64,000 nucleotides of DNA from Luteimonas sp. 8-5 (GTDB taxonomy: Bacteria; Pseudomonadota; Gammaproteobacteria; Xanthomonadales; Xanthomonadaceae). This document shows, piece by piece, positions 1 to 64,000 of the stretch (within the stretch, counting starts at the first letter, position 1; each line of letters begins with the position of its first letter). The stretch covers positions 1 through 64,000 of the forward strand of contig NZ_JARUVM010000001.1 of NCBI RefSeq assembly GCF_029763755.1, read 5' to 3'. The notes beneath the pieces were generated by a model that made no database searches, was not told the origin of the DNA, and saw only the letters and a list, made by a program, of their open reading frames with translations. The position numbers and the translations under genes are program-made.

Positions 1-397
1 CACGCTCGGCGCGTTGCTCTACGGCGTCGGCATCAACCTGGTCCGCCGCCACCTGTCGGGCCTGCCCGCGGGTGCCGTGGCGGCCGCGACCGTCGGCACG
101 TCCGCGCTGCTGATGCTTCCGTTCGCGATCGCGAGCTGGCCGCGGGCCGCCATTCCCGCGGCGTCGTGGTTTTCGGCCGGCATGCTCGGCGTGGTCTGCA
201 CCGGCCTGGGCATGGTCATGTACTACCGCCTGATCGCCGGCATCGGTGCCAGCCGCGCCTCCACCGTCACCTACCTGATCCCGGTGTTCGGCGTGGCCTG
301 GGCATGGATGCTGCTGGGCGAACCGTTGACGCTGAGCATGGCCCTGTCCGGGCTGCTGATCCTGGGTAGCGTGGCGATGAGCCAGAAGGCGGCCTGA
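1..397 (+). CDS. EamA/DMT-family transporter, C-terminal part (5' truncated by window)
   Basis: Only the last ~131 codons are present; the reading frame enters at base 2 and the true start lies before the window. The visible part has about four hydrophobic helices separated by short loops, with the small-residue-rich helix and the end pattern typical of the second EamA repeat in drug/metabolite exporters. Members of this family move small metabolites across the inner membrane, and the substrate cannot be read from sequence. The gene ends 3 bp before the convergent DUF72 gene, so there is no room for a dedicated terminator. The family call is good; the function is open. Confidence 0.8.
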   Translation, partial: TLGALLYGVGINLVRRHLSGLPAGAVAAATVGTSALLMLPFAIASWPRAAIPAASWFSAGMLGVVCTGLGMVMYYRLIAGIGASRASTVTYLIPVFGVAWAWMLLGEPLTLSMALSGLLILGSVAMSQKAA

Positions 398-400
398 GGC

Positions 401-1198
401 TCAGCCCCCGAGGATGCGCAGCAACGCCATCGCCGCTGCCGGGTTGCGTTCCTTGTCGGCGGCGATGAAGAACACGAATACCTCGCGCGGCCGGCGCGGT
501 GCCGGCGCGGGATCGATGCGCGGCAGGTCGCCGGGTTCGTTACCGGCGGCCCAGGCTTGCGCGCGCTGCGCCCACTGCTCGAGCTCTGCGACGGAATAGC
601 CCGTGTCGATGGCGCTGCGCGCGCGCATCAGCCGGGCGTAGACGAAGTCGGCGGTCAGGTCGGCGAACGAGGGATGTTCCGCGGAATCGGTGAACACCGT
701 GGCGTAACCGCGGCTGCGCGCCAGGGCGATGTAGCCGGCGTCGACGAAAGCGCGGTCGCGCACGTCGAGCACGTGGCGCAGGGCGATGCCATCGGCTTCC
801 CGTGGCAGCAACTCGAGGAAGGCGGCGAAATCGTCGCGATCGATGCGCGTGCCGGCGTCGAACTGCCAGACCAGCGGCCCGAGCCTGTCGCCGAGGGTCG
901 CGATGCCACCGACGAAATCGTCGACCTGGGGCCCGGTTTTCGCCAGGGTGCGCGACTGCATGATGCGCTTGGGGGCCTTGGCGGAGAACACGAAACCGTC
1001 CGGGACTTCATCGCGCCACTTGGCATAGGTCGCCGGCCTCTGCGTGCCGTAATAGGTGCCGTTGACCTCGATCGCGGTGACGTGGCGGCTGGCGTACTCG
1101 AGTTCGCGGCGCTGGACCAGGCCTTTCGGGTAGAAGTTGTCGCGCCATGGCGCATACGTCCAGCCGCCGATGCCGACGCGGATGTTGCCGGTGCTCAT
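401..1198 (-). CDS. DUF72 domain-containing protein
   Basis: 265 aa, full length for the family. It opens with the characteristic IRVGIGGWTYAPWRDNFYP segment and contains the EVNGTYYGTQ and FSAKAPK segments of the DUF72 TIM-barrel-like fold. Biochemical function of DUF72 (YecE-like) proteins is not established. The ATG overlaps the stop of the upstream GGDEF/EAL gene by 4 bp (ATGA), so the two are almost certainly co-transcribed and translationally coupled. No signal peptide; cytoplasmic. Confidence 0.88.
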   Translation of the reverse strand: MSTGNIRVGIGGWTYAPWRDNFYPKGLVQRRELEYASRHVTAIEVNGTYYGTQRPATYAKWRDEVPDGFVFSAKAPKRIMQSRTLAKTGPQVDDFVGGIATLGDRLGPLVWQFDAGTRIDRDDFAAFLELLPREADGIALRHVLDVRDRAFVDAGYIALARSRGYATVFTDSAEHPSFADLTADFVYARLMRARSAIDTGYSVAELEQWAQRAQAWAAGNEPGDLPRIDPAPAPRRPREVFVFFIAADKERNPAAAMALLRILGG

Positions 1199-4116
1199 GC
1201 GCGCAACGGCTGCGCCCGGCCGAACAGGAAGCCCTGGCCGTGCTGGCAGCCCATCGACAGCAGCATCTGCCGCTGTGCCTCGGTCTCCACGCCCTCGGCC
1301 AGGACCTCGATGTCGAGCGAGCGCGCCAGCGCGACCAGCGCGGCAAGCACGGCCTGGCCGCGCGCGGAATCGTCGGTGGCGAAGCGCGAGACGAACTTGC
1401 GGTCGATCTTGACCATGCGCAGCGGGAACCGGTGCACGAAGGCGAGCGAGGAGTAGCCGCTGCCGAAGTCGTCGAGCACGGTGTCGACGCCGCCGTCGCG
1501 CAGGCGGCCGAGGATGCCGGCCACCGTGTCGGGATCGTGCAGGAGGGTGCCTTCGCTGATCTCGATCCGGAGCTGGCCGGGACCGAGCTTCGCTTCCTCC
1601 ACGAGGCGCAGCAGGCGCGTGTCGAAATCGGCATGGCGCAGCAGTCGCGACGGTACGTTGACGGAGACGAAGCCGGCGCCGGGCAGGTGCGCGAGCGCCT
1701 CGCAGGCGCGGCGGTAGGTGCGCCAGTCGATCGCATCGAGCAGGCCGTTGTCCTCCGCGACCTGCAGGAACTGTGCGGGCGCCAGCACGCCGCGTTCGGG
1801 ATGCTGCCAGCGCAGCAGGGCCTCGTGGCCGACGATGGCGCCGTCCGTGAGCCGGACCTGCGGTTCGAACCACGGCACGAACGCGTCGCCAAGCAGGCCT
1901 TCGCGCAATTGCCGCGCCAGCGTCCGGGTGTCGGCCGCCGCGCGCTGCAGGTCGTCGTCGAACAGCACCTGGCGATTGCGGCCGTGCTCCTTGGCGCGGT
2001 ACAGCGCGACGTCGGCGTCGAACAGGACCGCGTCGAGATCCTCATAGCCGCGGTCGCCGAGGGTGATGCCGACGCTGGCGCTGACCAGGACCTGGCGGTC
2101 GCCGACCAGCATCGGTTCGCGCATGGCCTCGATCACCCGTTGCGCGACTTCGGCGGCGGCCGCGGCGGATTCCACGTCCTCGAGCAGGATCGCGAACTCG
2201 TCGCCCGACAGGCGCGCCACCACCGCGTGCGCGGGGGCCACCCGGGCCAGGCGCAAGGCGACCTGCTTGAGTACGTCGTCGCCCACCAGGTGGCCGAGGC
2301 TGTCGTTGATCTGCTTGAAGCGGTCGACGTCGATGTAGAGCAGGGCGAAGCCGGGCGCATCGCCTTCGCGCGCGCTGGCCAGCACGTGTTCGATGCGTTC
2401 GCGCAGCAGTACCCGGTTGGGCAGGCCGGTCAGCGGATCGTGCAGCAGCTGGTGGCGCAGGCGCGCTTCGGCGCGTTCGCGCTGGGCGATCTGTTCGCGC
2501 AGCTCGCGGGTGCGCGACTCGACGCGCTCCTCCAGCCGCGCGTTGGCCTCGCGCAGGTGCTCGGCCGCGGCGCGGCGCTGGAGGCTGCTGGCGATCTGCT
2601 GGGCGGCGAAGGTCAGGACTTCGGCGTCGCTGTCGTCGTAGCCGCGCGCCAGCGAGTAGGACTGCACCGCGACCACGCCGATCACCCCGCCGATGCCGGT
2701 CAGCGGGGCACCCAGCCAGGTGCTGACGGTGCTGTCCACGTAGCGCGCGTCGATCTCGCCCGCCCGCGCCAGCTCGATCATGCGCGCGGTATCGACCACC
2801 TGGGTCTTGCCGGTGCGGATCACGTATTCGGTCATGCCGCGGCCGTAGCTGCGGGTGGACCAGTCGGAGCCGCAGGCGTCGACGGCGTACGGGAAGCTGA
2901 CCTGGGTGCCGTCCTCGGAAAGCAGGGCGATGTAGAAATTGCGCGCGTTGATCAGGCCGCCGACCACTGCGTGGACCTGGCGGTAGAACGCGGCGCTGCC
3001 TTCTTCGCTGCTGGCCAGTGCGGCCAGCCGGTACAGCGCGGCCTGGAGGCGCTCGCTGCGCTGGCGCTCGGCGACTTCGCGGCTGAGTTCGCGGTTGGCC
3101 TCGGCCAGCATCCGGGTGCGGTCGGCGACGTGGCGTTCGAGCTGTTCCTGCGCGCCCTTGCGTTCCAGCGCGGTGAGGACGTGCTCGGCGACGAAGGACA
3201 GCAACGCCATGTCCGACTGGTTGTAGCGGGTGCCTTCGAGGTAGCTCTGCACCACCAGCGCGCCATGGACGTGGCCGTCGCGCAGCATCGGCACGCCGAT
3301 CCAGTCGGTGCTTTCGGCACCGTGGAGCGCCAGCGGGCCCGACGGGCGGGTGCGCGGATTCATGCTGCTGCCCAGGAGCGGGCGCGCGTCCTTGACCACG
3401 TACCAGGTCAGGCCACGCTCGATCGACGCCATGGGCACGATCTGGCCTGGCGCGGGGCCGGCCTCGTCGACGCTGTCGGCGAAATAGGCGAAGCGCAGGC
3501 TGTCGCCGGCTTCGTCGTGCAGGGCGATGTAGAAATTCTCCGCGTACATCAGCCCGGAGATGATGTTGTGCAGCCCGCGCAGCATCTCGGGCATGTCCAG
3601 GCCGGAGCCGGCGAGGTCGGCGATGGCGAACAGGGCGCTCTGCAACTGGCCGGATTTCTCCAGCGTCGCAAGCTCGGAGCGCAGGCGCTCGGCGGCGAGC
3701 AGCTCGGCCATGCGCGCGCCAGCCATGGAGCACAGGCCGTCGACGGTGGCGCTGGCCGGGAGTGGGGCTTGCAGGCGCAGGACCGCGGTGCCGTCCTGCG
3801 CATCGTCGCAGAGCACCAGGTAGCGCGGATCCGGCGCACGCGACGCGCGCACCGCGCCGATCTCGCGCACCGCACGGGCGATCTCGCTGTCGCTGGCCCC
3901 CGGGGGGTCGCTGTCCACGGCCTCGGGCCAGCGCGGCGACCAGAAGGCGCGGGCGACCACGGCGGCCGGCAGGCGTTGCGCCAGCGCCGCGGCTACTGCC
4001 TGCGGCGTGGCTGCCTGCAGCAACGCAACGGCGAAGGCGTCCTGGTCGTGGCGGGCGGTCGCCTCCGGACCGCCCTGGTTGGTACCCGGATCATCGGGCC
4101 CGAAATCTGGCTGCAT
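1195..4116 (-). CDS. GAF-GAF-GGDEF-EAL cyclic-di-GMP enzyme
   Basis: 973 aa, soluble, with no membrane helix. Order of domains: two GAF-type sensor domains (about residues 150-310 and 355-520), a coiled-coil linker (520-560), a diguanylate cyclase domain (565-725) and a phosphodiesterase domain (735-970). The cyclase active-site loop is SGDEF (637-641), a functional variant of GGDEF. The EAL domain keeps EALLRW (765 on), the Asn of SVNVPS, the EISE glutamates, the paired aspartates of DDFGSG (882-883), the lysine of VKIDRKF and EGVET, so it looks catalytically complete. It probably makes and/or breaks cyclic-di-GMP in response to an unknown small ligand bound by the GAF domains. First gene of a two-gene unit with the DUF72 gene. 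Confidence 0.92.
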   Translation of the reverse strand: MQPDFGPDDPGTNQGGPEATARHDQDAFAVALLQAATPQAVAAALAQRLPAAVVARAFWSPRWPEAVDSDPPGASDSEIARAVREIGAVRASRAPDPRYLVLCDDAQDGTAVLRLQAPLPASATVDGLCSMAGARMAELLAAERLRSELATLEKSGQLQSALFAIADLAGSGLDMPEMLRGLHNIISGLMYAENFYIALHDEAGDSLRFAYFADSVDEAGPAPGQIVPMASIERGLTWYVVKDARPLLGSSMNPRTRPSGPLALHGAESTDWIGVPMLRDGHVHGALVVQSYLEGTRYNQSDMALLSFVAEHVLTALERKGAQEQLERHVADRTRMLAEANRELSREVAERQRSERLQAALYRLAALASSEEGSAAFYRQVHAVVGGLINARNFYIALLSEDGTQVSFPYAVDACGSDWSTRSYGRGMTEYVIRTGKTQVVDTARMIELARAGEIDARYVDSTVSTWLGAPLTGIGGVIGVVAVQSYSLARGYDDSDAEVLTFAAQQIASSLQRRAAAEHLREANARLEERVESRTRELREQIAQRERAEARLRHQLLHDPLTGLPNRVLLRERIEHVLASAREGDAPGFALLYIDVDRFKQINDSLGHLVGDDVLKQVALRLARVAPAHAVVARLSGDEFAILLEDVESAAAAAEVAQRVIEAMREPMLVGDRQVLVSASVGITLGDRGYEDLDAVLFDADVALYRAKEHGRNRQVLFDDDLQRAAADTRTLARQLREGLLGDAFVPWFEPQVRLTDGAIVGHEALLRWQHPERGVLAPAQFLQVAEDNGLLDAIDWRTYRRACEALAHLPGAGFVSVNVPSRLLRHADFDTRLLRLVEEAKLGPGQLRIEISEGTLLHDPDTVAGILGRLRDGGVDTVLDDFGSGYSSLAFVHRFPLRMVKIDRKFVSRFATDDSARGQAVLAALVALARSLDIEVLAEGVETEAQRQMLLSMGCQHGQGFLFGRAQPLRA

Positions 4117-4188
4117 TCAATCCCCCTGGCCCGGAAGCGTACCGCTCCCGGGATTCGGGCGATGTGATCGCCATCGCGTACCGGGCGA

Positions 4189-5076
4189 TCAGTTCCTCGC
4201 CAGGCGATCCGCGGCCAGGTCGGCCATGCCATGCAGGCGCGCGATCCGGCCCCAAGCGAGGGCGGCGACGATGGCCTGGCCGCACAGGAACGACAGCACG
4301 AAGGCCCCGGTGCCCACGCCGTCCACCTTGAACCGCAGCCAGGCGAACAGCAGCGCCAGGCCATAGCCGGCGATGCCCGCGACGATGTAGACCAGCAGGG
4401 TGGCGAGCGGCCGTCGCAGCAGCAGCTTGAGGCCGCGCCACCACGCCTTGATCACCGAGCGCAGGGCGGCGTCGGCGCCCAGCCAGCCGCGGCCGGCTTC
4501 GACCGTGGCATGGGCGAGCACGAACACGATCGCGGCCGCGATCATGCCCACGCGCGTGGCCGATTCGACCTCCGAGGCGAGCACAGGCTGCTCGACGCTG
4601 CTGGCCGCGGCACCGGAGATCGCACCGCCGACCATCAATGCCAGCCCCAGCGGGATCAGCGACCACAGCATCATGCGCAGCATCCGCCAGTACTCGGCCA
4701 GTCCACCGTGCACCAGTTCACCCAGGCCGAGCCGGCAGCGGGCGCGCAGCGAGGCGACGACCATGCCCGTCAGCCAGGGCGAGAGCAGCAGCATCAGCAG
4801 CCCGCCGCCTGCCAGGCCGGCGAACACGGACGTCGACTGCTCGCCGACCTTGGCGAAGCCCTGCATAAGCAGCGGCAGGTTCCTGCCGGCCGCAATGTCG
4901 GCGGCGTGCGGCGTGTATCCGAAGTGCGCCTGCAAGGCGGCCCACAACGGGGTCGCCACGAGCAGCGTGGGCACCAGGGTGGCGAGGATCCACAGCAGCA
5001 GCATGCGCCACTGCAGGGAGGACTTCAGCGCGGCGAGGGCGGCGCCCAGGCCGCCGCGGCGGGAGGCGCGGTTCAT
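4189..5076 (-). CDS. Multipass inner-membrane protein, unknown function
   Basis: 295 aa with about six hydrophobic segments (starting near residues 22, 85, 135, 175, 225 and 255) and basic loops. I do not recognise a characterised family. Its ATG overlaps the stop of the M1 peptidase gene by 4 bp (ATGA), so it is translated from the same message and may assist, anchor or be co-regulated with that secreted peptidase. The coupling is seen directly; the functional link is inference. Confidence 0.7.
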   Translation of the reverse strand: MNRASRRGGLGAALAALKSSLQWRMLLLWILATLVPTLLVATPLWAALQAHFGYTPHAADIAAGRNLPLLMQGFAKVGEQSTSVFAGLAGGGLLMLLLSPWLTGMVVASLRARCRLGLGELVHGGLAEYWRMLRMMLWSLIPLGLALMVGGAISGAAASSVEQPVLASEVESATRVGMIAAAIVFVLAHATVEAGRGWLGADAALRSVIKAWWRGLKLLLRRPLATLLVYIVAGIAGYGLALLFAWLRFKVDGVGTGAFVLSFLCGQAIVAALAWGRIARLHGMADLAADRLARN

Positions 5077-7262
5077 AGGCTCACCAGGAAGGAGAAGAAG
5101 GTCTGCACCAGGGTCGCGAACTGGCTGCCGATGCGGGTGGCGACCGAACGGTCGGCCTCCAGCGTGCGCCCGTCGTCGAGCTTGGCGGCGTCGAGGAAAT
5201 GCTTGCCCTCGGGGTCGAGCTGCACCGACACGGCCTTGGCCCGTCGCGTCCATTCGAACCGCTGCCATGGCTGACTGCCGCTGAAGTGCGCGGTTTCGGT
5301 GCTGCCGTCGGCGAACGTCACCGTCAGCGTCTGCGGCACGTCGGCACCGGCGCGGCGCACCAGCACCCTGGTGCGGTACGGGAACGGGCCTTCTCCCGGC
5401 TTGGCCTCCGGGTTGGCCTTGCGCCAGGCTTCGCGCCGGTCGGCGATGGCCTTGTCGATCGACGCACGGGTCAGCTCCACGCGCTTGCCCTTGTACATCG
5501 TGTAGCCGGGCTGCGGCAGCACCTCGCTGCTGGAGAATGCCTCGACGTGGTCGTTGACGGGATTCACGTCGTAGACCTGGGTGGCGAACAGGCGCTCCAC
5601 GGTTTCGTGATCGCCGGTGCCCTCGGCCAGTGCCGCCTGCAGGTCGGCGATGCTCGGGTGCCGGAACTTCCAGCGTTCGTAGTAGAGCTTGAACGCGCGT
5701 TCGAGCGCCGGGGTGCCGACCGCGGCCTCGAGGTCGCGCATCGTCGTGGCGGTGCGCGAATAGACGGTGCCGTAGCTCCCGCCCGACATGCGGTTCCACG
5801 AGTTCTGGCCAAGTGCATCGGCCGGGTGTTCGGTCATCGCGCCCAGGCGCTCCATTTCGAACACCGGCAGGCGCAGGTCCAGGCCCAGCTTCTTCGTCCA
5901 CGGGGTGCCCAGGCGCAGCTCGCGCCCGGCCTCGGTGAGCATGCGCTGGTCCCAGAACTCGTTGAGTCCTTCGTCCAGCATCGGTTCCTCGAATTCGTTG
6001 GAACCCAGGATCCCGTAGAAGTAGCCGTGGCCGAACTCGTGGATGGTCACGAAGTCGAGAAGGTCGCGGGTGAGCGTGCCTTCGTCGACGTTGGCGTAGC
6101 TGCTGGCGGTGAAGAAGGTCGGGTATTCCATGCCGCCTGCTTCGGCGGCGTTGTGCGGCGGGATGACCACCGTCACCGTGCGGTAGGGGTAGGGCCCGAG
6201 CGTGCGCGAGAAATACTCCAGCGAGGCGATGGTCGCGTCCAGCGCCGGCTTCGCGTTGTTCTCGTACTCCGGCGTGAACAGCACGCGCACGGTCACGCGG
6301 GGGCTGCCTTCGCCTTCGTAGTAACCGACCAATGGCTCGGCGTAGCGGTTGTCCGCGGTCCAGGCGAAGTCGTGCACGTCGCCCTGCAGGAAGCGGTGGG
6401 TGACCTTGCCGTCCTTCTCGATCGGAGCGTTGGCTTCCTCGCCGGTGGCGCCGACCCGATAGCCCTTGGGCACGGTGATGCGCACGTCGTATTCGCCGAA
6501 GTCGGCATAGAACTCGCTGTGCGCGTGGAACTCGTGCGCGTTCCAGCGCGGCTCGGTGGCGCCGCGTTCGCCCGGCAGTTCCAGCACGCCGATCTTCGGG
6601 AACCACTGCGCCACCAGGTGGAAGCTCTTGTAGTAGCCGGTCCGCGCGACCACGCGCGGCAACTGGTCGAAGAAGTCGATGTCCAGCGTGGTGCTGGCGC
6701 CGGGTGCGACCGGTTGCGGAAGCTCGAGCCTGACCACGGTGCGGTCGGTGGCCGGGCCACCATCGGGCTGGACGAAGCTCCACTGCACCGGGGCGCCGCC
6801 CTGTTCGACCTTGCGCAGCTCGATGTAGCCCCACTCGCCGTCCTTGGTGCGCACGTCGCTGCGGAAGGCGTCGTTGTTCTCGCGCAGCTCGGTCATGAAG
6901 GTGCTGCCCGGGCCCTCGAATGCATTGAGGTACAGGTGCAGGAAGACGCTGCACACCGGCTGCGCGCTGCGGTTGCGCCAGGTCAGTTGCTGCTTGCCTT
7001 CGATGGTGTGCTTGACCGGGTCGAGGGTGGCGTCGATCGAGTAGCGGACCACGCGGTCGGACAGCGTCTCCTCGGCGCCGGTGCGCGGGCCGCCCCAGGC
7101 GTCCGGCGCGCTCGGTACCGATACCGCGGCGGCATCGCCGCCCACGATCGGTATTTCGGCACAGCTTGAGCCAGGTGCGGCGGCCGTGGCTGACGCCTGG
7201 GCATGTGCCGCCAACGGCAGCCCGGCGGCAAGCGCCAGGGCCAGCAGGATCCGGTTACGCAT
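5073..7262 (-). CDS. Secreted M1-family zinc metallopeptidase
   Basis: 729 aa with a Sec signal peptide (residues 1-22, ending AAHAQA), so exported to the periplasm or beyond. The M1 signatures are present: GGMEY (376-380, equivalent of the exopeptidase GAMEN motif) and the zinc site HEFGH (408-412) followed after 18 residues by the third ligand Glu431. M1 enzymes remove N-terminal residues from peptides. The chosen ATG has the purine-rich GGGGGAAG just upstream and gives a clean signal peptide; longer in-frame versions lack one. The downstream membrane protein overlaps by 4 bp. The 132-bp gap to the divergent GFA gene must hold both promoters. Confidence 0.9.
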   Translation of the reverse strand: MRNRILLALALAAGLPLAAHAQASATAAAPGSSCAEIPIVGGDAAAVSVPSAPDAWGGPRTGAEETLSDRVVRYSIDATLDPVKHTIEGKQQLTWRNRSAQPVCSVFLHLYLNAFEGPGSTFMTELRENNDAFRSDVRTKDGEWGYIELRKVEQGGAPVQWSFVQPDGGPATDRTVVRLELPQPVAPGASTTLDIDFFDQLPRVVARTGYYKSFHLVAQWFPKIGVLELPGERGATEPRWNAHEFHAHSEFYADFGEYDVRITVPKGYRVGATGEEANAPIEKDGKVTHRFLQGDVHDFAWTADNRYAEPLVGYYEGEGSPRVTVRVLFTPEYENNAKPALDATIASLEYFSRTLGPYPYRTVTVVIPPHNAAEAGGMEYPTFFTASSYANVDEGTLTRDLLDFVTIHEFGHGYFYGILGSNEFEEPMLDEGLNEFWDQRMLTEAGRELRLGTPWTKKLGLDLRLPVFEMERLGAMTEHPADALGQNSWNRMSGGSYGTVYSRTATTMRDLEAAVGTPALERAFKLYYERWKFRHPSIADLQAALAEGTGDHETVERLFATQVYDVNPVNDHVEAFSSSEVLPQPGYTMYKGKRVELTRASIDKAIADRREAWRKANPEAKPGEGPFPYRTRVLVRRAGADVPQTLTVTFADGSTETAHFSGSQPWQRFEWTRRAKAVSVQLDPEGKHFLDAAKLDDGRTLEADRSVATRIGSQFATLVQTFFSFLVSL

Positions 7263-7394
7263 CGATACTTCCCCCGAAGACACGAAACCCGAAGGGTGCG
7301 GCAATCCGCGGCTTGCGGCAACCGTGACCGGCGGGCCGTGCGATACGGCGACGGTCGCGCTATCGTTGCGGGCCGCCCATCCGGATACGCCGCC

Positions 7395-7751
7395 ATGCCA
7401 CAGACCCACGCCGGAAGCTGCCATTGCGGCCGCATCGCCTTCACCCTGCACGGCGACGTCGCGCGTGCGATCGACTGCAACTGCTCGATGTGCCGGCGGC
7501 GCGGCGCGCTACTGGCGTTCTATCCGCGCGAAGCCCTGGTGCTGAGCTCGAAGGAAGGCGACTACGGCACGTACCGCTTCAACAAGGAGCACATCGCCCA
7601 CCACTTCTGCCTGACCTGCGGCATCGCGCCCTTCAGCGAGGCGGTGAACCCGAAGACCGGCGAGCCCACCGTGGCGGTGAACCTGCGCTGCTTGCCCGAC
7701 GTCGACCTCGGCTCGCTCGAGATCGCCCAGGTCGACGGCGCTTCGTTCTAG
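7395..7751 (+). CDS. GFA/CENP-V domain zinc protein
   Basis: 118 aa. The cysteine pattern CHCG near the N-terminus, CNCSMC (about residues 30-35) and CLTCG (about 73-77) matches the zinc-binding fold of the GFA (glutathione-dependent formaldehyde-activating) family. Most bacterial members have no proven activity, so a role in formaldehyde metabolism should not be assumed. The ATG chosen begins MPQTHAGSCHCG, the usual start of these short proteins. The stop codon overlaps the convergent small acidic gene by 4 bp. Confidence 0.85.
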   Translation: MPQTHAGSCHCGRIAFTLHGDVARAIDCNCSMCRRRGALLAFYPREALVLSSKEGDYGTYRFNKEHIAHHFCLTCGIAPFSEAVNPKTGEPTVAVNLRCLPDVDLGSLEIAQVDGASF

Positions 7752-8041
7752 TCTTCCTCTTCCTCGAACTCGGCGATCACGTCGAGGTCGACGGTGAGGG
7801 CCTCGACCGCGTCGCGGACCTTGCGCGCCGTGGACGCGTTCGGCGCCAGGATCTCGAGCTCGTGGCCTTCGGGTCCTTCGACGTCGCTCAGGCCGGCCGA
7901 ACTGGAGTCGGCGTCGTCCATGCCGCCCATCATGTCGGCCACTTCCTCGACGTGTTCGATTCCCTCGATGCTCTGCAGCAGGTTGATGACGGCTCGGGTG
8001 TCGTCTTCGCTTCCGGTCAGTCGCAGGCGCAGGGTCGGCAT
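7748..8041 (-). CDS. Small acidic protein, hypothetical
   Basis: 97 aa, strongly acidic, ending in a run of glutamates (EFEEEED). The N-terminal MPTLRLRLTG and the alternating helix/strand pattern look like a small alpha/beta (ferredoxin-like or ACT-like) fold, split by a Met/Gly/Asp/Ser-rich loop around residues 38-52. No family is recognised. It convergently overlaps the GFA gene by 4 bp and lies downstream of the cyclophilin gene on the same strand with a 62-bp gap, so it may share that transcript. Confidence 0.65.
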   Translation of the reverse strand: MPTLRLRLTGSEDDTRAVINLLQSIEGIEHVEEVADMMGGMDDADSSSAGLSDVEGPEGHELEILAPNASTARKVRDAVEALTVDLDVIAEFEEEED

Positions 8042-8103
8042 GGGGCGATCTCGCAGTGGGGTGCGAGGAGCCTAGGCAGGCGCCGGGCAATGCGATGTGA
8101 TGG

Positions 8104-9021
8104 TCAGCCCGCGGGCGGCTGGCGCACCGGGACCGGTACGTTGCACAGGTCGATGTGGCCGGCCGGCACCTTGTACCAGCCGTCGTTGCGGTTGCGCCGC
8201 ATCTCCACCAGCTGCGCGAACAGCGGCACGTCGGTGCGCAGGACCTGCAGCGCTGTGCGCTCGGCCTCCGGCACTTCGGAAGCCAGGGCGATCGACACGA
8301 TCGGCGTGCGCTGCGCGGGGTCCTCGTAGAAGCCCATCGGCTCGGGGCCGCGCGGGATCACGCTGAGCAGTTCCATGCCCTTGAGCACCCGCCCGACCAC
8401 GGTGATGTTGCGGTCGAGCTGGCGCGGGGACTGGCCGTCGACGACGTACAGTTCGGTGCCGTTGCTGGAATCGGCCTCGACGTCGCGGCCGGCGCCCAGG
8501 GTGCCGTAGCAGTGCGCCAGCCAGGCCTGGCCGCTGGCCGGATCGCGGCCGGCGGGGAAGCCGTTGCTGAAGCCGACCTCCGGTGCGTAGCCGTCGGCAT
8601 CGGGGAGGCGGTCGAAGGCCAGGCCCTCGCTGGCGCGGGTGAACTCGGCCGGCAGTTTTTCCTTCGCGCTGCCCATCGGCTTGCGCTCGGCCGGCTCCTC
8701 CGTCGGGTCGCCGAACTGGACCACGAAGTTGTCCTGCGAGCGGTAGATGCTCAGCCCGTCCCAGTAGTGCTCGCGGGCGAGGGTGCGGATGTTGTCGACG
8801 TGCGCGGGCGCGAAGTCCGGCGCCAGTTCGATCACCACGCGCCCGGCCGGGACCTGCATGTACAGGAGGTTGGCAGGGTCGGGCGTGCGCCAGTCCGAAG
8901 GCTGCGATGCGTCGAGCAGCTCCTGGGTCGACTTCGGCTTCGGTGCCTCGTCCGCGGCGATGGCGGCAACGGGAACGCAGCAGGCGAGCAGGGCGAGGGC
9001 GAGCAGGCGATGGCGGGGCAC
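8104..9021 (-). CDS. Periplasmic cyclophilin-type peptidyl-prolyl isomerase
   Basis: 305 aa from a GTG start that has AAGGAG six bases upstream. This start gives a signal peptide ([15 protein letters not shown]... cleaved near AIAADEA); the longer frame would add 18 residues and spoil it. The body shows cyclophilin hallmarks: strand [32 protein letters not shown] in place of FHRVIxxFMIQGGD, and an [14 protein letters not shown] segment. It should catalyse proline cis-trans isomerisation in envelope protein folding. The C-terminal ~60 residues extend beyond the core domain. The divergent PadR gene begins 107 bp away. Confidence 0.88.
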
Positions 9022-9079
9022 GGCGGACTCCTTGGAGGGCGTCCGCCGATTCTGGCATGGGGTGACTACTGGCACATTC

Positions 9080-9102
9080 GCTATATCGAAGTAAGGTATA
9101 GC
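9080..9102. promoter_or_regulatory. Candidate PadR operator (6-bp inverted repeat)
   Basis: GCTATA at 9080-9085 and TATAGC at 9097-9102 form a perfect inverted repeat with an 11-base spacer. It sits 26 bp before the PadR start and between the divergent cyclophilin and PadR genes. PadR-family repressors usually bind AT-rich dyads in their own promoters, so autoregulation is a reasonable inference. It could also contain a -10 element for either direction. Confidence 0.4.
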
Positions 9103-9128
9103 TTGGTGGACAACAGGCAGGAGACCCC

Positions 9129-9506
9129 ATGGCCGCCACCACCCCCACGATCGAGGCGCTGCTGCGCAAGTTCCAGAAGGAGCTCAGCACCGGCACCGTC
9201 TCGCTGGCCTTGCTCGGCGTGCTCGCGGCGACGCCGGAGCCGATGTACGGCTACCAGATCGCCAAGCGCCTGGAACAGGTCGGCGAAGGCGTGCTCGCGG
9301 GCAAGCAGAGCGCGCTGTACCCGGTGCTGCGCAACCTCGAGGGCGCCGGCCTGCTGGACAGCTTCGTCGAGCCGTCGGACTCCGGTCCGCCGCGCCGCTA
9401 CTACCGCATCACCGCCGTCGGGCGTGACGTCCTCGCTGCCTGGGCCGACGCCTGGCGCGCCACCCGTGAGTCCGTCGCTTCCGTCCTCCAGGGGCCAACC
9501 GCATGA
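9129..9506 (+). CDS. PadR-family transcriptional regulator
   Basis: 125 aa with a winged-helix domain: [16 protein letters not shown] is the recognition-region pattern of PadR proteins, followed by [16 protein letters not shown] and the wing [14 protein letters not shown]. Short, without the long C-terminal helical domain of classical PadR, so a PadR-s2-like dimeric repressor. The start ATG follows AGGAG with good spacing. Its stop overlaps the next gene by 4 bp (ATGA). Such regulator-plus-membrane-protein pairs are common, with the membrane partner being the regulated target. Confidence 0.9.
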
Positions 9507-10399
9507 ACACCATTCCCGAATACCTCGCGCAGCTGCGCATCGCGCTCGCAGGCGCCGATCCTGCGCTGATGCAGGACGCGCTGTACGACGCCGAGGAGTA
9601 CCTGCGTTCGGAACTGGCCGAGCATCCGGAAATGACCGAGGCCGAGGTCATCGCCGCGGTCGCCGGCAGCTATGGCGCGCCGGAGGAAGTCGCCGCGATC
9701 TACCTTGATACCGAGGCCAAGGTCCAGACCGCATTGCGCGCACCGCCGCCGCCGCCGCGCAGTTCAGTGCTCGGGCGCTTCTTCGGCGTCGCCGCCGACC
9801 CAAAAACCTATGGCGCGATGTTCTATTCGATCCTCGCCCTTGCCACCGGCATCTTCTACTTCACCTGGGTCGTCACCGGCATCTCGCTGTCGCTGGGCTT
9901 CTCGGTGATCATCATCGGCATCCCGTTCGTGATCCTGTTCCTGGGTTCCGTGCGGCTGTTGTCGCTGGTCGAGGGACGCATCGTCGAGGTCATGCTGGGC
10001 GAGCGCATGCCGCGCCGGCCGGTGTATGCCGACCGCGATCGTCCGGTGCTGACGCGGATCGGCGAGATGTTCACCGATCCGCGCACCTGGTCCACGCTGC
10101 TGTACATGCTGGCGATGATGCCGCTCGGGGTCCTGTACTTCACGCTCGCAGTGGCCTTGCTGACCACGTCGGTTGTGCTGGTCGTGGCACCGCCGCTCGC
10201 GCTGTTCGGTGCCTTCGACGGCTGGTCGCTGAGCGGCGGCTGGTACGGATACTGGGAGCCGTCGACGACGCTGGGCGTGTGGGAGCTGCCGGTCGCCTTC
10301 GCCTGTGGCGTGGTCCTGCTGTTCGCCACGTTGCACCTGCTGCGCGGCATCGGCCGGGTGCACGGTGCGATCGCCAAGCAGCTGCTGGTCAAGGCCTAG
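9503..10399 (+). CDS. Membrane protein with N-terminal HAAS-like domain and 'sensor' transmembrane domain
   Basis: 298 aa. Residues 1-75 form a helical cytoplasmic module of the DUF1700/HAAS type (alternating acidic helices, YLAQLRIAL...LYDAEEYLRSEL). A Pro run (about 77-81) follows, then a membrane domain with two pairs of hydrophobic helices (about 97-150 and 200-290), resembling the 'putative sensor' domain. HAAS domains typically occur in proteins encoded next to PadR regulators, as here (4-bp overlap). Role unknown; probably a membrane-stress or envelope component under PadR control. The 3' end overlaps the convergent TonB receptor gene by 11 bp. Confidence 0.8.
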   Translation: MNTIPEYLAQLRIALAGADPALMQDALYDAEEYLRSELAEHPEMTEAEVIAAVAGSYGAPEEVAAIYLDTEAKVQTALRAPPPPPRSSVLGRFFGVAADPKTYGAMFYSILALATGIFYFTWVVTGISLSLGFSVIIIGIPFVILFLGSVRLLSLVEGRIVEVMLGERMPRRPVYADRDRPVLTRIGEMFTDPRTWSTLLYMLAMMPLGVLYFTLAVALLTTSVVLVVAPPLALFGAFDGWSLSGGWYGYWEPSTTLGVWELPVAFACGVVLLFATLHLLRGIGRVHGAIAKQLLVKA

Positions 10400-12464
10400 G
10401 TCGCCATTCCAGGCCGACATACAGCGAGCGGCCGTCGCCGGGCAGGAAGTTGCGCCCGGCCACGCCGCCCGCATCGGCGACCACGTTGGTGCTGGCGATC
10501 CAGCGGCGGTCGGCGAGGTTGCGCAGGTCGGCGAACCATTCGACATCGGCGGCGAGGCTGCCGCCGAACCTGATCCCGAAGGTTGCGAAGCCCGGCGCGC
10601 GGAACGTGTTGGCGTGGTCGATGTAGTAGTCGTGCGGTACCCATTCCAGGCTCGGTTCGGCATGGAAGCGTTCGTCCGGTTGCCAGCGCAGCGCCGCGCG
10701 CAGGGAATGCGGCGGGACGCCTGCGAGGACGTTGTCGCGATGCACGGCGTCGTGGTCGAAGCGGAAGTCGTTGTAGAGGTAGTTGGCGGACAGGCGCCAC
10801 GCGGAGGAAGGACGCCACTCGAAGGCGAACTCGATGCCCTGGTGCAGGGTGCGGTCGGCGTTGACCGTTCCCAGCGGATTGCCCTGGGCATCGCCAAGGG
10901 ACAGCAGCTCGCCCTCGATGCGTGCGCGGTAGGCGGCCAGGTCCAGCGCCAGGCGTTCGCGTTGCACGCGCACGCCCAGTTCGGCACTGGTGGCGCGCTG
11001 CATCCGCACCGGGGTGACATTGGCACCGCCGCTGAGCTCACCGAAACTCGGCGGTTCCGCGCTGCGGCTGACATTGGCGAACCACTGCACGCCGTCTGCC
11101 GGCACCCAGCGCAGGCCGAGCTTCGGACTGGTCGCGCGATAGTCGACATCGAAGCTCTCGTCGTGGCCTCCGCCAACGAGCAGGTCGTGGGAGCGCCGCG
11201 AGGAACGCAAATGCTGCGCGCCCAGCGACAGCACCCATTGCGGCGCCAGCCAAACCTGGTTCTCGACGAACACGGTGGTGTTGACCGCCGCCTGGTCGAA
11301 ATGGTTGGTCGGTGCACCGGCCGCGCCGCCGACGTTGGCGTAACGCCGGTCGTCGATGGTGCCGCGCGTGCGCGACGCTCCCACCGCCAGCAGGTTGCGA
11401 TGGCCGCCGATTGCACCGTCGTGGCGCCAACGCAGGTCCACGCCGCGGTCGCGCGATTCCTGGCGCAGCACCTGGAAGATCGGGTGGTCGAGCGACTTGC
11501 GCGAATCGAACAGCGACAACGTGGCCTCGCTGTCGTCCGAAGGCGCCCATGCCAGGCGCGCAGCCACGCGATCGAGACGGAAGTCGCGGCGCTGGTCCTG
11601 GACCACGCTGGCCGGAGCGGCCATGCCCGGCTCGCCGAGCGCTTCGTCCAGTGTCAGGTTGCCCGGAAGCTGCGAACGCGTGTCGACATGGGCGAGGTAG
11701 ACGCGGGCATCCAGATGGTCGCCGAACTGGAAGCCGGCATTGGCCGAGAGCCGGTGGTTTTCCTGCACGGCGTGCTCGCGGAATCCGTCCTGGCGCGCGC
11801 TGGTGATGCCGATGTAGGCGTCGGCGCGGCCGCGCACGCCGCCAGCGGCCAGCTGCGCGCGTCGGGTGCCGAAGCTGCCGGTCTCCAGGCGCAGGACGGG
11901 GCGGGGCGAATCGCGTCCGGTACGCGAAACGAAGTCGATCGCGCCGCCGAGGGTGGCCGCACCGGCCTCGAGCGCATTGGCGCCGCGCCAGACCTGGACG
12001 TAGCGCGCCGCCAACGGCTCGATCGCCTGGAAGTCGAAGCTGCCATCGGCGAGGTTGAGCGGCACGCCGTCCTGGAGCACGACCAGCCCGCGGCCGTGGA
12101 AGGTGCGTTGCAGCCCCGAGCCGCGGATCGACAGGCGCGACTCCTCCGCGCCGAACCGCGGCTGGACGAACACGCCCGCCGCCTGGCCGAGCGCATCGGC
12201 GAGATTGCCGACGCGTCCGTCGCGATAGCGTTCGCCGTCGACCAGGGTCGTGGCGCCGGCGCGTTCGTCCAGGCGCCGTCGCGCCTGTTCGATGCTTTCC
12301 ACGGCACTGGCCAGGGGCAGGGCGCCGCGCACCTCGACGGTGGGCAGGTCGGTGGGATCTTCATCATCGGGTGCGGCAGTGGCCGCGGTAGCCGGCAGCA
12401 TCGCGAAGGCGAGCGCCATGGCGAGGCACGACGCACGCGGCGTCGCGACTGCAAAAGTCGGCAT
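10389..12464 (-). CDS. TonB-dependent outer-membrane receptor (possible metal uptake)
   Basis: 691 aa. Signal peptide (residues 1-30, ending ATAATAAP), a likely TonB box in LPTVEVRG just after it, a plug domain (about 55-180 with RLSIRGSGLQRTF and VVLQDGVPLN), and a beta-barrel ending in an aromatic-flanked strand YVGLEWRPRP. The ATG has AGGAG upstream and yields a clean signal peptide. The substrate is not readable directly. A DUF2946 gene, a family often found beside copper-related TonB receptors, lies immediately upstream on the same strand, 46 bp away, which suggests copper or another metal. That link is inference. Confidence 0.88.
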   Translation of the reverse strand: MPTFAVATPRASCLAMALAFAMLPATAATAAPDDEDPTDLPTVEVRGALPLASAVESIEQARRRLDERAGATTLVDGERYRDGRVGNLADALGQAAGVFVQPRFGAEESRLSIRGSGLQRTFHGRGLVVLQDGVPLNLADGSFDFQAIEPLAARYVQVWRGANALEAGAATLGGAIDFVSRTGRDSPRPVLRLETGSFGTRRAQLAAGGVRGRADAYIGITSARQDGFREHAVQENHRLSANAGFQFGDHLDARVYLAHVDTRSQLPGNLTLDEALGEPGMAAPASVVQDQRRDFRLDRVAARLAWAPSDDSEATLSLFDSRKSLDHPIFQVLRQESRDRGVDLRWRHDGAIGGHRNLLAVGASRTRGTIDDRRYANVGGAAGAPTNHFDQAAVNTTVFVENQVWLAPQWVLSLGAQHLRSSRRSHDLLVGGGHDESFDVDYRATSPKLGLRWVPADGVQWFANVSRSAEPPSFGELSGGANVTPVRMQRATSAELGVRVQRERLALDLAAYRARIEGELLSLGDAQGNPLGTVNADRTLHQGIEFAFEWRPSSAWRLSANYLYNDFRFDHDAVHRDNVLAGVPPHSLRAALRWQPDERFHAEPSLEWVPHDYYIDHANTFRAPGFATFGIRFGGSLAADVEWFADLRNLADRRWIASTNVVADAGGVAGRNFLPGDGRSLYVGLEWRPRP

Positions 12465-12510
12465 TGGATGGCTCCTGGAAAGACGCGAATGGAACGGGGA
12501 TGCGCGTAGT

Positions 12511-12894
12511 TCAGGAGACCAGGGGCGGACCGCGCGAACCCAGGCCGCAAGGATGCGGCTGCGAGCGCGTGACCGCGGCAGGCGATGTGCAAAGCGCCGG
12601 CGGCAAGGCCGGCGGCGGCACGGTGAGGGCGCCGACGACAGGCGCAACCGCGGCCGCCAGCAACGGGCAGTACTCGCAGTCGACGCCGGCGTGCGGGTCG
12701 GGGGTGGGCGATGCCGGCAGCAACACCGTGCGCAGGCCCTGCACGGTGCAGAGTTCGGCCCACACCGGCGCGGCGCGGTCTCCGGCGACCTGGGCCTGGG
12801 CGATGCGACCGACCGTGGGCAGCAGCGCCAGCAGAAGCACGGCGACGAATGCCAGCCGGCCCATGTGGCGATGCAATACGCGCGAACGGATCAC
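12511..12894 (-). CDS. DUF2946 family protein
   Basis: 127 aa with an N-terminal hydrophobic segment (about residues 13-33) that looks like a signal peptide or anchor. The CTVQGL and H..CEYCPL pattern (about 48-80) is the DUF2946 signature. Family members are small exported proteins with possible Cys/His metal-binding positions and unknown function, often encoded beside TonB receptors for copper. The start is uncertain: a GTG at 12894 or the ATG at 12864, neither with a clear Shine-Dalgarno sequence. It lies 17 bp after the PHA depolymerase stop and 46 bp before the receptor gene. Confidence 0.72.
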   Translation of the reverse strand: MIRSRVLHRHMGRLAFVAVLLLALLPTVGRIAQAQVAGDRAAPVWAELCTVQGLRTVLLPASPTPDPHAGVDCEYCPLLAAAVAPVVGALTVPPPALPPALCTSPAAVTRSQPHPCGLGSRGPPLVS

Positions 12895-12911
12895 GCCGCG
12901 ATTCTACGCGT

Positions 12912-14174
12912 TCAGTCGTGGTGCGCGGCGATGAAGTCGCGCACCTGCGGGTAGACCTGCTCGCGCCAGCGGCGGCCGCTGAAGATGCCGTAGTGGCCGG
13001 CGCCCTTCACGGTCAGGTGCTTGCGATCGGCAGCATCGATGCCGGTGCACAACTGGTGCGCGGCGCGGGTCTGGCCCGCACCGGAAATGTCGTCGAGCTC
13101 GCCTTCGATGGTGAGCAGGGCGGTGCCGCCGCCCTTGCCGGAGCCGATCGCCCCGGGGCGCACCCGCTCGCCGCCCACGTCCCACAGGCCGCGCGGCAGC
13201 AGGTGTTCCTGGAACACGATGCGCACGGTGTCGAGGTAGTAGCGGGCCGGCATGTCCAGCACCGCGTTGTATTCGTCGTAGAAGCGGCGATGGGCCGCGG
13301 CGTCCTCTAGGTCGCCCTTGACCAGGTCCTGGTAGAAATCCCAGTGCGAGAGGAAGTGGCGTTCGGGATTCATCGCCATGAAGCCGGCATGCTGCAGGAA
13401 GCCCGGATATACGCTGCGGCCGCGGCCGGGATAATTGGCCGGCACCACTTGGATCACGTTCTGCTCGAACCACCACAGGGGTTTTTGGGTCGCGAGGTCG
13501 TTGACCGCGGTCGGCGACTTGCGGGTATCGATGGGCCCGCCCATCATCACCATCGAACGCGGCGTGGGCTCGCCGCGCGCGGCCATCAGCGAGACCGCCG
13601 CCAGCACCGGCACGGTCGGCTGGCACACGCTCATCACGTGCAGGTCCTTCGCGCCGATGTGGCGGATGAAATCCTCGATGTAGCGCACGTAGTCGTCGAG
13701 CGAGAACGTGCCCTCCGCGCCGGGCACCATGCGCGCATCCACCCAGTCGGTGACGTAGACCTTGTGGTCGCGCAGCAGGGTGCGCACGGTATCGCGCAGC
13801 AAGGTGGCGTGGTGTCCGGAGAGCGGGGCGACCACCAGCACGGTCGGATCGTCCTTGAGTTCGCGCAGGTTGCCGGCGTCGTCGGTGTAACGCTTGAAGC
13901 GCAGCAAGCGGCAGAACGGCCGCGACAGGACTTCCTTTTCGACCACCGGACACTGCTGGCCGTCGACCTCGACGGCGTGGATGCCGAACTCCGGCTTCTC
14001 GTAGTCCTTGCCGATGCGATAGAGCAGCTCGCAGCCCGCGGCCACGCGCGAGGCCTCGGGCATGGCGGCCAGCCAGCTGCCGGGTGCCGAATACATCTTG
14101 GCGCCCGCCTCCGCCCAGTAGGTGAGGGGGGCCATGCCGGCACGCCAGAGTTCGTGGAATTGGTAAAGCAGCAT
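12912..14174 (-). CDS. phaZ: Intracellular polyhydroxyalkanoate depolymerase
   Basis: 420 aa, the usual length of the intracellular PhaZ family. The N-terminus MLLYQFHELWRAGMAPL is typical. The catalytic nucleophile is Cys184 in SVCQP, at the position of the cysteine in characterised PhaZ proteins; GELDD supplies the Asp and GAGHYGIFSG the His of the alpha/beta-hydrolase triad. It degrades stored polyhydroxybutyrate granules to hydroxyacids. No PHA synthase gene lies in the window. No signal peptide is present, consistent with a cytoplasmic granule-associated role. Confidence 0.92.
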   Translation of the reverse strand: MLLYQFHELWRAGMAPLTYWAEAGAKMYSAPGSWLAAMPEASRVAAGCELLYRIGKDYEKPEFGIHAVEVDGQQCPVVEKEVLSRPFCRLLRFKRYTDDAGNLRELKDDPTVLVVAPLSGHHATLLRDTVRTLLRDHKVYVTDWVDARMVPGAEGTFSLDDYVRYIEDFIRHIGAKDLHVMSVCQPTVPVLAAVSLMAARGEPTPRSMVMMGGPIDTRKSPTAVNDLATQKPLWWFEQNVIQVVPANYPGRGRSVYPGFLQHAGFMAMNPERHFLSHWDFYQDLVKGDLEDAAAHRRFYDEYNAVLDMPARYYLDTVRIVFQEHLLPRGLWDVGGERVRPGAIGSGKGGGTALLTIEGELDDISGAGQTRAAHQLCTGIDAADRKHLTVKGAGHYGIFSGRRWREQVYPQVRDFIAAHHD

Positions 14175-14210
14175 CAGCGGTCCCGGGGTTGCTGCGCCGC
14201 AGCATAACAC

Positions 14211-14819
14211 CTAGCCGGGAATTTCCAGGGAAGTGGCGGTGCCGCCCAGGGCGGGGGACAGCCAGCAGTGGGAGCCGAGCTGGGTGAAGCCCACGGCCTC
14301 GAAACGGCGGCGGTAGAAGCTGGCCGCCCGCTGCCGGAAGGCATGCTCGTCGCCCTCGGCGCGGTCCTCGCGGGCGAAGGTTTCCAGGAACGCCACGCCG
14401 CCGCAGAGTTGGGCCAGCCCCGGGAGGCCGCGATCGAGCTCGCGCGTGGACAGGTAGTGCATCACGTCGCTGCACACCAGCAGGTCGACGGGCGGGCACG
14501 GACGCAACTGGTCGAACTCGCCGAAGCGCGCCAGGTGGATGCCGCGGCTGCGGCCGTAACGCTGTGCCGCATATTCGCTGCCGTCGAAACCCAGGTAACG
14601 CACGCCGGGGCGCAGCTTCAGCAGCGGTGCGCGCCAGGCGCCTTCGCCGCAGCCGATGTCCAGCACCGTGCGCAGCGGCCGTTCGAGGTGGTATTCGGCG
14701 GTGGCGACTGCAAGCGCGACCTTGCGCGCCAGGCGCCGTGCCCCGCCGATGCCGCCGCGGCGGTACCAGCGCTCGAAGTAGTCCCGGTCGTAGACCTTTT
14801 CCCGATCACGTTCGTCCAT
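14211..14819 (-). CDS. Class I SAM-dependent methyltransferase
   Basis: 202 aa. Motif I of the Rossmann fold is TVLDIGCGEGAW (about residues 53-64), followed by the acidic residue region YLGFDGSEYA and DLLVCSDVMHYL. The substrate is unknown. Two nearby ATGs exist; the one at 14819 (MDERDREKVYDRDYF) has AGGA nine bases upstream and is preferred over 14828. The ATG is 49 bp from the divergent HemJ-like gene, so the promoters are back to back. Confidence 0.82.
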   Translation of the reverse strand: MDERDREKVYDRDYFERWYRRGGIGGARRLARKVALAVATAEYHLERPLRTVLDIGCGEGAWRAPLLKLRPGVRYLGFDGSEYAAQRYGRSRGIHLARFGEFDQLRPCPPVDLLVCSDVMHYLSTRELDRGLPGLAQLCGGVAFLETFAREDRAEGDEHAFRQRAASFYRRRFEAVGFTQLGSHCWLSPALGGTATSLEIPG

Positions 14820-14868
14820 TGGTGGCATCCTAGCGCGCGCCAACGCCTGGCGACCGGAGCCCGACGCG

Positions 14869-15309
14869 ATGATGAATGCCTACCTGCTGACCAAGACCGC
14901 CCACCTGGTGTTCGTGATCGCGTGGATGTCGTGCGTGTTCTACCTGCCGCGCATCCTGGTCAACCTGGCCGAGGCCGGGAATGGCTCCTCGGAGGCCGAG
15001 CGTGCGGTGCGCGAGCGCCTGGTGCTGATGGGGCGGCGCCTGTACCGCTTCGGCCACATCATGTTCGGGTTGGCGGTGTTGCTCGGCCTGGCGCTTTGGC
15101 TGCACTTCGGCATCACCGGCGCGTGGCTGCACGCCAAGCTCGTGCTGGTCGCGCTGCTGCTGGTCCACTACATCGTCGCGGGGCGCTGGCTCAAGGGCGC
15201 GGAACAGGGGCGTGCGCTGCCGTCGCCGCGCGCGCTGCGCTGGTTCAACGAACCGCCGGTGCTGGTGCTCGCGGTCATCGTGTACCTGGTACTGGCGCGT
15301 CCGTTCTGA
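14869..15309 (+). CDS. HemJ/CopD-like membrane protein, probable protoporphyrinogen oxidase
   Basis: 146 aa with four hydrophobic helices. TKTAHLVFVIAWMSCVFYLPR at the N-terminus (His12), the W.H...HAKL segment with a conserved Lys (about 84-90) and the C-terminal RWFNEPPVLVLAVIVYL match the HemJ family, which oxidises protoporphyrinogen IX to protoporphyrin IX in many proteobacteria. Related CopD-family proteins are often annotated as copper resistance, so the exact role is not proven. Start is one of two adjacent ATGs. The 3' end overlaps the convergent phosphatase gene by 35 bp. Confidence 0.78.
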   Translation: MMNAYLLTKTAHLVFVIAWMSCVFYLPRILVNLAEAGNGSSEAERAVRERLVLMGRRLYRFGHIMFGLAVLLGLALWLHFGITGAWLHAKLVLVALLLVHYIVAGRWLKGAEQGRALPSPRALRWFNEPPVLVLAVIVYLVLARPF

Positions 15310-16933
15310 ACTTCGCCGGATCCGGCAGTTCCACCGGCACGCCATCGGCGTTGCAGTAATCCCTGGCGCACATCGCAGCGCGCAGCACCGGCGTGGCCTG
15401 CAGCAGGAAGTGGAAGATGGTGTTCTGCTCGACGCTGCCGCGCACCGCGTCCGCGCCGGGCCCGCGTGCCCAGATGCCGACGTCGTCGCCGCCGTGCGAT
15501 TCGCCGCTGCGCGGCACCAATGCTTCCTGGTGGTAGTCCGGAGCCTCGGTGTCGACCTCGCGGAGGTCCGGGCGCGCCCCGGGGACATGGCCCGGGCCGT
15601 TGGCGTAGACCAGCGTGGTGTAGGGCAGGCCGTCCGGATCCAGTGCCAACGCCTCCGAGCCGTCGCGGTTGCGCGACACGACCTTGCCGAGGATGGGATT
15701 GCCACGCACCGGATAGCCGACGAAGGACATGGTGTGGGCGTGGTCGGCGGTGACCAGGATGAGGGTGTCCTCGTCGGAGGTCATTTCGTCTGCGACCGCC
15801 ACGGCCTCGCTCAGGGCGATGGTTTCGTCCAGGGCGCGGAAAGCGTTGCCTTCATGGTGCGCGTAGTCGATCAGCGCGCCTTCCACCAGCAACACGTAGC
15901 CGTCCGGATCGTTCTGCAGGCGCACGATGGCTTCGCGCGTCATCCGCGCCAGGCTCGGTTCGCCCTCGCCGTCGCCGCCGACGTCCTGCAGGTAATGCAT
16001 GCGGCCCGGTTCGAACAATCCGAGCAGGGGGCCGGTCGCGGGCGCGGCGTCGAGCTGGGCGCTGTTCCACACCACGCTGCCACCGGGATGGCGTTGTTGC
16101 CACTCGGCGGCCAGGTCGCGGCCGTCGCTGCGGGCGCCGTGCCGGTCCGGGTCTTCGGGATCCTGCCGGGTGGACGGAAGCAGGTTCTCGCGCCCGCCGC
16201 CCATCAGCACGTCGGGCCCGGTGCCGTACGGCGAGCCGACGATCTGCAGGGCGATGTCTGTGCACGCGACCGTGCCTTGGGTTTTCGCCATCGCGGTGTC
16301 ACTTTCCCAGCCGCGGTCGGCGACATGCGCGAATGTGGCACCCGGCGTGGCATGGGTAACCTTGGTGGTGGTGACCACGCCGGTGGCCATGCCGCTGGAG
16401 GCCGCCAGTTCCCACAGTGTCAGCAGCGGGGCGGCGAGGCCGCCTTCGCAGTCGTAGCGCGCGGCCTGCGGGCCGACGCTGATCACGCCGTAGCGCGACT
16501 TCACGCCGGTGGCCATGGCGGTCATCGTGCCGGCCGAATCGGGAGTCTGCGTGTCGGTGTTGTAGGTGCGGCTGAATGCGGTGGCGGGGAAGCGCTCCCA
16601 GGACAACAGGTTGCCTTCGCCCGGCTGGCCCTTGCGCTGTCCGTCGAGGATGCGCGCCGCGGTGACGGTCGGCAGGCTCATGCCGTCGCCGACGAACAGG
16701 ATGACGTTCTTCGCCTTGCCCCCGAGCGCACCGCGTGCGGCGGCCTGGGAAGCACCGTAGCGGAACCACCACTCGGCCGTCTGGCCGTCCGGGCGTCGCA
16801 CCTCCGGCACCGCGACCGCCGGCGGCGCCGCCCCGGTCGCCGCCATCGCGGGGGGCGGTGCCGGCATGGTCGCGCATGCGCCCAACAAGGTGGTGGTGAT
16901 GCAGGCCAGGCTCGGTGCAAGGTGGCGGCGCAT
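15275..16933 (-). CDS. PhoA-family alkaline phosphatase lipoprotein
   Basis: 552 aa. The signal peptide ends in the lipobox LGAC (Cys20), so it is probably membrane-anchored on the periplasmic side. The alkaline phosphatase core is intact: metal Asp in NVILFVGDGM, nucleophile Ser133 in PDSAGT, VEGALIDYAHH, ILVTADHAHT and the late His in GESHGGDDV. It hydrolyses phosphomonoesters to release phosphate. The last 11 codons plus the stop lie antisense inside the end of the HemJ-like gene. The 90-bp gap to the divergent symporter must contain the promoter; no Pho box is evident to me. Confidence 0.93.
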   Translation of the reverse strand: MRRHLAPSLACITTTLLGACATMPAPPPAMAATGAAPPAVAVPEVRRPDGQTAEWWFRYGASQAAARGALGGKAKNVILFVGDGMSLPTVTAARILDGQRKGQPGEGNLLSWERFPATAFSRTYNTDTQTPDSAGTMTAMATGVKSRYGVISVGPQAARYDCEGGLAAPLLTLWELAASSGMATGVVTTTKVTHATPGATFAHVADRGWESDTAMAKTQGTVACTDIALQIVGSPYGTGPDVLMGGGRENLLPSTRQDPEDPDRHGARSDGRDLAAEWQQRHPGGSVVWNSAQLDAAPATGPLLGLFEPGRMHYLQDVGGDGEGEPSLARMTREAIVRLQNDPDGYVLLVEGALIDYAHHEGNAFRALDETIALSEAVAVADEMTSDEDTLILVTADHAHTMSFVGYPVRGNPILGKVVSRNRDGSEALALDPDGLPYTTLVYANGPGHVPGARPDLREVDTEAPDYHQEALVPRSGESHGGDDVGIWARGPGADAVRGSVEQNTIFHFLLQATPVLRAAMCARDYCNADGVPVELPDPAKFRTDAPVPGTR

Positions 16934-17023
16934 GGCGATCCTCGTTCGGCGGGATCGGCCATTATCACTCGCGCACGGGCGCGCGGTTCGCTATCTTCGA
17001 CCGATGTCCCATCCGGAATTCCG

Positions 17024-18373
17024 ATGAAGTTCGTCACCGCGTGGTTTCGTGTTCCGTTCTGGCAACGGGTGCTGGCCGGCTTCGTCCTCGGCGCCCTTGC
17101 GGGCTGGGCGTTCGGCCCCGCCGCCGATACCTGGTTCGGCCCGCTGGGCGATCTCTACGTCACCCTGATCAAGATGATCGCGGTGCCGCTGGTGTTCTTC
17201 GCGGTGATCCACGCGGTGTCGTCGCTGCACGGACAGCGCTCGATGATGGCGCTGGGCGGCCGCACCTTCGCGTGGTTCGCGGCAACCGCGGTGCTGGCGG
17301 TCAGCGTCGGCCTGCTGGTGGGCACGGTGATGCAGCCGGGCGTCGGCGTCGGTGCATTGAGCGTCTCGTCGGATTACGTGCCCAAGGTCGTTCCCGATCC
17401 GATCCGCGTCCTGCTCGACGTGGTGCCTTCCAACCCGTTCTACGCGCTGACCGGCATCGGCCAGGTCGCCAATGCCGACGGCAGCACGCAACTGGTCGCG
17501 GGCAAGGGATCGATCCTGCCGGTCATCTTCTTTGCCGCGCTGGTCGGTTTCGCCATGGTCAAGCTGGGCGAGCGCGTGGCGCTGGCGCGCAAGCTGGCGG
17601 GCGAGGCCAGCGACGTGATGATCCAGGTGACGCGCTTCGTGCTCGAGGTCACCCCGATCGGCACTTTCGGCCTGATCGCTTCGCTGGTGGGTGCGTTCGG
17701 TTTCGAGAAGCTGCTGCCGCTGGGCACTTTCGTGGTTGCGCTGTTCGTGGCCTGCGCGATCCAGATCGTGGTCGTGTACGGCGGCCTGCTCCTGCTGCAC
17801 GGCCTCAATCCGATGAAGTTCTTCCGCGGCGCCGCCCCCGGCATGCAGGTGGCGTTCGTCAGTTCCTCGAGCTTCGCCTCGATGCCCGCGGCGCTGCGCA
17901 GCGTCACCCACAACCTCGGCGTGGACCGAGACTACGCCGCCTTCGCGGTGCCGCTGGGCGCGAGCATCAAGATGGACGGCTGCGGCGCGATCTACCCGGC
18001 GCTGGCGGCGGTGTTCATCTCGCAATACACCGGCACGCCGATGAGCGGCGACCAGTACCTGATCGTGCTGATCGCCTCGGTACTCGGCAGTTTCGGCACC
18101 GCCGGCGTCCCCGGCACCGCGGTGGTGATGGCGACCGTGGTGCTGACTGCAGCCGGCCTGCCGCTGGAAGCGATCGGCTACCTGTACGCCATCGACCGGG
18201 TGCTGGACATGATGCGCACGATGACCAATGTCACCGGGCAGATGCTGGTGCCGGTGCTGGTGGCGCGGGAAACCGGATTGCTCGACCGCGAGACCTACCA
18301 GTGCGCGTCCAGCAACATCGGCGTGGCCGAAGGCGAGGCGGCCGAGCCGCATCCGGTGCGCGACGCGGCGTAG
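17024..18373 (+). CDS. Dicarboxylate/amino acid:cation symporter (DAACS family, GltP/DctA type)
   Basis: 449 aa, typical length. Eight or more hydrophobic segments are visible. The serine-rich re-entrant loop appears as FVSSSSFASMPAAL, and the transport-site motif appears as IKMDGCGAIYPAL, equivalent to NMDGT in helix 7 of the family. It imports glutamate, aspartate or C4-dicarboxylates with protons or sodium. The TAG stop lies in a REP-like palindrome (18370-18394). It stands alone between the divergent phosphatase gene and a convergent NlpC/P60 gene. Confidence 0.92.
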   Translation: MKFVTAWFRVPFWQRVLAGFVLGALAGWAFGPAADTWFGPLGDLYVTLIKMIAVPLVFFAVIHAVSSLHGQRSMMALGGRTFAWFAATAVLAVSVGLLVGTVMQPGVGVGALSVSSDYVPKVVPDPIRVLLDVVPSNPFYALTGIGQVANADGSTQLVAGKGSILPVIFFAALVGFAMVKLGERVALARKLAGEASDVMIQVTRFVLEVTPIGTFGLIASLVGAFGFEKLLPLGTFVVALFVACAIQIVVVYGGLLLLHGLNPMKFFRGAAPGMQVAFVSSSSFASMPAALRSVTHNLGVDRDYAAFAVPLGASIKMDGCGAIYPALAAVFISQYTGTPMSGDQYLIVLIASVLGSFGTAGVPGTAVVMATVVLTAAGLPLEAIGYLYAIDRVLDMMRTMTNVTGQMLVPVLVARETGLLDRETYQCASSNIGVAEGEAAEPHPVRDAA

Positions 18374-18394
18374 GAGCGCGCCTCGCGCGCGCAA
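18370..18394 (+). repeat. REP-like element 1 carrying the symporter stop codon
   Basis: The sequence GTAGGAGCGCGCC starts at the symporter stop (TAG 18371-18373) and continues into GCGCGC copies able to pair as a short stem. It shares the GTAGGAGCG head with the elements at 25748-25800, 37806-37833, 32700-32722 and 53646-53668. The gap between the two convergent genes here is only 23 bp, all of it this element. Confidence 0.65.
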
Positions 18395-18396
18395 TG

Positions 18397-18957
18397 TCAG
18401 GTCCCGGCGACGCGCCGGGCCTGGATGAACTTGTTGCCCCAGTAGCCGCCATCGAGGGTCGACACGGTGACTTCGCGCCCGGTGCGCGGCGCGTGCACGA
18501 AGTTGCCCTTGCCCAGGTAGATGCCGACGTGGTCGACGCGGCCCTTGCGGCGGCCGAAGAACACCAGGTCGCCGGGCGAGAGTTCGCTGCGGTCGATGAT
18601 TTCGCCGGTGCGCGCCATGTCGCGCGAGACGCGCGGCAGGTCGATGCCGATGGTGGTGCGGAACACGTAGCCGACCAGCCCGCTGCAATCGAAGCCGTCG
18701 GTGGTGGTGCCGCCCCAGCGATAAGGCGTGCCCAGCAGGGTCAGCGCACGCTTGATCACCTGGTGGATGCGTTCGGTGGCGGTGGGTTCGGCCTCGGCTG
18801 CGGTCTCGACCTCGGTGCCGGTGGGCACGTCGATCACGATCGCGGTGTCGTCCGTGGCGGCCGGGCCGCTGGCCTGTGCGTCCTGCGCATGCGCCGGGGC
18901 GGCTAGCAGGGCGAGGGCGGAAAGGCCGAAGGCGAGGGTGCTGGAGCGAATCGTCAC
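18397..18957 (-). CDS. Secreted NlpC/P60 (C40) peptidoglycan hydrolase
   Basis: 186 aa with a Sec signal peptide (residues 1-24, ending PAHAQ) and an NlpC/P60 domain in the second half: Cys91 in FDCSGL, His143 in VDHVGIY and His155 in NFVHAP form the catalytic triad of these endopeptidases, which cut D-Glu-mDAP bonds in peptidoglycan stems. Residues 25-60 are a low-complexity Ala/Asp/Thr linker. The start is GTG, which directly precedes the hydrophobic signal. A second C40 gene follows upstream on the same strand; the two are paralogues. Confidence 0.9.
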   Translation of the reverse strand: MTIRSSTLAFGLSALALLAAPAHAQDAQASGPAATDDTAIVIDVPTGTEVETAAEAEPTATERIHQVIKRALTLLGTPYRWGGTTTDGFDCSGLVGYVFRTTIGIDLPRVSRDMARTGEIIDRSELSPGDLVFFGRRKGRVDHVGIYLGKGNFVHAPRTGREVTVSTLDGGYWGNKFIQARRVAGT

Positions 18958-19062
18958 GCGTATTCCACATCGGTGAGCAGGGCGTGATGGTGCCGCAGCT
19001 CGCGGGAGCGGTTGTTAAATCCGCTTTCCACTTCAGTCAGGCAGGTGAAATGCGACGCCTGT

Positions 19063-19599
19063 TCAGCCGCCTGCTTCGGAGAGCACGCGGCGCGCGCCGC
19101 TGTAGTGGTCGCGCCACCAGGCGCCGTCCAGCCGGTCCAGGCGCACCGTGCCGCCGGTGCTGGGCGCATGCACGAACCGCCCTTCGCCGACGTAGATGCC
19201 GACGTGGCTGACCTGGCCGCGTTCGCCGAAGAACACCAGGTCCGCCGGGGCCAGCTCGCGCGGGGCGATGCGCGGCCCCTGGTATTCGGACAGTTGCCGG
19301 GAGGTGCGCGGCAGGCGCAGGTCCAGCATGTCGCGGAAGACGTAGTTGACCAGGCCGCTGCAGTCGAACCCGCCCTGCGGGGTGTTGCCGCCGTAACGGT
19401 AAGGCGTGCCGACCAGGCTGATGGCGCGCATCAGCACCGCGTTGGCCGCGGCCGGGTCGGCCGGGCGGACATTGCCCCAGTCGCGCGACGGCGCGGTCGC
19501 TGCCGCGGGGCCGCGCACCGGCGTGCTGCCGCAGGCGCAGAGCAGGGTGGCCGCGAGTGCGGCGGCCGCGAAAGCACACTTATAATGACCGGTCCCCAT
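19063..19599 (-). CDS. NlpC/P60 (C40) hydrolase lipoprotein
   Basis: 178 aa. The N-terminus has a hydrophobic signal ending LLCAC, a likely lipobox with Cys23. The catalytic domain has TPYRYGGNTPQGGFDCSGL (Cys80), VSHVGIYVG and RFVHAP, giving the Cys-His-His triad. It is a paralogue of the next C40 gene, with the same TPYR.GG motif and spacing, but lipidated rather than freely secreted. There is no clear Shine-Dalgarno before the ATG at 19599. The 5' end is 21 bp from the divergent FKBP gene, whose TATAAT box lies inside this coding region. Confidence 0.86.
   Translation of the reverse strand: MGTGHYKCAFAAAALAATLLCACGSTPVRGPAAATAPSRDWGNVRPADPAAANAVLMRAISLVGTPYRYGGNTPQGGFDCSGLVNYVFRDMLDLRLPRTSRQLSEYQGPRIAPRELAPADLVFFGERGQVSHVGIYVGEGRFVHAPSTGGTVRLDRLDGAWWRDHYSGARRVLSEAGG
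19581..19586 (+). promoter_or_regulatory. Probable -10 box for the FKBP gene
   Basis: A consensus TATAAT stands 34 bp before the FKBP ATG, which would give a leader of roughly 28 nt. The -35 region at a 17-base spacing is poor (TGCGGC), so the strength is uncertain. The box is inside the first codons of the divergent C40 lipoprotein gene. Confidence 0.5.
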
Positions 19600-19620
19600 C
19601 AAAGCGATGCTAACCCCGCC

Positions 19621-20100
19621 ATGAAGATCGAGAAAGACCGCGTCGTCCGCTTCCACTACGCGGTCGCAGAACAGGGCGCCGAGCCCGTGGAGAGTTCCGA
19701 AGGGCGGGACCCGCTGGCGATCCTGGCAGGCCACGGCAACATCATCCCGGGCCTGGAGAAGGCGATGGAAGGGCGCGAGGCCGGCGAGAAGTTCAGCGTC
19801 GACGTGTCCGCCGCCGAGGCCTATGGCGAGAAGCGCGAGGGCCTGACCCAGCGCGTTCCGAAGAAGCATTTCGGTGGACAGCGCCTGGAGCCGGGCATGC
19901 AGGTGGTGCTCAACACCAACTTCGGCCCGCGCGCCGTGACCATCGAAAAGGTGGGCATGAGCGTGGTCGATGTCGACCTCAACCATCCGATGGCAGGCAA
20001 GAACCTGCATTTCGACATCGAGATCGTCGAGGTGCGCGAGGCCAGCGCCGAGGAACTCGAGCACGGCCACGTGCACGGGGACGGCGGCCACCACCACTGA
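19621..20100 (+). CDS. slyD: SlyD-like FKBP-type peptidyl-prolyl isomerase
   Basis: 159 aa. The FKBP core begins MKIEKDRVVRFHYAV, with an IIPGLEKAMEGREAGE active-site segment and an inserted flap (AYGEKREGLTQRVPKKHF) as in SlyD, then NHPMAGKNLHFDIEIVEVR. The C-terminus is His-rich (HGHVHGDGGHHH), the SlyD-type metal-binding tail, though shorter than in E. coli. It folds proteins in the cytoplasm and may bind nickel or other divalent metals. A good -10 box lies upstream. Confidence 0.9.
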   Translation: MKIEKDRVVRFHYAVAEQGAEPVESSEGRDPLAILAGHGNIIPGLEKAMEGREAGEKFSVDVSAAEAYGEKREGLTQRVPKKHFGGQRLEPGMQVVLNTNFGPRAVTIEKVGMSVVDVDLNHPMAGKNLHFDIEIVEVREASAEELEHGHVHGDGGHHH

Positions 20101-20159
20101 CCCTGGCCGGGGCGCGGGCCGCTCCCGCGCCGCCGGACGGAATCCATGACCGGAAACGC

Positions 20160-20188
20160 TTGACGGGTTTCGCTTGCCGCTGTATATA
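20160..20188 (+). promoter_or_regulatory. Sigma-70 promoter of the arsR-SRPBCC operon
   Basis: TTGACG at 20160-20165, a 17-base spacer, and TATATA at 20183-20188 make a near-consensus housekeeping promoter. The predicted start near 20195 leaves a leader of only 15-21 nt before the regulator's ATG codons. The -10 box overlaps the left half of the inverted repeat at 20186-20217. Confidence 0.7.
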
Positions 20189-20217
20189 ACCATTGTGTTA
20201 TTAAAACAAATGGTTAT
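20186..20217. promoter_or_regulatory. ArsR-type operator: perfect 9+9 bp inverted repeat
   Basis: ATAACCATT (20186-20194) and AATGGTTAT (20209-20217) are exact reverse complements separated by 14 bases. The element covers the end of the -10 box, the transcription start and both candidate start codons of the regulator, so bound protein would block transcription. ATAACC...GGTTAT half-sites are typical for ArsR regulators paired with SRPBCC proteins. Autoregulation is inferred. Confidence 0.65.
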
Positions 20218-20545
20218 GAACCAACCGGACCGCCTCGACCTGACCTTCGCCGCCCTGGCCGATCCGACCCGCCGCGCGATCCTGGCGCGGCTGGCCAATG
20301 GCGAGGCCACGGTGACCGAGCTCGCCGAGCCGTTCCAGATCAGCCAGCCGGCCATCTCCAGGCACCTCAAGGTGCTCGAGCGCGCCGGCCTGGTTTCGAT
20401 GGGCGTGGACGCGCAACGTCGCCCGCGCAGGTTGCAACCGGCGCGCATGCAGGAAGCGGTGGACTGGATCGAGCGCTACCGCGAGATGTTCGAACGAAAC
20501 TACCAGTGCCTCGATGCCTTGCTCGAGGATCTCCAGGGCAAATAG
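20210..20545 (+). CDS. ArsR-family winged-helix regulator (SRPBCC-associated type)
   Basis: 111 aa from ATG 20210, or 109 aa from ATG 20216; neither has a Shine-Dalgarno sequence and both lie inside the operator. The winged-helix segment LADPTRRAILARLANGEATVTELAEPFQISQPAISRHLKVLERAGLV is the ArsR pattern; no metal-binding cysteine pair is present in it. This subgroup lacks metal sensing and is normally encoded beside an SRPBCC/AHSA1 protein, as here, 15 bp downstream. Confidence 0.9.
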   Translation: MVMNQPDRLDLTFAALADPTRRAILARLANGEATVTELAEPFQISQPAISRHLKVLERAGLVSMGVDAQRRPRRLQPARMQEAVDWIERYREMFERNYQCLDALLEDLQGK

Positions 20546-20560
20546 AACCAGGGAGCAACC

Positions 20561-21058
20561 ATGCACAAGCCCGCCGAAGTGACCTTGCCGAGCGATCGTG
20601 AAGTCCGCGTCACCCGTACCTTCCATGCACCGCGGCAACTGGTGTGGGATGCGCACACCAGTCCCGACCTCGTGCGCAGGTGGCAGGGCCACGGGGGCTG
20701 GGACATGCCGGTGTGCGACATGGACGTCAGGACCGGCGGCAAGTACCGGTGGCGCTGGCGTAATCTCGAGGATGGCAAGCAGTTCGGCTTCTTCGGCACG
20801 TTCACCGAAGTCGATGCACCAACGAAGCTCGTCCACGAGCAGTACTACGATCCGGGCGATACCGATTTCGCCATGCCCGAAGGCGATCCGTGCATCGTGT
20901 CCCTTGAGCTCGACGAGCAGGACGGCATCACGACGCTGGTCTGCAACCTGGCCTTCGCCTCGAAGGATGCGCGCGACGCCGCGGTCTCCACCGGCATGAC
21001 CGAAGGCATGGAATACAGCTACACCCGCCTCGACGCACTGTGCGAGGCCGCGGCGTGA
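20561..21058 (+). CDS. SRPBCC (AHSA1-like) family protein
   Basis: 165 aa. VRVTRTFHAPRQLVWDAHT opens the START-like fold, followed by MDVRTGGKYRW and the C-terminal helix GMTEGMEYSYTRLDAL. These proteins have a hydrophobic ligand cavity; the bacterial members beside ArsR regulators have no established substrate. AGGGAG precedes the ATG. The stop overlaps the GTG start of the DUF418 gene by 4 bp, so the three genes form one operon controlled by the 20160-20217 region. Confidence 0.88.
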   Translation: MHKPAEVTLPSDREVRVTRTFHAPRQLVWDAHTSPDLVRRWQGHGGWDMPVCDMDVRTGGKYRWRWRNLEDGKQFGFFGTFTEVDAPTKLVHEQYYDPGDTDFAMPEGDPCIVSLELDEQDGITTLVCNLAFASKDARDAAVSTGMTEGMEYSYTRLDALCEAAA

Positions 21059-22317
21059 ATGCCCGGGCGGCCGCGCCGCACCTGGCGCCGGTGGCCGCGG
21101 GCGAACGCATCGTCGCACTGGACGTGGTGCGCGGTGTCGCCCTGCTCGGCATCCTGCTGATGAACGTCGAGTTCTTCAGCAGGCCGATCGCCGACCTCGA
21201 ATCGGGAATGGCCGCGGGCCTGCACGGCGCCGACCTGTGGATCGCATGGTTCGTGCACGTGTTCGTGCGCGGCAAGTTCTGGACCATGTTCTCGCTGCTG
21301 TTCGGCATGGGCTTCGCGCTGATGCTGCTGCGCGCCGATGCGAAGGGCGCGCCGTTCGGATGGCCTTACCTGCGCCGGACCCTGGTGCTTGCCTTGCTGG
21401 GTGCGGCGCATTACCTGTTGCTGTGGGCTGGCGACATCCTGTTCGCCTATGCCATGGGTGCCTTGCTGCTGCTGGTCGCGCTGGTGGCCGGGCTGCGGCG
21501 CATGCCGCCGGCGCGGATGGCCAAGGTCGGCCTGGCGATCTACCTGTTGCCATTCGTGCTGATGATGGTCGGCGGCGCCAACATGCTGGTCGCCCAGCCG
21601 GAACCGCCATCCGCGGAACAGGCTCAGGAACTCGCCCAGCGCGTGCAGGAGCACGAGGTCCGGGTGGCCGGGGAAGCCCGGGTCATGGCCGGCGGCAGCC
21701 ATGCCGATGCCGTCGCCCTGCGCGTCGACGGACTGCCGAAGTTCATCGGCATCGGCGTGGGCTTCGGCGTGATCGTGGCGGGCGTCTTCCTGGTCGGCGC
21801 CTGGTTCGTGCGCTCCGGTGCGATGCTCGATCCTGCCGCCCACCTGCCGATGTTCCGGCGGATGGCGGGATGGGGTTTGCCGGTGGGCCTGGGCCTGTCG
21901 GTCGTCGCCGCGCTGGTCGCCACCCGTGCCGTTCCCGGCCAGAACGACGCCGAATTCCTGTTCGCATCCGGCCTGGCGGCCGTGGCGGCGCTTCCTGCCA
22001 GCGTGGGATACATCGGTGCCGTGGTCGTGGGACTGCACGGCCGGGCGCGCCGCTGGCTGGCGTGGTTCGCACCGGCAGGGCGCATGGCGTTGAGCAACTA
22101 CCTGGCGCAGTCGCTGCTGGGCACGCTGTTCTTCTACGGCTACGGCCTCGGCCAGTGGGGAATGAGTCGCAGCGGCCAGCTCGTGTTCGTGCTGGCACTG
22201 TTCGGCGCGCAGATGCTGTTCTCCCGCTGGTGGCTGTCGCGCTTCCGCTTCGGCCCGCTCGAATGGCTGTGGCGCGCCGCGACCTACGGGCGCTGGCCGC
22301 CTCTGCATCTGCACTGA
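21055..22317 (+). CDS. DUF418 family multipass membrane protein
   Basis: 420 aa. It opens after a short tail with ERIVALDVVRGVALLGILLMNV, the DUF418 hallmark, and has about ten hydrophobic helices. The C-terminal GRMALSNYLAQSLLGTLFFYGYGLG is also typical. DUF418 proteins are inner-membrane proteins of unknown, possibly transport or acyl-transfer, function. GTG start by 4-bp overlap (GTGA) with the SRPBCC stop. There is no separate promoter, so it belongs to the ArsR operon. Confidence 0.85.
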   Translation: MNARAAAPHLAPVAAGERIVALDVVRGVALLGILLMNVEFFSRPIADLESGMAAGLHGADLWIAWFVHVFVRGKFWTMFSLLFGMGFALMLLRADAKGAPFGWPYLRRTLVLALLGAAHYLLLWAGDILFAYAMGALLLLVALVAGLRRMPPARMAKVGLAIYLLPFVLMMVGGANMLVAQPEPPSAEQAQELAQRVQEHEVRVAGEARVMAGGSHADAVALRVDGLPKFIGIGVGFGVIVAGVFLVGAWFVRSGAMLDPAAHLPMFRRMAGWGLPVGLGLSVVAALVATRAVPGQNDAEFLFASGLAAVAALPASVGYIGAVVVGLHGRARRWLAWFAPAGRMALSNYLAQSLLGTLFFYGYGLGQWGMSRSGQLVFVLALFGAQMLFSRWWLSRFRFGPLEWLWRAATYGRWPPLHLH

Positions 22318-22356
22318 CCCATCCCGGAAAGCCCGCCACATCGCTACACTTGCGGG

Positions 22357-23613
22357 ATGGAAAAGAACGCCGATGTCGTGGTCGTGGGTGGGGGAGTCGT
22401 CGGCCTGGCCTGCGGCCTGGCACTGGCGGAACGGGGGCGTAGCGTGCGCGTGCTCGATGCCGGTCGCATCGGCGGCGGCAGCTCGCACGGCAATTGCGGC
22501 ACGCTGACGCCGAGCCATGCGTTGCCGCTGGCGGCGCCGGGGCAGGTCGGGCGCGCGATGCGCTGGATGCTGACGCCCGATGCGCCGCTGTACATGAAGC
22601 CGCGCTTCGATCCGGCGCTGTGGTCCTGGCTGCTCCGGTTTGCCGGCCGCTGCAACCACGAGGCGATGATGCGCAGCGGCCAGGTCCGTGCCCGCCTGCT
22701 GCTGGCCTCGCGCGCGGCCTTCCCGGAATGGCTGGCGCGCCATGGCATCGACTGCGAGTTCGCCGAAACCGGCACCGACCATGTGTTCCGCGACGCGCGC
22801 GCGCTGGAGGAATACCGGGCCGACCTGCAGGCGCTGGCCGAGCTCGGCGTGCGCAGCGAGATCATCGACGGGCCGACCTACCTGCGCGACGAGCCGGCAC
22901 TGCGCGATGGCGTGGTCGGCGTGGTCCGCTATCCCGACGACGCCAGCCTGCGTCCCGACCGCTACGTGTCGGGCATGGCGCGCGCGTTGCAGGCGGCCGG
23001 CGGCGAGCTGGTCGAGAATTGCGAGGTGCGCGGGATCGCCGAGGCCGCAGGGGGCGTGGACATCGCCACCTCCACCGGGACCCACCGCTGCAGCGACGTC
23101 GTGCTCGCAGTCGGCGCCTGGTCGCCGCGGCTGGCGCGGATGCTGAAGGTGCCGCACCTGGACAAGGTGATGCAGCCGGGCAAGGGGTACTCGATCACCT
23201 ACAGCAGGCCGATGCTGGCGCCGCGCCGGCCGCTCACCCTGCAGGAGCGCAGCGTCTGCGTCAGCACCTGGGGCAGCGGCTATCGCCTGGGCAGCACCAT
23301 GGAGTTCTCCGGCTTCGACACCAGCCTCAACCAGCGCCGCCTGGCCGCGCTGGAGCGCGCCGCGCGCGAGTACCTGCACGAGGGCGTGGGACCGGTGAAG
23401 CAGGAAGAGTGGTACGGCTGGCGGCCGATGATGGTCGACGACGTCCCGGCGATCGGTCCGGTGCCCGGGCGCCGGCGGCAGTGGCTGGCGACGGGCCACG
23501 GGATGCTCGGCGTCAGCATGAGCATCGCGACGGCGGGACTGGTCGCTGACCTGGTCACCGGTACCGAGCCGCGTTTCGACCCCGAGCCCTATCGCCTGGA
23601 GCGGTTCGGGTGA
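22357..23613 (+). CDS. FAD-dependent D-amino-acid dehydrogenase-like oxidoreductase
   Basis: 418 aa. The N-terminal dinucleotide fold is VVVVGGGVVGLACGLALAERG (about residues 7-27), and the C-terminal YGWRPMMVDDVPAIGPVPG followed by LATGHGMLG matches DadA-type enzymes, which oxidise D-amino acids to keto acids and pass electrons to the respiratory chain. The exact substrate is uncertain (DadA versus other deaminating oxidases). It begins 39 bp after the DUF418 stop and its own stop overlaps gor by 4 bp (GTGA). Confidence 0.85.
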   Translation: MEKNADVVVVGGGVVGLACGLALAERGRSVRVLDAGRIGGGSSHGNCGTLTPSHALPLAAPGQVGRAMRWMLTPDAPLYMKPRFDPALWSWLLRFAGRCNHEAMMRSGQVRARLLLASRAAFPEWLARHGIDCEFAETGTDHVFRDARALEEYRADLQALAELGVRSEIIDGPTYLRDEPALRDGVVGVVRYPDDASLRPDRYVSGMARALQAAGGELVENCEVRGIAEAAGGVDIATSTGTHRCSDVVLAVGAWSPRLARMLKVPHLDKVMQPGKGYSITYSRPMLAPRRPLTLQERSVCVSTWGSGYRLGSTMEFSGFDTSLNQRRLAALERAAREYLHEGVGPVKQEEWYGWRPMMVDDVPAIGPVPGRRRQWLATGHGMLGVSMSIATAGLVADLVTGTEPRFDPEPYRLERFG

Positions 23614-24971
23614 GCGATTTCGACCTGGTGGTGCTTGGCGGTGGATCGGGCGGCCTGGCCGGCGCGTTCCGGGCCGCGGGGCACGGTGCCCGGGTCGCGA
23701 TACTCGAACCTGCCGAACTCGGCGGCACCTGCGTCAACGTGGGCTGCGTGCCCAAGAAGGCGATGTGGCTGGCCGGCGACATCGCGCACAAGCTCGCGCT
23801 GGCGCGCGAACTGGGCTTCGATCTCCCCGAAACCCCGCCCGCGCTCGACTGGCCTGCGTTCATCGCCTTCCGCCAGCGCTACATCGGCAACATCCACGCC
23901 AGCTATCGCAAGCGCCTGGACGCCGCGGGCATCGCGGTGCTGCCCACGCGCGGGCGCCTGGCCGGTGCCGGCGTGATCGAATGCAGCGACGGTGTCCGCA
24001 TCCGTGCGCCGCGGATCCTGCTGGCCACCGGCGGCAGGCCGGTTCGACCTGCGATACCCGGCGCGGAGCTGGGCATCGATTCCGATGGCTTCTTCAACCT
24101 CACCGCGGCGCCGCGACGCGTAGCCATCGTGGGCGGCGGCTACATCGCGGTGGAACTGGCCGGCGTGCTGCAGGCGCTGGGCAGCAAGGTGGAACTGTTC
24201 GTGCGCGGGCGCCGGCTGCTCAGGGGTTTCGACGCCGACGTCGCCGCGCAACTGATGGAGGACTATCGCCAGCAGGGCATCCATGCGCATTTCGACAGCA
24301 CCGTGCAGTCGCTGCATCGCAAGGACGGTGGCATCGCGGTGCGCGGTGGCGATGCGCGCGACAGCGACACGGCCGATGCAGGTCCCTTCGACAGTGTGAT
24401 CTTCGCCACCGGCCGTCGCCCGAACAGCGACGGGATCGGCCTGGAGGAAGCCGGCGTCGAACTGGACGCGCGCGGGCATGTGGTCGTGGATGCGTTCCAG
24501 CGCACCAGCGTCGACGGGGTGCATGCGGTCGGCGACCTGACCGACCGGGTCGCGTTGACGCCGGTGGCGATCGCTGCGGCGCGCCGCCTCATGGACCGCC
24601 TGTTCGGCGGCCGCGCCGAAGCCAGGCTCGACTGCGACAACATCGCCACCGTGGTGTTCTCGCATCCGCCGCTGGGCACGGTCGGCCTGACGGAGGAAGC
24701 GGCGAGGGCCGCCCACGGCGATGCGGTCAGCGTGCATCGCGCCGGCTTCCGTCCGATGCTGCACGCCCTGGCCGACTCGCCCCAACGCAGCCTGTTCAAA
24801 CTGGTCTGCGTCGACCGCAAGGTCGTGGGCATCCACCTGCTCGGCGAAGGCGTCGACGAAATCCTGCAGGGTTTCGCCGTGGCGCTGAAGCGCGGCATCA
24901 CCCTCGACGACCTGCACGACACGGTGGCGATCCATCCCACCTCGGCCGAAGAACTGGTGCTGGTGCAATGA
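23610..24971 (+). CDS. gor: Glutathione-disulfide reductase
   Basis: 453 aa, normal length. The FAD-binding GGGSGGLAGAFRA fold and the redox-active disulfide in GGTCVNVGCVPKK (Cys41/Cys46) are intact, as is the second nucleotide fold VGGGYIAVELAGVLQALGS. Arginines in VRGRRLLRGFD mark NADPH preference. The C-terminal catalytic His-Glu pair is in IHPTSAEE. It keeps glutathione reduced in the cytoplasm. GTG start, 4-bp overlap with the upstream oxidoreductase and 4-bp overlap with the deformylase, so the three genes are translationally coupled. Confidence 0.93.
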   Translation: MSDFDLVVLGGGSGGLAGAFRAAGHGARVAILEPAELGGTCVNVGCVPKKAMWLAGDIAHKLALARELGFDLPETPPALDWPAFIAFRQRYIGNIHASYRKRLDAAGIAVLPTRGRLAGAGVIECSDGVRIRAPRILLATGGRPVRPAIPGAELGIDSDGFFNLTAAPRRVAIVGGGYIAVELAGVLQALGSKVELFVRGRRLLRGFDADVAAQLMEDYRQQGIHAHFDSTVQSLHRKDGGIAVRGGDARDSDTADAGPFDSVIFATGRRPNSDGIGLEEAGVELDARGHVVVDAFQRTSVDGVHAVGDLTDRVALTPVAIAAARRLMDRLFGGRAEARLDCDNIATVVFSHPPLGTVGLTEEAARAAHGDAVSVHRAGFRPMLHALADSPQRSLFKLVCVDRKVVGIHLLGEGVDEILQGFAVALKRGITLDDLHDTVAIHPTSAEELVLVQ

Positions 24972-25747
24972 CCCCCATCTTCACCCTCCATCGAGGCGAA
25001 GCGCCCCTGCTGGTCAGCCTTCCGCACGAAGGCAGCCTGATCCCGCCGGAGATCTCGGCGCGCATGGTCGAAAGCGCGCGGCGCGCGCCCGACACCGACT
25101 GGCACGTGGCGCGGCTGTATGCGTTCGCGCGCGACCTGGGCGCCTCGATCCTGGTGCCGTCGCATTCGCGCTACGTGGTCGACCTCAATCGCCCCCGGGA
25201 CGACACGTCGCTGTATCCCGGCCAGAACACCACGGGGCTGTGCCCGGCCGTGCAGTTCAGCGGTGACCCCGTCTATTTCGAAGGCCAGGCACCCGGCGAG
25301 GCCGAGGTCGCCGCGCGCGTGGACACGTACTGGCGCCCCTACCACGAGGCCTTGCGCGGGGAACTGGACCGCATCCGCGACCAGCACGGGCGCGCGGTGC
25401 TGTGGGAAGGCCATTCGATCCGCGGCGAACTGCCGTTCCTGTTCGAGGGCCGCCTGCCGGACCTGAACCTCGGGACCGCAGCCGGCGCCAGCTGCCGCCC
25501 CGAGCTTCAGTCGCGGCTGGAAGCCGTGCTGGCCGCGCAGGACGACTACGACTGGGTCGCCAACGGGCGCTTCAAGGGCGGCTACATCACCCGCCACTAC
25601 GGCGACCCCGGCAACGGCATCGACGCCGTGCAGCTGGAGATCAGCCAGCGCAACTACATGGACGAGGACAGCTTCGCCTGGGACGAGAGCAGGGCGGCCG
25701 CGCTGCAGCGCGTGCTGCGCGTGCTGCTCGAGGCGGCGCTCCAGTAA
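24968..25747 (+). CDS. hutG: N-formylglutamate deformylase
   Basis: 259 aa. LLVSLPHEGSLIP, VVDLNRPRDDTSLYPGQ, WEGHSIRGELPFLF and DLNLGTAAGASC match the N-formylglutamate amidohydrolase family, which converts N-formylglutamate to formate and glutamate at the end of one histidine degradation route. No other hut gene is in the window; it is coupled instead to glutathione reductase by a 4-bp overlap (ATGA). The stop is followed directly by a long REP palindrome. Confidence 0.88.
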   Translation: MTPIFTLHRGEAPLLVSLPHEGSLIPPEISARMVESARRAPDTDWHVARLYAFARDLGASILVPSHSRYVVDLNRPRDDTSLYPGQNTTGLCPAVQFSGDPVYFEGQAPGEAEVAARVDTYWRPYHEALRGELDRIRDQHGRAVLWEGHSIRGELPFLFEGRLPDLNLGTAAGASCRPELQSRLEAVLAAQDDYDWVANGRFKGGYITRHYGDPGNGIDAVQLEISQRNYMDEDSFAWDESRAAALQRVLRVLLEAALQ

Positions 25748-25800
25748 AAGCGCGCCTTGCGCGCGACCGGCGCGCATTCGCGCGCAAGGCGCGCTTCTAC
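25748..25800. repeat. REP-like element 2: 18-bp perfect palindrome between hutG and parE
   Basis: Arms at 25748-25765 and 25779-25796 are exact reverse complements (18 bp) with a 13-base loop. On the minus strand the right end reads GTAGAAGCGCGCCTTGCG, so the parE stop codon (TAG, 25797-25799) is part of the element. The hairpin fills the whole 49-bp gap between convergent hutG and parE and could act as a bidirectional transcription or mRNA-stability barrier, although it lacks a T-run. Confidence 0.75.
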
Positions 25801-27689
25801 ACTTCCAGCGTTGCCAGGTCGCCCTTGCGCTCCAGCCACGCCTTGCGGTCGCCGGCGCGCTTCTTGCCCAGCAGCATGTCCATCAGCGAACGGGTTTCGG
25901 TGCCGTCGTCGACGGTGAGCTGGACCAGGCGGCGCGTGTCCGGATGGATGGTCGATTCGCGCAGCTGCGCGGGGTTCATCTCGCCCAGGCCCTTGAACCG
26001 GGTGACGTGCACCGCGCCCTTGATCTTCTCTCGCTCGATGCGCTCCAGCAGCAGTCGCTTCTCCTCCTCGTCGAGCGCGTAGAACACCTGCTTGCCCACG
26101 TCGACGCGGAACAGCGGCGGCATCGCCACGAAGATGTTGCCGTTGGCCACCAGCGCCGGGAAATGCCTGAGGAACAGCGCCGAGAGCAGGGTGGCGATGT
26201 GCAGGCCGTCCGAGTCGGCGTCGGCCAGGATGATGACCTTGCCGTAGCGCAGGCCGGAGATGTCGTCCTTGCCCGGGTCGCAACCGATGGCCACGGCCAG
26301 GTCGTGCACTTCCTGCGATCCGAGCACGCTGCCCGAGGACACTTCCCACGTATTGAGGATCTTGCCGCGCAGCGGCAGGATCGCCTGGAAATCCTTGTCG
26401 CGCGCCTGGCGCGCGCTGCCGCCGGCCGAGTCGCCCTCGACCAGGAACAGCTCGGTGCGCGATAGGTCCTGGGAAATGCAGTCGGCCAGCTTGCCGGGCA
26501 GAGCAGGACCCTGGGTGACCTTCTTGCGCGTGACCTGCTTTTCGGTCTTGAGCCGGGCACTGGCGCGCTCGATCGCCAGCTGCGCGATCTTCTCGCCGAG
26601 CTCGACGTGGGTGTTGAGCCAAAGGCTGAACGCGTCGTGCGCGGCGCCCTCGACGAAACCGGCCGCCTGACGCGAGGACAGCCGCTCCTTGGTCTGGCCG
26701 CTGAACTGGGGCTCGGTCATCTTCAAGGACAGCACGAAGGCGGCGCGGTCCCACACGTCCTCCGGCGCGAGTTTCACGCCGCGCGGCAGCAGGTTGCGGA
26801 AGTCGCAGAACTCGCGCAGGGCATCGGTGCAGCCGGTGCGCAGGCCGTTGACGTGGGTGCCGTGCTGCGGCGTGGGAATCAGGTTGACGTAGCTTTCCTG
26901 CACCAGCTCGCCCTCGGCGACCCAGGCGATCGCCCAGTCGACGATCTCGGTGTCCTTCTTCAGCTGCCCGGAAAACAGTTCCGGCGGCAGCAGTTCGGCA
27001 CCGGCGAGTTCGCCCTTGAGGTAGTCGCGCAGCCCGTCCTCGTAGTGCCAGCGCACGCGCTCGCCGCTGGCCTCGTCGAACAGCGACACCGTCAGGCCCG
27101 GGCAGAGCACGGCCTTGGCGCGCAGCAGGTGGCGCAGGGCACGCAGGTTGAACTTCGCGCTGTCGAAATACTTCGGGTCCGGCCAGAAACGCAGGCGCGT
27201 GCCGGTATTGCGCTTGCCGACGCTGCCGACCACCTCCAGCCGGCTCGCGGGCTCGCCGCCGGCGAAGTCCATGCGGTACTCGTTGCCGTCGCGCTTGATG
27301 TAGACCTCGAGCCTGCTCGACAGCGCGTTGACCACGCTGACGCCGACGCCGTGCAGGCCGCCGGAGAAGGTGTAGTTGCGGTTGTTGAACTTGCCGCCCG
27401 CGTGCAGCCGGGTCAGGATCAGTTCGACGCCGGGCACCTTCTCCTCGGGATGCACGTCCACGGGCATGCCGCGGCCGTCGTCGGAGACCTCGCAGGAGCC
27501 GTCGGCGAACAGGACGACCTCGATTTCACGGGCGTGGCCGGCGAGGGCCTCGTCGACCGCGTTGTCGACCACTTCCTGGGCCAGGTGGTTGGGGCGGCTG
27601 GTGTCGGTGTACATGCCCGGCCGGCGGCGGACGGGATCGAGGCCAGACAGGACCTCGATATCTGCGGCGTCATAGCGGCTGCTGCTCAT
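25797..27689 (-). CDS. parE: DNA topoisomerase IV subunit B
   Basis: 630 aa, the same length as E. coli ParE and without the ~170-residue insert of GyrB, which separates it from gyrase. ATPase motifs: VVDNAVDEALAGHA, DDGRGMPV and SGGLHGVGVSVVNAL; Toprim motifs: EGDSAGGSA and ADADSDGLHI; C-terminal KGLGEMNPAQL. With ParC (not in the window) it decatenates daughter chromosomes. Divergent from pyrG with a 48-bp gap. The stop codon is supplied by a REP-like element. Confidence 0.96.
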   Translation of the reverse strand: MSSSRYDAADIEVLSGLDPVRRRPGMYTDTSRPNHLAQEVVDNAVDEALAGHAREIEVVLFADGSCEVSDDGRGMPVDVHPEEKVPGVELILTRLHAGGKFNNRNYTFSGGLHGVGVSVVNALSSRLEVYIKRDGNEYRMDFAGGEPASRLEVVGSVGKRNTGTRLRFWPDPKYFDSAKFNLRALRHLLRAKAVLCPGLTVSLFDEASGERVRWHYEDGLRDYLKGELAGAELLPPELFSGQLKKDTEIVDWAIAWVAEGELVQESYVNLIPTPQHGTHVNGLRTGCTDALREFCDFRNLLPRGVKLAPEDVWDRAAFVLSLKMTEPQFSGQTKERLSSRQAAGFVEGAAHDAFSLWLNTHVELGEKIAQLAIERASARLKTEKQVTRKKVTQGPALPGKLADCISQDLSRTELFLVEGDSAGGSARQARDKDFQAILPLRGKILNTWEVSSGSVLGSQEVHDLAVAIGCDPGKDDISGLRYGKVIILADADSDGLHIATLLSALFLRHFPALVANGNIFVAMPPLFRVDVGKQVFYALDEEEKRLLLERIEREKIKGAVHVTRFKGLGEMNPAQLRESTIHPDTRRLVQLTVDDGTETRSLMDMLLGKKRAGDRKAWLERKGDLATLEV

Positions 27690-27704
27690 GCCGCCATTGT
27701 CGCG

Positions 27705-30259
<2,555 letters not shown>

Positions 30260-30266
30260 ACGCAGG

Positions 30267-31701
<1,435 letters not shown>

Positions 31702-31716
31702 CGGCGCCCACGACCG

Positions 31717-32028
31717 ATGCGCGGCCTGCGGATCGTCCTGCTGCTGTTGCTGGTACTGCTGGGCTGGTTGCAGTACCGGTTGTGGTTCGGCAGCGGCGGG
31801 CAGCGCGAGGTCGCGCAGCTGGAGTCGCAGGTGCGGCAACAGGCGCGCGACAACGCCGGACTGCAGCAGCGCAACGATGCGCTGGCCGCGGAAGTCGAGG
31901 ACCTCAAGTCGGGCGAGGCGGCCGTGGAGGAGCGCGCGCGCAACGAGCTGGGCATGATCAAGCCGGGCGAGACCTTTTACCGGGTGATCGAACCGCAGGA
32001 ACCTGCACCCGCGGAGCCGGCGCCATGA
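31717..32028 (+). CDS. ftsB: Cell division protein FtsB
   Basis: 103 aa. One membrane helix at residues 4-20 ([17 protein letters not shown]), then a coiled coil (about 28-70) and the [18 protein letters not shown] segment characteristic of FtsB/DivIC. It joins FtsQ and FtsL in the divisome at the inner membrane. Position between eno and ispD is the conserved location. A Pro/Ala-rich tail ends the protein; its stop overlaps ispD by 4 bp. Confidence 0.93.
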
Positions 32029-32738
32029 CCTGGGCCGTGGTTCCGGCGGCGGGGATCGGCTCGCGCCTGGGCGCCGCGTTGCCGAAGCAATACCTGGCGG
32101 TCGACGGCGAGCCGCTGATCGCGCATGCGTTGCGCGCGCTGCTGTCGCATCCGGCCGTGTCGGGCGTGGTCGTCGCCCTGGCCGCGGGCGATGCGCACTG
32201 GCCGGGATGGACCGAACTCCAGGGCAAACCGGTCGCCACCTGCACCGGGGGCGCCTCGCGCGCGGAGTCGGTGCTGGCGGGGCTCGCGGCCCTGCCGGTC
32301 AGCGTGCGCGCCGACGATTTCGTGCTGGTCCACGACGCGGCGCGCCCCAACCTGTCGCAGGAAGATCTGCAGCAGTTGCTGGAGCGCGGCCGGGCGGATC
32401 CGGTCGGCGCGATCCTGGCCGCGCCCGTGCGCGACACCCTCAAGCTCGCCGGCGCCGACGGCGGCATCGACGGCACCCAGCCGCGCGAGAAGCTGTGGCG
32501 CGCGCTGACGCCTCAGCTGTTCCGGCGCCTGCAACTCACCCGTGCACTGCAGTCCGCGCGCGACGCCGGCATCGATGTCACCGACGAATCCATGGCCATG
32601 GAGCGGCAGGGCCACCGCCCGCTGCTGGTCGAGGGCAGCGACGACAACTTCAAGGTGACGACGATGGCGGACCTGGAGTACTTTCGATACCTGCGTTTCG
32701 CTGCGGCTTCCGCCGCTCCCACGGGGTCGCGAGGATGA
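32025..32738 (+). CDS. ispD: 2-C-methyl-D-erythritol 4-phosphate cytidylyltransferase
   Basis: 237 aa. [20 protein letters not shown] is the CTP-binding loop, [10 protein letters not shown] and VHDAARPNL are further signatures, and [12 protein letters not shown] is the substrate region. It makes CDP-methylerythritol in the MEP isoprenoid pathway, followed in the same operon by ispF. The last dozen residues ([12 protein letters not shown]) do not belong to the enzyme fold; they are the translation of a REP-like palindrome at 32700-32722. Overlaps ispF by 4 bp. Confidence 0.95.
32700..32722 (-). repeat. REP-like element 3 inside the 3' coding end of ispD
   Basis: On the minus strand it reads GTGGGAGCGGCGGAAGCCGC: the GTRGGAGCG head followed by a GCGGC/GCCGC stem with a GGAA loop. 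The same stem and loop occur at 53646-53668. Here the element is in frame and adds residues to the IspD C-terminus instead of stopping translation. Confidence 0.6.
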
Positions 32739-33220
32739 ACCTGCGAATCGGCTACGGTTTCGACGTCCACGCCTTCGGCGACGGCGACCACGTGATGCTC
32801 GGCGGCGTGCGCGTGCCGCATTCACGAGGCGTGGTGGCGCACAGCGATGGCGACGTCGCGATCCATGCTTTGTGCGACGCCATGCTCGGGGCGCTGGCGC
32901 TGGGCGACATCGGCCGTCATTTCCCGCCGTCGGATCCGCAGTGGAAAGGCGCGGCGGGCGACGTCCTGCTGCGTCGGGTGGCGGCGCTGGCGGGCGAGCG
33001 CGGCTGGCAGCTGGGCAACGCCGACATCACCATCGTTTGCGAACAGCCGCGGGTCGGGCCGCACGTGGCTGCGATGCGCGCCGCCATCGCCGCCGCGCTC
33101 GGTGTTGACGAGGACGCGATCGGCGTCAAGGCAACGACGACCGAAACGCTGGGTTTCACCGGCCGCGGTGAAGGCATCGCCGCGCACGCGGTGTGCCTGC
33201 TGCGCGCGCAGGCCGCGTGA
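32735..33220 (+). CDS. ispF: 2-C-methyl-D-erythritol 2,4-cyclodiphosphate synthase
   Basis: 161 aa. [11 protein letters not shown] carries the metal-binding Asp-x-His, [20 protein letters not shown] the next ligand and signature, [11 protein letters not shown] the substrate loop, and [17 protein letters not shown] the C-terminal signature. It cyclises CDP-methylerythritol phosphate, using the product line begun by IspD. ATG overlaps the ispD stop (ATGA) and its own stop overlaps truD (GTGA). Confidence 0.96.
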
Positions 33221-34242
33221 CCGCATCCGGCGAGCCGGCCTGTCCGCACGCCCATGGCGCGGCAGTGCTGGCGGCGCGTTTCCGTGCGACGCCCGAGGAC
33301 TTCCGCGTCGACGAGATCGATGCGTTCGCGCCCAGCGGCGCCGGGGAACACCTGCTGCTGACGGTCGAGAAGCGCGGGATGAACACCGCCTTCGTGGCCA
33401 GATTGCTCGCGCAGTGGGCGGGCATCGACGAGTCCGGGATCGGCTACGCCGGGCTCAAGGACCGCCATGCGGTGACCGTGCAGCGTTTCAGCGTCCACTT
33501 GCCGAAGAAGGTCGCACCGGACCTGGCTGCGCTGCAGACGGAAGGACTGCGGGTGCTCGACTACGCCTGGCATGCGAAGAAGCTGCCGCGAGGCGCGCTG
33601 GCCGGCAACCGGTTCGTGCTGGTGCTGCGCGATGCGCAAGGCGATCGCGAGCTGGTCGAGTCGCGGCTGCAGGCGATCGCCTCGCGCGGCGTCCCCAACT
33701 ATTTCGGCGAACAGCGCTTCGGTCGCGGCGGCGACAACGTCGCCAATGCGCTGGCGATGTTCGGCGGGCGCCGGGTTGCGCGCGACCAGCGCACCTACCT
33801 GTTGTCCGCGGCGCGCTCGCAGCTGTTCAACCGCGTCCTCGGCGCCCGGGTCGCGGCGGGCAACTGGGACATGCCGCTCGACGGCGAGGTGTGGATGCTG
33901 GACGGCACGCGCAGCGTTTTCGGGCCCGAATCGTTCGACGAAGCGCTGGCGGCGCGGCTCGCGGCGTTCGACATCCATCCCACCGCACCGCTGTGGGGCA
34001 GGGGCGAACTGCGCACGACCGGGGCCGCGGCGGCGCTGGAACGCGCGGCGCTGGAAGACCCGGAATCGCTGGCCCTGCGCGCGGGCCTGGAAAAGGCCGG
34101 CCTGAAGCAGGAGCGGCGTGCCACCCGCCTGCGCGTGCAATCGCTGCAATGGCAGTGGCCGCAGGCGGAAACGCTGGAGCTGCGCTTCAGCCTGCCGCCC
34201 GGCGCCTACGCGACCACGGTGCTGTCCGAACTCATCGCTTGA
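33217..34242 (+). CDS. truD: tRNA pseudouridine(13) synthase TruD
   Basis: 341 aa from a GTG start coupled to the ispF stop by a 4-bp overlap. The catalytic Asp82 sits in [14 protein letters not shown], the TruD signature, followed by [10 protein letters not shown] and [13 protein letters not shown]. It converts U13 of tRNA-Glu to pseudouridine. The ispD-ispF-truD-surE-pcm order is conserved in gammaproteobacteria; here a reverse Smr gene is inserted between truD and surE, overlapping the truD end by 11 bp. Confidence 0.94.
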
Positions 34243-34771
34243 GCAGGACCAGCACTGCGCCGTTGCCGCCCTGTGCCGCGGGCGCGGAGTGGAAGGCGAG
34301 CACGTCGGCGCGCTGGCGCAGCATCCGGTCTACCAGGTTCTTGAGCACGGGGACGCCGCTGTCCGAGTGCAGGCCCTTGCCGTGGACGATGCGCACGCAG
34401 CCGTGTCCGGCCTGGCGCACCTCGGCAAGGAAGGCACGCAGCAATGCCTCGGCGCGCACGGAGTCGGCCGCATGCAGGTCCAGTTCGTCCTGTACCGCGT
34501 ACTGGCCGCGCTTCAGGCGTTGCAGCACGCGACCGGGTACTTCGTCGCGGCGATAGGACAGGGCGTCGCCGGCCTCGAGCGTATCCGCAGCCATCATGGC
34601 GCGGCGGAATTCGCCCAGCGCCTCCGCGTCGTCGCGCGCGGCCATCCGCGGCAGCGGCCTGGGCGGTGCCTTGCGCGGAGGCTCCGGCATAGCCGGCAGT
34701 TCCCGCACCGGTCCGATCGCCTCCCGGAACAGGGCCGCGTCGTCCTGGTCGTCGTTTTCGCGCTTTGCCAT
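34232..34771 (-). CDS. Smr domain protein (SmrA-like)
   Basis: 179 aa. A charged, Pro-rich N-terminal half is followed by a C-terminal Smr domain (about residues 90-178) with the motifs DELDLHAA and [11 protein letters not shown], and [12 protein letters not shown] at the end. Stand-alone Smr proteins are nucleases or nucleic-acid-binding proteins; E. coli SmrA and SmrB are endonucleases, SmrB acting on collided ribosomes. It overlaps truD convergently and is divergent from surE with 37 bp between starts. Confidence 0.88.
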
Positions 34772-34808
34772 GCCCCAAGCCTAGCGCGTCATCCGCTATC
34801 ATTCCTGC

Positions 34809-35591
34809 ATGCGCGTTCTGGTCAGCAACGATGACGGCGTCGACGCCCCGGGCATCCGGATCCTCGCCGAAGGGCTGCGTGCGGCCGGCCACGAAGTCCT
34901 GGTCGTCGCGCCGGACCGCGACCGTTCCGGCGCGAGCAACTCGTTGACCCTGGACGCGCCGGTGCGCGTGCTCCAGCGCGACGAGCACACCTGGTGCGTG
35001 TACGGCACCCCGACAGACTGCGTGCACGTGGCCATCACCGGCATGCTCGAGCTCGAGCCGGACATGGTCGTGTCGGGAATCAACAACACCGCCAACCTGG
35101 GCGACGACGTGATCTACTCGGGCACGGTCGCCGCGGCGATGGAAGGCCGGGTCCTGGGCCTGCCCGCGGTGGCGATGTCGCTGGCCACCCGCGACCACCG
35201 CGGCGAGCATTACGAGACCGCCGCGCGCGCCGCGGTCGAGATCATCGCCAGGCTGCAGGTCGATCCGCTGCCTGCCGACACCATCCTCAACGTCAATGTG
35301 CCGGACATCCCGTGGTCGGAAGTGCGCGGCTTCGAAGTGTCGCGACTGGGCAACCGCCACCGCGCCGAGCCGTGCGTGCAGCAGGACGATCCGCGCGGCC
35401 GCACCTGGTGGTGGATCGGCGCCGCCGGCGCGGAACAGGATGCGGGCCCGGGTACCGACTTCAACGCGGTGCGCAGCGGCCATATCGCGATCACGCCGAT
35501 CAACGTGGACCTGACCCGTTACCAGGCCCTGGAGCAGGTCGCCAGCTGGGTCGGCGGGCTCGAGGCGGAGCTTCGCGAGGGCGTGGCATGA
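34809..35591 (+). CDS. surE: 5'/3'-nucleotidase SurE
   Basis: 260 aa. [10 protein letters not shown] gives the two metal-binding Asp residues, SGASNSLTL the Ser and [19 protein letters not shown] the Asn of the metal site. It dephosphorylates nucleoside monophosphates and is linked to stress survival. No Shine-Dalgarno precedes the ATG. Its stop overlaps pcm by 4 bp; the surE-pcm pair is widely conserved. Confidence 0.95.
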
Positions 35592-36286
35592 CCCCGCGCC
35601 TGCGCCTGCAACCGGAAGCCGTCGGCGTCGGCATGACGTCGCAGCGGGTTCGCGACCGGCTGATCGAGCGCCTGCGCGCCGGGTCCGACCAGGCGGACGG
35701 CATTGCCGACGAGCGCGTGCTCAATGCCATCCGCACCGTGCCGCGGCACCTGTTCGTCGACGAGGCCTTCGCCACGCGCGCCTACGACGACACCGCGCTG
35801 CCGATCGGCCACGGCCAGACCATCTCCCAGCCGTGGGTGGTGGCGCGCATGACCGAAGCATTGTTCGCCGATGGTGCGCAGCCGAAGAAGGTGCTGGAAG
35901 TGGGCACCGGCTCCGGCTACCAGGGTGCGATTCTCGCTGCGCTGGGGCTGGAGGTGTACACGGTCGAACGCATCGGCGAACTGCTGCGCACCGCGCGCAA
36001 GCGCTTCCGCGCGCTGGGCCTGAACGTGCGCAGCAAGCACGACGACGGCCGCATCGGCTGGCCGGAAATGGGCCCGTTCGACGGCATCGTGGTGACCGCC
36101 GCCGCGCCGGCGCTGGTCGACGCCCTGTCGGCGCAGCTGGCGCCGGGCGGGGTCCTGGTCGCGCCGGTGGGCGCCGCGAACGGGCAATCGCTGCTGCGCC
36201 TGCGCAAGGACGCGGCAGGCAACATCCGGCAGGACGTGCTCGGTGCGGTAGTGTTCGTGCCACTGCTGTCCGGAACCATCGATTGA
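35588..36286 (+). CDS. pcm: Protein-L-isoaspartate O-methyltransferase
   Basis: 232 aa. [18 protein letters not shown], the [10 protein letters not shown] segment and SAM motif [20 protein letters not shown] define PCMT. It methylates isoaspartyl residues so that damaged proteins can be repaired. The ATG overlaps the surE stop and its stop overlaps the TTG start of the next gene (TTGA). Confidence 0.94.
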
Positions 36287-36897
36287 AGCTCTTCGGGCCC
36301 CTCTACGAGCGTGCCCTGCAGTGGTCGCGGCATCGCCACGCGCCGGCGCTGCTGACCGGGCTGAGCGTTGCCGAGGCCGTGGTGTTCCCGGTGATGCCGG
36401 AAGTGATGCTGGCGCCGATGGCGCTGGCGCAGCCACGGCGGGCCTTCCGTTTCGCCACCTACAGCCTGGCCGGCTCCATGGTCGGTGCGGTCTTCGGCTA
36501 CCTGCTCGGCCTGTTCGCCTACGAGCTGGTGCAGCCGCTGCTGGCCAGCCTGGGCTGGGTGGAGCGCATCGACAAGGAGGTGGAGTACCTGCGCGGGGTA
36601 GTGGCGCAATCGCCGTGGAAGGCGTTCTGGATCCTGGTGCTCGCGGGCTTCACCCCGATCCCGCTGAAGATCTTCACCTGGGCATCGGGTATCGTCGGCG
36701 TGCCGATGCTGCCGTTCCTGGCCAGCATGCTGGTGGGGCGCGGCAAGCGCGTGTACCTGGTCGCGCTGGCGATCCGGCTGGGCGGCGAACGCGCGCAGGC
36801 CGCGCTGCACCGCTGGATCGAACCCATCGGCTGGATTGCGGTCGCATTGCTTGCCGCGATTGGCGGCTACCTGGCGTGGAGGGCACAAGGCGGATGA
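36283..36897 (+). CDS. YqaA-like VTT/DedA-type membrane protein
   Basis: 204 aa from a TTG start overlapping the pcm stop by 4 bp; no ATG fits the conserved N-terminus. Hydrophobic segments surround the VTT-domain motifs [14 protein letters not shown] (first re-entrant loop), [13 protein letters not shown] and [15 protein letters not shown]. DedA/VTT proteins include lipid scramblases or undecaprenyl-phosphate flippases. The position between pcm and nlpD suggests an envelope role. Coupled to nlpD by a 4-bp overlap. Confidence 0.85.
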
Positions 36898-37634
36898 CGG
36901 TGATGACGCGTAGCGGCGTGTGCCTGATGCTTGCAATCCTGCTTGCCGGTTGCGCAAGCAGCCGTGTCGTCAGCCGCACCGCCAGCGGCAGCGTGCGCGG
37001 CCCGGTGGCGGTGTCGACGCCCAAGCCCGGCGTGGTGGTCACCGTGCAGCGCGGCCAGAACCTGTACCGCATCGCCACAGACAACGGCATCACCCTGCGC
37101 GACCTGGCGGCCTGGAACGGGATCCGTTCCCCGTACACCATCCATCCCGGGCAGCGCCTGCGCCTGTACCCGGGGGGCGGCGGCAACGCCACCGTGCGCA
37201 ACCCACCGCCGCGCAAGCCCGCCCCGACGAGCAAGCCGCCAGTGGCCGTGCCGGCGCCGACCTCGTTCTCCTGGCGATGGCCCGTGGACGGCCCGCTGCT
37301 GGCTACCTACCTGGCCGGGGAACCGACCCGCCAGGGCATCGACATCGGCGGCCGCGAAGGTGCGCCGGTGCGCAGCGCGGCCGACGGCGTGGTCGTGTAC
37401 TCCGGATCGGGCCTGGTGGGCTACGGCGAGCTGATCATCGTCAAGCACGACGAGCAGTGGCTGTCGGCTTACGGACACAACCGCAAGCGGCTGGTCGACG
37501 AGGGCCAGGTGGTGAAGGCGGGGCAGCAGATCGCCGAACTCGGCCATTCGGGGGCGGCGCGCGACATGCTGCACTTCGAGATCCGCTTCAACGGCAAGCC
37601 CGTCGACCCCCTCCGCTACCTCCCCAAGCGCTGA
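36894..37634 (+). CDS. nlpD: NlpD-like lipoprotein with LysM and degenerate LytM (M23) domain
   Basis: 246 aa. Lipobox LAGC (Cys20), one LysM repeat (about 50-95: VTVQRGQNLYRIATDNGITL...IHPGQRLRLY), a Pro-rich linker, then an M23/LytM domain (about 125-245). The zinc site is broken: RQGID replaces H..xD's His and DMLHFEI lacks the first His of HxH, while YGHN remains. As with E. coli NlpD, it is therefore probably not a peptidase but an activator of an amidase (AmiC) in daughter-cell separation. The usual neighbour rpoS is not found next to it here. Confidence 0.9.
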   Translation: MTVMTRSGVCLMLAILLAGCASSRVVSRTASGSVRGPVAVSTPKPGVVVTVQRGQNLYRIATDNGITLRDLAAWNGIRSPYTIHPGQRLRLYPGGGGNATVRNPPPRKPAPTSKPPVAVPAPTSFSWRWPVDGPLLATYLAGEPTRQGIDIGGREGAPVRSAADGVVVYSGSGLVGYGELIIVKHDEQWLSAYGHNRKRLVDEGQVVKAGQQIAELGHSGAARDMLHFEIRFNGKPVDPLRYLPKR

Positions 37635-37650
37635 TCCCGTGGGCGAGCGC

Positions 37651-37833
37651 TTGCGCGCGAAGGTCTATCGCGCGCTTACGCTGGAAAGGCGGTCCGCTTT
37701 GGCGAATGTCCCCCGGCCGGGCCTGCGGCCCGGCCTCCTCCTTGATTTCGCCAAAGCGCACCACCTTTCCCGCGGCGCCCCGCTCGCAAGCGGGCGGTTC
37801 GCGTTTGCTTCGCGCGCAAGGCGCGCTCCTATG
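37651..37833. repeat. Three-layer nested palindrome with REP-like element at its right end
   Basis: Outer arms TTGCGCGCGAAG (37651-37662) and CTTCGCGCGCAA (37808-37819), middle arms CGCTTTGGCGAA (37695-37706) and TTCGCCAAAGCG (37747-37758), inner arms GGCCGGGCC (37715-37723) and GGCCCGGCC (37727-37735) are each exact reverse complements sharing one centre. A side hairpin CCCGCT/AGCGGG lies at 37779-37794. The right end, on the minus strand TAGGAGCGCGCCTTGCG, contains the stop of the Mth938-like gene. This accounts for the whole 194-bp gap after nlpD; no gene is seen in it. Confidence 0.75.
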
Positions 37834-38206
37834 CGGTGGGGAAGACGAGGGCGGCTACGACGCGGCGGCCTTCGGCGGCGAGCACGCTGTAGGTGCGCGC
37901 GGCCGCGGCATTGGTCATCGCCTCGAGCCCCACGCCGCGCTGCAGGCAGGCGGCGAGGGTAGCCGGCGGCGGGAACGCCTGGGTGGCGCCGGAGCCGAGC
38001 ACGATCAGCTCGGGATCCAGCGCAAGCATCGGTTCCAGGTCCGCGACCGACAGCGCGGTGATGTCGCGCAGGTGCCAGTCCTCGATCAGCGCATCGGGTG
38101 CGACGATGAAACTGCTGCGCAGCGAGCGCTCGTTGACCAGGGCGTGGTCGCCGTCGGCGCCGCGCAGGAAGTACTGGTAGTCGGGGCGTTCGAGGTGGAG
38201 CTGCAT
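37829..38206 (-). CDS. Mth938-like (DUF498/NDUFAF3-type) domain protein
   Basis: 125 aa. The single small domain has SLRSSFIVAPDALIEDWHLRD followed by ELIVLGSGATQAFPPPATLAACLQRGVGLEAMTNAAAARTY, the pattern of the Mth938 family related to the mitochondrial complex I assembly factor NDUFAF3. The bacterial function is unknown. The start overlaps the yhbY stop by one base (TAATG), so they are coupled. The TAG stop is the first codon of a REP-like element. Confidence 0.85.
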   Translation of the reverse strand: MQLHLERPDYQYFLRGADGDHALVNERSLRSSFIVAPDALIEDWHLRDITALSVADLEPMLALDPELIVLGSGATQAFPPPATLAACLQRGVGLEAMTNAAAARTYSVLAAEGRRVVAALVFPTA

Positions 38207-38511
38207 TACGGCCGGGGCAGGACGATCCGCCGGTGGTCGGTGGACGGGCGGTAAAGCACGGCGGTATGGCCGATGCGCTGCACCAGTGCGGCGTCGACGC
38301 GGCCGGCGAGGTCGGCGATCAGCGCATCGCGCGCTTCGCGGTCGTCGGAACCGACCTTCACCTTGATCAATTCGTGGTGCTCCAGGGCCAGGTCGACCTC
38401 GGCGGCGAGCGCGTCGGTCAGGCCCTTGCCCCCGACCTGCAGCATCGCCTTCAGGTCGTGCGCCTGGCCGCGCAGGAAGCGGGTCTGGGCGGCGGTGAGG
38501 GCGATCGGCAT
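38206..38511 (-). CDS. yhbY: YhbY/CRM-domain RNA-binding protein
   Basis: 101 aa. [28 protein letters not shown] and HHELIKVKV are the CRM (CRS1-YhbY) domain signatures including the GxxG loop. It binds pre-50S ribosomal particles in E. coli. Divergent from rlmE with 40 bp between, the conserved arrangement with rlmE-ftsH. The ATG at 38511 is chosen over upstream codons because the family begins at this point. Confidence 0.93.
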
Positions 38512-38551
38512 GGGGTCGGGCAACGGAAAGAAGGAGGAGGGGCAGGGTATC

Positions 38552-39196
38552 ATGGCCACGACCATGGCCACCCGAAGCAAGTCCAGCCAACGCTGGCTGA
38601 AGGAGCACTTTTCCGACCCCTACGTGAAGAAGGCGCAGGCGGAAGGGATGCGTTCGCGCGCGGCCTACAAGCTCGAGGAACTGGTCGAGCGCGACCGGTT
38701 GCTGAAACCCGGCATGGTGGTCGTCGATCTCGGGGCCGCCCCCGGCGGATGGTCGCAGTGGGTGCGGCAGTCGCTGGGCGACAGCGGCCGGGTGGTGGCG
38801 CTGGACATCCTGGAGATGCCGACCCTGGCCGGGGTCGAGTTCCTTCATGGGGACTTCAGGGAAGATGCGGTGCTATCGGCCCTGGAAGCCACGCTGGACG
38901 GGGCCCGCGTGGACCTTGTGCTTTCCGACATGGCCCCCAATAAAAGCGGTATGGACGCGGTGGACCAGCCGCGGATGATGCACCTGGCCGAACTGGCGAT
39001 GGAGTTCGCCGACAACCACCTGCGCCCCGGCGGCACTTTCCTGATCAAGCTGTTCCAGGGCGTGGGGTTCGACCAATACGTTCGCGACCTGCGCAGGCGA
39101 TATGAGAAAGTGTCGATCCGCAAGCCCGCGGCCTCGCGCAAGCGTTCACCCGAGGTCTATGCCCTCGCCCAGAACAAGTTGTCCCGCCCCAAGTGA
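38552..39196 (+). CDS. rlmE: 23S rRNA (uridine-2'-O)-methyltransferase
   Basis: 214 aa. The N-terminus has [20 protein letters not shown] motif [16 protein letters not shown] and the catalytic tetrad Lys (AAYKLEEL), Asp (VLSDMAPN), Lys (FLIKLFQG) and Glu (RSPEVYAL). It methylates U2552 of 23S rRNA in the 50S subunit. Two in-frame ATGs lie 12 bp apart (38552 and 38564); the first is better placed relative to the GGAGGAGG stretch. Followed after 28 bp by ftsH. Confidence 0.95.
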
Positions 39197-39224
39197 GCCC
39201 GTCCCAAAGTGAGCACCCCCGTAA

Positions 39225-41110
<1,886 letters not shown>

Positions 41111-41111
<1 letters not shown>

Positions 41112-42010
41112 TGTTCGACACTGCTCCCCGGCTGGATTGTGCCGGTCGCATCGTGGTGCTCGATTGCCCGCGGGTGATGGGCATCGTCAACGTCACGCCC
41201 GATTCGTTTTCCGACGGCGGCGAGCACGCCAGCCTGGAGGACGCCGTTGCCCACGGGCTGAAGCTCGCCGAAGAGGGCGCGGACATCCTCGATGTCGGTG
41301 GCGAATCCACCCGTCCCGGCGCGGCCGACGTGCCGCTGGAAGAGGAGCTGCGCCGCGTCGTCCCCGTCATCCGCCAGCTGGCGCGTGAAACTGCGCTGCC
41401 GATCAGCATCGACACGTCCAAGCCCGAGGTGATGCGCGCGGCGGTCGAGGCCGGGGCCGGCATGGTCAACGACGTGTACGCATTGCGCCGCGAAGGCGCG
41501 CTGGATGCGGCCGCGTCACTGGGCGTGCCGGTGGTGCTGATGCACATGCTCGGCGAGCCGCGTTCGATGCAGGACGACCCGCGTTACGACGACGTCGTCG
41601 CCGAGGTGCATCGTTTCCTGGCCGAGCGCATCTTCGCCGCGGAGATGGCCGGCATCGCGAAGAAGCACATCGTCGTCGATCCGGGCTTCGGCTTCGGCAA
41701 GACCCGCGACCACAACCTGCTGCTGCTGGCCCGACTCGAACGCTTCACCGAACTCGGCGTGCCGCTGGTGGCCGGCCTGTCGCGCAAGAAGACGATCGGG
41801 GACCTGACCGGCCGCACCGATCCGCATGAGCGCGTACATGGGTCGGTGGCCGCGCACGTCATCGCCGCCCAGCGCGGCGCGAAGATCCTGCGCGTGCACG
41901 ACGTCGCCGCCACGGTCGACGCCCTCAAGGTCTGGAATGCGGTGGCCGCGCAGCCGATGCCCAGGCCCCGCGAGGCCGCGCCGGCCATACGCTGGCCGGA
42001 CGACGAATAG
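41111..42010 (+). CDS. folP: Dihydropteroate synthase
   Basis: 299 aa. VMGIVNVTPDSFSDGG and GGESTRPGA are the two pterin/pABA-binding signatures; LMHMLGEPRSMQ, DPGFGFGKT and GLSRKK complete the TIM-barrel active site. It joins pABA to dihydropterin pyrophosphate in folate synthesis and is the sulfonamide target. One-base overlap with ftsH. In E. coli glmM follows; here the conserved order is broken by the RHS island. Confidence 0.95.
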
Positions 42011-42088
42011 CGACCTGGGTTCTTCCCCAGTGGTCTCCCTTGGGGTAGATTCGGTCAGAACGGGGTCGGGGAAGGGGCCCTTGTTGAC

Positions 42089-42123
42089 AAGCTGCCTCAA
42101 ATGCGGCGGACGATAGGCAGCTT
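42089..42123. promoter_or_regulatory. Inverted repeat with adjoining TTGACA upstream of the RHS gene
   Basis: AAGCTGCCT (42089-42097) and AGGCAGCTT (42115-42123) are exact 9-bp reverse complements with a 17-base spacer. A consensus -35 hexamer TTGACA (42084-42089) abuts the left arm, but the best -10 (GACGAT at 42109, 19-base spacing) is poor. The rest of the 154-bp folP-RHS gap shows only a weak CTGGG/CCCAG stem near 42015. The repeat may be an operator, an end of the insertion, or a hairpin. Confidence 0.4.
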
Positions 42124-42164
42124 GGGCAACGCCAGCCTTTTCGAGCTGAGAAAGGAATCCCAGT

Positions 42165-45100
42165 ATGAAGGCCATTTCCAGGCGAACTGCCCGTGCCGTC
42201 ATTCTTCTTGTCGCATGCGTGCTCGCTATCCCGGCAGTATTCGCCCAGGACATGTGGGGCAAATATTGCATGTGGACGATTTATGGACAGCAGGTTTGCA
42301 AGGCGACACTCGAAGAGGTCTTCGAGGCGTATGAGGAGCCGTTTCCCTACCGGCGGACGTGGGTAGCCACAGGGAAAATCGAGCCTGCATCCGTTGGCAC
42401 CGTCCGTATGGAATTTCGCACGGCTTACGCTCCACCGGCAGGTGTCGGTGAACCACATTTCAGCGCCGGGCCGTCGATTCCAGAGTGTGAAGGTCGCTGC
42501 ATGTCTGAGCAACCGATCATCGACTATCTGGTGGAGCAGATAAGGACCGGAAGGGATCCTGATGCAACATTTGAAGTCACCGGTGAGTACGACCCGGAGT
42601 TCGAGTACGCGAGTACATTCGGACTGGATTTCGGATCCAAGCGAAAACTCGTTATCACCTATGACGATGGTCAGTCCGATGTGACATACACACTTCGGAA
42701 GAAGCAGGATTACGTGTGCCCGGCAGAGGCATTTCCCAATTCCGGGTGGAACATCGGAAAGTCGCCACCCGGCTCGGGAGAGACCGAAATCGCTTGGGGG
42801 CAGCTTTGCGGCGGCAGCGGGCCATATACCGTGACAGCAGGTGTGTATCAGCGGAGTACTTGCGCCGCCAACGCCAACCCGTGCTACCCGGCGACTGCGG
42901 AGAAGGCGCGTTTTGAAACGGACTTCGTGTTTGCTGGCCGGCCTTTTGTCAGGTCCTATCATTCCAGGCAGCAAGCACCGATGCCGGGTATGTCCCCTGG
43001 CTGGGCACTCACGTATGGAGGGCGCATCCACCGGGCGCAAGGAGTGACTTCGCGGGTCAGCGTCGTGGATGAACACGGGAACATCGACTCGTACAAGCGG
43101 GGTGACGACGGAAAGCTTCACTCCATCTTCCATCGAAACCTTACTGTTGCGATCACCGATGACGGCTATCTCTCGAGGGACCAAAGTGGCACCTATCGCG
43201 AGTTCGATGAAGAAGGCCTTCTCACCAAGGTCCGCGATCCAGAGCATCCGGAGAATGACGTTTTTGTCGTCCATGACCCTCTGGGGCGCATTACGGGATT
43301 GATGGACGCGCAGGGCCGAATGGCAGTGTTTACCTACGCCGGTCCAGAATGGGACAGCCTCCTTGCGTCCGTGGCATTCCCCGATGGTGCCATCGTGAGT
43401 TACGACTACGACGCCAACAGGAACCTTACCCGCGTTCACTATCCTGACGGGACCTCGCGTCAATACCTATACGCGGAGCCGGAGTTGGTTCCTTCGGGCG
43501 GAAAGCATCTGCTCAGCGGAATAATCGACGAGTCAGGACAACGGTATGCGTCATTTGGATACGATTCACGCGGACGCGTTGTCTCGAGCAAGCTGCATGC
43601 CGCTAATGGATTCGTGGAGGTTACGGAGCTTAGTTATAGCGGCGCGACGGCAACCGTGACGACGGATGGGGCCGGAACCCGTGCGTTCAGCTACCTCGGC
43701 GGAGATAGCCCACCCCCCTGGTTGATCGAGACAATTGGCGAGGGTAACCAGCAGTTCAACTACATAGAGGGCCGTGTATCGCGTGCAAAGAACGCGATGG
43801 GTGTGTGGACAAGTTTTGCCTATTCAGATAGTTATTTGACTCAGATGGTAGAGGCGGAGGGAACGCCGCTTGAGCGAGTAACTCGTTATACGAATGACGC
43901 GGATGGAAATGTCACTCGCACGGTGGTTGGGGATCTCAGTGAAGATTCGGCTCGGGACATTTACTCGATAGACAAGGCTTTCAATACTCGCGGGCAGGTA
44001 GTAAGCCAAACCGAAACCGACCTGTTGTCTGGCGAAACACGAACCTCGGCCAGGACATACTGCGAGCCCAAGGACGTAGACGCCGGTACATGTCCCTTGG
44101 TGGGTTTGCTGCTTTCGGTCGACGGTCCCCGCTCCGACGTCATTGATGTCACGGCATACCGTTATTTTCAGGATGACGCTGCAGATTGCGCAGATCCGGA
44201 ATCCTGTTCATATCGAAGTGGGGACCTTCGACAAGTGGTCGATGCGCTCGGGCACGTAACCGATATCCTTCGCTATGACGGCAATGGCCGGGTGTTGTCC
44301 GTCAGGGATCCGAATGGTGTTGTGATCGACTATGAGTATCACCCTCGTGGATGGCTCACTGCGTACAAGATTCGTGGAGACGATGACTCCATGGAGTCGG
44401 ACGATCGAATTACCCGTATCCAGTATCGGCCAACCGGGCTGGTGCGGAAGATTACCCAGCCTCATGGCGCCTATATCGAATATGTATACGACATTGCGCA
44501 TCGGCTAGTGGGCGTGTCTGACAATACCGGGGGCAGCATCCGTTTTGTTCTCGATGCGGCTGGGAACAGAGTGTCCGAAGAGGTTCGGGATTCGAGCGGA
44601 GATCTCCGGTTCACGGCGTTGCGCATCTACAACGCGCTGTCACAGCTTCAGACCAGCGCAGACTCGGAAGCAAATCCAACGGACTTCAACTATGACATCG
44701 GCAACCGCGTCCAAACCGTCGTTGATCCGCTTGGACGAGTGGTGGATAGGGATTACGACAAACTGGATCGAGTGATCAGGGTTGCGGATGATGCGGATGG
44801 CGTAGAGGCGGCCTCCAGCTTCGACTACGACGCTTTTGATCGCGTGGTACGAGTAACCGATCCCGGCGGACTCGTAACCGGCTATGCATACAACGCGTTC
44901 GGGGATCTGCAGCATCAGCAAAGCCCGGACTCTGGCCTGACCAGTCACTCCTATGACAGTGCGGGCAACCAGATCGGAACCGTTGATGCTGCAGGTGCAG
45001 TGACAAGTCGCGCATATGATGCTTTGAATCGGCTGATCGCCGTGGCATACGACTCGCCCTCGTTGAACATGAATTTCAGCTATGACGTGATCAACAATGC

Positions 45101-46841
45101 TTGTGCCGACGACGAGCATTTTGCGGTAGGTCGTCTTGCAAGGGTGGATGACGCCAGCGGAAGCACTCAGTATTGCTATGACCGTGCCGGAAATGTCGCT
45201 CGCAAAGTTCAGGTAACTGCGGGCCGAAGGTTCGTTACCCGCTACAACTATGACAACGCGGATCGATTGAAGTCGATCAGGTATCCGAGCGGCCATCTTG
45301 TCCGTTATCGGACCGATCAGCTTGGGCGGCCGCGCAAGGTTGAAGTGGGGTTGGCTGGCTCCGATACCGAAGTCGACTTGCTTTCCAAGGTCGCATATGC
45401 GCCGTTCGGTCCTGCAACTGTGCTTACATACGGCGATGGAAGGAAGCAGCGGAGAATTCTCGATCTGGACTATCGTGTTGCCAGGGTCGACGATCAATCG
45501 CCAGACGGCCTTGCGCTGAAGTATGTGCACGACCCTGTTGGCAACGTCGTGCGCCTAAACAGCTCAAGCGACAACACCGTTTTGGCTCGCTACGGATACG
45601 ATTCGCTCGATCGACTCGCACGGGTCAAGGATGGCCCGACTGATACTTTGATCGAAAGGTACGAGTACGACTTGGTTGGAAATCGGATTTCCGTTAGAAC
45701 CTCGAGCGGAAAGAGTACCTACGTTTACGAAGAGGACAGTAACCGCCTGAGTATTGTAAGCGGTGCCGGCGGGAACCAAAGATACGCCTATGATGCGAAC
45801 GGGAGCCTGAAGTCGTTGAAGGGCGACATGGAGCGTCGATTCAAGTACGGGGCCGATGGGCGAATGAGCAAAGTGTTGGACGGCAACGGCGAAGTTCTGA
45901 TGCAGTATCGATACAATGCCAAGGGCGAGCGCGTCAGAAGTTTTCCGGACGGAGAGTCGGTAGCCCAGAAGTTCTTCGTTTACGACGAGTCCGGAAGAGT
46001 CATTGGCATATACGATAGCGCCGGCACGATGATCCAGGAAATCGTCTGGTTGGAACACTTGCCCGTTGGTGTAATCGTCGCAACTGAGTCGGGACCGAAT
46101 GTCCTGCAGATCCAGTCGGATCATTTGGGGACGCCGCGTGCCGTAATCGACCCTGCGCGACAGTGCGCCATCTGGACCTGGTCTCCGATCGGTGAAGCCT
46201 TCGGCGCAACGCCGCCGAACCAGGATCCTGACGGAGATGGTGAAGCATTCGTTTTCGACTTGCGCTTCCCGGGGCAAATCTACGACGACGCAGGTGGATT
46301 GCACTACAACTACTTCCGCGATTACGACCCGACAACAGGAAGGTATGTTCAGAGTGATCCACTGGGTTTGAATGGGGGGCTCAATTCTTATGCTTACGTC
46401 GATGGGGACCCGATTTCATTCTCGGACCCGTTCGGCTTGCAGCGTGGTCCAGTCAGGAGGTTCAATCCTGCGCAGCCGACCGCATCCCCTTATCCGGTGC
46501 GGATCTATAACGTAAATCTTCCTCCAAGGTACTATGGGAATGGCCTGAGACCGAACGAAATCTCTAGTGCGGAAAATTTGAGCATGATGTTGGTCCAGGC
46601 TGGTCTGGCCGACTACACCCAGTACTGCAGAGTCGCGAATTGTCCACAAAAGCAGGATCAATGTTCAATTGGCGACATCAGAAGCAGTTTTATTCCCGGT
46701 GATCCGACGGTTGGGCAGGTGCAGTCGTGGGGCTGCGAATGCCTTGTTCCCTATTACCAAGGGATGTCTCCGATTAAGGATCCGTCGGCAGGCCCATTGG
46801 ATCTTCTTCAGGTGATGAAGGAGGTGTTTCTTGGTCGCTAG
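42165..46841 (+). CDS. Secreted RHS/YD-repeat protein with unknown C-terminal domain
   Basis: 1558 aa. Signal peptide (residues 1-28, ending VFAQ), an unrecognised Cys-containing N-terminal region (about 29-250), a DUF6531-like segment (FETDFVFAGRPFVRSYHS), then many YD/RHS repeats (about 300-1380). The RHS core closes with DYDPTTGRYVQSDPLGL and DPFGL (1421-1425), which in polymorphic toxins marks the switch to a variable C-terminal effector. Here 133 further residues follow, with five cysteines. Base composition is far from its neighbours (27/60 GC at 43801-43860 against 43/60 in ftsH), indicating transfer. AAAGGA lies before the ATG. No PAAR or VgrG gene is near, so the export route beyond Sec is unknown. 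Confidence 0.92.
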   Translation: MKAISRRTARAVILLVACVLAIPAVFAQDMWGKYCMWTIYGQQVCKATLEEVFEAYEEPFPYRRTWVATGKIEPASVGTVRMEFRTAYAPPAGVGEPHFSAGPSIPECEGRCMSEQPIIDYLVEQIRTGRDPDATFEVTGEYDPEFEYASTFGLDFGSKRKLVITYDDGQSDVTYTLRKKQDYVCPAEAFPNSGWNIGKSPPGSGETEIAWGQLCGGSGPYTVTAGVYQRSTCAANANPCYPATAEKARFETDFVFAGRPFVRSYHSRQQAPMPGMSPGWALTYGGRIHRAQGVTSRVSVVDEHGNIDSYKRGDDGKLHSIFHRNLTVAITDDGYLSRDQSGTYREFDEEGLLTKVRDPEHPENDVFVVHDPLGRITGLMDAQGRMAVFTYAGPEWDSLLASVAFPDGAIVSYDYDANRNLTRVHYPDGTSRQYLYAEPELVPSGGKHLLSGIIDESGQRYASFGYDSRGRVVSSKLHAANGFVEVTELSYSGATATVTTDGAGTRAFSYLGGDSPPPWLIETIGEGNQQFNYIEGRVSRAKNAMGVWTSFAYSDSYLTQMVEAEGTPLERVTRYTNDADGNVTRTVVGDLSEDSARDIYSIDKAFNTRGQVVSQTETDLLSGETRTSARTYCEPKDVDAGTCPLVGLLLSVDGPRSDVIDVTAYRYFQDDAADCADPESCSYRSGDLRQVVDALGHVTDILRYDGNGRVLSVRDPNGVVIDYEYHPRGWLTAYKIRGDDDSMESDDRITRIQYRPTGLVRKITQPHGAYIEYVYDIAHRLVGVSDNTGGSIRFVLDAAGNRVSEEVRDSSGDLRFTALRIYNALSQLQTSADSEANPTDFNYDIGNRVQTVVDPLGRVVDRDYDKLDRVIRVADDADGVEAASSFDYDAFDRVVRVTDPGGLVTGYAYNAFGDLQHQQSPDSGLTSHSYDSAGNQIGTVDAAGAVTSRAYDALNRLIAVAYDSPSLNMNFSYDVINNACADDEHFAVGRLARVDDASGSTQYCYDRAGNVARKVQVTAGRRFVTRYNYDNADRLKSIRYPSGHLVRYRTDQLGRPRKVEVGLAGSDTEVDLLSKVAYAPFGPATVLTYGDGRKQRRILDLDYRVARVDDQSPDGLALKYVHDPVGNVVRLNSSSDNTVLARYGYDSLDRLARVKDGPTDTLIERYEYDLVGNRISVRTSSGKSTYVYEEDSNRLSIVSGAGGNQRYAYDANGSLKSLKGDMERRFKYGADGRMSKVLDGNGEVLMQYRYNAKGERVRSFPDGESVAQKFFVYDESGRVIGIYDSAGTMIQEIVWLEHLPVGVIVATESGPNVLQIQSDHLGTPRAVIDPARQCAIWTWSPIGEAFGATPPNQDPDGDGEAFVFDLRFPGQIYDDAGGLHYNYFRDYDPTTGRYVQSDPLGLNGGLNSYAYVDGDPISFSDPFGLQRGPVRRFNPAQPTASPYPVRIYNVNLPPRYYGNGLRPNEISSAENLSMMLVQAGLADYTQYCRVANCPQKQDQCSIGDIRSSFIPGDPTVGQVQSWGCECLVPYYQGMSPIKDPSAGPLDLLQVMKEVFLGR

Positions 46842-47100
46842 AGACGCAATGCTGAAAATTTTCGGCGCATGCGTGGCGCTCGTGACTATCCCAGCCGGTT
46901 TGGTAGTGATTTTCAGTGAGATGCAAGGAGCAGGTCCTTGCGGCAGATTCTGCGGGATTCTGACATCGTTGCTCAATGTATTCGGGCAGTCCGCTTACAA
47001 CGTCATTTATGGGTCGTTATTGGTTGTCATTGGAATCGGGTTTGCTGGGCTTTCTTTTTCTCGGCGTGGCGAGCGCGGCCCAGCGGACCACGACGTCTAG
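46831..47100 (+). CDS. Small two-helix membrane protein, candidate immunity protein of the RHS toxin
   Basis: 89 aa. The start is TTG at 46831: the near-perfect Shine-Dalgarno AAGGAGGTG (46818-46826) is placed correctly for it and too far from the first ATG (46849). The gene overlaps the RHS gene by 11 bp. Two hydrophobic helices (about residues 8-30 and 57-77) flank a loop containing GPCGRFC. It shares the lower GC of the island and matches no family I know. Position and size fit the immunity protein of a polymorphic toxin that acts at or across the membrane, but this is inference. Confidence 0.6.
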   Translation: MVARDAMLKIFGACVALVTIPAGLVVIFSEMQGAGPCGRFCGILTSLLNVFGQSAYNVIYGSLLVVIGIGFAGLSFSRRGERGPADHDV

Positions 47101-47184
47101 GATTCAGCCAAGAAGGGAAGTGATGTTGCAATTTTTCCGCGCTGGAGCAAATGTGCCCGTTCTTATGCGGTTCGGGGGTGGGGT

Positions 47185-48678
47185 ATGACCGCAAGCACGC
47201 CACTGCTCGTCACTTTTTCCGCCTATCTGTTGCTGATGGTCGGCATCGGGTTCGTGGCCTGGCGCTCGACCCGGGACTTCGACGACTACATCCTCGGCGG
47301 CCGCTCGCTGGGGGGCTACGTCACCGCGCTGTCGGCTGGCGCCTCGGACATGAGCGGCTGGTTGCTGATGGGGCTGCCCGGTGCGCTGTACCTGTCCGGC
47401 GCCTCTGAAGCATGGATCGCCATCGGCCTGATCGTGGGCGCCTGGTTCAACTGGCGCTTCGTGGCCGGGCCGTTGCGCGTTTACACCGAGCACAGCGAGA
47501 ACGCGCTGACCCTGCCGGACTACTTCACCACCCGCTTCGCTTCGGGCGGCAAGGTGCTGCGCATCGTGTCGGCGCTGGTGATCCTGCTGTTCTTCGCGGT
47601 CTATTGCGCCAGCGGCATCGTGGCCGGCGCGCGCCTGTTCGAGAGCGTGTTCGGGCTGCCGTATGCACAGGCGCTGTGGTGGGGTGCCGCCGCGACCATC
47701 CTGTACACACTGGTCGGGGGCTTCCTCGCGGTGAGCTGGACCGATACGGTGCAGGCGACGCTGATGATTTTCGCGCTGCTGCTCACGCCGATCGTGGTCA
47801 TCGTCGCTACCGGCGGCCTGGGGGCCAGTTTCGCCGTGGTCGAGCAACTCGATCCGGCGAAGCTCGACTGGTTCCGGGGCGGCGAGCTCGGCCTGGTCGG
47901 CATCGTTTCGCTGCTGGCCTGGGGCCTGGGGTACTGCGGACAACCGCACATCCTCGCCCGCTTCATGGCCGCCGAATCCCTGGCCGTGATCCCGAATGCG
48001 CGCCGCATCGGCATGACCTGGATGATCCTGTGCCTGCTCGGCGCGATCGCGACCGGCTTCTTCGGCATCGCCTATTTCGCCGGGCATCCGGGCAGCGGTG
48101 CGGACGCGGTCGCGGCCAACCCGGAGCGGGTGTTCATCGAGTTGGCCGAGGCGCTGTTCAATCCCTGGGTCGCGGGCGTGCTGTTGTCGGCGATCCTGGC
48201 GGCGATCATGAGCACGCTGTCGTGCCAGTTGCTGGTGTGCTCGAGCGCGCTCACCGAGGACTTCTACCACGGCTTCGTTCGCAAGCATGCCAGCGAGCGC
48301 GAACTGGTATGGGTCGGCCGCACGATGGTGCTGCTGGTCGCGCTGGTCGCGATCTGGATCGCGCGCGACCCGGAGAGCAGGGTGCTCGGCCTGGTGGCGT
48401 ACGCCTGGGCCGGCTTCGGCGCCGCGTTCGGCCCGGTGGTGCTGCTGTCGCTGTTCTGGAAGCGCATGACCGGCATCGGCGCGCTCGCAGGCATGGTCAC
48501 CGGCGCACTGGTGGTGCTGCTGTGGAAACATACCGGCAGCGCGTTGTACGAGATGGTGCCGGGCTTCGTTGCCGCGGGCATCGCGGTGGTGGTGGCGAGC
48601 CTGCTCGACCGCGAGCCTTCGGTGCAGGTGCAGGCCACCCACGAACAGGTCCACGCGAAACTCGCGTCGGGCTCCTGA
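47185..48678 (+). CDS. putP: Sodium/proline symporter (SSS family)
   Basis: 497 aa, close to E. coli PutP (502). About twelve or thirteen helices; N-terminal DFDDYILGGRSLGGYVTALSAGASDMSGWLLMGLPGALY is the sodium-site region of PutP, and RFMAAESLAVIPNARRIGM and SAILAAIMSTLSCQLLVCSSALTEDFY are further PutP signatures. It imports proline with sodium for use as carbon source or osmolyte. No putA is in the window. High-GC composition returns here; the 84-bp gap after the candidate immunity gene shows no feature. Confidence 0.92.
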   Translation: MTASTPLLVTFSAYLLLMVGIGFVAWRSTRDFDDYILGGRSLGGYVTALSAGASDMSGWLLMGLPGALYLSGASEAWIAIGLIVGAWFNWRFVAGPLRVYTEHSENALTLPDYFTTRFASGGKVLRIVSALVILLFFAVYCASGIVAGARLFESVFGLPYAQALWWGAAATILYTLVGGFLAVSWTDTVQATLMIFALLLTPIVVIVATGGLGASFAVVEQLDPAKLDWFRGGELGLVGIVSLLAWGLGYCGQPHILARFMAAESLAVIPNARRIGMTWMILCLLGAIATGFFGIAYFAGHPGSGADAVAANPERVFIELAEALFNPWVAGVLLSAILAAIMSTLSCQLLVCSSALTEDFYHGFVRKHASERELVWVGRTMVLLVALVAIWIARDPESRVLGLVAYAWAGFGAAFGPVVLLSLFWKRMTGIGALAGMVTGALVVLLWKHTGSALYEMVPGFVAAGIAVVVASLLDREPSVQVQATHEQVHAKLASGS

Positions 48679-48687
48679 GGTTTCGCC

Positions 48688-49641
48688 ATGGCGATCGATC
48701 GGCGCCCGCCGGCGCTGGCGCTGATGGGCCCGACCGCGTCGGGCAAGACAGCGCTGGCATTGGAATGGGCCGGTCGCCTGGGCGGCGAGATCGTGAGCGT
48801 CGACTCGGCGCTGGTCTATCGCGGGCTGGACATCGGTGCGGCCATGCCCAGCGCAGCCGAGCAGGCCGCGGTGCCGCATCACCTGCTCGATGTCCGCGAT
48901 CCGTGGCAAACGTATTCGGCCGCCGAGTTCGCCGCCGATGCGCGCGTGGCGATCGACGGCATCGTCGCGCGCCGGCGGTTGCCGATCCTGGCCGGCGGAA
49001 CCGGCCTGTATTTCCAGGCGTTGCTGCACGGCCTGGCCGACATGCCCGGTGCCGACCCGGCGTTGCGCGCGCAACTGGAACGCGAGGCCGAAACCCGGGG
49101 TTGGGCCGCCCTGCACGCCGAACTGGCGGCGGTCGACCCGACGGCGGCCGCGCGCATCCACGCCACCGACGCCCAGCGCATCCAGCGCGCGCTGGAGGTG
49201 TACCGGAGCAGCGGGCGGCCGATCACCGAATGGCAGCGCGAAGCCGTGCGTGAGCGCTTGCCCCTGCGGGTGCTGCCGCTGGTGCTTGCGCCAAAGGATC
49301 GGGCGGCGCTGCACGCCCGCATCGAACGTCGCTTCGACCTGATGCTGGAACAGGGATTCCTCGACGAAGTGCGGGCGTTGCGCGCCCTGCCGCAACTGGC
49401 AGCCCATCCCGCGCCGCTGGACCTGCCCGCGATCCGCGCGGTGGGCTATCGCCAGGCGTGGGAGTTCCTGGACGGCGGGGAAGCCGACCCGGCCGGGTTC
49501 CGGGAGCGCGCGATCGCCGCCACCCGCCAGCTCGCCAAGCGCCAGACCACCTGGCTGCGCGGCGAGCTCGGCGCGCGCTGGTTCGACCCGGAATGTGACG
49601 GCGCGCACCTGGAGCGGGCGCTGTCGATGTTCTTGGGGTAG
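48688..49641 (+). CDS. miaA: tRNA dimethylallyltransferase
   Basis: 317 aa. P-loop [26 protein letters not shown] (substrate Asp), HHLLDVRDP and [11 protein letters not shown] signatures. It adds dimethylallyl to A37 of tRNAs reading UNN codons, using an isoprenoid made by the MEP pathway that ispD/ispF serve. It begins 9 bp after putP. hfq follows, the conserved order. Confidence 0.95.
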
Positions 49642-49745
49642 CATCGGGCCGGTCGCCGCCACGGGGAGCGTGGGTCGGGCGATGCGGCCGGGCGACCGGG
49701 CGGAATAACAACACACAAAGAAGAACAGACAGAGGGGGCTACACC

Positions 49746-50015
49746 ATGTCCAAGGGGCAATCCCTGCAGGACCCGTTCCTGAACGCACTGCGCCGCGAAC
49801 GCGTGCCGGTTTCGATCTACCTGGTCAACGGCATCAAGCTCCAGGGCACCGTCGAGTCCTTCGACCAGTTCGTGGTCCTGCTGCGCAACACCGTCAGCCA
49901 GATGGTCTACAAGCATGCGATCTCCACCGTGGTGCCGGCGCGCAACGTGCGCATGAACAGCCCCGCCCAGGCCGGCGAGGACGAGGCCCAGCCGGCGACC
50001 GCCGACGAGGCCTGA
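49746..50015 (+). CDS. hfq: RNA chaperone Hfq
   Basis: 89 aa. The Sm core is intact: Gln8 and Asp9 in SLQDPFLN, Phe42, and the proximal RNA site Tyr55-Lys56-His57; [16 protein letters not shown] is the Sm1 motif. It pairs small RNAs with mRNAs. The C-terminal tail is short and acidic ([15 protein letters not shown]). The 104-bp gap after miaA has an A-rich leader and GAGGGGG before the ATG, so hfq may have its own promoter as well as read-through from miaA. Confidence 0.97.
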
Positions 50016-50071
50016 TTGCGAGGCTCATCGCGAGGCTTGAATAGGGCCCTGCCTGCCCGCATCTCGGATCG

Positions 50072-51418
50072 ATGTTCGAACGTTCCCGCAAGGGTGAAAA
50101 CGCGCTGCTGATCCAGCCCCACGCGGGCGGGCCGCCCGACGAGGGGCTGCTGGAGGAGTTCGCCGACCTGGCGCGGTCGGCCGGGGCCAGCGTGGCGGCA
50201 TTGCTCAATGCCCGCATCGACCGCCCGAACCCGGCCACCCTGATCGGCAGCGGCAAGCTGGAGGAGGTCAGGGCCGCGGCCGACGCCACGGGCGCCGACC
50301 TGGTCCTGGTCAACCATCCGCTGACCCCGGTGCAGGAGCGCAACCTGGAAAAGGCGCTGCAGCGGCGCGTGGTCGACCGCACAGGCCTGATCCTGGACAT
50401 CTTCTCGCAGCGCGCGCGCAGCGCCGAAGGCAAGCTCCAGGTCGAGCTCGCCCAGTTGCGGCACATGGCCACGCGCCTGGTGCGGGGCTGGACCCACCTG
50501 GAGCGCCAGCGCGGCGGTGCCATCGGCCTGCGCGGCCCCGGCGAAACCCAGCTCGAGACCGACCGCCGCCTGCTGCAGAAGCGGGTCGAGCAGTTGCAGA
50601 AACGGCTGGACAAGGTCGAGGTCCAGCGCACCCAGATGCGCCGTGCGCGCGTGCGCAGCGAGCTGCCGCGGGTGGCGCTGGTGGGATACACCAACGCCGG
50701 CAAGTCGACCCTGTTCAATGCGCTGACCGGCGCCGACGCCTACGCCGCCGACCAGCTCTTCGCGACCCTGGACCCGACCGTGCGCCGGGTTTCGCTGCCC
50801 GGCGGCCATATCGTCCTGGCCGACACCGTGGGCTTCGTCCGCGACCTGCCGCACGAGCTGGTGGCGGCATTCCGCTCGACCCTGAGCGAGGCGCGCGAGG
50901 CCGACCTGCTGCTGCACCTGGTCGACGCCGCCGATCCGCTGCGCGAGGAGCGCATCGCCCAGGTCGACGCGGTCCTGGCCGAGATCGGCGCCGGCGACAT
51001 CCCCCAGCTGCTGGTCTACAACAAGATCGACCGGGTCGACGCGGGCGAAGGGCAGGGCATCGCCCCGCGCCACGACCTTCCCGGCAACGGCACCGGCCAT
51101 GGCAGCCGCGAACGCGCCTGGATCTCGGCGAAGGAAGGCCTCGGCCTCGACCTGCTGCGCGACGCCCTGGGCGCACGCCTGGGCCTGCACCGGATCCGTG
51201 CCGGCCTGCAACTGCCGCCGGAAGCCGGGCGCCTGCGCGCGCGCCTGCACGAACTCGACGCGGTGCGCGGCGAAACCCACGACGAAGCCGGCTGGCACCT
51301 CGACCTGGACCTGGCACACGCCGATGCGGTGCGCCTGGCCAGCCAGTCCTGGGGCGCGCCCCTGCAGGCCTTGCTGGCCGACGCCGCTGCGGTCGACCCC
51401 CACGGCGCGGCCGGATAG
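50072..51418 (+). CDS. hflX: Ribosome-associated GTPase HflX
   Basis: 448 aa. The N-terminal HflX domain includes LIGSGKLEEVRAAADATGADLV and the linker GGAIGLRGPGETQLETDRR; the G domain has G1 GYTNAGKST (205-213), G3 DTVGF and G4 NKID. It rescues stalled ribosomes by splitting subunits, notably after heat stress. Located between hfq and hflK as in E. coli. Confidence 0.96.
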   Translation: MFERSRKGENALLIQPHAGGPPDEGLLEEFADLARSAGASVAALLNARIDRPNPATLIGSGKLEEVRAAADATGADLVLVNHPLTPVQERNLEKALQRRVVDRTGLILDIFSQRARSAEGKLQVELAQLRHMATRLVRGWTHLERQRGGAIGLRGPGETQLETDRRLLQKRVEQLQKRLDKVEVQRTQMRRARVRSELPRVALVGYTNAGKSTLFNALTGADAYAADQLFATLDPTVRRVSLPGGHIVLADTVGFVRDLPHELVAAFRSTLSEAREADLLLHLVDAADPLREERIAQVDAVLAEIGAGDIPQLLVYNKIDRVDAGEGQGIAPRHDLPGNGTGHGSRERAWISAKEGLGLDLLRDALGARLGLHRIRAGLQLPPEAGRLRARLHELDAVRGETHDEAGWHLDLDLAHADAVRLASQSWGAPLQALLADAAAVDPHGAAG

Positions 51419-51444
51419 AATCGACCGGATTCCCTGGAGTAAAG

Positions 51445-52545
51445 ATGGCCTGGAACATTCCCGGCGGGTCCGGCAACAACGGCCGCACCCCACGCAAGCG
51501 CGGAAACGCGAACCCCCTGGACCGGCTGCTCGAGCCGCTGCGCGGCGTGTTCGGCGGCGGCAACGGCGGCGGCGCCAGCATCGCGCGCTGGGCCGGGCTG
51601 CTGGTCGCGCTGTGGCTGGTGTTCAACTGCTTCGTGCTGGTCACCGAGCAGCAGCGCGGCGTGGTCCTGCGCTTCGGCGAGGTCGCGCGGATCATGCAGC
51701 CGGGGCCGCACCTCAAGTGGCCGTGGCCGGTGGAGCGGGTGATCAAGGTCGAGGCGACCCGGATCAAGACCTTCAGCGACACGGTGCCGGTGCTGACCCG
51801 CGACGAGAACATCGTCACGGTCGAGGTCAACGTGCAGTACCGCGTCGACGATCCGGAGCTGTACCTGTTCGGGACCCGCAACGCCGACCAGGTGCTGCAG
51901 CAGGCGACGCTCAGCGCCGTGCGCGAGCAGGTGGGCCGCTCCGAACTCGATACCGTGCTGAGCGCGCGCAGCGCCCTGTCGGCCTCCGCGCGCGAGAAGC
52001 TGCAGGAAGCGCTGAAGGAATATCGCACCGGCCTGATCGTGACCGAGCTCAACCTGCCCAACGCGCGTCCGCCCGAGGAAGTGAAGCCGGCGTTCGACGA
52101 CGTCAACAGCGCACAGCAGGACAAGGACCGCGCGCGCAGCGAGGCCGAGGCTTACGCCAGCCGGATCGTGCCCGAGGCACGCGGCCAGGCCGCGCGCGTG
52201 CGCACCGTGGCCGAAGGCTACAAGGCCGCCAAGATCGACGGCGCCACCGGCGACGCCACCCGCTTCAGCCTGCTGCTGGACGAGTACAAGGCCGCGCCGG
52301 AGGTCACCCGCAAGCGCCTGTGGCTGGAAACCGTGCAGCAGGTGCTGGCCGGAAACCGCATCATCGTCGGCGGCGACAGCCGGCAGCTGATCTACGTGCC
52401 GATGGCGGGCGCCAATGCGGCCACGGGCGGCGCCACGGCGCCGCTCATCACCCCGGAGATCGTCGCTCCCGCCGTCGATTCCACGACTTCCACCCCGCGC
52501 CCGCCGCGTGAGCCGCGCGGCACCCGACAGGAGCCCGGCCGATGA
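51445..52545 (+). CDS. hflK: FtsH modulator HflK
   Basis: 366 aa. A Gly/Asn-rich cytoplasmic N-terminus, one membrane helix (about 50-70: IARWAGLLVALWLVFNCFVLV), then an SPFH/prohibitin domain opening EQQRGVVLRFGEV and a long helical region with ARSEAEAYASRIVPEARG. With HflC it forms the periplasmic cage around FtsH. The C-terminus is Pro/Thr-rich. Overlaps hflC by 4 bp. Confidence 0.95.
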   Translation: MAWNIPGGSGNNGRTPRKRGNANPLDRLLEPLRGVFGGGNGGGASIARWAGLLVALWLVFNCFVLVTEQQRGVVLRFGEVARIMQPGPHLKWPWPVERVIKVEATRIKTFSDTVPVLTRDENIVTVEVNVQYRVDDPELYLFGTRNADQVLQQATLSAVREQVGRSELDTVLSARSALSASAREKLQEALKEYRTGLIVTELNLPNARPPEEVKPAFDDVNSAQQDKDRARSEAEAYASRIVPEARGQAARVRTVAEGYKAAKIDGATGDATRFSLLLDEYKAAPEVTRKRLWLETVQQVLAGNRIIVGGDSRQLIYVPMAGANAATGGATAPLITPEIVAPAVDSTTSTPRPPREPRGTRQEPGR

Positions 52546-53401
52546 AGACCACTGCCTGGATCCCCCTGCTCATTGCCGCGGTGCTGGCGCTGTTCGGCTC
52601 GGTGTACGTGGTCAACGAGGGCCACGTGGCGATCGTCCTGAACCTGGGCAAGGTCGTGCGCAGCGACGTCGGCCCCGGCCTGCACTTCAAGTGGCCGCTG
52701 GTCGAGACCGCCCACGTCTACGACCGTCGCCTGCAGGTCCTCGACGCCGAGCCCGAGCGCTACCTGACATCGGAGAAGAAGGACGTCAGCGTCGACTTCT
52801 TCGCCATCGGCAAGATCGAGGACGCGCGCACCTTCTACCGCGCCACCGGCGGCGACGAATCGGTCGCGGTCGCGCGCCTGGCGCCGATCATCAGGGATTC
52901 GCTGCGCAACGAGATCAACTCGCGCACGCTGCAGCAGGTCGTGTCCGGCGACCGCAACGAGGTCGTGGCCCGCCAGATCGGGACGATCAACCGCGGCGCG
53001 GCCACCCTGGGCGTGAAGATCGTCGACTTGCGGATCAAGCGCATCGACCTGCCCACCGGCGGCGAGGTCATCGAGCAGGTGTACCGGCGCATGCGTGCCC
53101 AGCGCCAGCAGGTCGCCAGCAAGCTGCGCGCCGAGGGCGAGGAGTTGTCGCAGCAGATCCGTTCCGAGGCCGACCGCCAGCAGGCGGTGATCCTGGCCGA
53201 GGCCGAGCGCGACGCGCAGAAGCTGCGCGGCGAGGGCGACGCGGAGGCGGCGCGGATCTACGCCGAGGCCTACGGGCGCGATCCGGCGTTCTATGCCTTC
53301 CACCGCAGCCTGGAGGCCTACCGCAAGGCCTTCGCCAGCGGCAACTCGGCGATCGTGCTGGACCGCGACGACCCGTTCCTGAAATACCTGCAAGAAGACC
53401 G

Positions 53402-53405
<4 letters not shown>
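52542..53405 (+). CDS. hflC: FtsH modulator HflC
   Basis: 287 aa. An N-terminal anchor helix (about 5-22), then the SPFH domain NEGHVAIVLNLGKV, with PGLHFKWPLVETAHVYDRRLQ, and a coiled-coil region rich in SEADRQQAVILAEAERDAQKLRGEGDAEAARIY. It is the obligate partner of HflK. Its TGA overlaps the TTG start of the DUF2065 gene. Confidence 0.95.
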
Positions 53406-54974
<1,569 letters not shown>

Positions 54975-55044
54975 GCCCCATTCACCGCGCCACCACCGGG
55001 TGCGGGTCAAGCTGGAGGCCAGACCGCGATCCGGGAGGCCTCCC

Positions 55045-55623
55045 ATGACACGCCTCGTACACAAGCGTTTCGTACAGATTGCCGCAACTGCCGCCGTGGC
55101 CCTCGCCGTGGCCGGCTGCGCTTCCATTCCGCGGGTGCAGACCGAGCACGATCCGTCGGTGGACTTCGCCCGCTACCAGACCTATGGCTGGCGCGAGAAG
55201 CCCAGTGGCGGCACGGCGCTGGCCATGCAGCGCATCGTCACCCGAATCGACGAACAGCTGAGGGCGAAGGGCTGGCGCCAGGTCCCGGTCGCCGAGGCCG
55301 ACGTCGTGCTCGCCGCCCACGTCGCCACCCACCAGGAACACCGGCTCGACAGCTTCTACGACGGCCCGATGTGGACCGGATGGGGCTGGTATGGCCCGTG
55401 GGCGTGGGGTCCGCCGATGGGCTATCGCACCCAGGTGACCACCTACACCGTCGGTACCCTGGTCGTCGACATGTTCGACACGAGCACCAAGCGCGCGGTG
55501 TGGAGCGCCGTGGCCGACGACACGGTGCCGAACACGCCGGCGAAGATCAACGCCGACATCGACGCGGCGGTGGCCAGGATGTTCCTCGATTTTCCGCCCG
55601 GCAAAGCGCCCCCCGGATACTGA
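55045..55623 (+). CDS. DUF4136 family lipoprotein
   Basis: 192 aa. The lipobox VAGC (Cys25) ends a 24-residue signal; the start is fixed by GGGAGG six bases before the ATG. After the lipid Cys comes the DUF4136 pattern VDFARYQTYGW, an aromatic Gly-rich loop (WTGWGWYGPWAWGPP) and TLVVDMFDTSTKRAVWSAVADD. Members are envelope lipoproteins of unknown role. It stands alone, 70 bp after purA. Confidence 0.87.
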   Translation: MTRLVHKRFVQIAATAAVALAVAGCASIPRVQTEHDPSVDFARYQTYGWREKPSGGTALAMQRIVTRIDEQLRAKGWRQVPVAEADVVLAAHVATHQEHRLDSFYDGPMWTGWGWYGPWAWGPPMGYRTQVTTYTVGTLVVDMFDTSTKRAVWSAVADDTVPNTPAKINADIDAAVARMFLDFPPGKAPPGY

Positions 55624-55726
55624 GGTCGCGGTCACGATATCGCGTGGACGGGGCAGTATCTGTCCTGCAAGCGTCGCTTCCTGCGTGTAGCTACTTCAAT
55701 GAATCGAAGTCGCACGGAGATAGGGA

Positions 55727-57658
55727 ATGAAGCGATCGGCATGGATGACGCTGGCTCTGGCGCTGGCGCTGGCGCTGGCGTTGGCGTTGGCAGCGGGCGC
55801 CTGCAGCGGTGACAGGAACGGCCAGGAGGCCTCGTTCACCGAAGTCCCGCAAGGCGAATGGGACGCGCTGGTCGGCCAACTGACCACTGCAAGGGACCTG
55901 GACGAAGCAGTGGCCGCAACGCGCGAGATCCTGGCGCGCGGCGGCGTCGCCACCCGCGACGGCGAACGTGAACTGGTCGCCGCGCGTCCACCGGCAGCCT
56001 CGTTCAGCGTGAGTCCGCGGCAAGTCGAGCACATGGCGATGGAGGCGCGCGCGCGTGGTGTGCGCGCACGCCTGGAGGTTGCCGAATTCGCCCACATGCT
56101 CGCTTCCTTCGGCTGGGAGTTCCCCAATGCGAGGTCGCGAGGCGACGCGACGCAGCCGAACCCCGACATCGAGGACGGATACACGCAGGAACGACGTTCC
56201 GGACGGCAACGCGAGCGCATGCAGGCGCGCGAATCCGCGCGCAAGGCGGAGGAGGACGCGTACAAGGTCTGGCAGGCGTCGGTCACCGATGCGCCCAATG
56301 CACGCCATGATGCAGCACGCGCCCGGATCGATGCAGCCAACAAGGCGCTGCGCGCAGCATCCGGCGCCGACTCGAAAGCGGCTGCACGGGTGGAAGTCGA
56401 AGCGGCGCGGGTGGAACTGGCCGCAGCGCGGGACGCTGCAAGGGCCGCGCGGGAGACGCTGCGCGAGCGCCAGGAAGCCCGTGAACGGGAGCGCGATGCC
56501 GTGCGCGAGTCCCAGCGCATGGAGGATCTCTACGCACGCAAAATCGGTCCCGAATACGGCGCGGGCGAGGATTTCCAGGTGGCGCTCGAGCGTTGGGCAC
56601 AGGCGGCGGCGAAAGACCCGGAGGCCGACGCCAGCTTCGTGCCGCTGTTCATCACCGGCATGGCGCGGCTGCAGGATCCGCCGGTCGATCTTGCCGATCC
56701 GCAGCGCCGCGCGCTGGGACGGTCGGGCTCGGACCTCCCGGTGAAGGGGGCCGGCCCTCGCTCCGGCCAGACCCGCCTGAGCCTGCTGGAAATGCAGTTG
56801 ATCATCGCCGCATTCGATCGCAATGCCGGTACGGCGGCCGACAAGGCGCTGACGGCAGCTTTCCACGATGCCGTCGATGGCAAGGCGGAAGCGGTTTCTG
56901 CGGCGCTGGCGCAGGCCCACCGCGTCGTCACGATCGCATCGCTGCAACCGGCTGTTCCACTGGACCTGGACGTCGAACCGGTCAAGGTGCATCGGCCCGT
57001 CGGCGAGGAGTTGCGGGTCCGGTTCGCTGCCGACGCCGACGACAGCGTGCGTGGAAGCGCAAGCTTGCACTGGCGACTGCTTGCCGGCGCCCCGGCGCAC
57101 GCCATCTGGTCGCTGGCCGACAACGACGGCTTCCGGCTCGAGGGCGGCAGCGGCCAATCCGCGGCGCCGGACAAAGGTTATGTCGTCGATGTCCGCCAGG
57201 AAGAAGCTCACCACGGCAGCCAGGCGCGCGGATACGTGACCGCGCGTACTGCTGCGGAAGACGAGGACGCCCCCTCGCTTGAACAGTGGAAGGAAGTCGC
57301 CCACCGCGGCTTCCAGCGCAGCGCCCAGGAGCTGATCGCGATGATGGACGCGCAGCCTCCGCCGCGCGGTTTCCAGCGGTCTCCCGAGGAACTGCTCGCC
57401 ACTGCCGACGACCCGTCCCGCGGTTTCCAGCGTTCGGCCGAAGAGCTGGCGATCGAGGCCGGCTGGCTCAGGGAAATGTCGATGCCCAGGGCCTACGCCA
57501 GCATCGAGGTCGAATACCATTGCGCGAATCCGACCACGATCCATCTCTCTGTCACCGATCCGGTGGCGGACGGCCGCGGGGACGGAGGCGATGCCTGCAC
57601 CTACACGTTCGAAACGCGCGAGGCCTTCGAGCAATGGCGGGAGGCGAACGCCTACTGA
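55727..57658 (+). CDS. Large lipoprotein of unknown function with RGFQRS repeats
   Basis: 643 aa, no family recognised. The signal peptide is MKRSAWMT followed by seven Leu-Ala pairs (9-22) and a likely lipid Cys26 (AGAC). Residues 30-140 are mixed; 150-265 are an Arg/Glu/Ala-rich predicted coiled coil; 275-430 are helical; 430-500 look like a beta domain (LDLDVEPVKVHRPVGEELRV). Residues 527-575 hold three RGFQRS..EL repeats 20 and 18 residues apart. The C-terminal ~65 residues contain two Cys (YHCANPTT, DACTYTF), possibly a disulfide. GC content matches the genome, so it does not look newly acquired. It stands between the DUF4136 lipoprotein and the convergent thioredoxin-like gene. Confidence 0.75.
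   Translation: MKRSAWMTLALALALALALALAAGACSGDRNGQEASFTEVPQGEWDALVGQLTTARDLDEAVAATREILARGGVATRDGERELVAARPPAASFSVSPRQVEHMAMEARARGVRARLEVAEFAHMLASFGWEFPNARSRGDATQPNPDIEDGYTQERRSGRQRERMQARESARKAEEDAYKVWQASVTDAPNARHDAARARIDAANKALRAASGADSKAAARVEVEAARVELAAARDAARAARETLRERQEARERERDAVRESQRMEDLYARKIGPEYGAGEDFQVALERWAQAAAKDPEADASFVPLFITGMARLQDPPVDLADPQRRALGRSGSDLPVKGAGPRSGQTRLSLLEMQLIIAAFDRNAGTAADKALTAAFHDAVDGKAEAVSAALAQAHRVVTIASLQPAVPLDLDVEPVKVHRPVGEELRVRFAADADDSVRGSASLHWRLLAGAPAHAIWSLADNDGFRLEGGSGQSAAPDKGYVVDVRQEEAHHGSQARGYVTARTAAEDEDAPSLEQWKEVAHRGFQRSAQELIAMMDAQPPPRGFQRSPEELLATADDPSRGFQRSAEELAIEAGWLREMSMPRAYASIEVEYHCANPTTIHLSVTDPVADGRGDGGDACTYTFETREAFEQWREANAY
55751..55792 (+). repeat. Seven tandem hexanucleotides (CTGGCG-like) in a signal peptide
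   Basis: Units CTGGCT, four CTGGCG, TTGGCG and TTGGCA run without a break and encode (Leu-Ala)7 in the lipoprotein signal. Gain or loss of a unit would keep the frame but change the hydrophobic core by two residues. Confidence 0.85.
57305..57451 (+). repeat. Three RGFQRS-[AP]-[EQ]-EL peptide repeats
   Basis: RGFQRSAQELIA (residue 527), RGFQRSPEELLA (547) and RGFQRSAEELA (565) are near-identical, separated by short Pro/Asp-rich spacers with periods of 20 and 18 residues. The codons differ between copies (CGCGGCTTCCAGCGC and CGCGGTTTCCAGCG), so the peptide rather than the DNA sequence is conserved. Confidence 0.85.
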
Positions 57659-57665
57659 GGCGATG

Positions 57666-58001
57666 CTACGGGGCCGGTGGGTCGATACGCTCCAGCGCCG
57701 CGCGGATCGACCCTGTGCCCAGGGGGCGCACTACGCGCGCCAGTTCCTCGCCATCGCGAAGGAAGACCAGGGTGGGCCAGAACTTGACCCGGAACGAGCG
57801 GCCCAGCAGCCGTCCCTGGCCGTCCTCCACCTTGATGTGGCGCACGTCCGCATGCGCCCCGAGCGCCGATTCCACCAGCGGCCTCGCGGCTGCGCAGTGT
57901 CCGCACCAGTTGGTACCGAATTCCAGCAGCACCGGGCCGCGCATGGCCTCGATGGCGCTGCGTTCGGGCTGATCGGCGCTATAGGGATTGGGATCGCTCA
58001 T
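57666..58001 (-). CDS. Thioredoxin-like protein with WCGHC active site
   Basis: 111 aa. The thioredoxin fold has LLEFGTNWCGHCAAARPLVE (active site Trp32 to Cys36) and the cis-Pro segment FWPTLVFLRDGEEL. The dipeptide between the cysteines is Gly-His, as in disulfide isomerases, rather than Gly-Pro of reducing thioredoxins, so the redox potential is probably higher. No signal peptide; cytoplasmic. It lies downstream of the TonB receptor on the same strand, and 7 bp from the convergent 643-aa lipoprotein gene. Confidence 0.87.
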   Translation of the reverse strand: MSDPNPYSADQPERSAIEAMRGPVLLEFGTNWCGHCAAARPLVESALGAHADVRHIKVEDGQGRLLGRSFRVKFWPTLVFLRDGEELARVVRPLGTGSIRAALERIDPPAP

Positions 58002-58009
58002 GCACCCAG

Positions 58010-58042
58010 CTTCCACGCCCCCCCGTTCAGGGGGGCGTGAAG
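58010..58042. other. GC-rich stem-loop between the TonB receptor and thioredoxin-like genes
   Basis: CTTCCACGCCCCCC pairs with GGGGGGCGTGAAG, one bulged C, around a CGTTCA loop. It follows the receptor stop by 34 bp in the direction of transcription and precedes the thioredoxin start by 8 bp. No T-run follows in either direction, so it may attenuate or stabilise transcripts rather than terminate. Confidence 0.55.
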
Positions 58043-58076
58043 CCCGCGGGATCCGTTCAGGAAACCTGGTGCCGGA

Positions 58077-60950
58077 TCAGAGGAAGTTGTATTCGAGCAG
58101 CAGCGTGTAGCTGCGCCCGCGCGGATCGGCGATGCGCGGTTCCCAGCCCGCACCCGCGGCGAAGTCGTTCATGTGCGCGGTGAACGGCGGATCCCTGTCG
58201 AGCAGGTTCTTGATGCCGAACCCGAGCTTGAGGCCGTCGATGCCGGTCCAGGTGATGCTGTAGTTGTACGTGGTGTACGCATCGACCTTGGGGTCCCACG
58301 CCGGCGGGATGTAGGTGCCGTTGGCGACGCTCACCGGCTCCTCGTCCAGGTAGCCATGGCGGTAGAGCTGCATCAGGCTGTGGGTGAAGTTGCCGCGGGT
58401 GTAGGTGAACCCCAGCGTGTGCTTCCAGCGGATGGGCAGGTTGAAGTAGCGCACGTAGGAGCCGACCAGGTTGTCGGTATACGGCAGGGTCTCCAGCGCC
58501 TTGGTCCTGAACAGGTTGGTGTAGCTGCCGTTGAGGTGCAGCAGCCAGCGCCCGCCGGCCAGTTCGCCGGACAGGTTGGAATCGACCTCGACGCCTCGGG
58601 TCAGGCTGCCGCCGGAGTTGATGTAGCGCCGGTCGATCGCGATCACCTGGTTGTTCGCGTCGCGGATCCAGTTCGCCTGGAACACGTCGTAGTACTCGAT
58701 CAGCACTTCGCGCGGCGCGGGGCGGATGGTGTTCTCGCGCTCGATCTCCCACCAGTCCACGCTGATGTTGAAGTTGCCCATGGGCGCATACACGAAGCCG
58801 AAGCTCTTCTGCGTGGATTCCTCCGGCTTCAGGTCTTCCTTGCCGCCGAACAACTCGTCGGGGCGGATGCTCTCGCAACCGGGAGTCGTGGTGTCGGCGA
58901 CGCCGCCGGGGCAGGTGGCCGGGTCGGCGAGGTCGAGGCCGGTGTACTGGACCTCGGACACGCCGTTGAACAGCTGGTTGAACGACGGCACCTTGAAGCC
59001 GGTGCTGTAGGCGCCGCGGAACAGCAGCGATTCGATCGGCTTGAACTTGAACGACACCTTCGGGTTGAAGGTGCTGCCGAAGCCGGTGTAGTCGTCGTAG
59101 CGGCCGGCCAGGGTGACGTCGAAACTGCGGGTCAGCGGCGCCAGCATCTCGACGTAGACCGCGCGGATGTCGCGGCTCACGTTCTCCAGTGCGTTCGCGT
59201 CGTCGAACGGTGCATTGAAGACCGGACGCCCGTTGACGCGGTTGTCGCCTTCGAACCGGAATTCCTCGCGACGCAGGTCGACGCCGGCGGCCATGGCCAT
59301 CGTGCCGCCCGGCAGGTCCAGGCCGATGTCGCCCGACACGCTCGCGTCCAGCGCGGTGACGATCGATTCGCCGCCGTACATCCTCACCCCGCGCGCGGAA
59401 GCCGCCTCGAGCGCGGCCATCGCCTCCGGACTCTGCTCCTGGCCGGGCAACAGGAAGGGATTGAGCAGGCCGCTGCCCAGCACTTCCTGCAGGGCGTCGG
59501 TGTAATGGAAGCCGCTGCCGAGGACCGAATCCGACTTGCTGGAAGCCCGCGACAGGCCGACGTCGTAGCTCCAGTTGCCGATCAGGCCGCCGATGCCGAC
59601 CAGGGCACGGTAGGCGGTGGTGGTGGTCTCGATCTGGCGGGGACCGCAGGCCATGCAGCGCCAGCGGTAGGCGATCCGTTCGCCGTAATTAAGCTGGCCG
59701 GCGCCGAAGTAGTCCGCCAGGGCGTCATAGACCATGTCGTAGGACTCGCCGGTGACCGGATACCAGGTATCCGGTCCGAAAGTGGAGCCGGGCGAGATCT
59801 GGTTGGGCTCGAAGGTCTTGGAGACCTCAACCCTGGAAGCGGACAGCTCGGCATAGGCTTCGTGCACCGAGCCGATCCGGAACGTCGCGCGGCCGACGAA
59901 ATCGATGCTGTCCATGGGCTGCTGGATCACGGCCGCGGCCGGGTAGTCCCAGGCGCAGGCGTAGCGCGATGCCGGGACGTTCCAGATCTGGTATCCGTAC
60001 GGCCCCATGTTGTCGCCGCCGCTCTCGCAACCTTCCGCACCGGGCAGGTTGAGGATGTTGATCGCGGTCATGGTGCCGTTGCCGGCCGGATCGGTCAGCC
60101 CGGCGCCGATCAGGTTGATGTCGGCCTGGGTGCCGGTGCGGTTGAACACCGTGGCGAACGGCGTGCCGCGGGTGTCGGGCGACAGGCCGCGGTCGGGCTG
60201 GAAGGCATTGGAGAAATCGCGGTCGTCGCCGCGCAGGATCGTGTTGCGCTTGACGCTCAGCGTGCCGAAGGCGTTCCAGCCGTCGCGGTCGAGGTCGCCG
60301 TGGCCGAACAGGATGCTGCCGCGATAGATGTTGCCGCCGCCGGCTTCGCTGACGTCGACGAAACCGGTCACCTGCGCGCCCTGGAAATCGCGCCGGGTGA
60401 TGAAGTTGATTACGCCGCCGATGGCGTCGGTGCCGTAGACCGCCGAGGCGCCGTCGCGCAGCACCTCGACCCTGTCGATCGCCGCGAACGGGATCGCGTT
60501 GAGGTCGACCGCGCGGCCCTTCAGGCCATGGGTCGCGACGCGGCGGCCGTTGAGCAGCACCAGGGTGGCGTCGGCACCCTGGCCGCGCAGGTTGGCGCCG
60601 GAGACGCCGTTGTTGCCGCGCTGGTCCTCATGCACGATGCCGCTGTTGCTGGCCAGGTTGTCCGAGCCGTTGCCGGCGACGTTGAGCACCATCAGCAGCT
60701 GTTCGGCCGAGGTGATGCCCTGCTGGTCGATCTCCTCGCGCGTGACCGTGGTGATCGGCAGCGCCTGCTCGACCTCGATGCGGTTGATGCGCGAACCGGT
60801 GACCGTCAACCGGTCCAGGGTCTTGACCTGGTCGTCGGTCTCTTCGGTGTCGGAAGTGGTGCCGGCCTGCTGGGCCATCGCCGGCATCGCAAGGACGGCG
60901 GCAATGGCGAGACACAGGACCCGGGCCTTGCAGGGCTTGGACGCGGTCAT
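58077..60950 (-). CDS. Large TonB-dependent outer-membrane receptor
   Basis: 957 aa. Signal peptide (1-26, ending AMAQ), a TonB-box-like LDRLTVTGSRI (about 45-55), a plug domain (60-175) with ANLRGQGADATLVLLNGRRV and VEVLRDGASAVYGTDAIGGVINFITR, then a long barrel ending YTLLLEYNFL. A Cys-rich loop (RWRCMACGPRQ, ~430) is extracellular by position. This receptor type is expanded in Xanthomonadales and often takes up plant or peptide-derived substrates; the ligand here is unknown. GGGAGG stands six bases before the ATG. It has the same orientation as gcvP with a 75-bp gap. Confidence 0.92.
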   Translation of the reverse strand: MTASKPCKARVLCLAIAAVLAMPAMAQQAGTTSDTEETDDQVKTLDRLTVTGSRINRIEVEQALPITTVTREEIDQQGITSAEQLLMVLNVAGNGSDNLASNSGIVHEDQRGNNGVSGANLRGQGADATLVLLNGRRVATHGLKGRAVDLNAIPFAAIDRVEVLRDGASAVYGTDAIGGVINFITRRDFQGAQVTGFVDVSEAGGGNIYRGSILFGHGDLDRDGWNAFGTLSVKRNTILRGDDRDFSNAFQPDRGLSPDTRGTPFATVFNRTGTQADINLIGAGLTDPAGNGTMTAINILNLPGAEGCESGGDNMGPYGYQIWNVPASRYACAWDYPAAAVIQQPMDSIDFVGRATFRIGSVHEAYAELSASRVEVSKTFEPNQISPGSTFGPDTWYPVTGESYDMVYDALADYFGAGQLNYGERIAYRWRCMACGPRQIETTTTAYRALVGIGGLIGNWSYDVGLSRASSKSDSVLGSGFHYTDALQEVLGSGLLNPFLLPGQEQSPEAMAALEAASARGVRMYGGESIVTALDASVSGDIGLDLPGGTMAMAAGVDLRREEFRFEGDNRVNGRPVFNAPFDDANALENVSRDIRAVYVEMLAPLTRSFDVTLAGRYDDYTGFGSTFNPKVSFKFKPIESLLFRGAYSTGFKVPSFNQLFNGVSEVQYTGLDLADPATCPGGVADTTTPGCESIRPDELFGGKEDLKPEESTQKSFGFVYAPMGNFNISVDWWEIERENTIRPAPREVLIEYYDVFQANWIRDANNQVIAIDRRYINSGGSLTRGVEVDSNLSGELAGGRWLLHLNGSYTNLFRTKALETLPYTDNLVGSYVRYFNLPIRWKHTLGFTYTRGNFTHSLMQLYRHGYLDEEPVSVANGTYIPPAWDPKVDAYTTYNYSITWTGIDGLKLGFGIKNLLDRDPPFTAHMNDFAAGAGWEPRIADPRGRSYTLLLEYNFL

Positions 60951-61025
60951 CGGTTTCCTCCCCAGGAGACGGTAACGGGCCTAATCTAATCCAGATCGGG
61001 CCCGGGGAGGCAACCGCGGGCCTGA

Positions 61026-63977
<2,952 letters not shown>

Positions 63978-64000
63978 GTCGTGGAAGGGCGCCCCTCTGT

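Follow-up and report, generated by a model that had tools for sequence, protein, structure and literature searches.

Families of proteins built from short units in tandem are known, TPR, Sel1, pentapeptide and similar repeats among them. The envelope inputs of systems that combine an ECF sigma factor with a Hanks-type kinase are, for their part, poorly understood. According to PMC13147305, a Hanks-type kinase of Xanthomonas citri phosphorylates the ECF43 sigma factor EcfK, and two ECF43 sigma/Hanks-type kinase systems are named, EcfK-PknS (Xanthomonas citri) and EcfP-PknT (Vibrio parahaemolyticus).

Here we describe a triple repeat of RGFQRS[AP][EQ]EL near the C-terminus of a putative 643-aa lipoprotein encoded in the window, by which we mean the whole 64-kb stretch of DNA that was analysed. 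The repeat resembles the TPR, Sel1 and pentapeptide-type families in its short repeated units and their predicted helical character; it differs from them in having only three units, of 18-20 aa, and in lacking any match to a curated model (0 Pfam and 0 NCBIfam matches to the 643-aa protein at E<=10). The features of the gene are:

55727-57658, + strand: putative 643-aa lipoprotein gene, without family assignment (open reading frame and family-model searches)
55727-55804, + strand: signal peptide MKRSAWMTLALALALALALALAAGAC with lipobox-like AGAC at residues 23-26
56162-56611, + strand: long helical segment, possibly coiled-coil, residues about 146-295 (AlphaFold2 helices)
57275-57466, + strand: expanded linker, S517 to W580, 64 residues, against 27-28 in relatives (alignments)
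57305-57364, + strand: repeat unit 1, RGFQRSAQELIAMMDAQPPP, 20 aa, core 57305-57334
57365-57418, + strand: repeat unit 2, RGFQRSPEELLATADDPS, 18 aa, core 57365-57394
57419-57466, + strand: repeat unit 3, RGFQRSAEELAIEAGW, core 57419-57448
57458-57523, + strand: conserved C-terminal stretch AGWLREMSMPRAYASIEVEYHC, residues 578-599 (four-row alignment)

The N-terminus reads MKRSAWMT(LA)n..AGAC, in which (LA)n is hydrophobic and the lipobox-like AGAC, with Cys26, is a regular-expression match alone; a lipoprotein signal was found, and we regard the protein as a putative bacterial lipoprotein whose lipidation is predicted. A hexanucleotide array, CGCTGG in 8.5 copies (55749-55800), underlies the (LA)n, and slippage of this array could make the length of the signal peptide variable. 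Nearly the whole gene is spanned by an antisense open reading frame of 647 aa with a TTG start (55691-57634, - strand), likely a by-product of GC-rich codons. Upstream lies a DUF4136 lipoprotein gene (55000-55623), and downstream a convergent thioredoxin-like gene (57666-58016) is followed by a TonB-dependent receptor (58077-60950); these three were the window neighbours matched to Pfam. The proteins farther upstream we take to be MiaA, Hfq, HflX, HflK, HflC and PurA, which they resemble. The 643-aa protein had no match among PHROGs or PADLOC models at E<=0.1, none among plasmids and phages (at the protein level) or viral contigs, and nothing below E 0.29 among solved structures.

The triple repeat exceeds chance. 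The earlier note on this DNA had observed three copies spaced by 20 and 18 residues, and this is confirmed: the motif begins at residues 527, 547 and 565 (57305, 57365 and 57419), where it reads RGFQRSAQEL, RGFQRSPEEL and RGFQRSAEEL in that order, with start-to-start spacings of 60 and 54 nt, that is, 20 and 18 residues. All three copies keep S-x-x-E and are set between Pro/Asp-rich spacers. A degenerate DNA pattern for RGFQRS occurred three times in the window, each time inside the repeat, compared to a mean of 0.02 in 100 shuffled windows, none of which reached three. In the protein, 8 pairs of 10-mers (overlapping pairs counted) were at least 8/10 identical and at most 80 aa apart; 60 of 60 shuffled proteins contained no such pair. 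Apart from the (LA)n signal peptide, no exact 6-mer recurred except RGFQRS (three times) and the overlapping GFQRSA, and among 12 other window proteins a recurring 6-mer was seen in one, where it is present twice.

The three copies are written in different codons. Across copies 1, 2 and 3 the glycine is GGC, GGT and GGT, an arginine CGC, CGG and CGT, and the serine AGC, TCT and TCG; in 11 other window genes the shares of GGT, CGT and TCT within their respective codon families are 6.7%, 5.3% and 0.3%. Nucleotide differences between the 10-codon cores, counted in synonymous against residue-changing codons, stood at 6:2, 5:2 and 4:1, and the spacers between copies, unlike the cores, have diverged. 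Identical peptide with differing codons means that the repeat is not a fresh duplication. One could propose that three similar 14-17 nt strings, which do underlie the motif copies, act as a DNA- or RNA-level element (a binding site or a regulatory RNA) and are in frame by coincidence; however, the third positions vary while the peptide is constant, a degenerate RGFQR-coding pattern had 9 occurrences across the genome (2.5 Mb), of which 3 lie in the lipoprotein gene, versus 2 for the reversed control, and the window gave 0 Rfam matches at gathering scores, so that we consider such an element extremely improbable. Five of the other six RGFQR-coding strings of the genome were examined; all five are single copies and none is followed by Ser.

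A functionless duplication, in which gene conversion kept the units similar without selection on the peptide, is a more serious alternative, if rather an unlikely one. It would fit a repeat found in one genome only, and a third-position GC of 0.79 in the lipoprotein gene versus 0.87-0.94 in the DUF4136 gene, purA and hflK (0.83-0.86 in three relatives), which suggests relaxed or foreign evolution. Against it, the codons differ, including AGC versus TCN serine, with the peptide unchanged, and simulated random substitution yielded equally few residue changes with P values of 0.0006-0.017 (three pairs, both directions), values that are optimistic in that the 10-codon core was picked for its conservation. 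The motif peptide thus appears to be kept by selection within the 643-aa protein, and with that reservation about the core both the diverged codons and the simulation bear out the earlier note, which had read the conserved peptide and its differing codons as selection on the protein.

We found four relatives of the protein: two paralogues in the Lysobacteraceae MAG FW602_bin.31 (E-values 1.2e-49 and 8.5e-40), one protein in Luteimonas cucumeris CGMCC 1.10821 (4.4e-46), and a C-terminal half in genome G653, a truncated form from a different family than Luteimonas cucumeris. Matches to the single protein were obtained in 2 of 60 relatives and 3 of 395 family genomes (own genome counted in). A profile search matched 3 of 398 genomes of the order, its own among them, and 1 of 4 from the genus to which the Luteimonas cucumeris relative belongs; for G653 the figures were 1 of 45 in its genus and 1 of 233 in its family. 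These genome samples overlap one another, and the best 3, 2 and 4 first-look candidates per genome were scored in the 395-family, 398-order and 233-family searches, a depth at which distant relatives may be missed. A profile scan of genome contigs gave 3 loci, taken to be the two of FW602_bin.31 and the one of Luteimonas cucumeris, where a prior non-profile scan had given 0. Judged from these searches, the protein family is a rare, patchily distributed orphan.

The three full-length relatives are 31-38% identical to the window protein, and the comparison of orthologues is accordingly one of distant proteins. They align with it over most of its length and carry the invariant residues of the family, which within residues 578-599 are G579, W580, P587, A589, E596, H598 and C599 (four-row alignment). 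Common to all are an LARGG.AT.DGE stretch, an Ala/Arg-rich helical middle, a PLF...MARLQ block and a GW...E.HC end. The window protein is set apart by a longer C-terminal tail and by two gaps, one of about 50 residues surrounding the CADIK segment of the relatives and one of about 40 residues before a WEIRP-like strand; where it has a lipobox, the Luteimonas cucumeris protein has what reads as a hydrophobic N-terminal anchor. A weak PADLOC match of the Luteimonas cucumeris relative (PbeC, E 0.018) lies across the helical middle and was set aside as compositional; the window protein is without a PADLOC match.

A stretch of about 8 kb at and beyond purA was inspected in Luteimonas cucumeris and in 7 genomes from the same genus as the window, and none of the 8 had a copy of the lipoprotein gene near purA at E<=1e-5. 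DUF4136 was present in three of these stretches (G002, G005 and FW602_bin.31), and beyond purA lay gcvP in G002 and G005 and a TonB receptor in FW602_bin.31, both of whose family copies are situated away from purA. The other five held purA alone among six genes sought; there the order differs or lies outside the stretch. Absence near purA and rarity are as expected for an accessory gene.

RGFQRS was found in none of the four relatives, whose best 10-mer match to RGFQRSAEEL is 4/10, and the repeat is therefore not a family trait. The earlier note had held that a repeat missing from orthologues would be a chance duplication in this strain only; it is indeed missing, as far as four distant relatives allow one to say, but given the codon divergence between the copies, a chance duplication is a poor fit. 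The linker of the window protein exceeds those of the relatives by 36-37 residues, close to units 1 and 2 together (20+18 = 38), and the repeats fall between P516 and G579-W580, positions common to all four aligned rows. G566, within unit 3, is an invariant column as well, and unit 3 continues into AGW, the anchor of the alignment to the relatives.

The possibility that the repeat is homologous to the linker of the relatives was considered and rejected as unproven: without the AGW anchor, 178, 1292, 1779 and 1118 of 2000 shuffles equalled the alignment score, and with the anchor included 122-302 of 2000 reached it. A likeness of SPEELLA to SPSSLIA, and of S-x8-GW, had been noted by eye and is unsupported by shuffles beyond the anchor. 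Similarly, GFSEM.. and GMSDI.. of the relatives had looked by eye like a two-unit repeat; 450-1821 of 5000 shuffles scored as well, and no internal repeat in the relatives' linker was significant. An ancestral unit is therefore unproven.

We also searched for the motif elsewhere. In its own genome, a protein search at E<=10 brought out no second RGFQRS-repeat protein; the one further match, C116 (E 0.33), reads AGFEGTFQEF and belongs to an unrelated open frame of 664 residues, presumably a DUF885-type peptidase by its resemblance. Among 395 family genomes, 45 (own included) had an RGFQRS match at E<=0.1 per genome, near the expected 395 x 0.1 = 39.5, and these matches were taken collectively as chance; the best beyond the own genome had E 0.0035 and 36% identity. 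The search for RGFQRS repeats in Xanthomonadales that the earlier note had called for, here covering 395 family genomes, thus returned no further RGFQRS-repeat protein above chance.

These results weigh against the suggestion that RGFQRS[AP][EQ]EL acts as a multivalent short linear motif for docking to a partner in the envelope, with avidity raised by its three copies. The identity of all six RGFQRS residues in three copies despite codon differences speaks for docking, as do the regular spacing and the Pro/Asp-rich spacers. We nevertheless hold it to be distinctly unlikely, given that the motif is in none of the four relatives, that no second repeat protein stood out in the own genome or, above chance, in the 395 family genomes, and that RGFQRS was not found in the literature searched. 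The same spacing, with two Arg per motif, might indicate a processing or released-peptide array in which RGFQRS forms protease sites between Pro/Asp spacers. Here the conserved C-terminal stretch with its invariant residues comes after the repeat, which places the array inside the chain, and we know of no bacterial precursor of such a released-peptide design; this reading is highly improbable. The repeated docking or processing motif proposed in the earlier note has accordingly gained no support beyond the repeat itself.

The explanation that we prefer, and to which we would give an even chance, is that the linker has been lengthened by extra helix-turn units, the array serving as a structural spacer or a small helical pack. 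The ancestral state would have been a short linker between a middle beta-rich part and the conserved C-terminal GW...EYHC strand, which in this bacterium's lineage would have gained roughly two additional copies of a unit of 18-20 residues. Each unit would comprise a turn (RGFQ), a helix N-cap formed by Ser and the Glu that follows it at the third residue (S-A-Q-E, S-P-E-E and S-A-E-E), the arrangement known as a capping box, and a short helix ([AP][EQ]EL...), with units 1 and 2 ending in a Pro/Asp breaker; the motif would be retained because it determines where the helices start and how these starts pack. Counted in favour of the helix-turn units were the length excess near two units, the insertion between common positions, the kept S-x-x-E, the predicted helices, the diverged spacers and the rarity of the family. 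Counted against them were the linker homology that shuffles did not support, low pLDDT, and caps absent at units 1 and 3. A helix cap alone fails to explain the identity of all six RGFQRS residues.

The structural evidence comes from two AlphaFold2 models, one of the full length and one of residues 405-643, with 4 sequences each. Mean pLDDT was 41.6 and 43.2, respectively, too low to support a fold search. The full-length model has helices at 146-213, 217-272 and 275-295 (pLDDT of 34-71 in 10-residue blocks), on which the possible coiled coil is based. In the repeat region it draws helices at 518-542, 553-558 and 563-577 (block pLDDT 34-44); the model of residues 405-643 draws them at 518-542, 553-560 and 567-577, and there the repeat ranks with the better-modelled parts (43-67). 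The helix of unit 2 begins directly after S552, at low confidence, and in neither model is a cap drawn at unit 1, where Ser lies within a long helix, or at unit 3, where the helix begins before Ser. The structure prediction suggested in the earlier note has thus yielded helices in the repeat region, with low confidence and with a cap-like start at unit 2 only.

Further indications come from the gene order around the relatives. In Luteimonas cucumeris, genes for an ECF sigma factor, a kinase-TPR protein (925 aa), a secreted-looking protein, the family protein, a carboxypeptidase-regulatory-like protein and a YadA-like protein follow one another on one strand (L020 2888-12799). The sigma factor matches PF07638 and TIGR02999 (162.9 bits, cut-off 126.15); the carboxypeptidase-regulatory-like protein scores 29.6 bits, below the Pfam cut-off of 32.3, and the secreted-looking protein has no Pfam match. 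In G653, a TIGR02999-like sigma start of 37-38 residues is joined, without a change of frame, to a C-terminal half of the family protein (L016 1495-2541, - strand, equal to L030 7621-8667), followed by a carboxypeptidase-regulatory-like protein 77% identical to the Luteimonas cucumeris copy (L030 6819-8667). The sigma start is 86% identical to that of Luteimonas cucumeris over 37 aa and the family protein 64% over 258 aa, and the fusion looks like a large deletion of everything between, relative to Luteimonas cucumeris. Cluster parts common to these two genomes of different families may point to horizontal transfer.

The Luteimonas cucumeris sigma factor and kinase had no match in the 64-kb window, between 60 and 79 kb of the window's contig, or in the stretches surrounding either FW602_bin.31 copy; sigma-kinase pairs are encoded on other contigs of the window's genome and also occur elsewhere in FW602_bin.31. 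Adjacency to both sigma factor and kinase was found, then, in Luteimonas cucumeris and not for the window gene or the FW602_bin.31 copies, and G653 keeps the sigma fragment only. The Luteimonas cucumeris gene resembles the ECF43 systems in its same-strand position near a sigma factor and a kinase, the ECF43 membership being putative; the abstract and introduction of PMC13147305 mention no such lipoprotein. From these neighbours, and by analogy with the X. citri kinase-EcfK system, a role of the family in ECF sigma/Hanks-kinase envelope signalling is a possible but weak guess. Were the family part of such a sensing system, RGFQRS could be a lineage-specific multivalent docking motif whose triplication changed the avidity of a sensor for its partner, a combination that we judge very unlikely.

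Taken together, these results describe a modest example of a short unit that multiplied within what would be a poorly known envelope protein, with its peptide kept. The more useful by-product is the rare protein family itself, which in Luteimonas cucumeris is linked to an ECF sigma/Hanks-kinase cluster.
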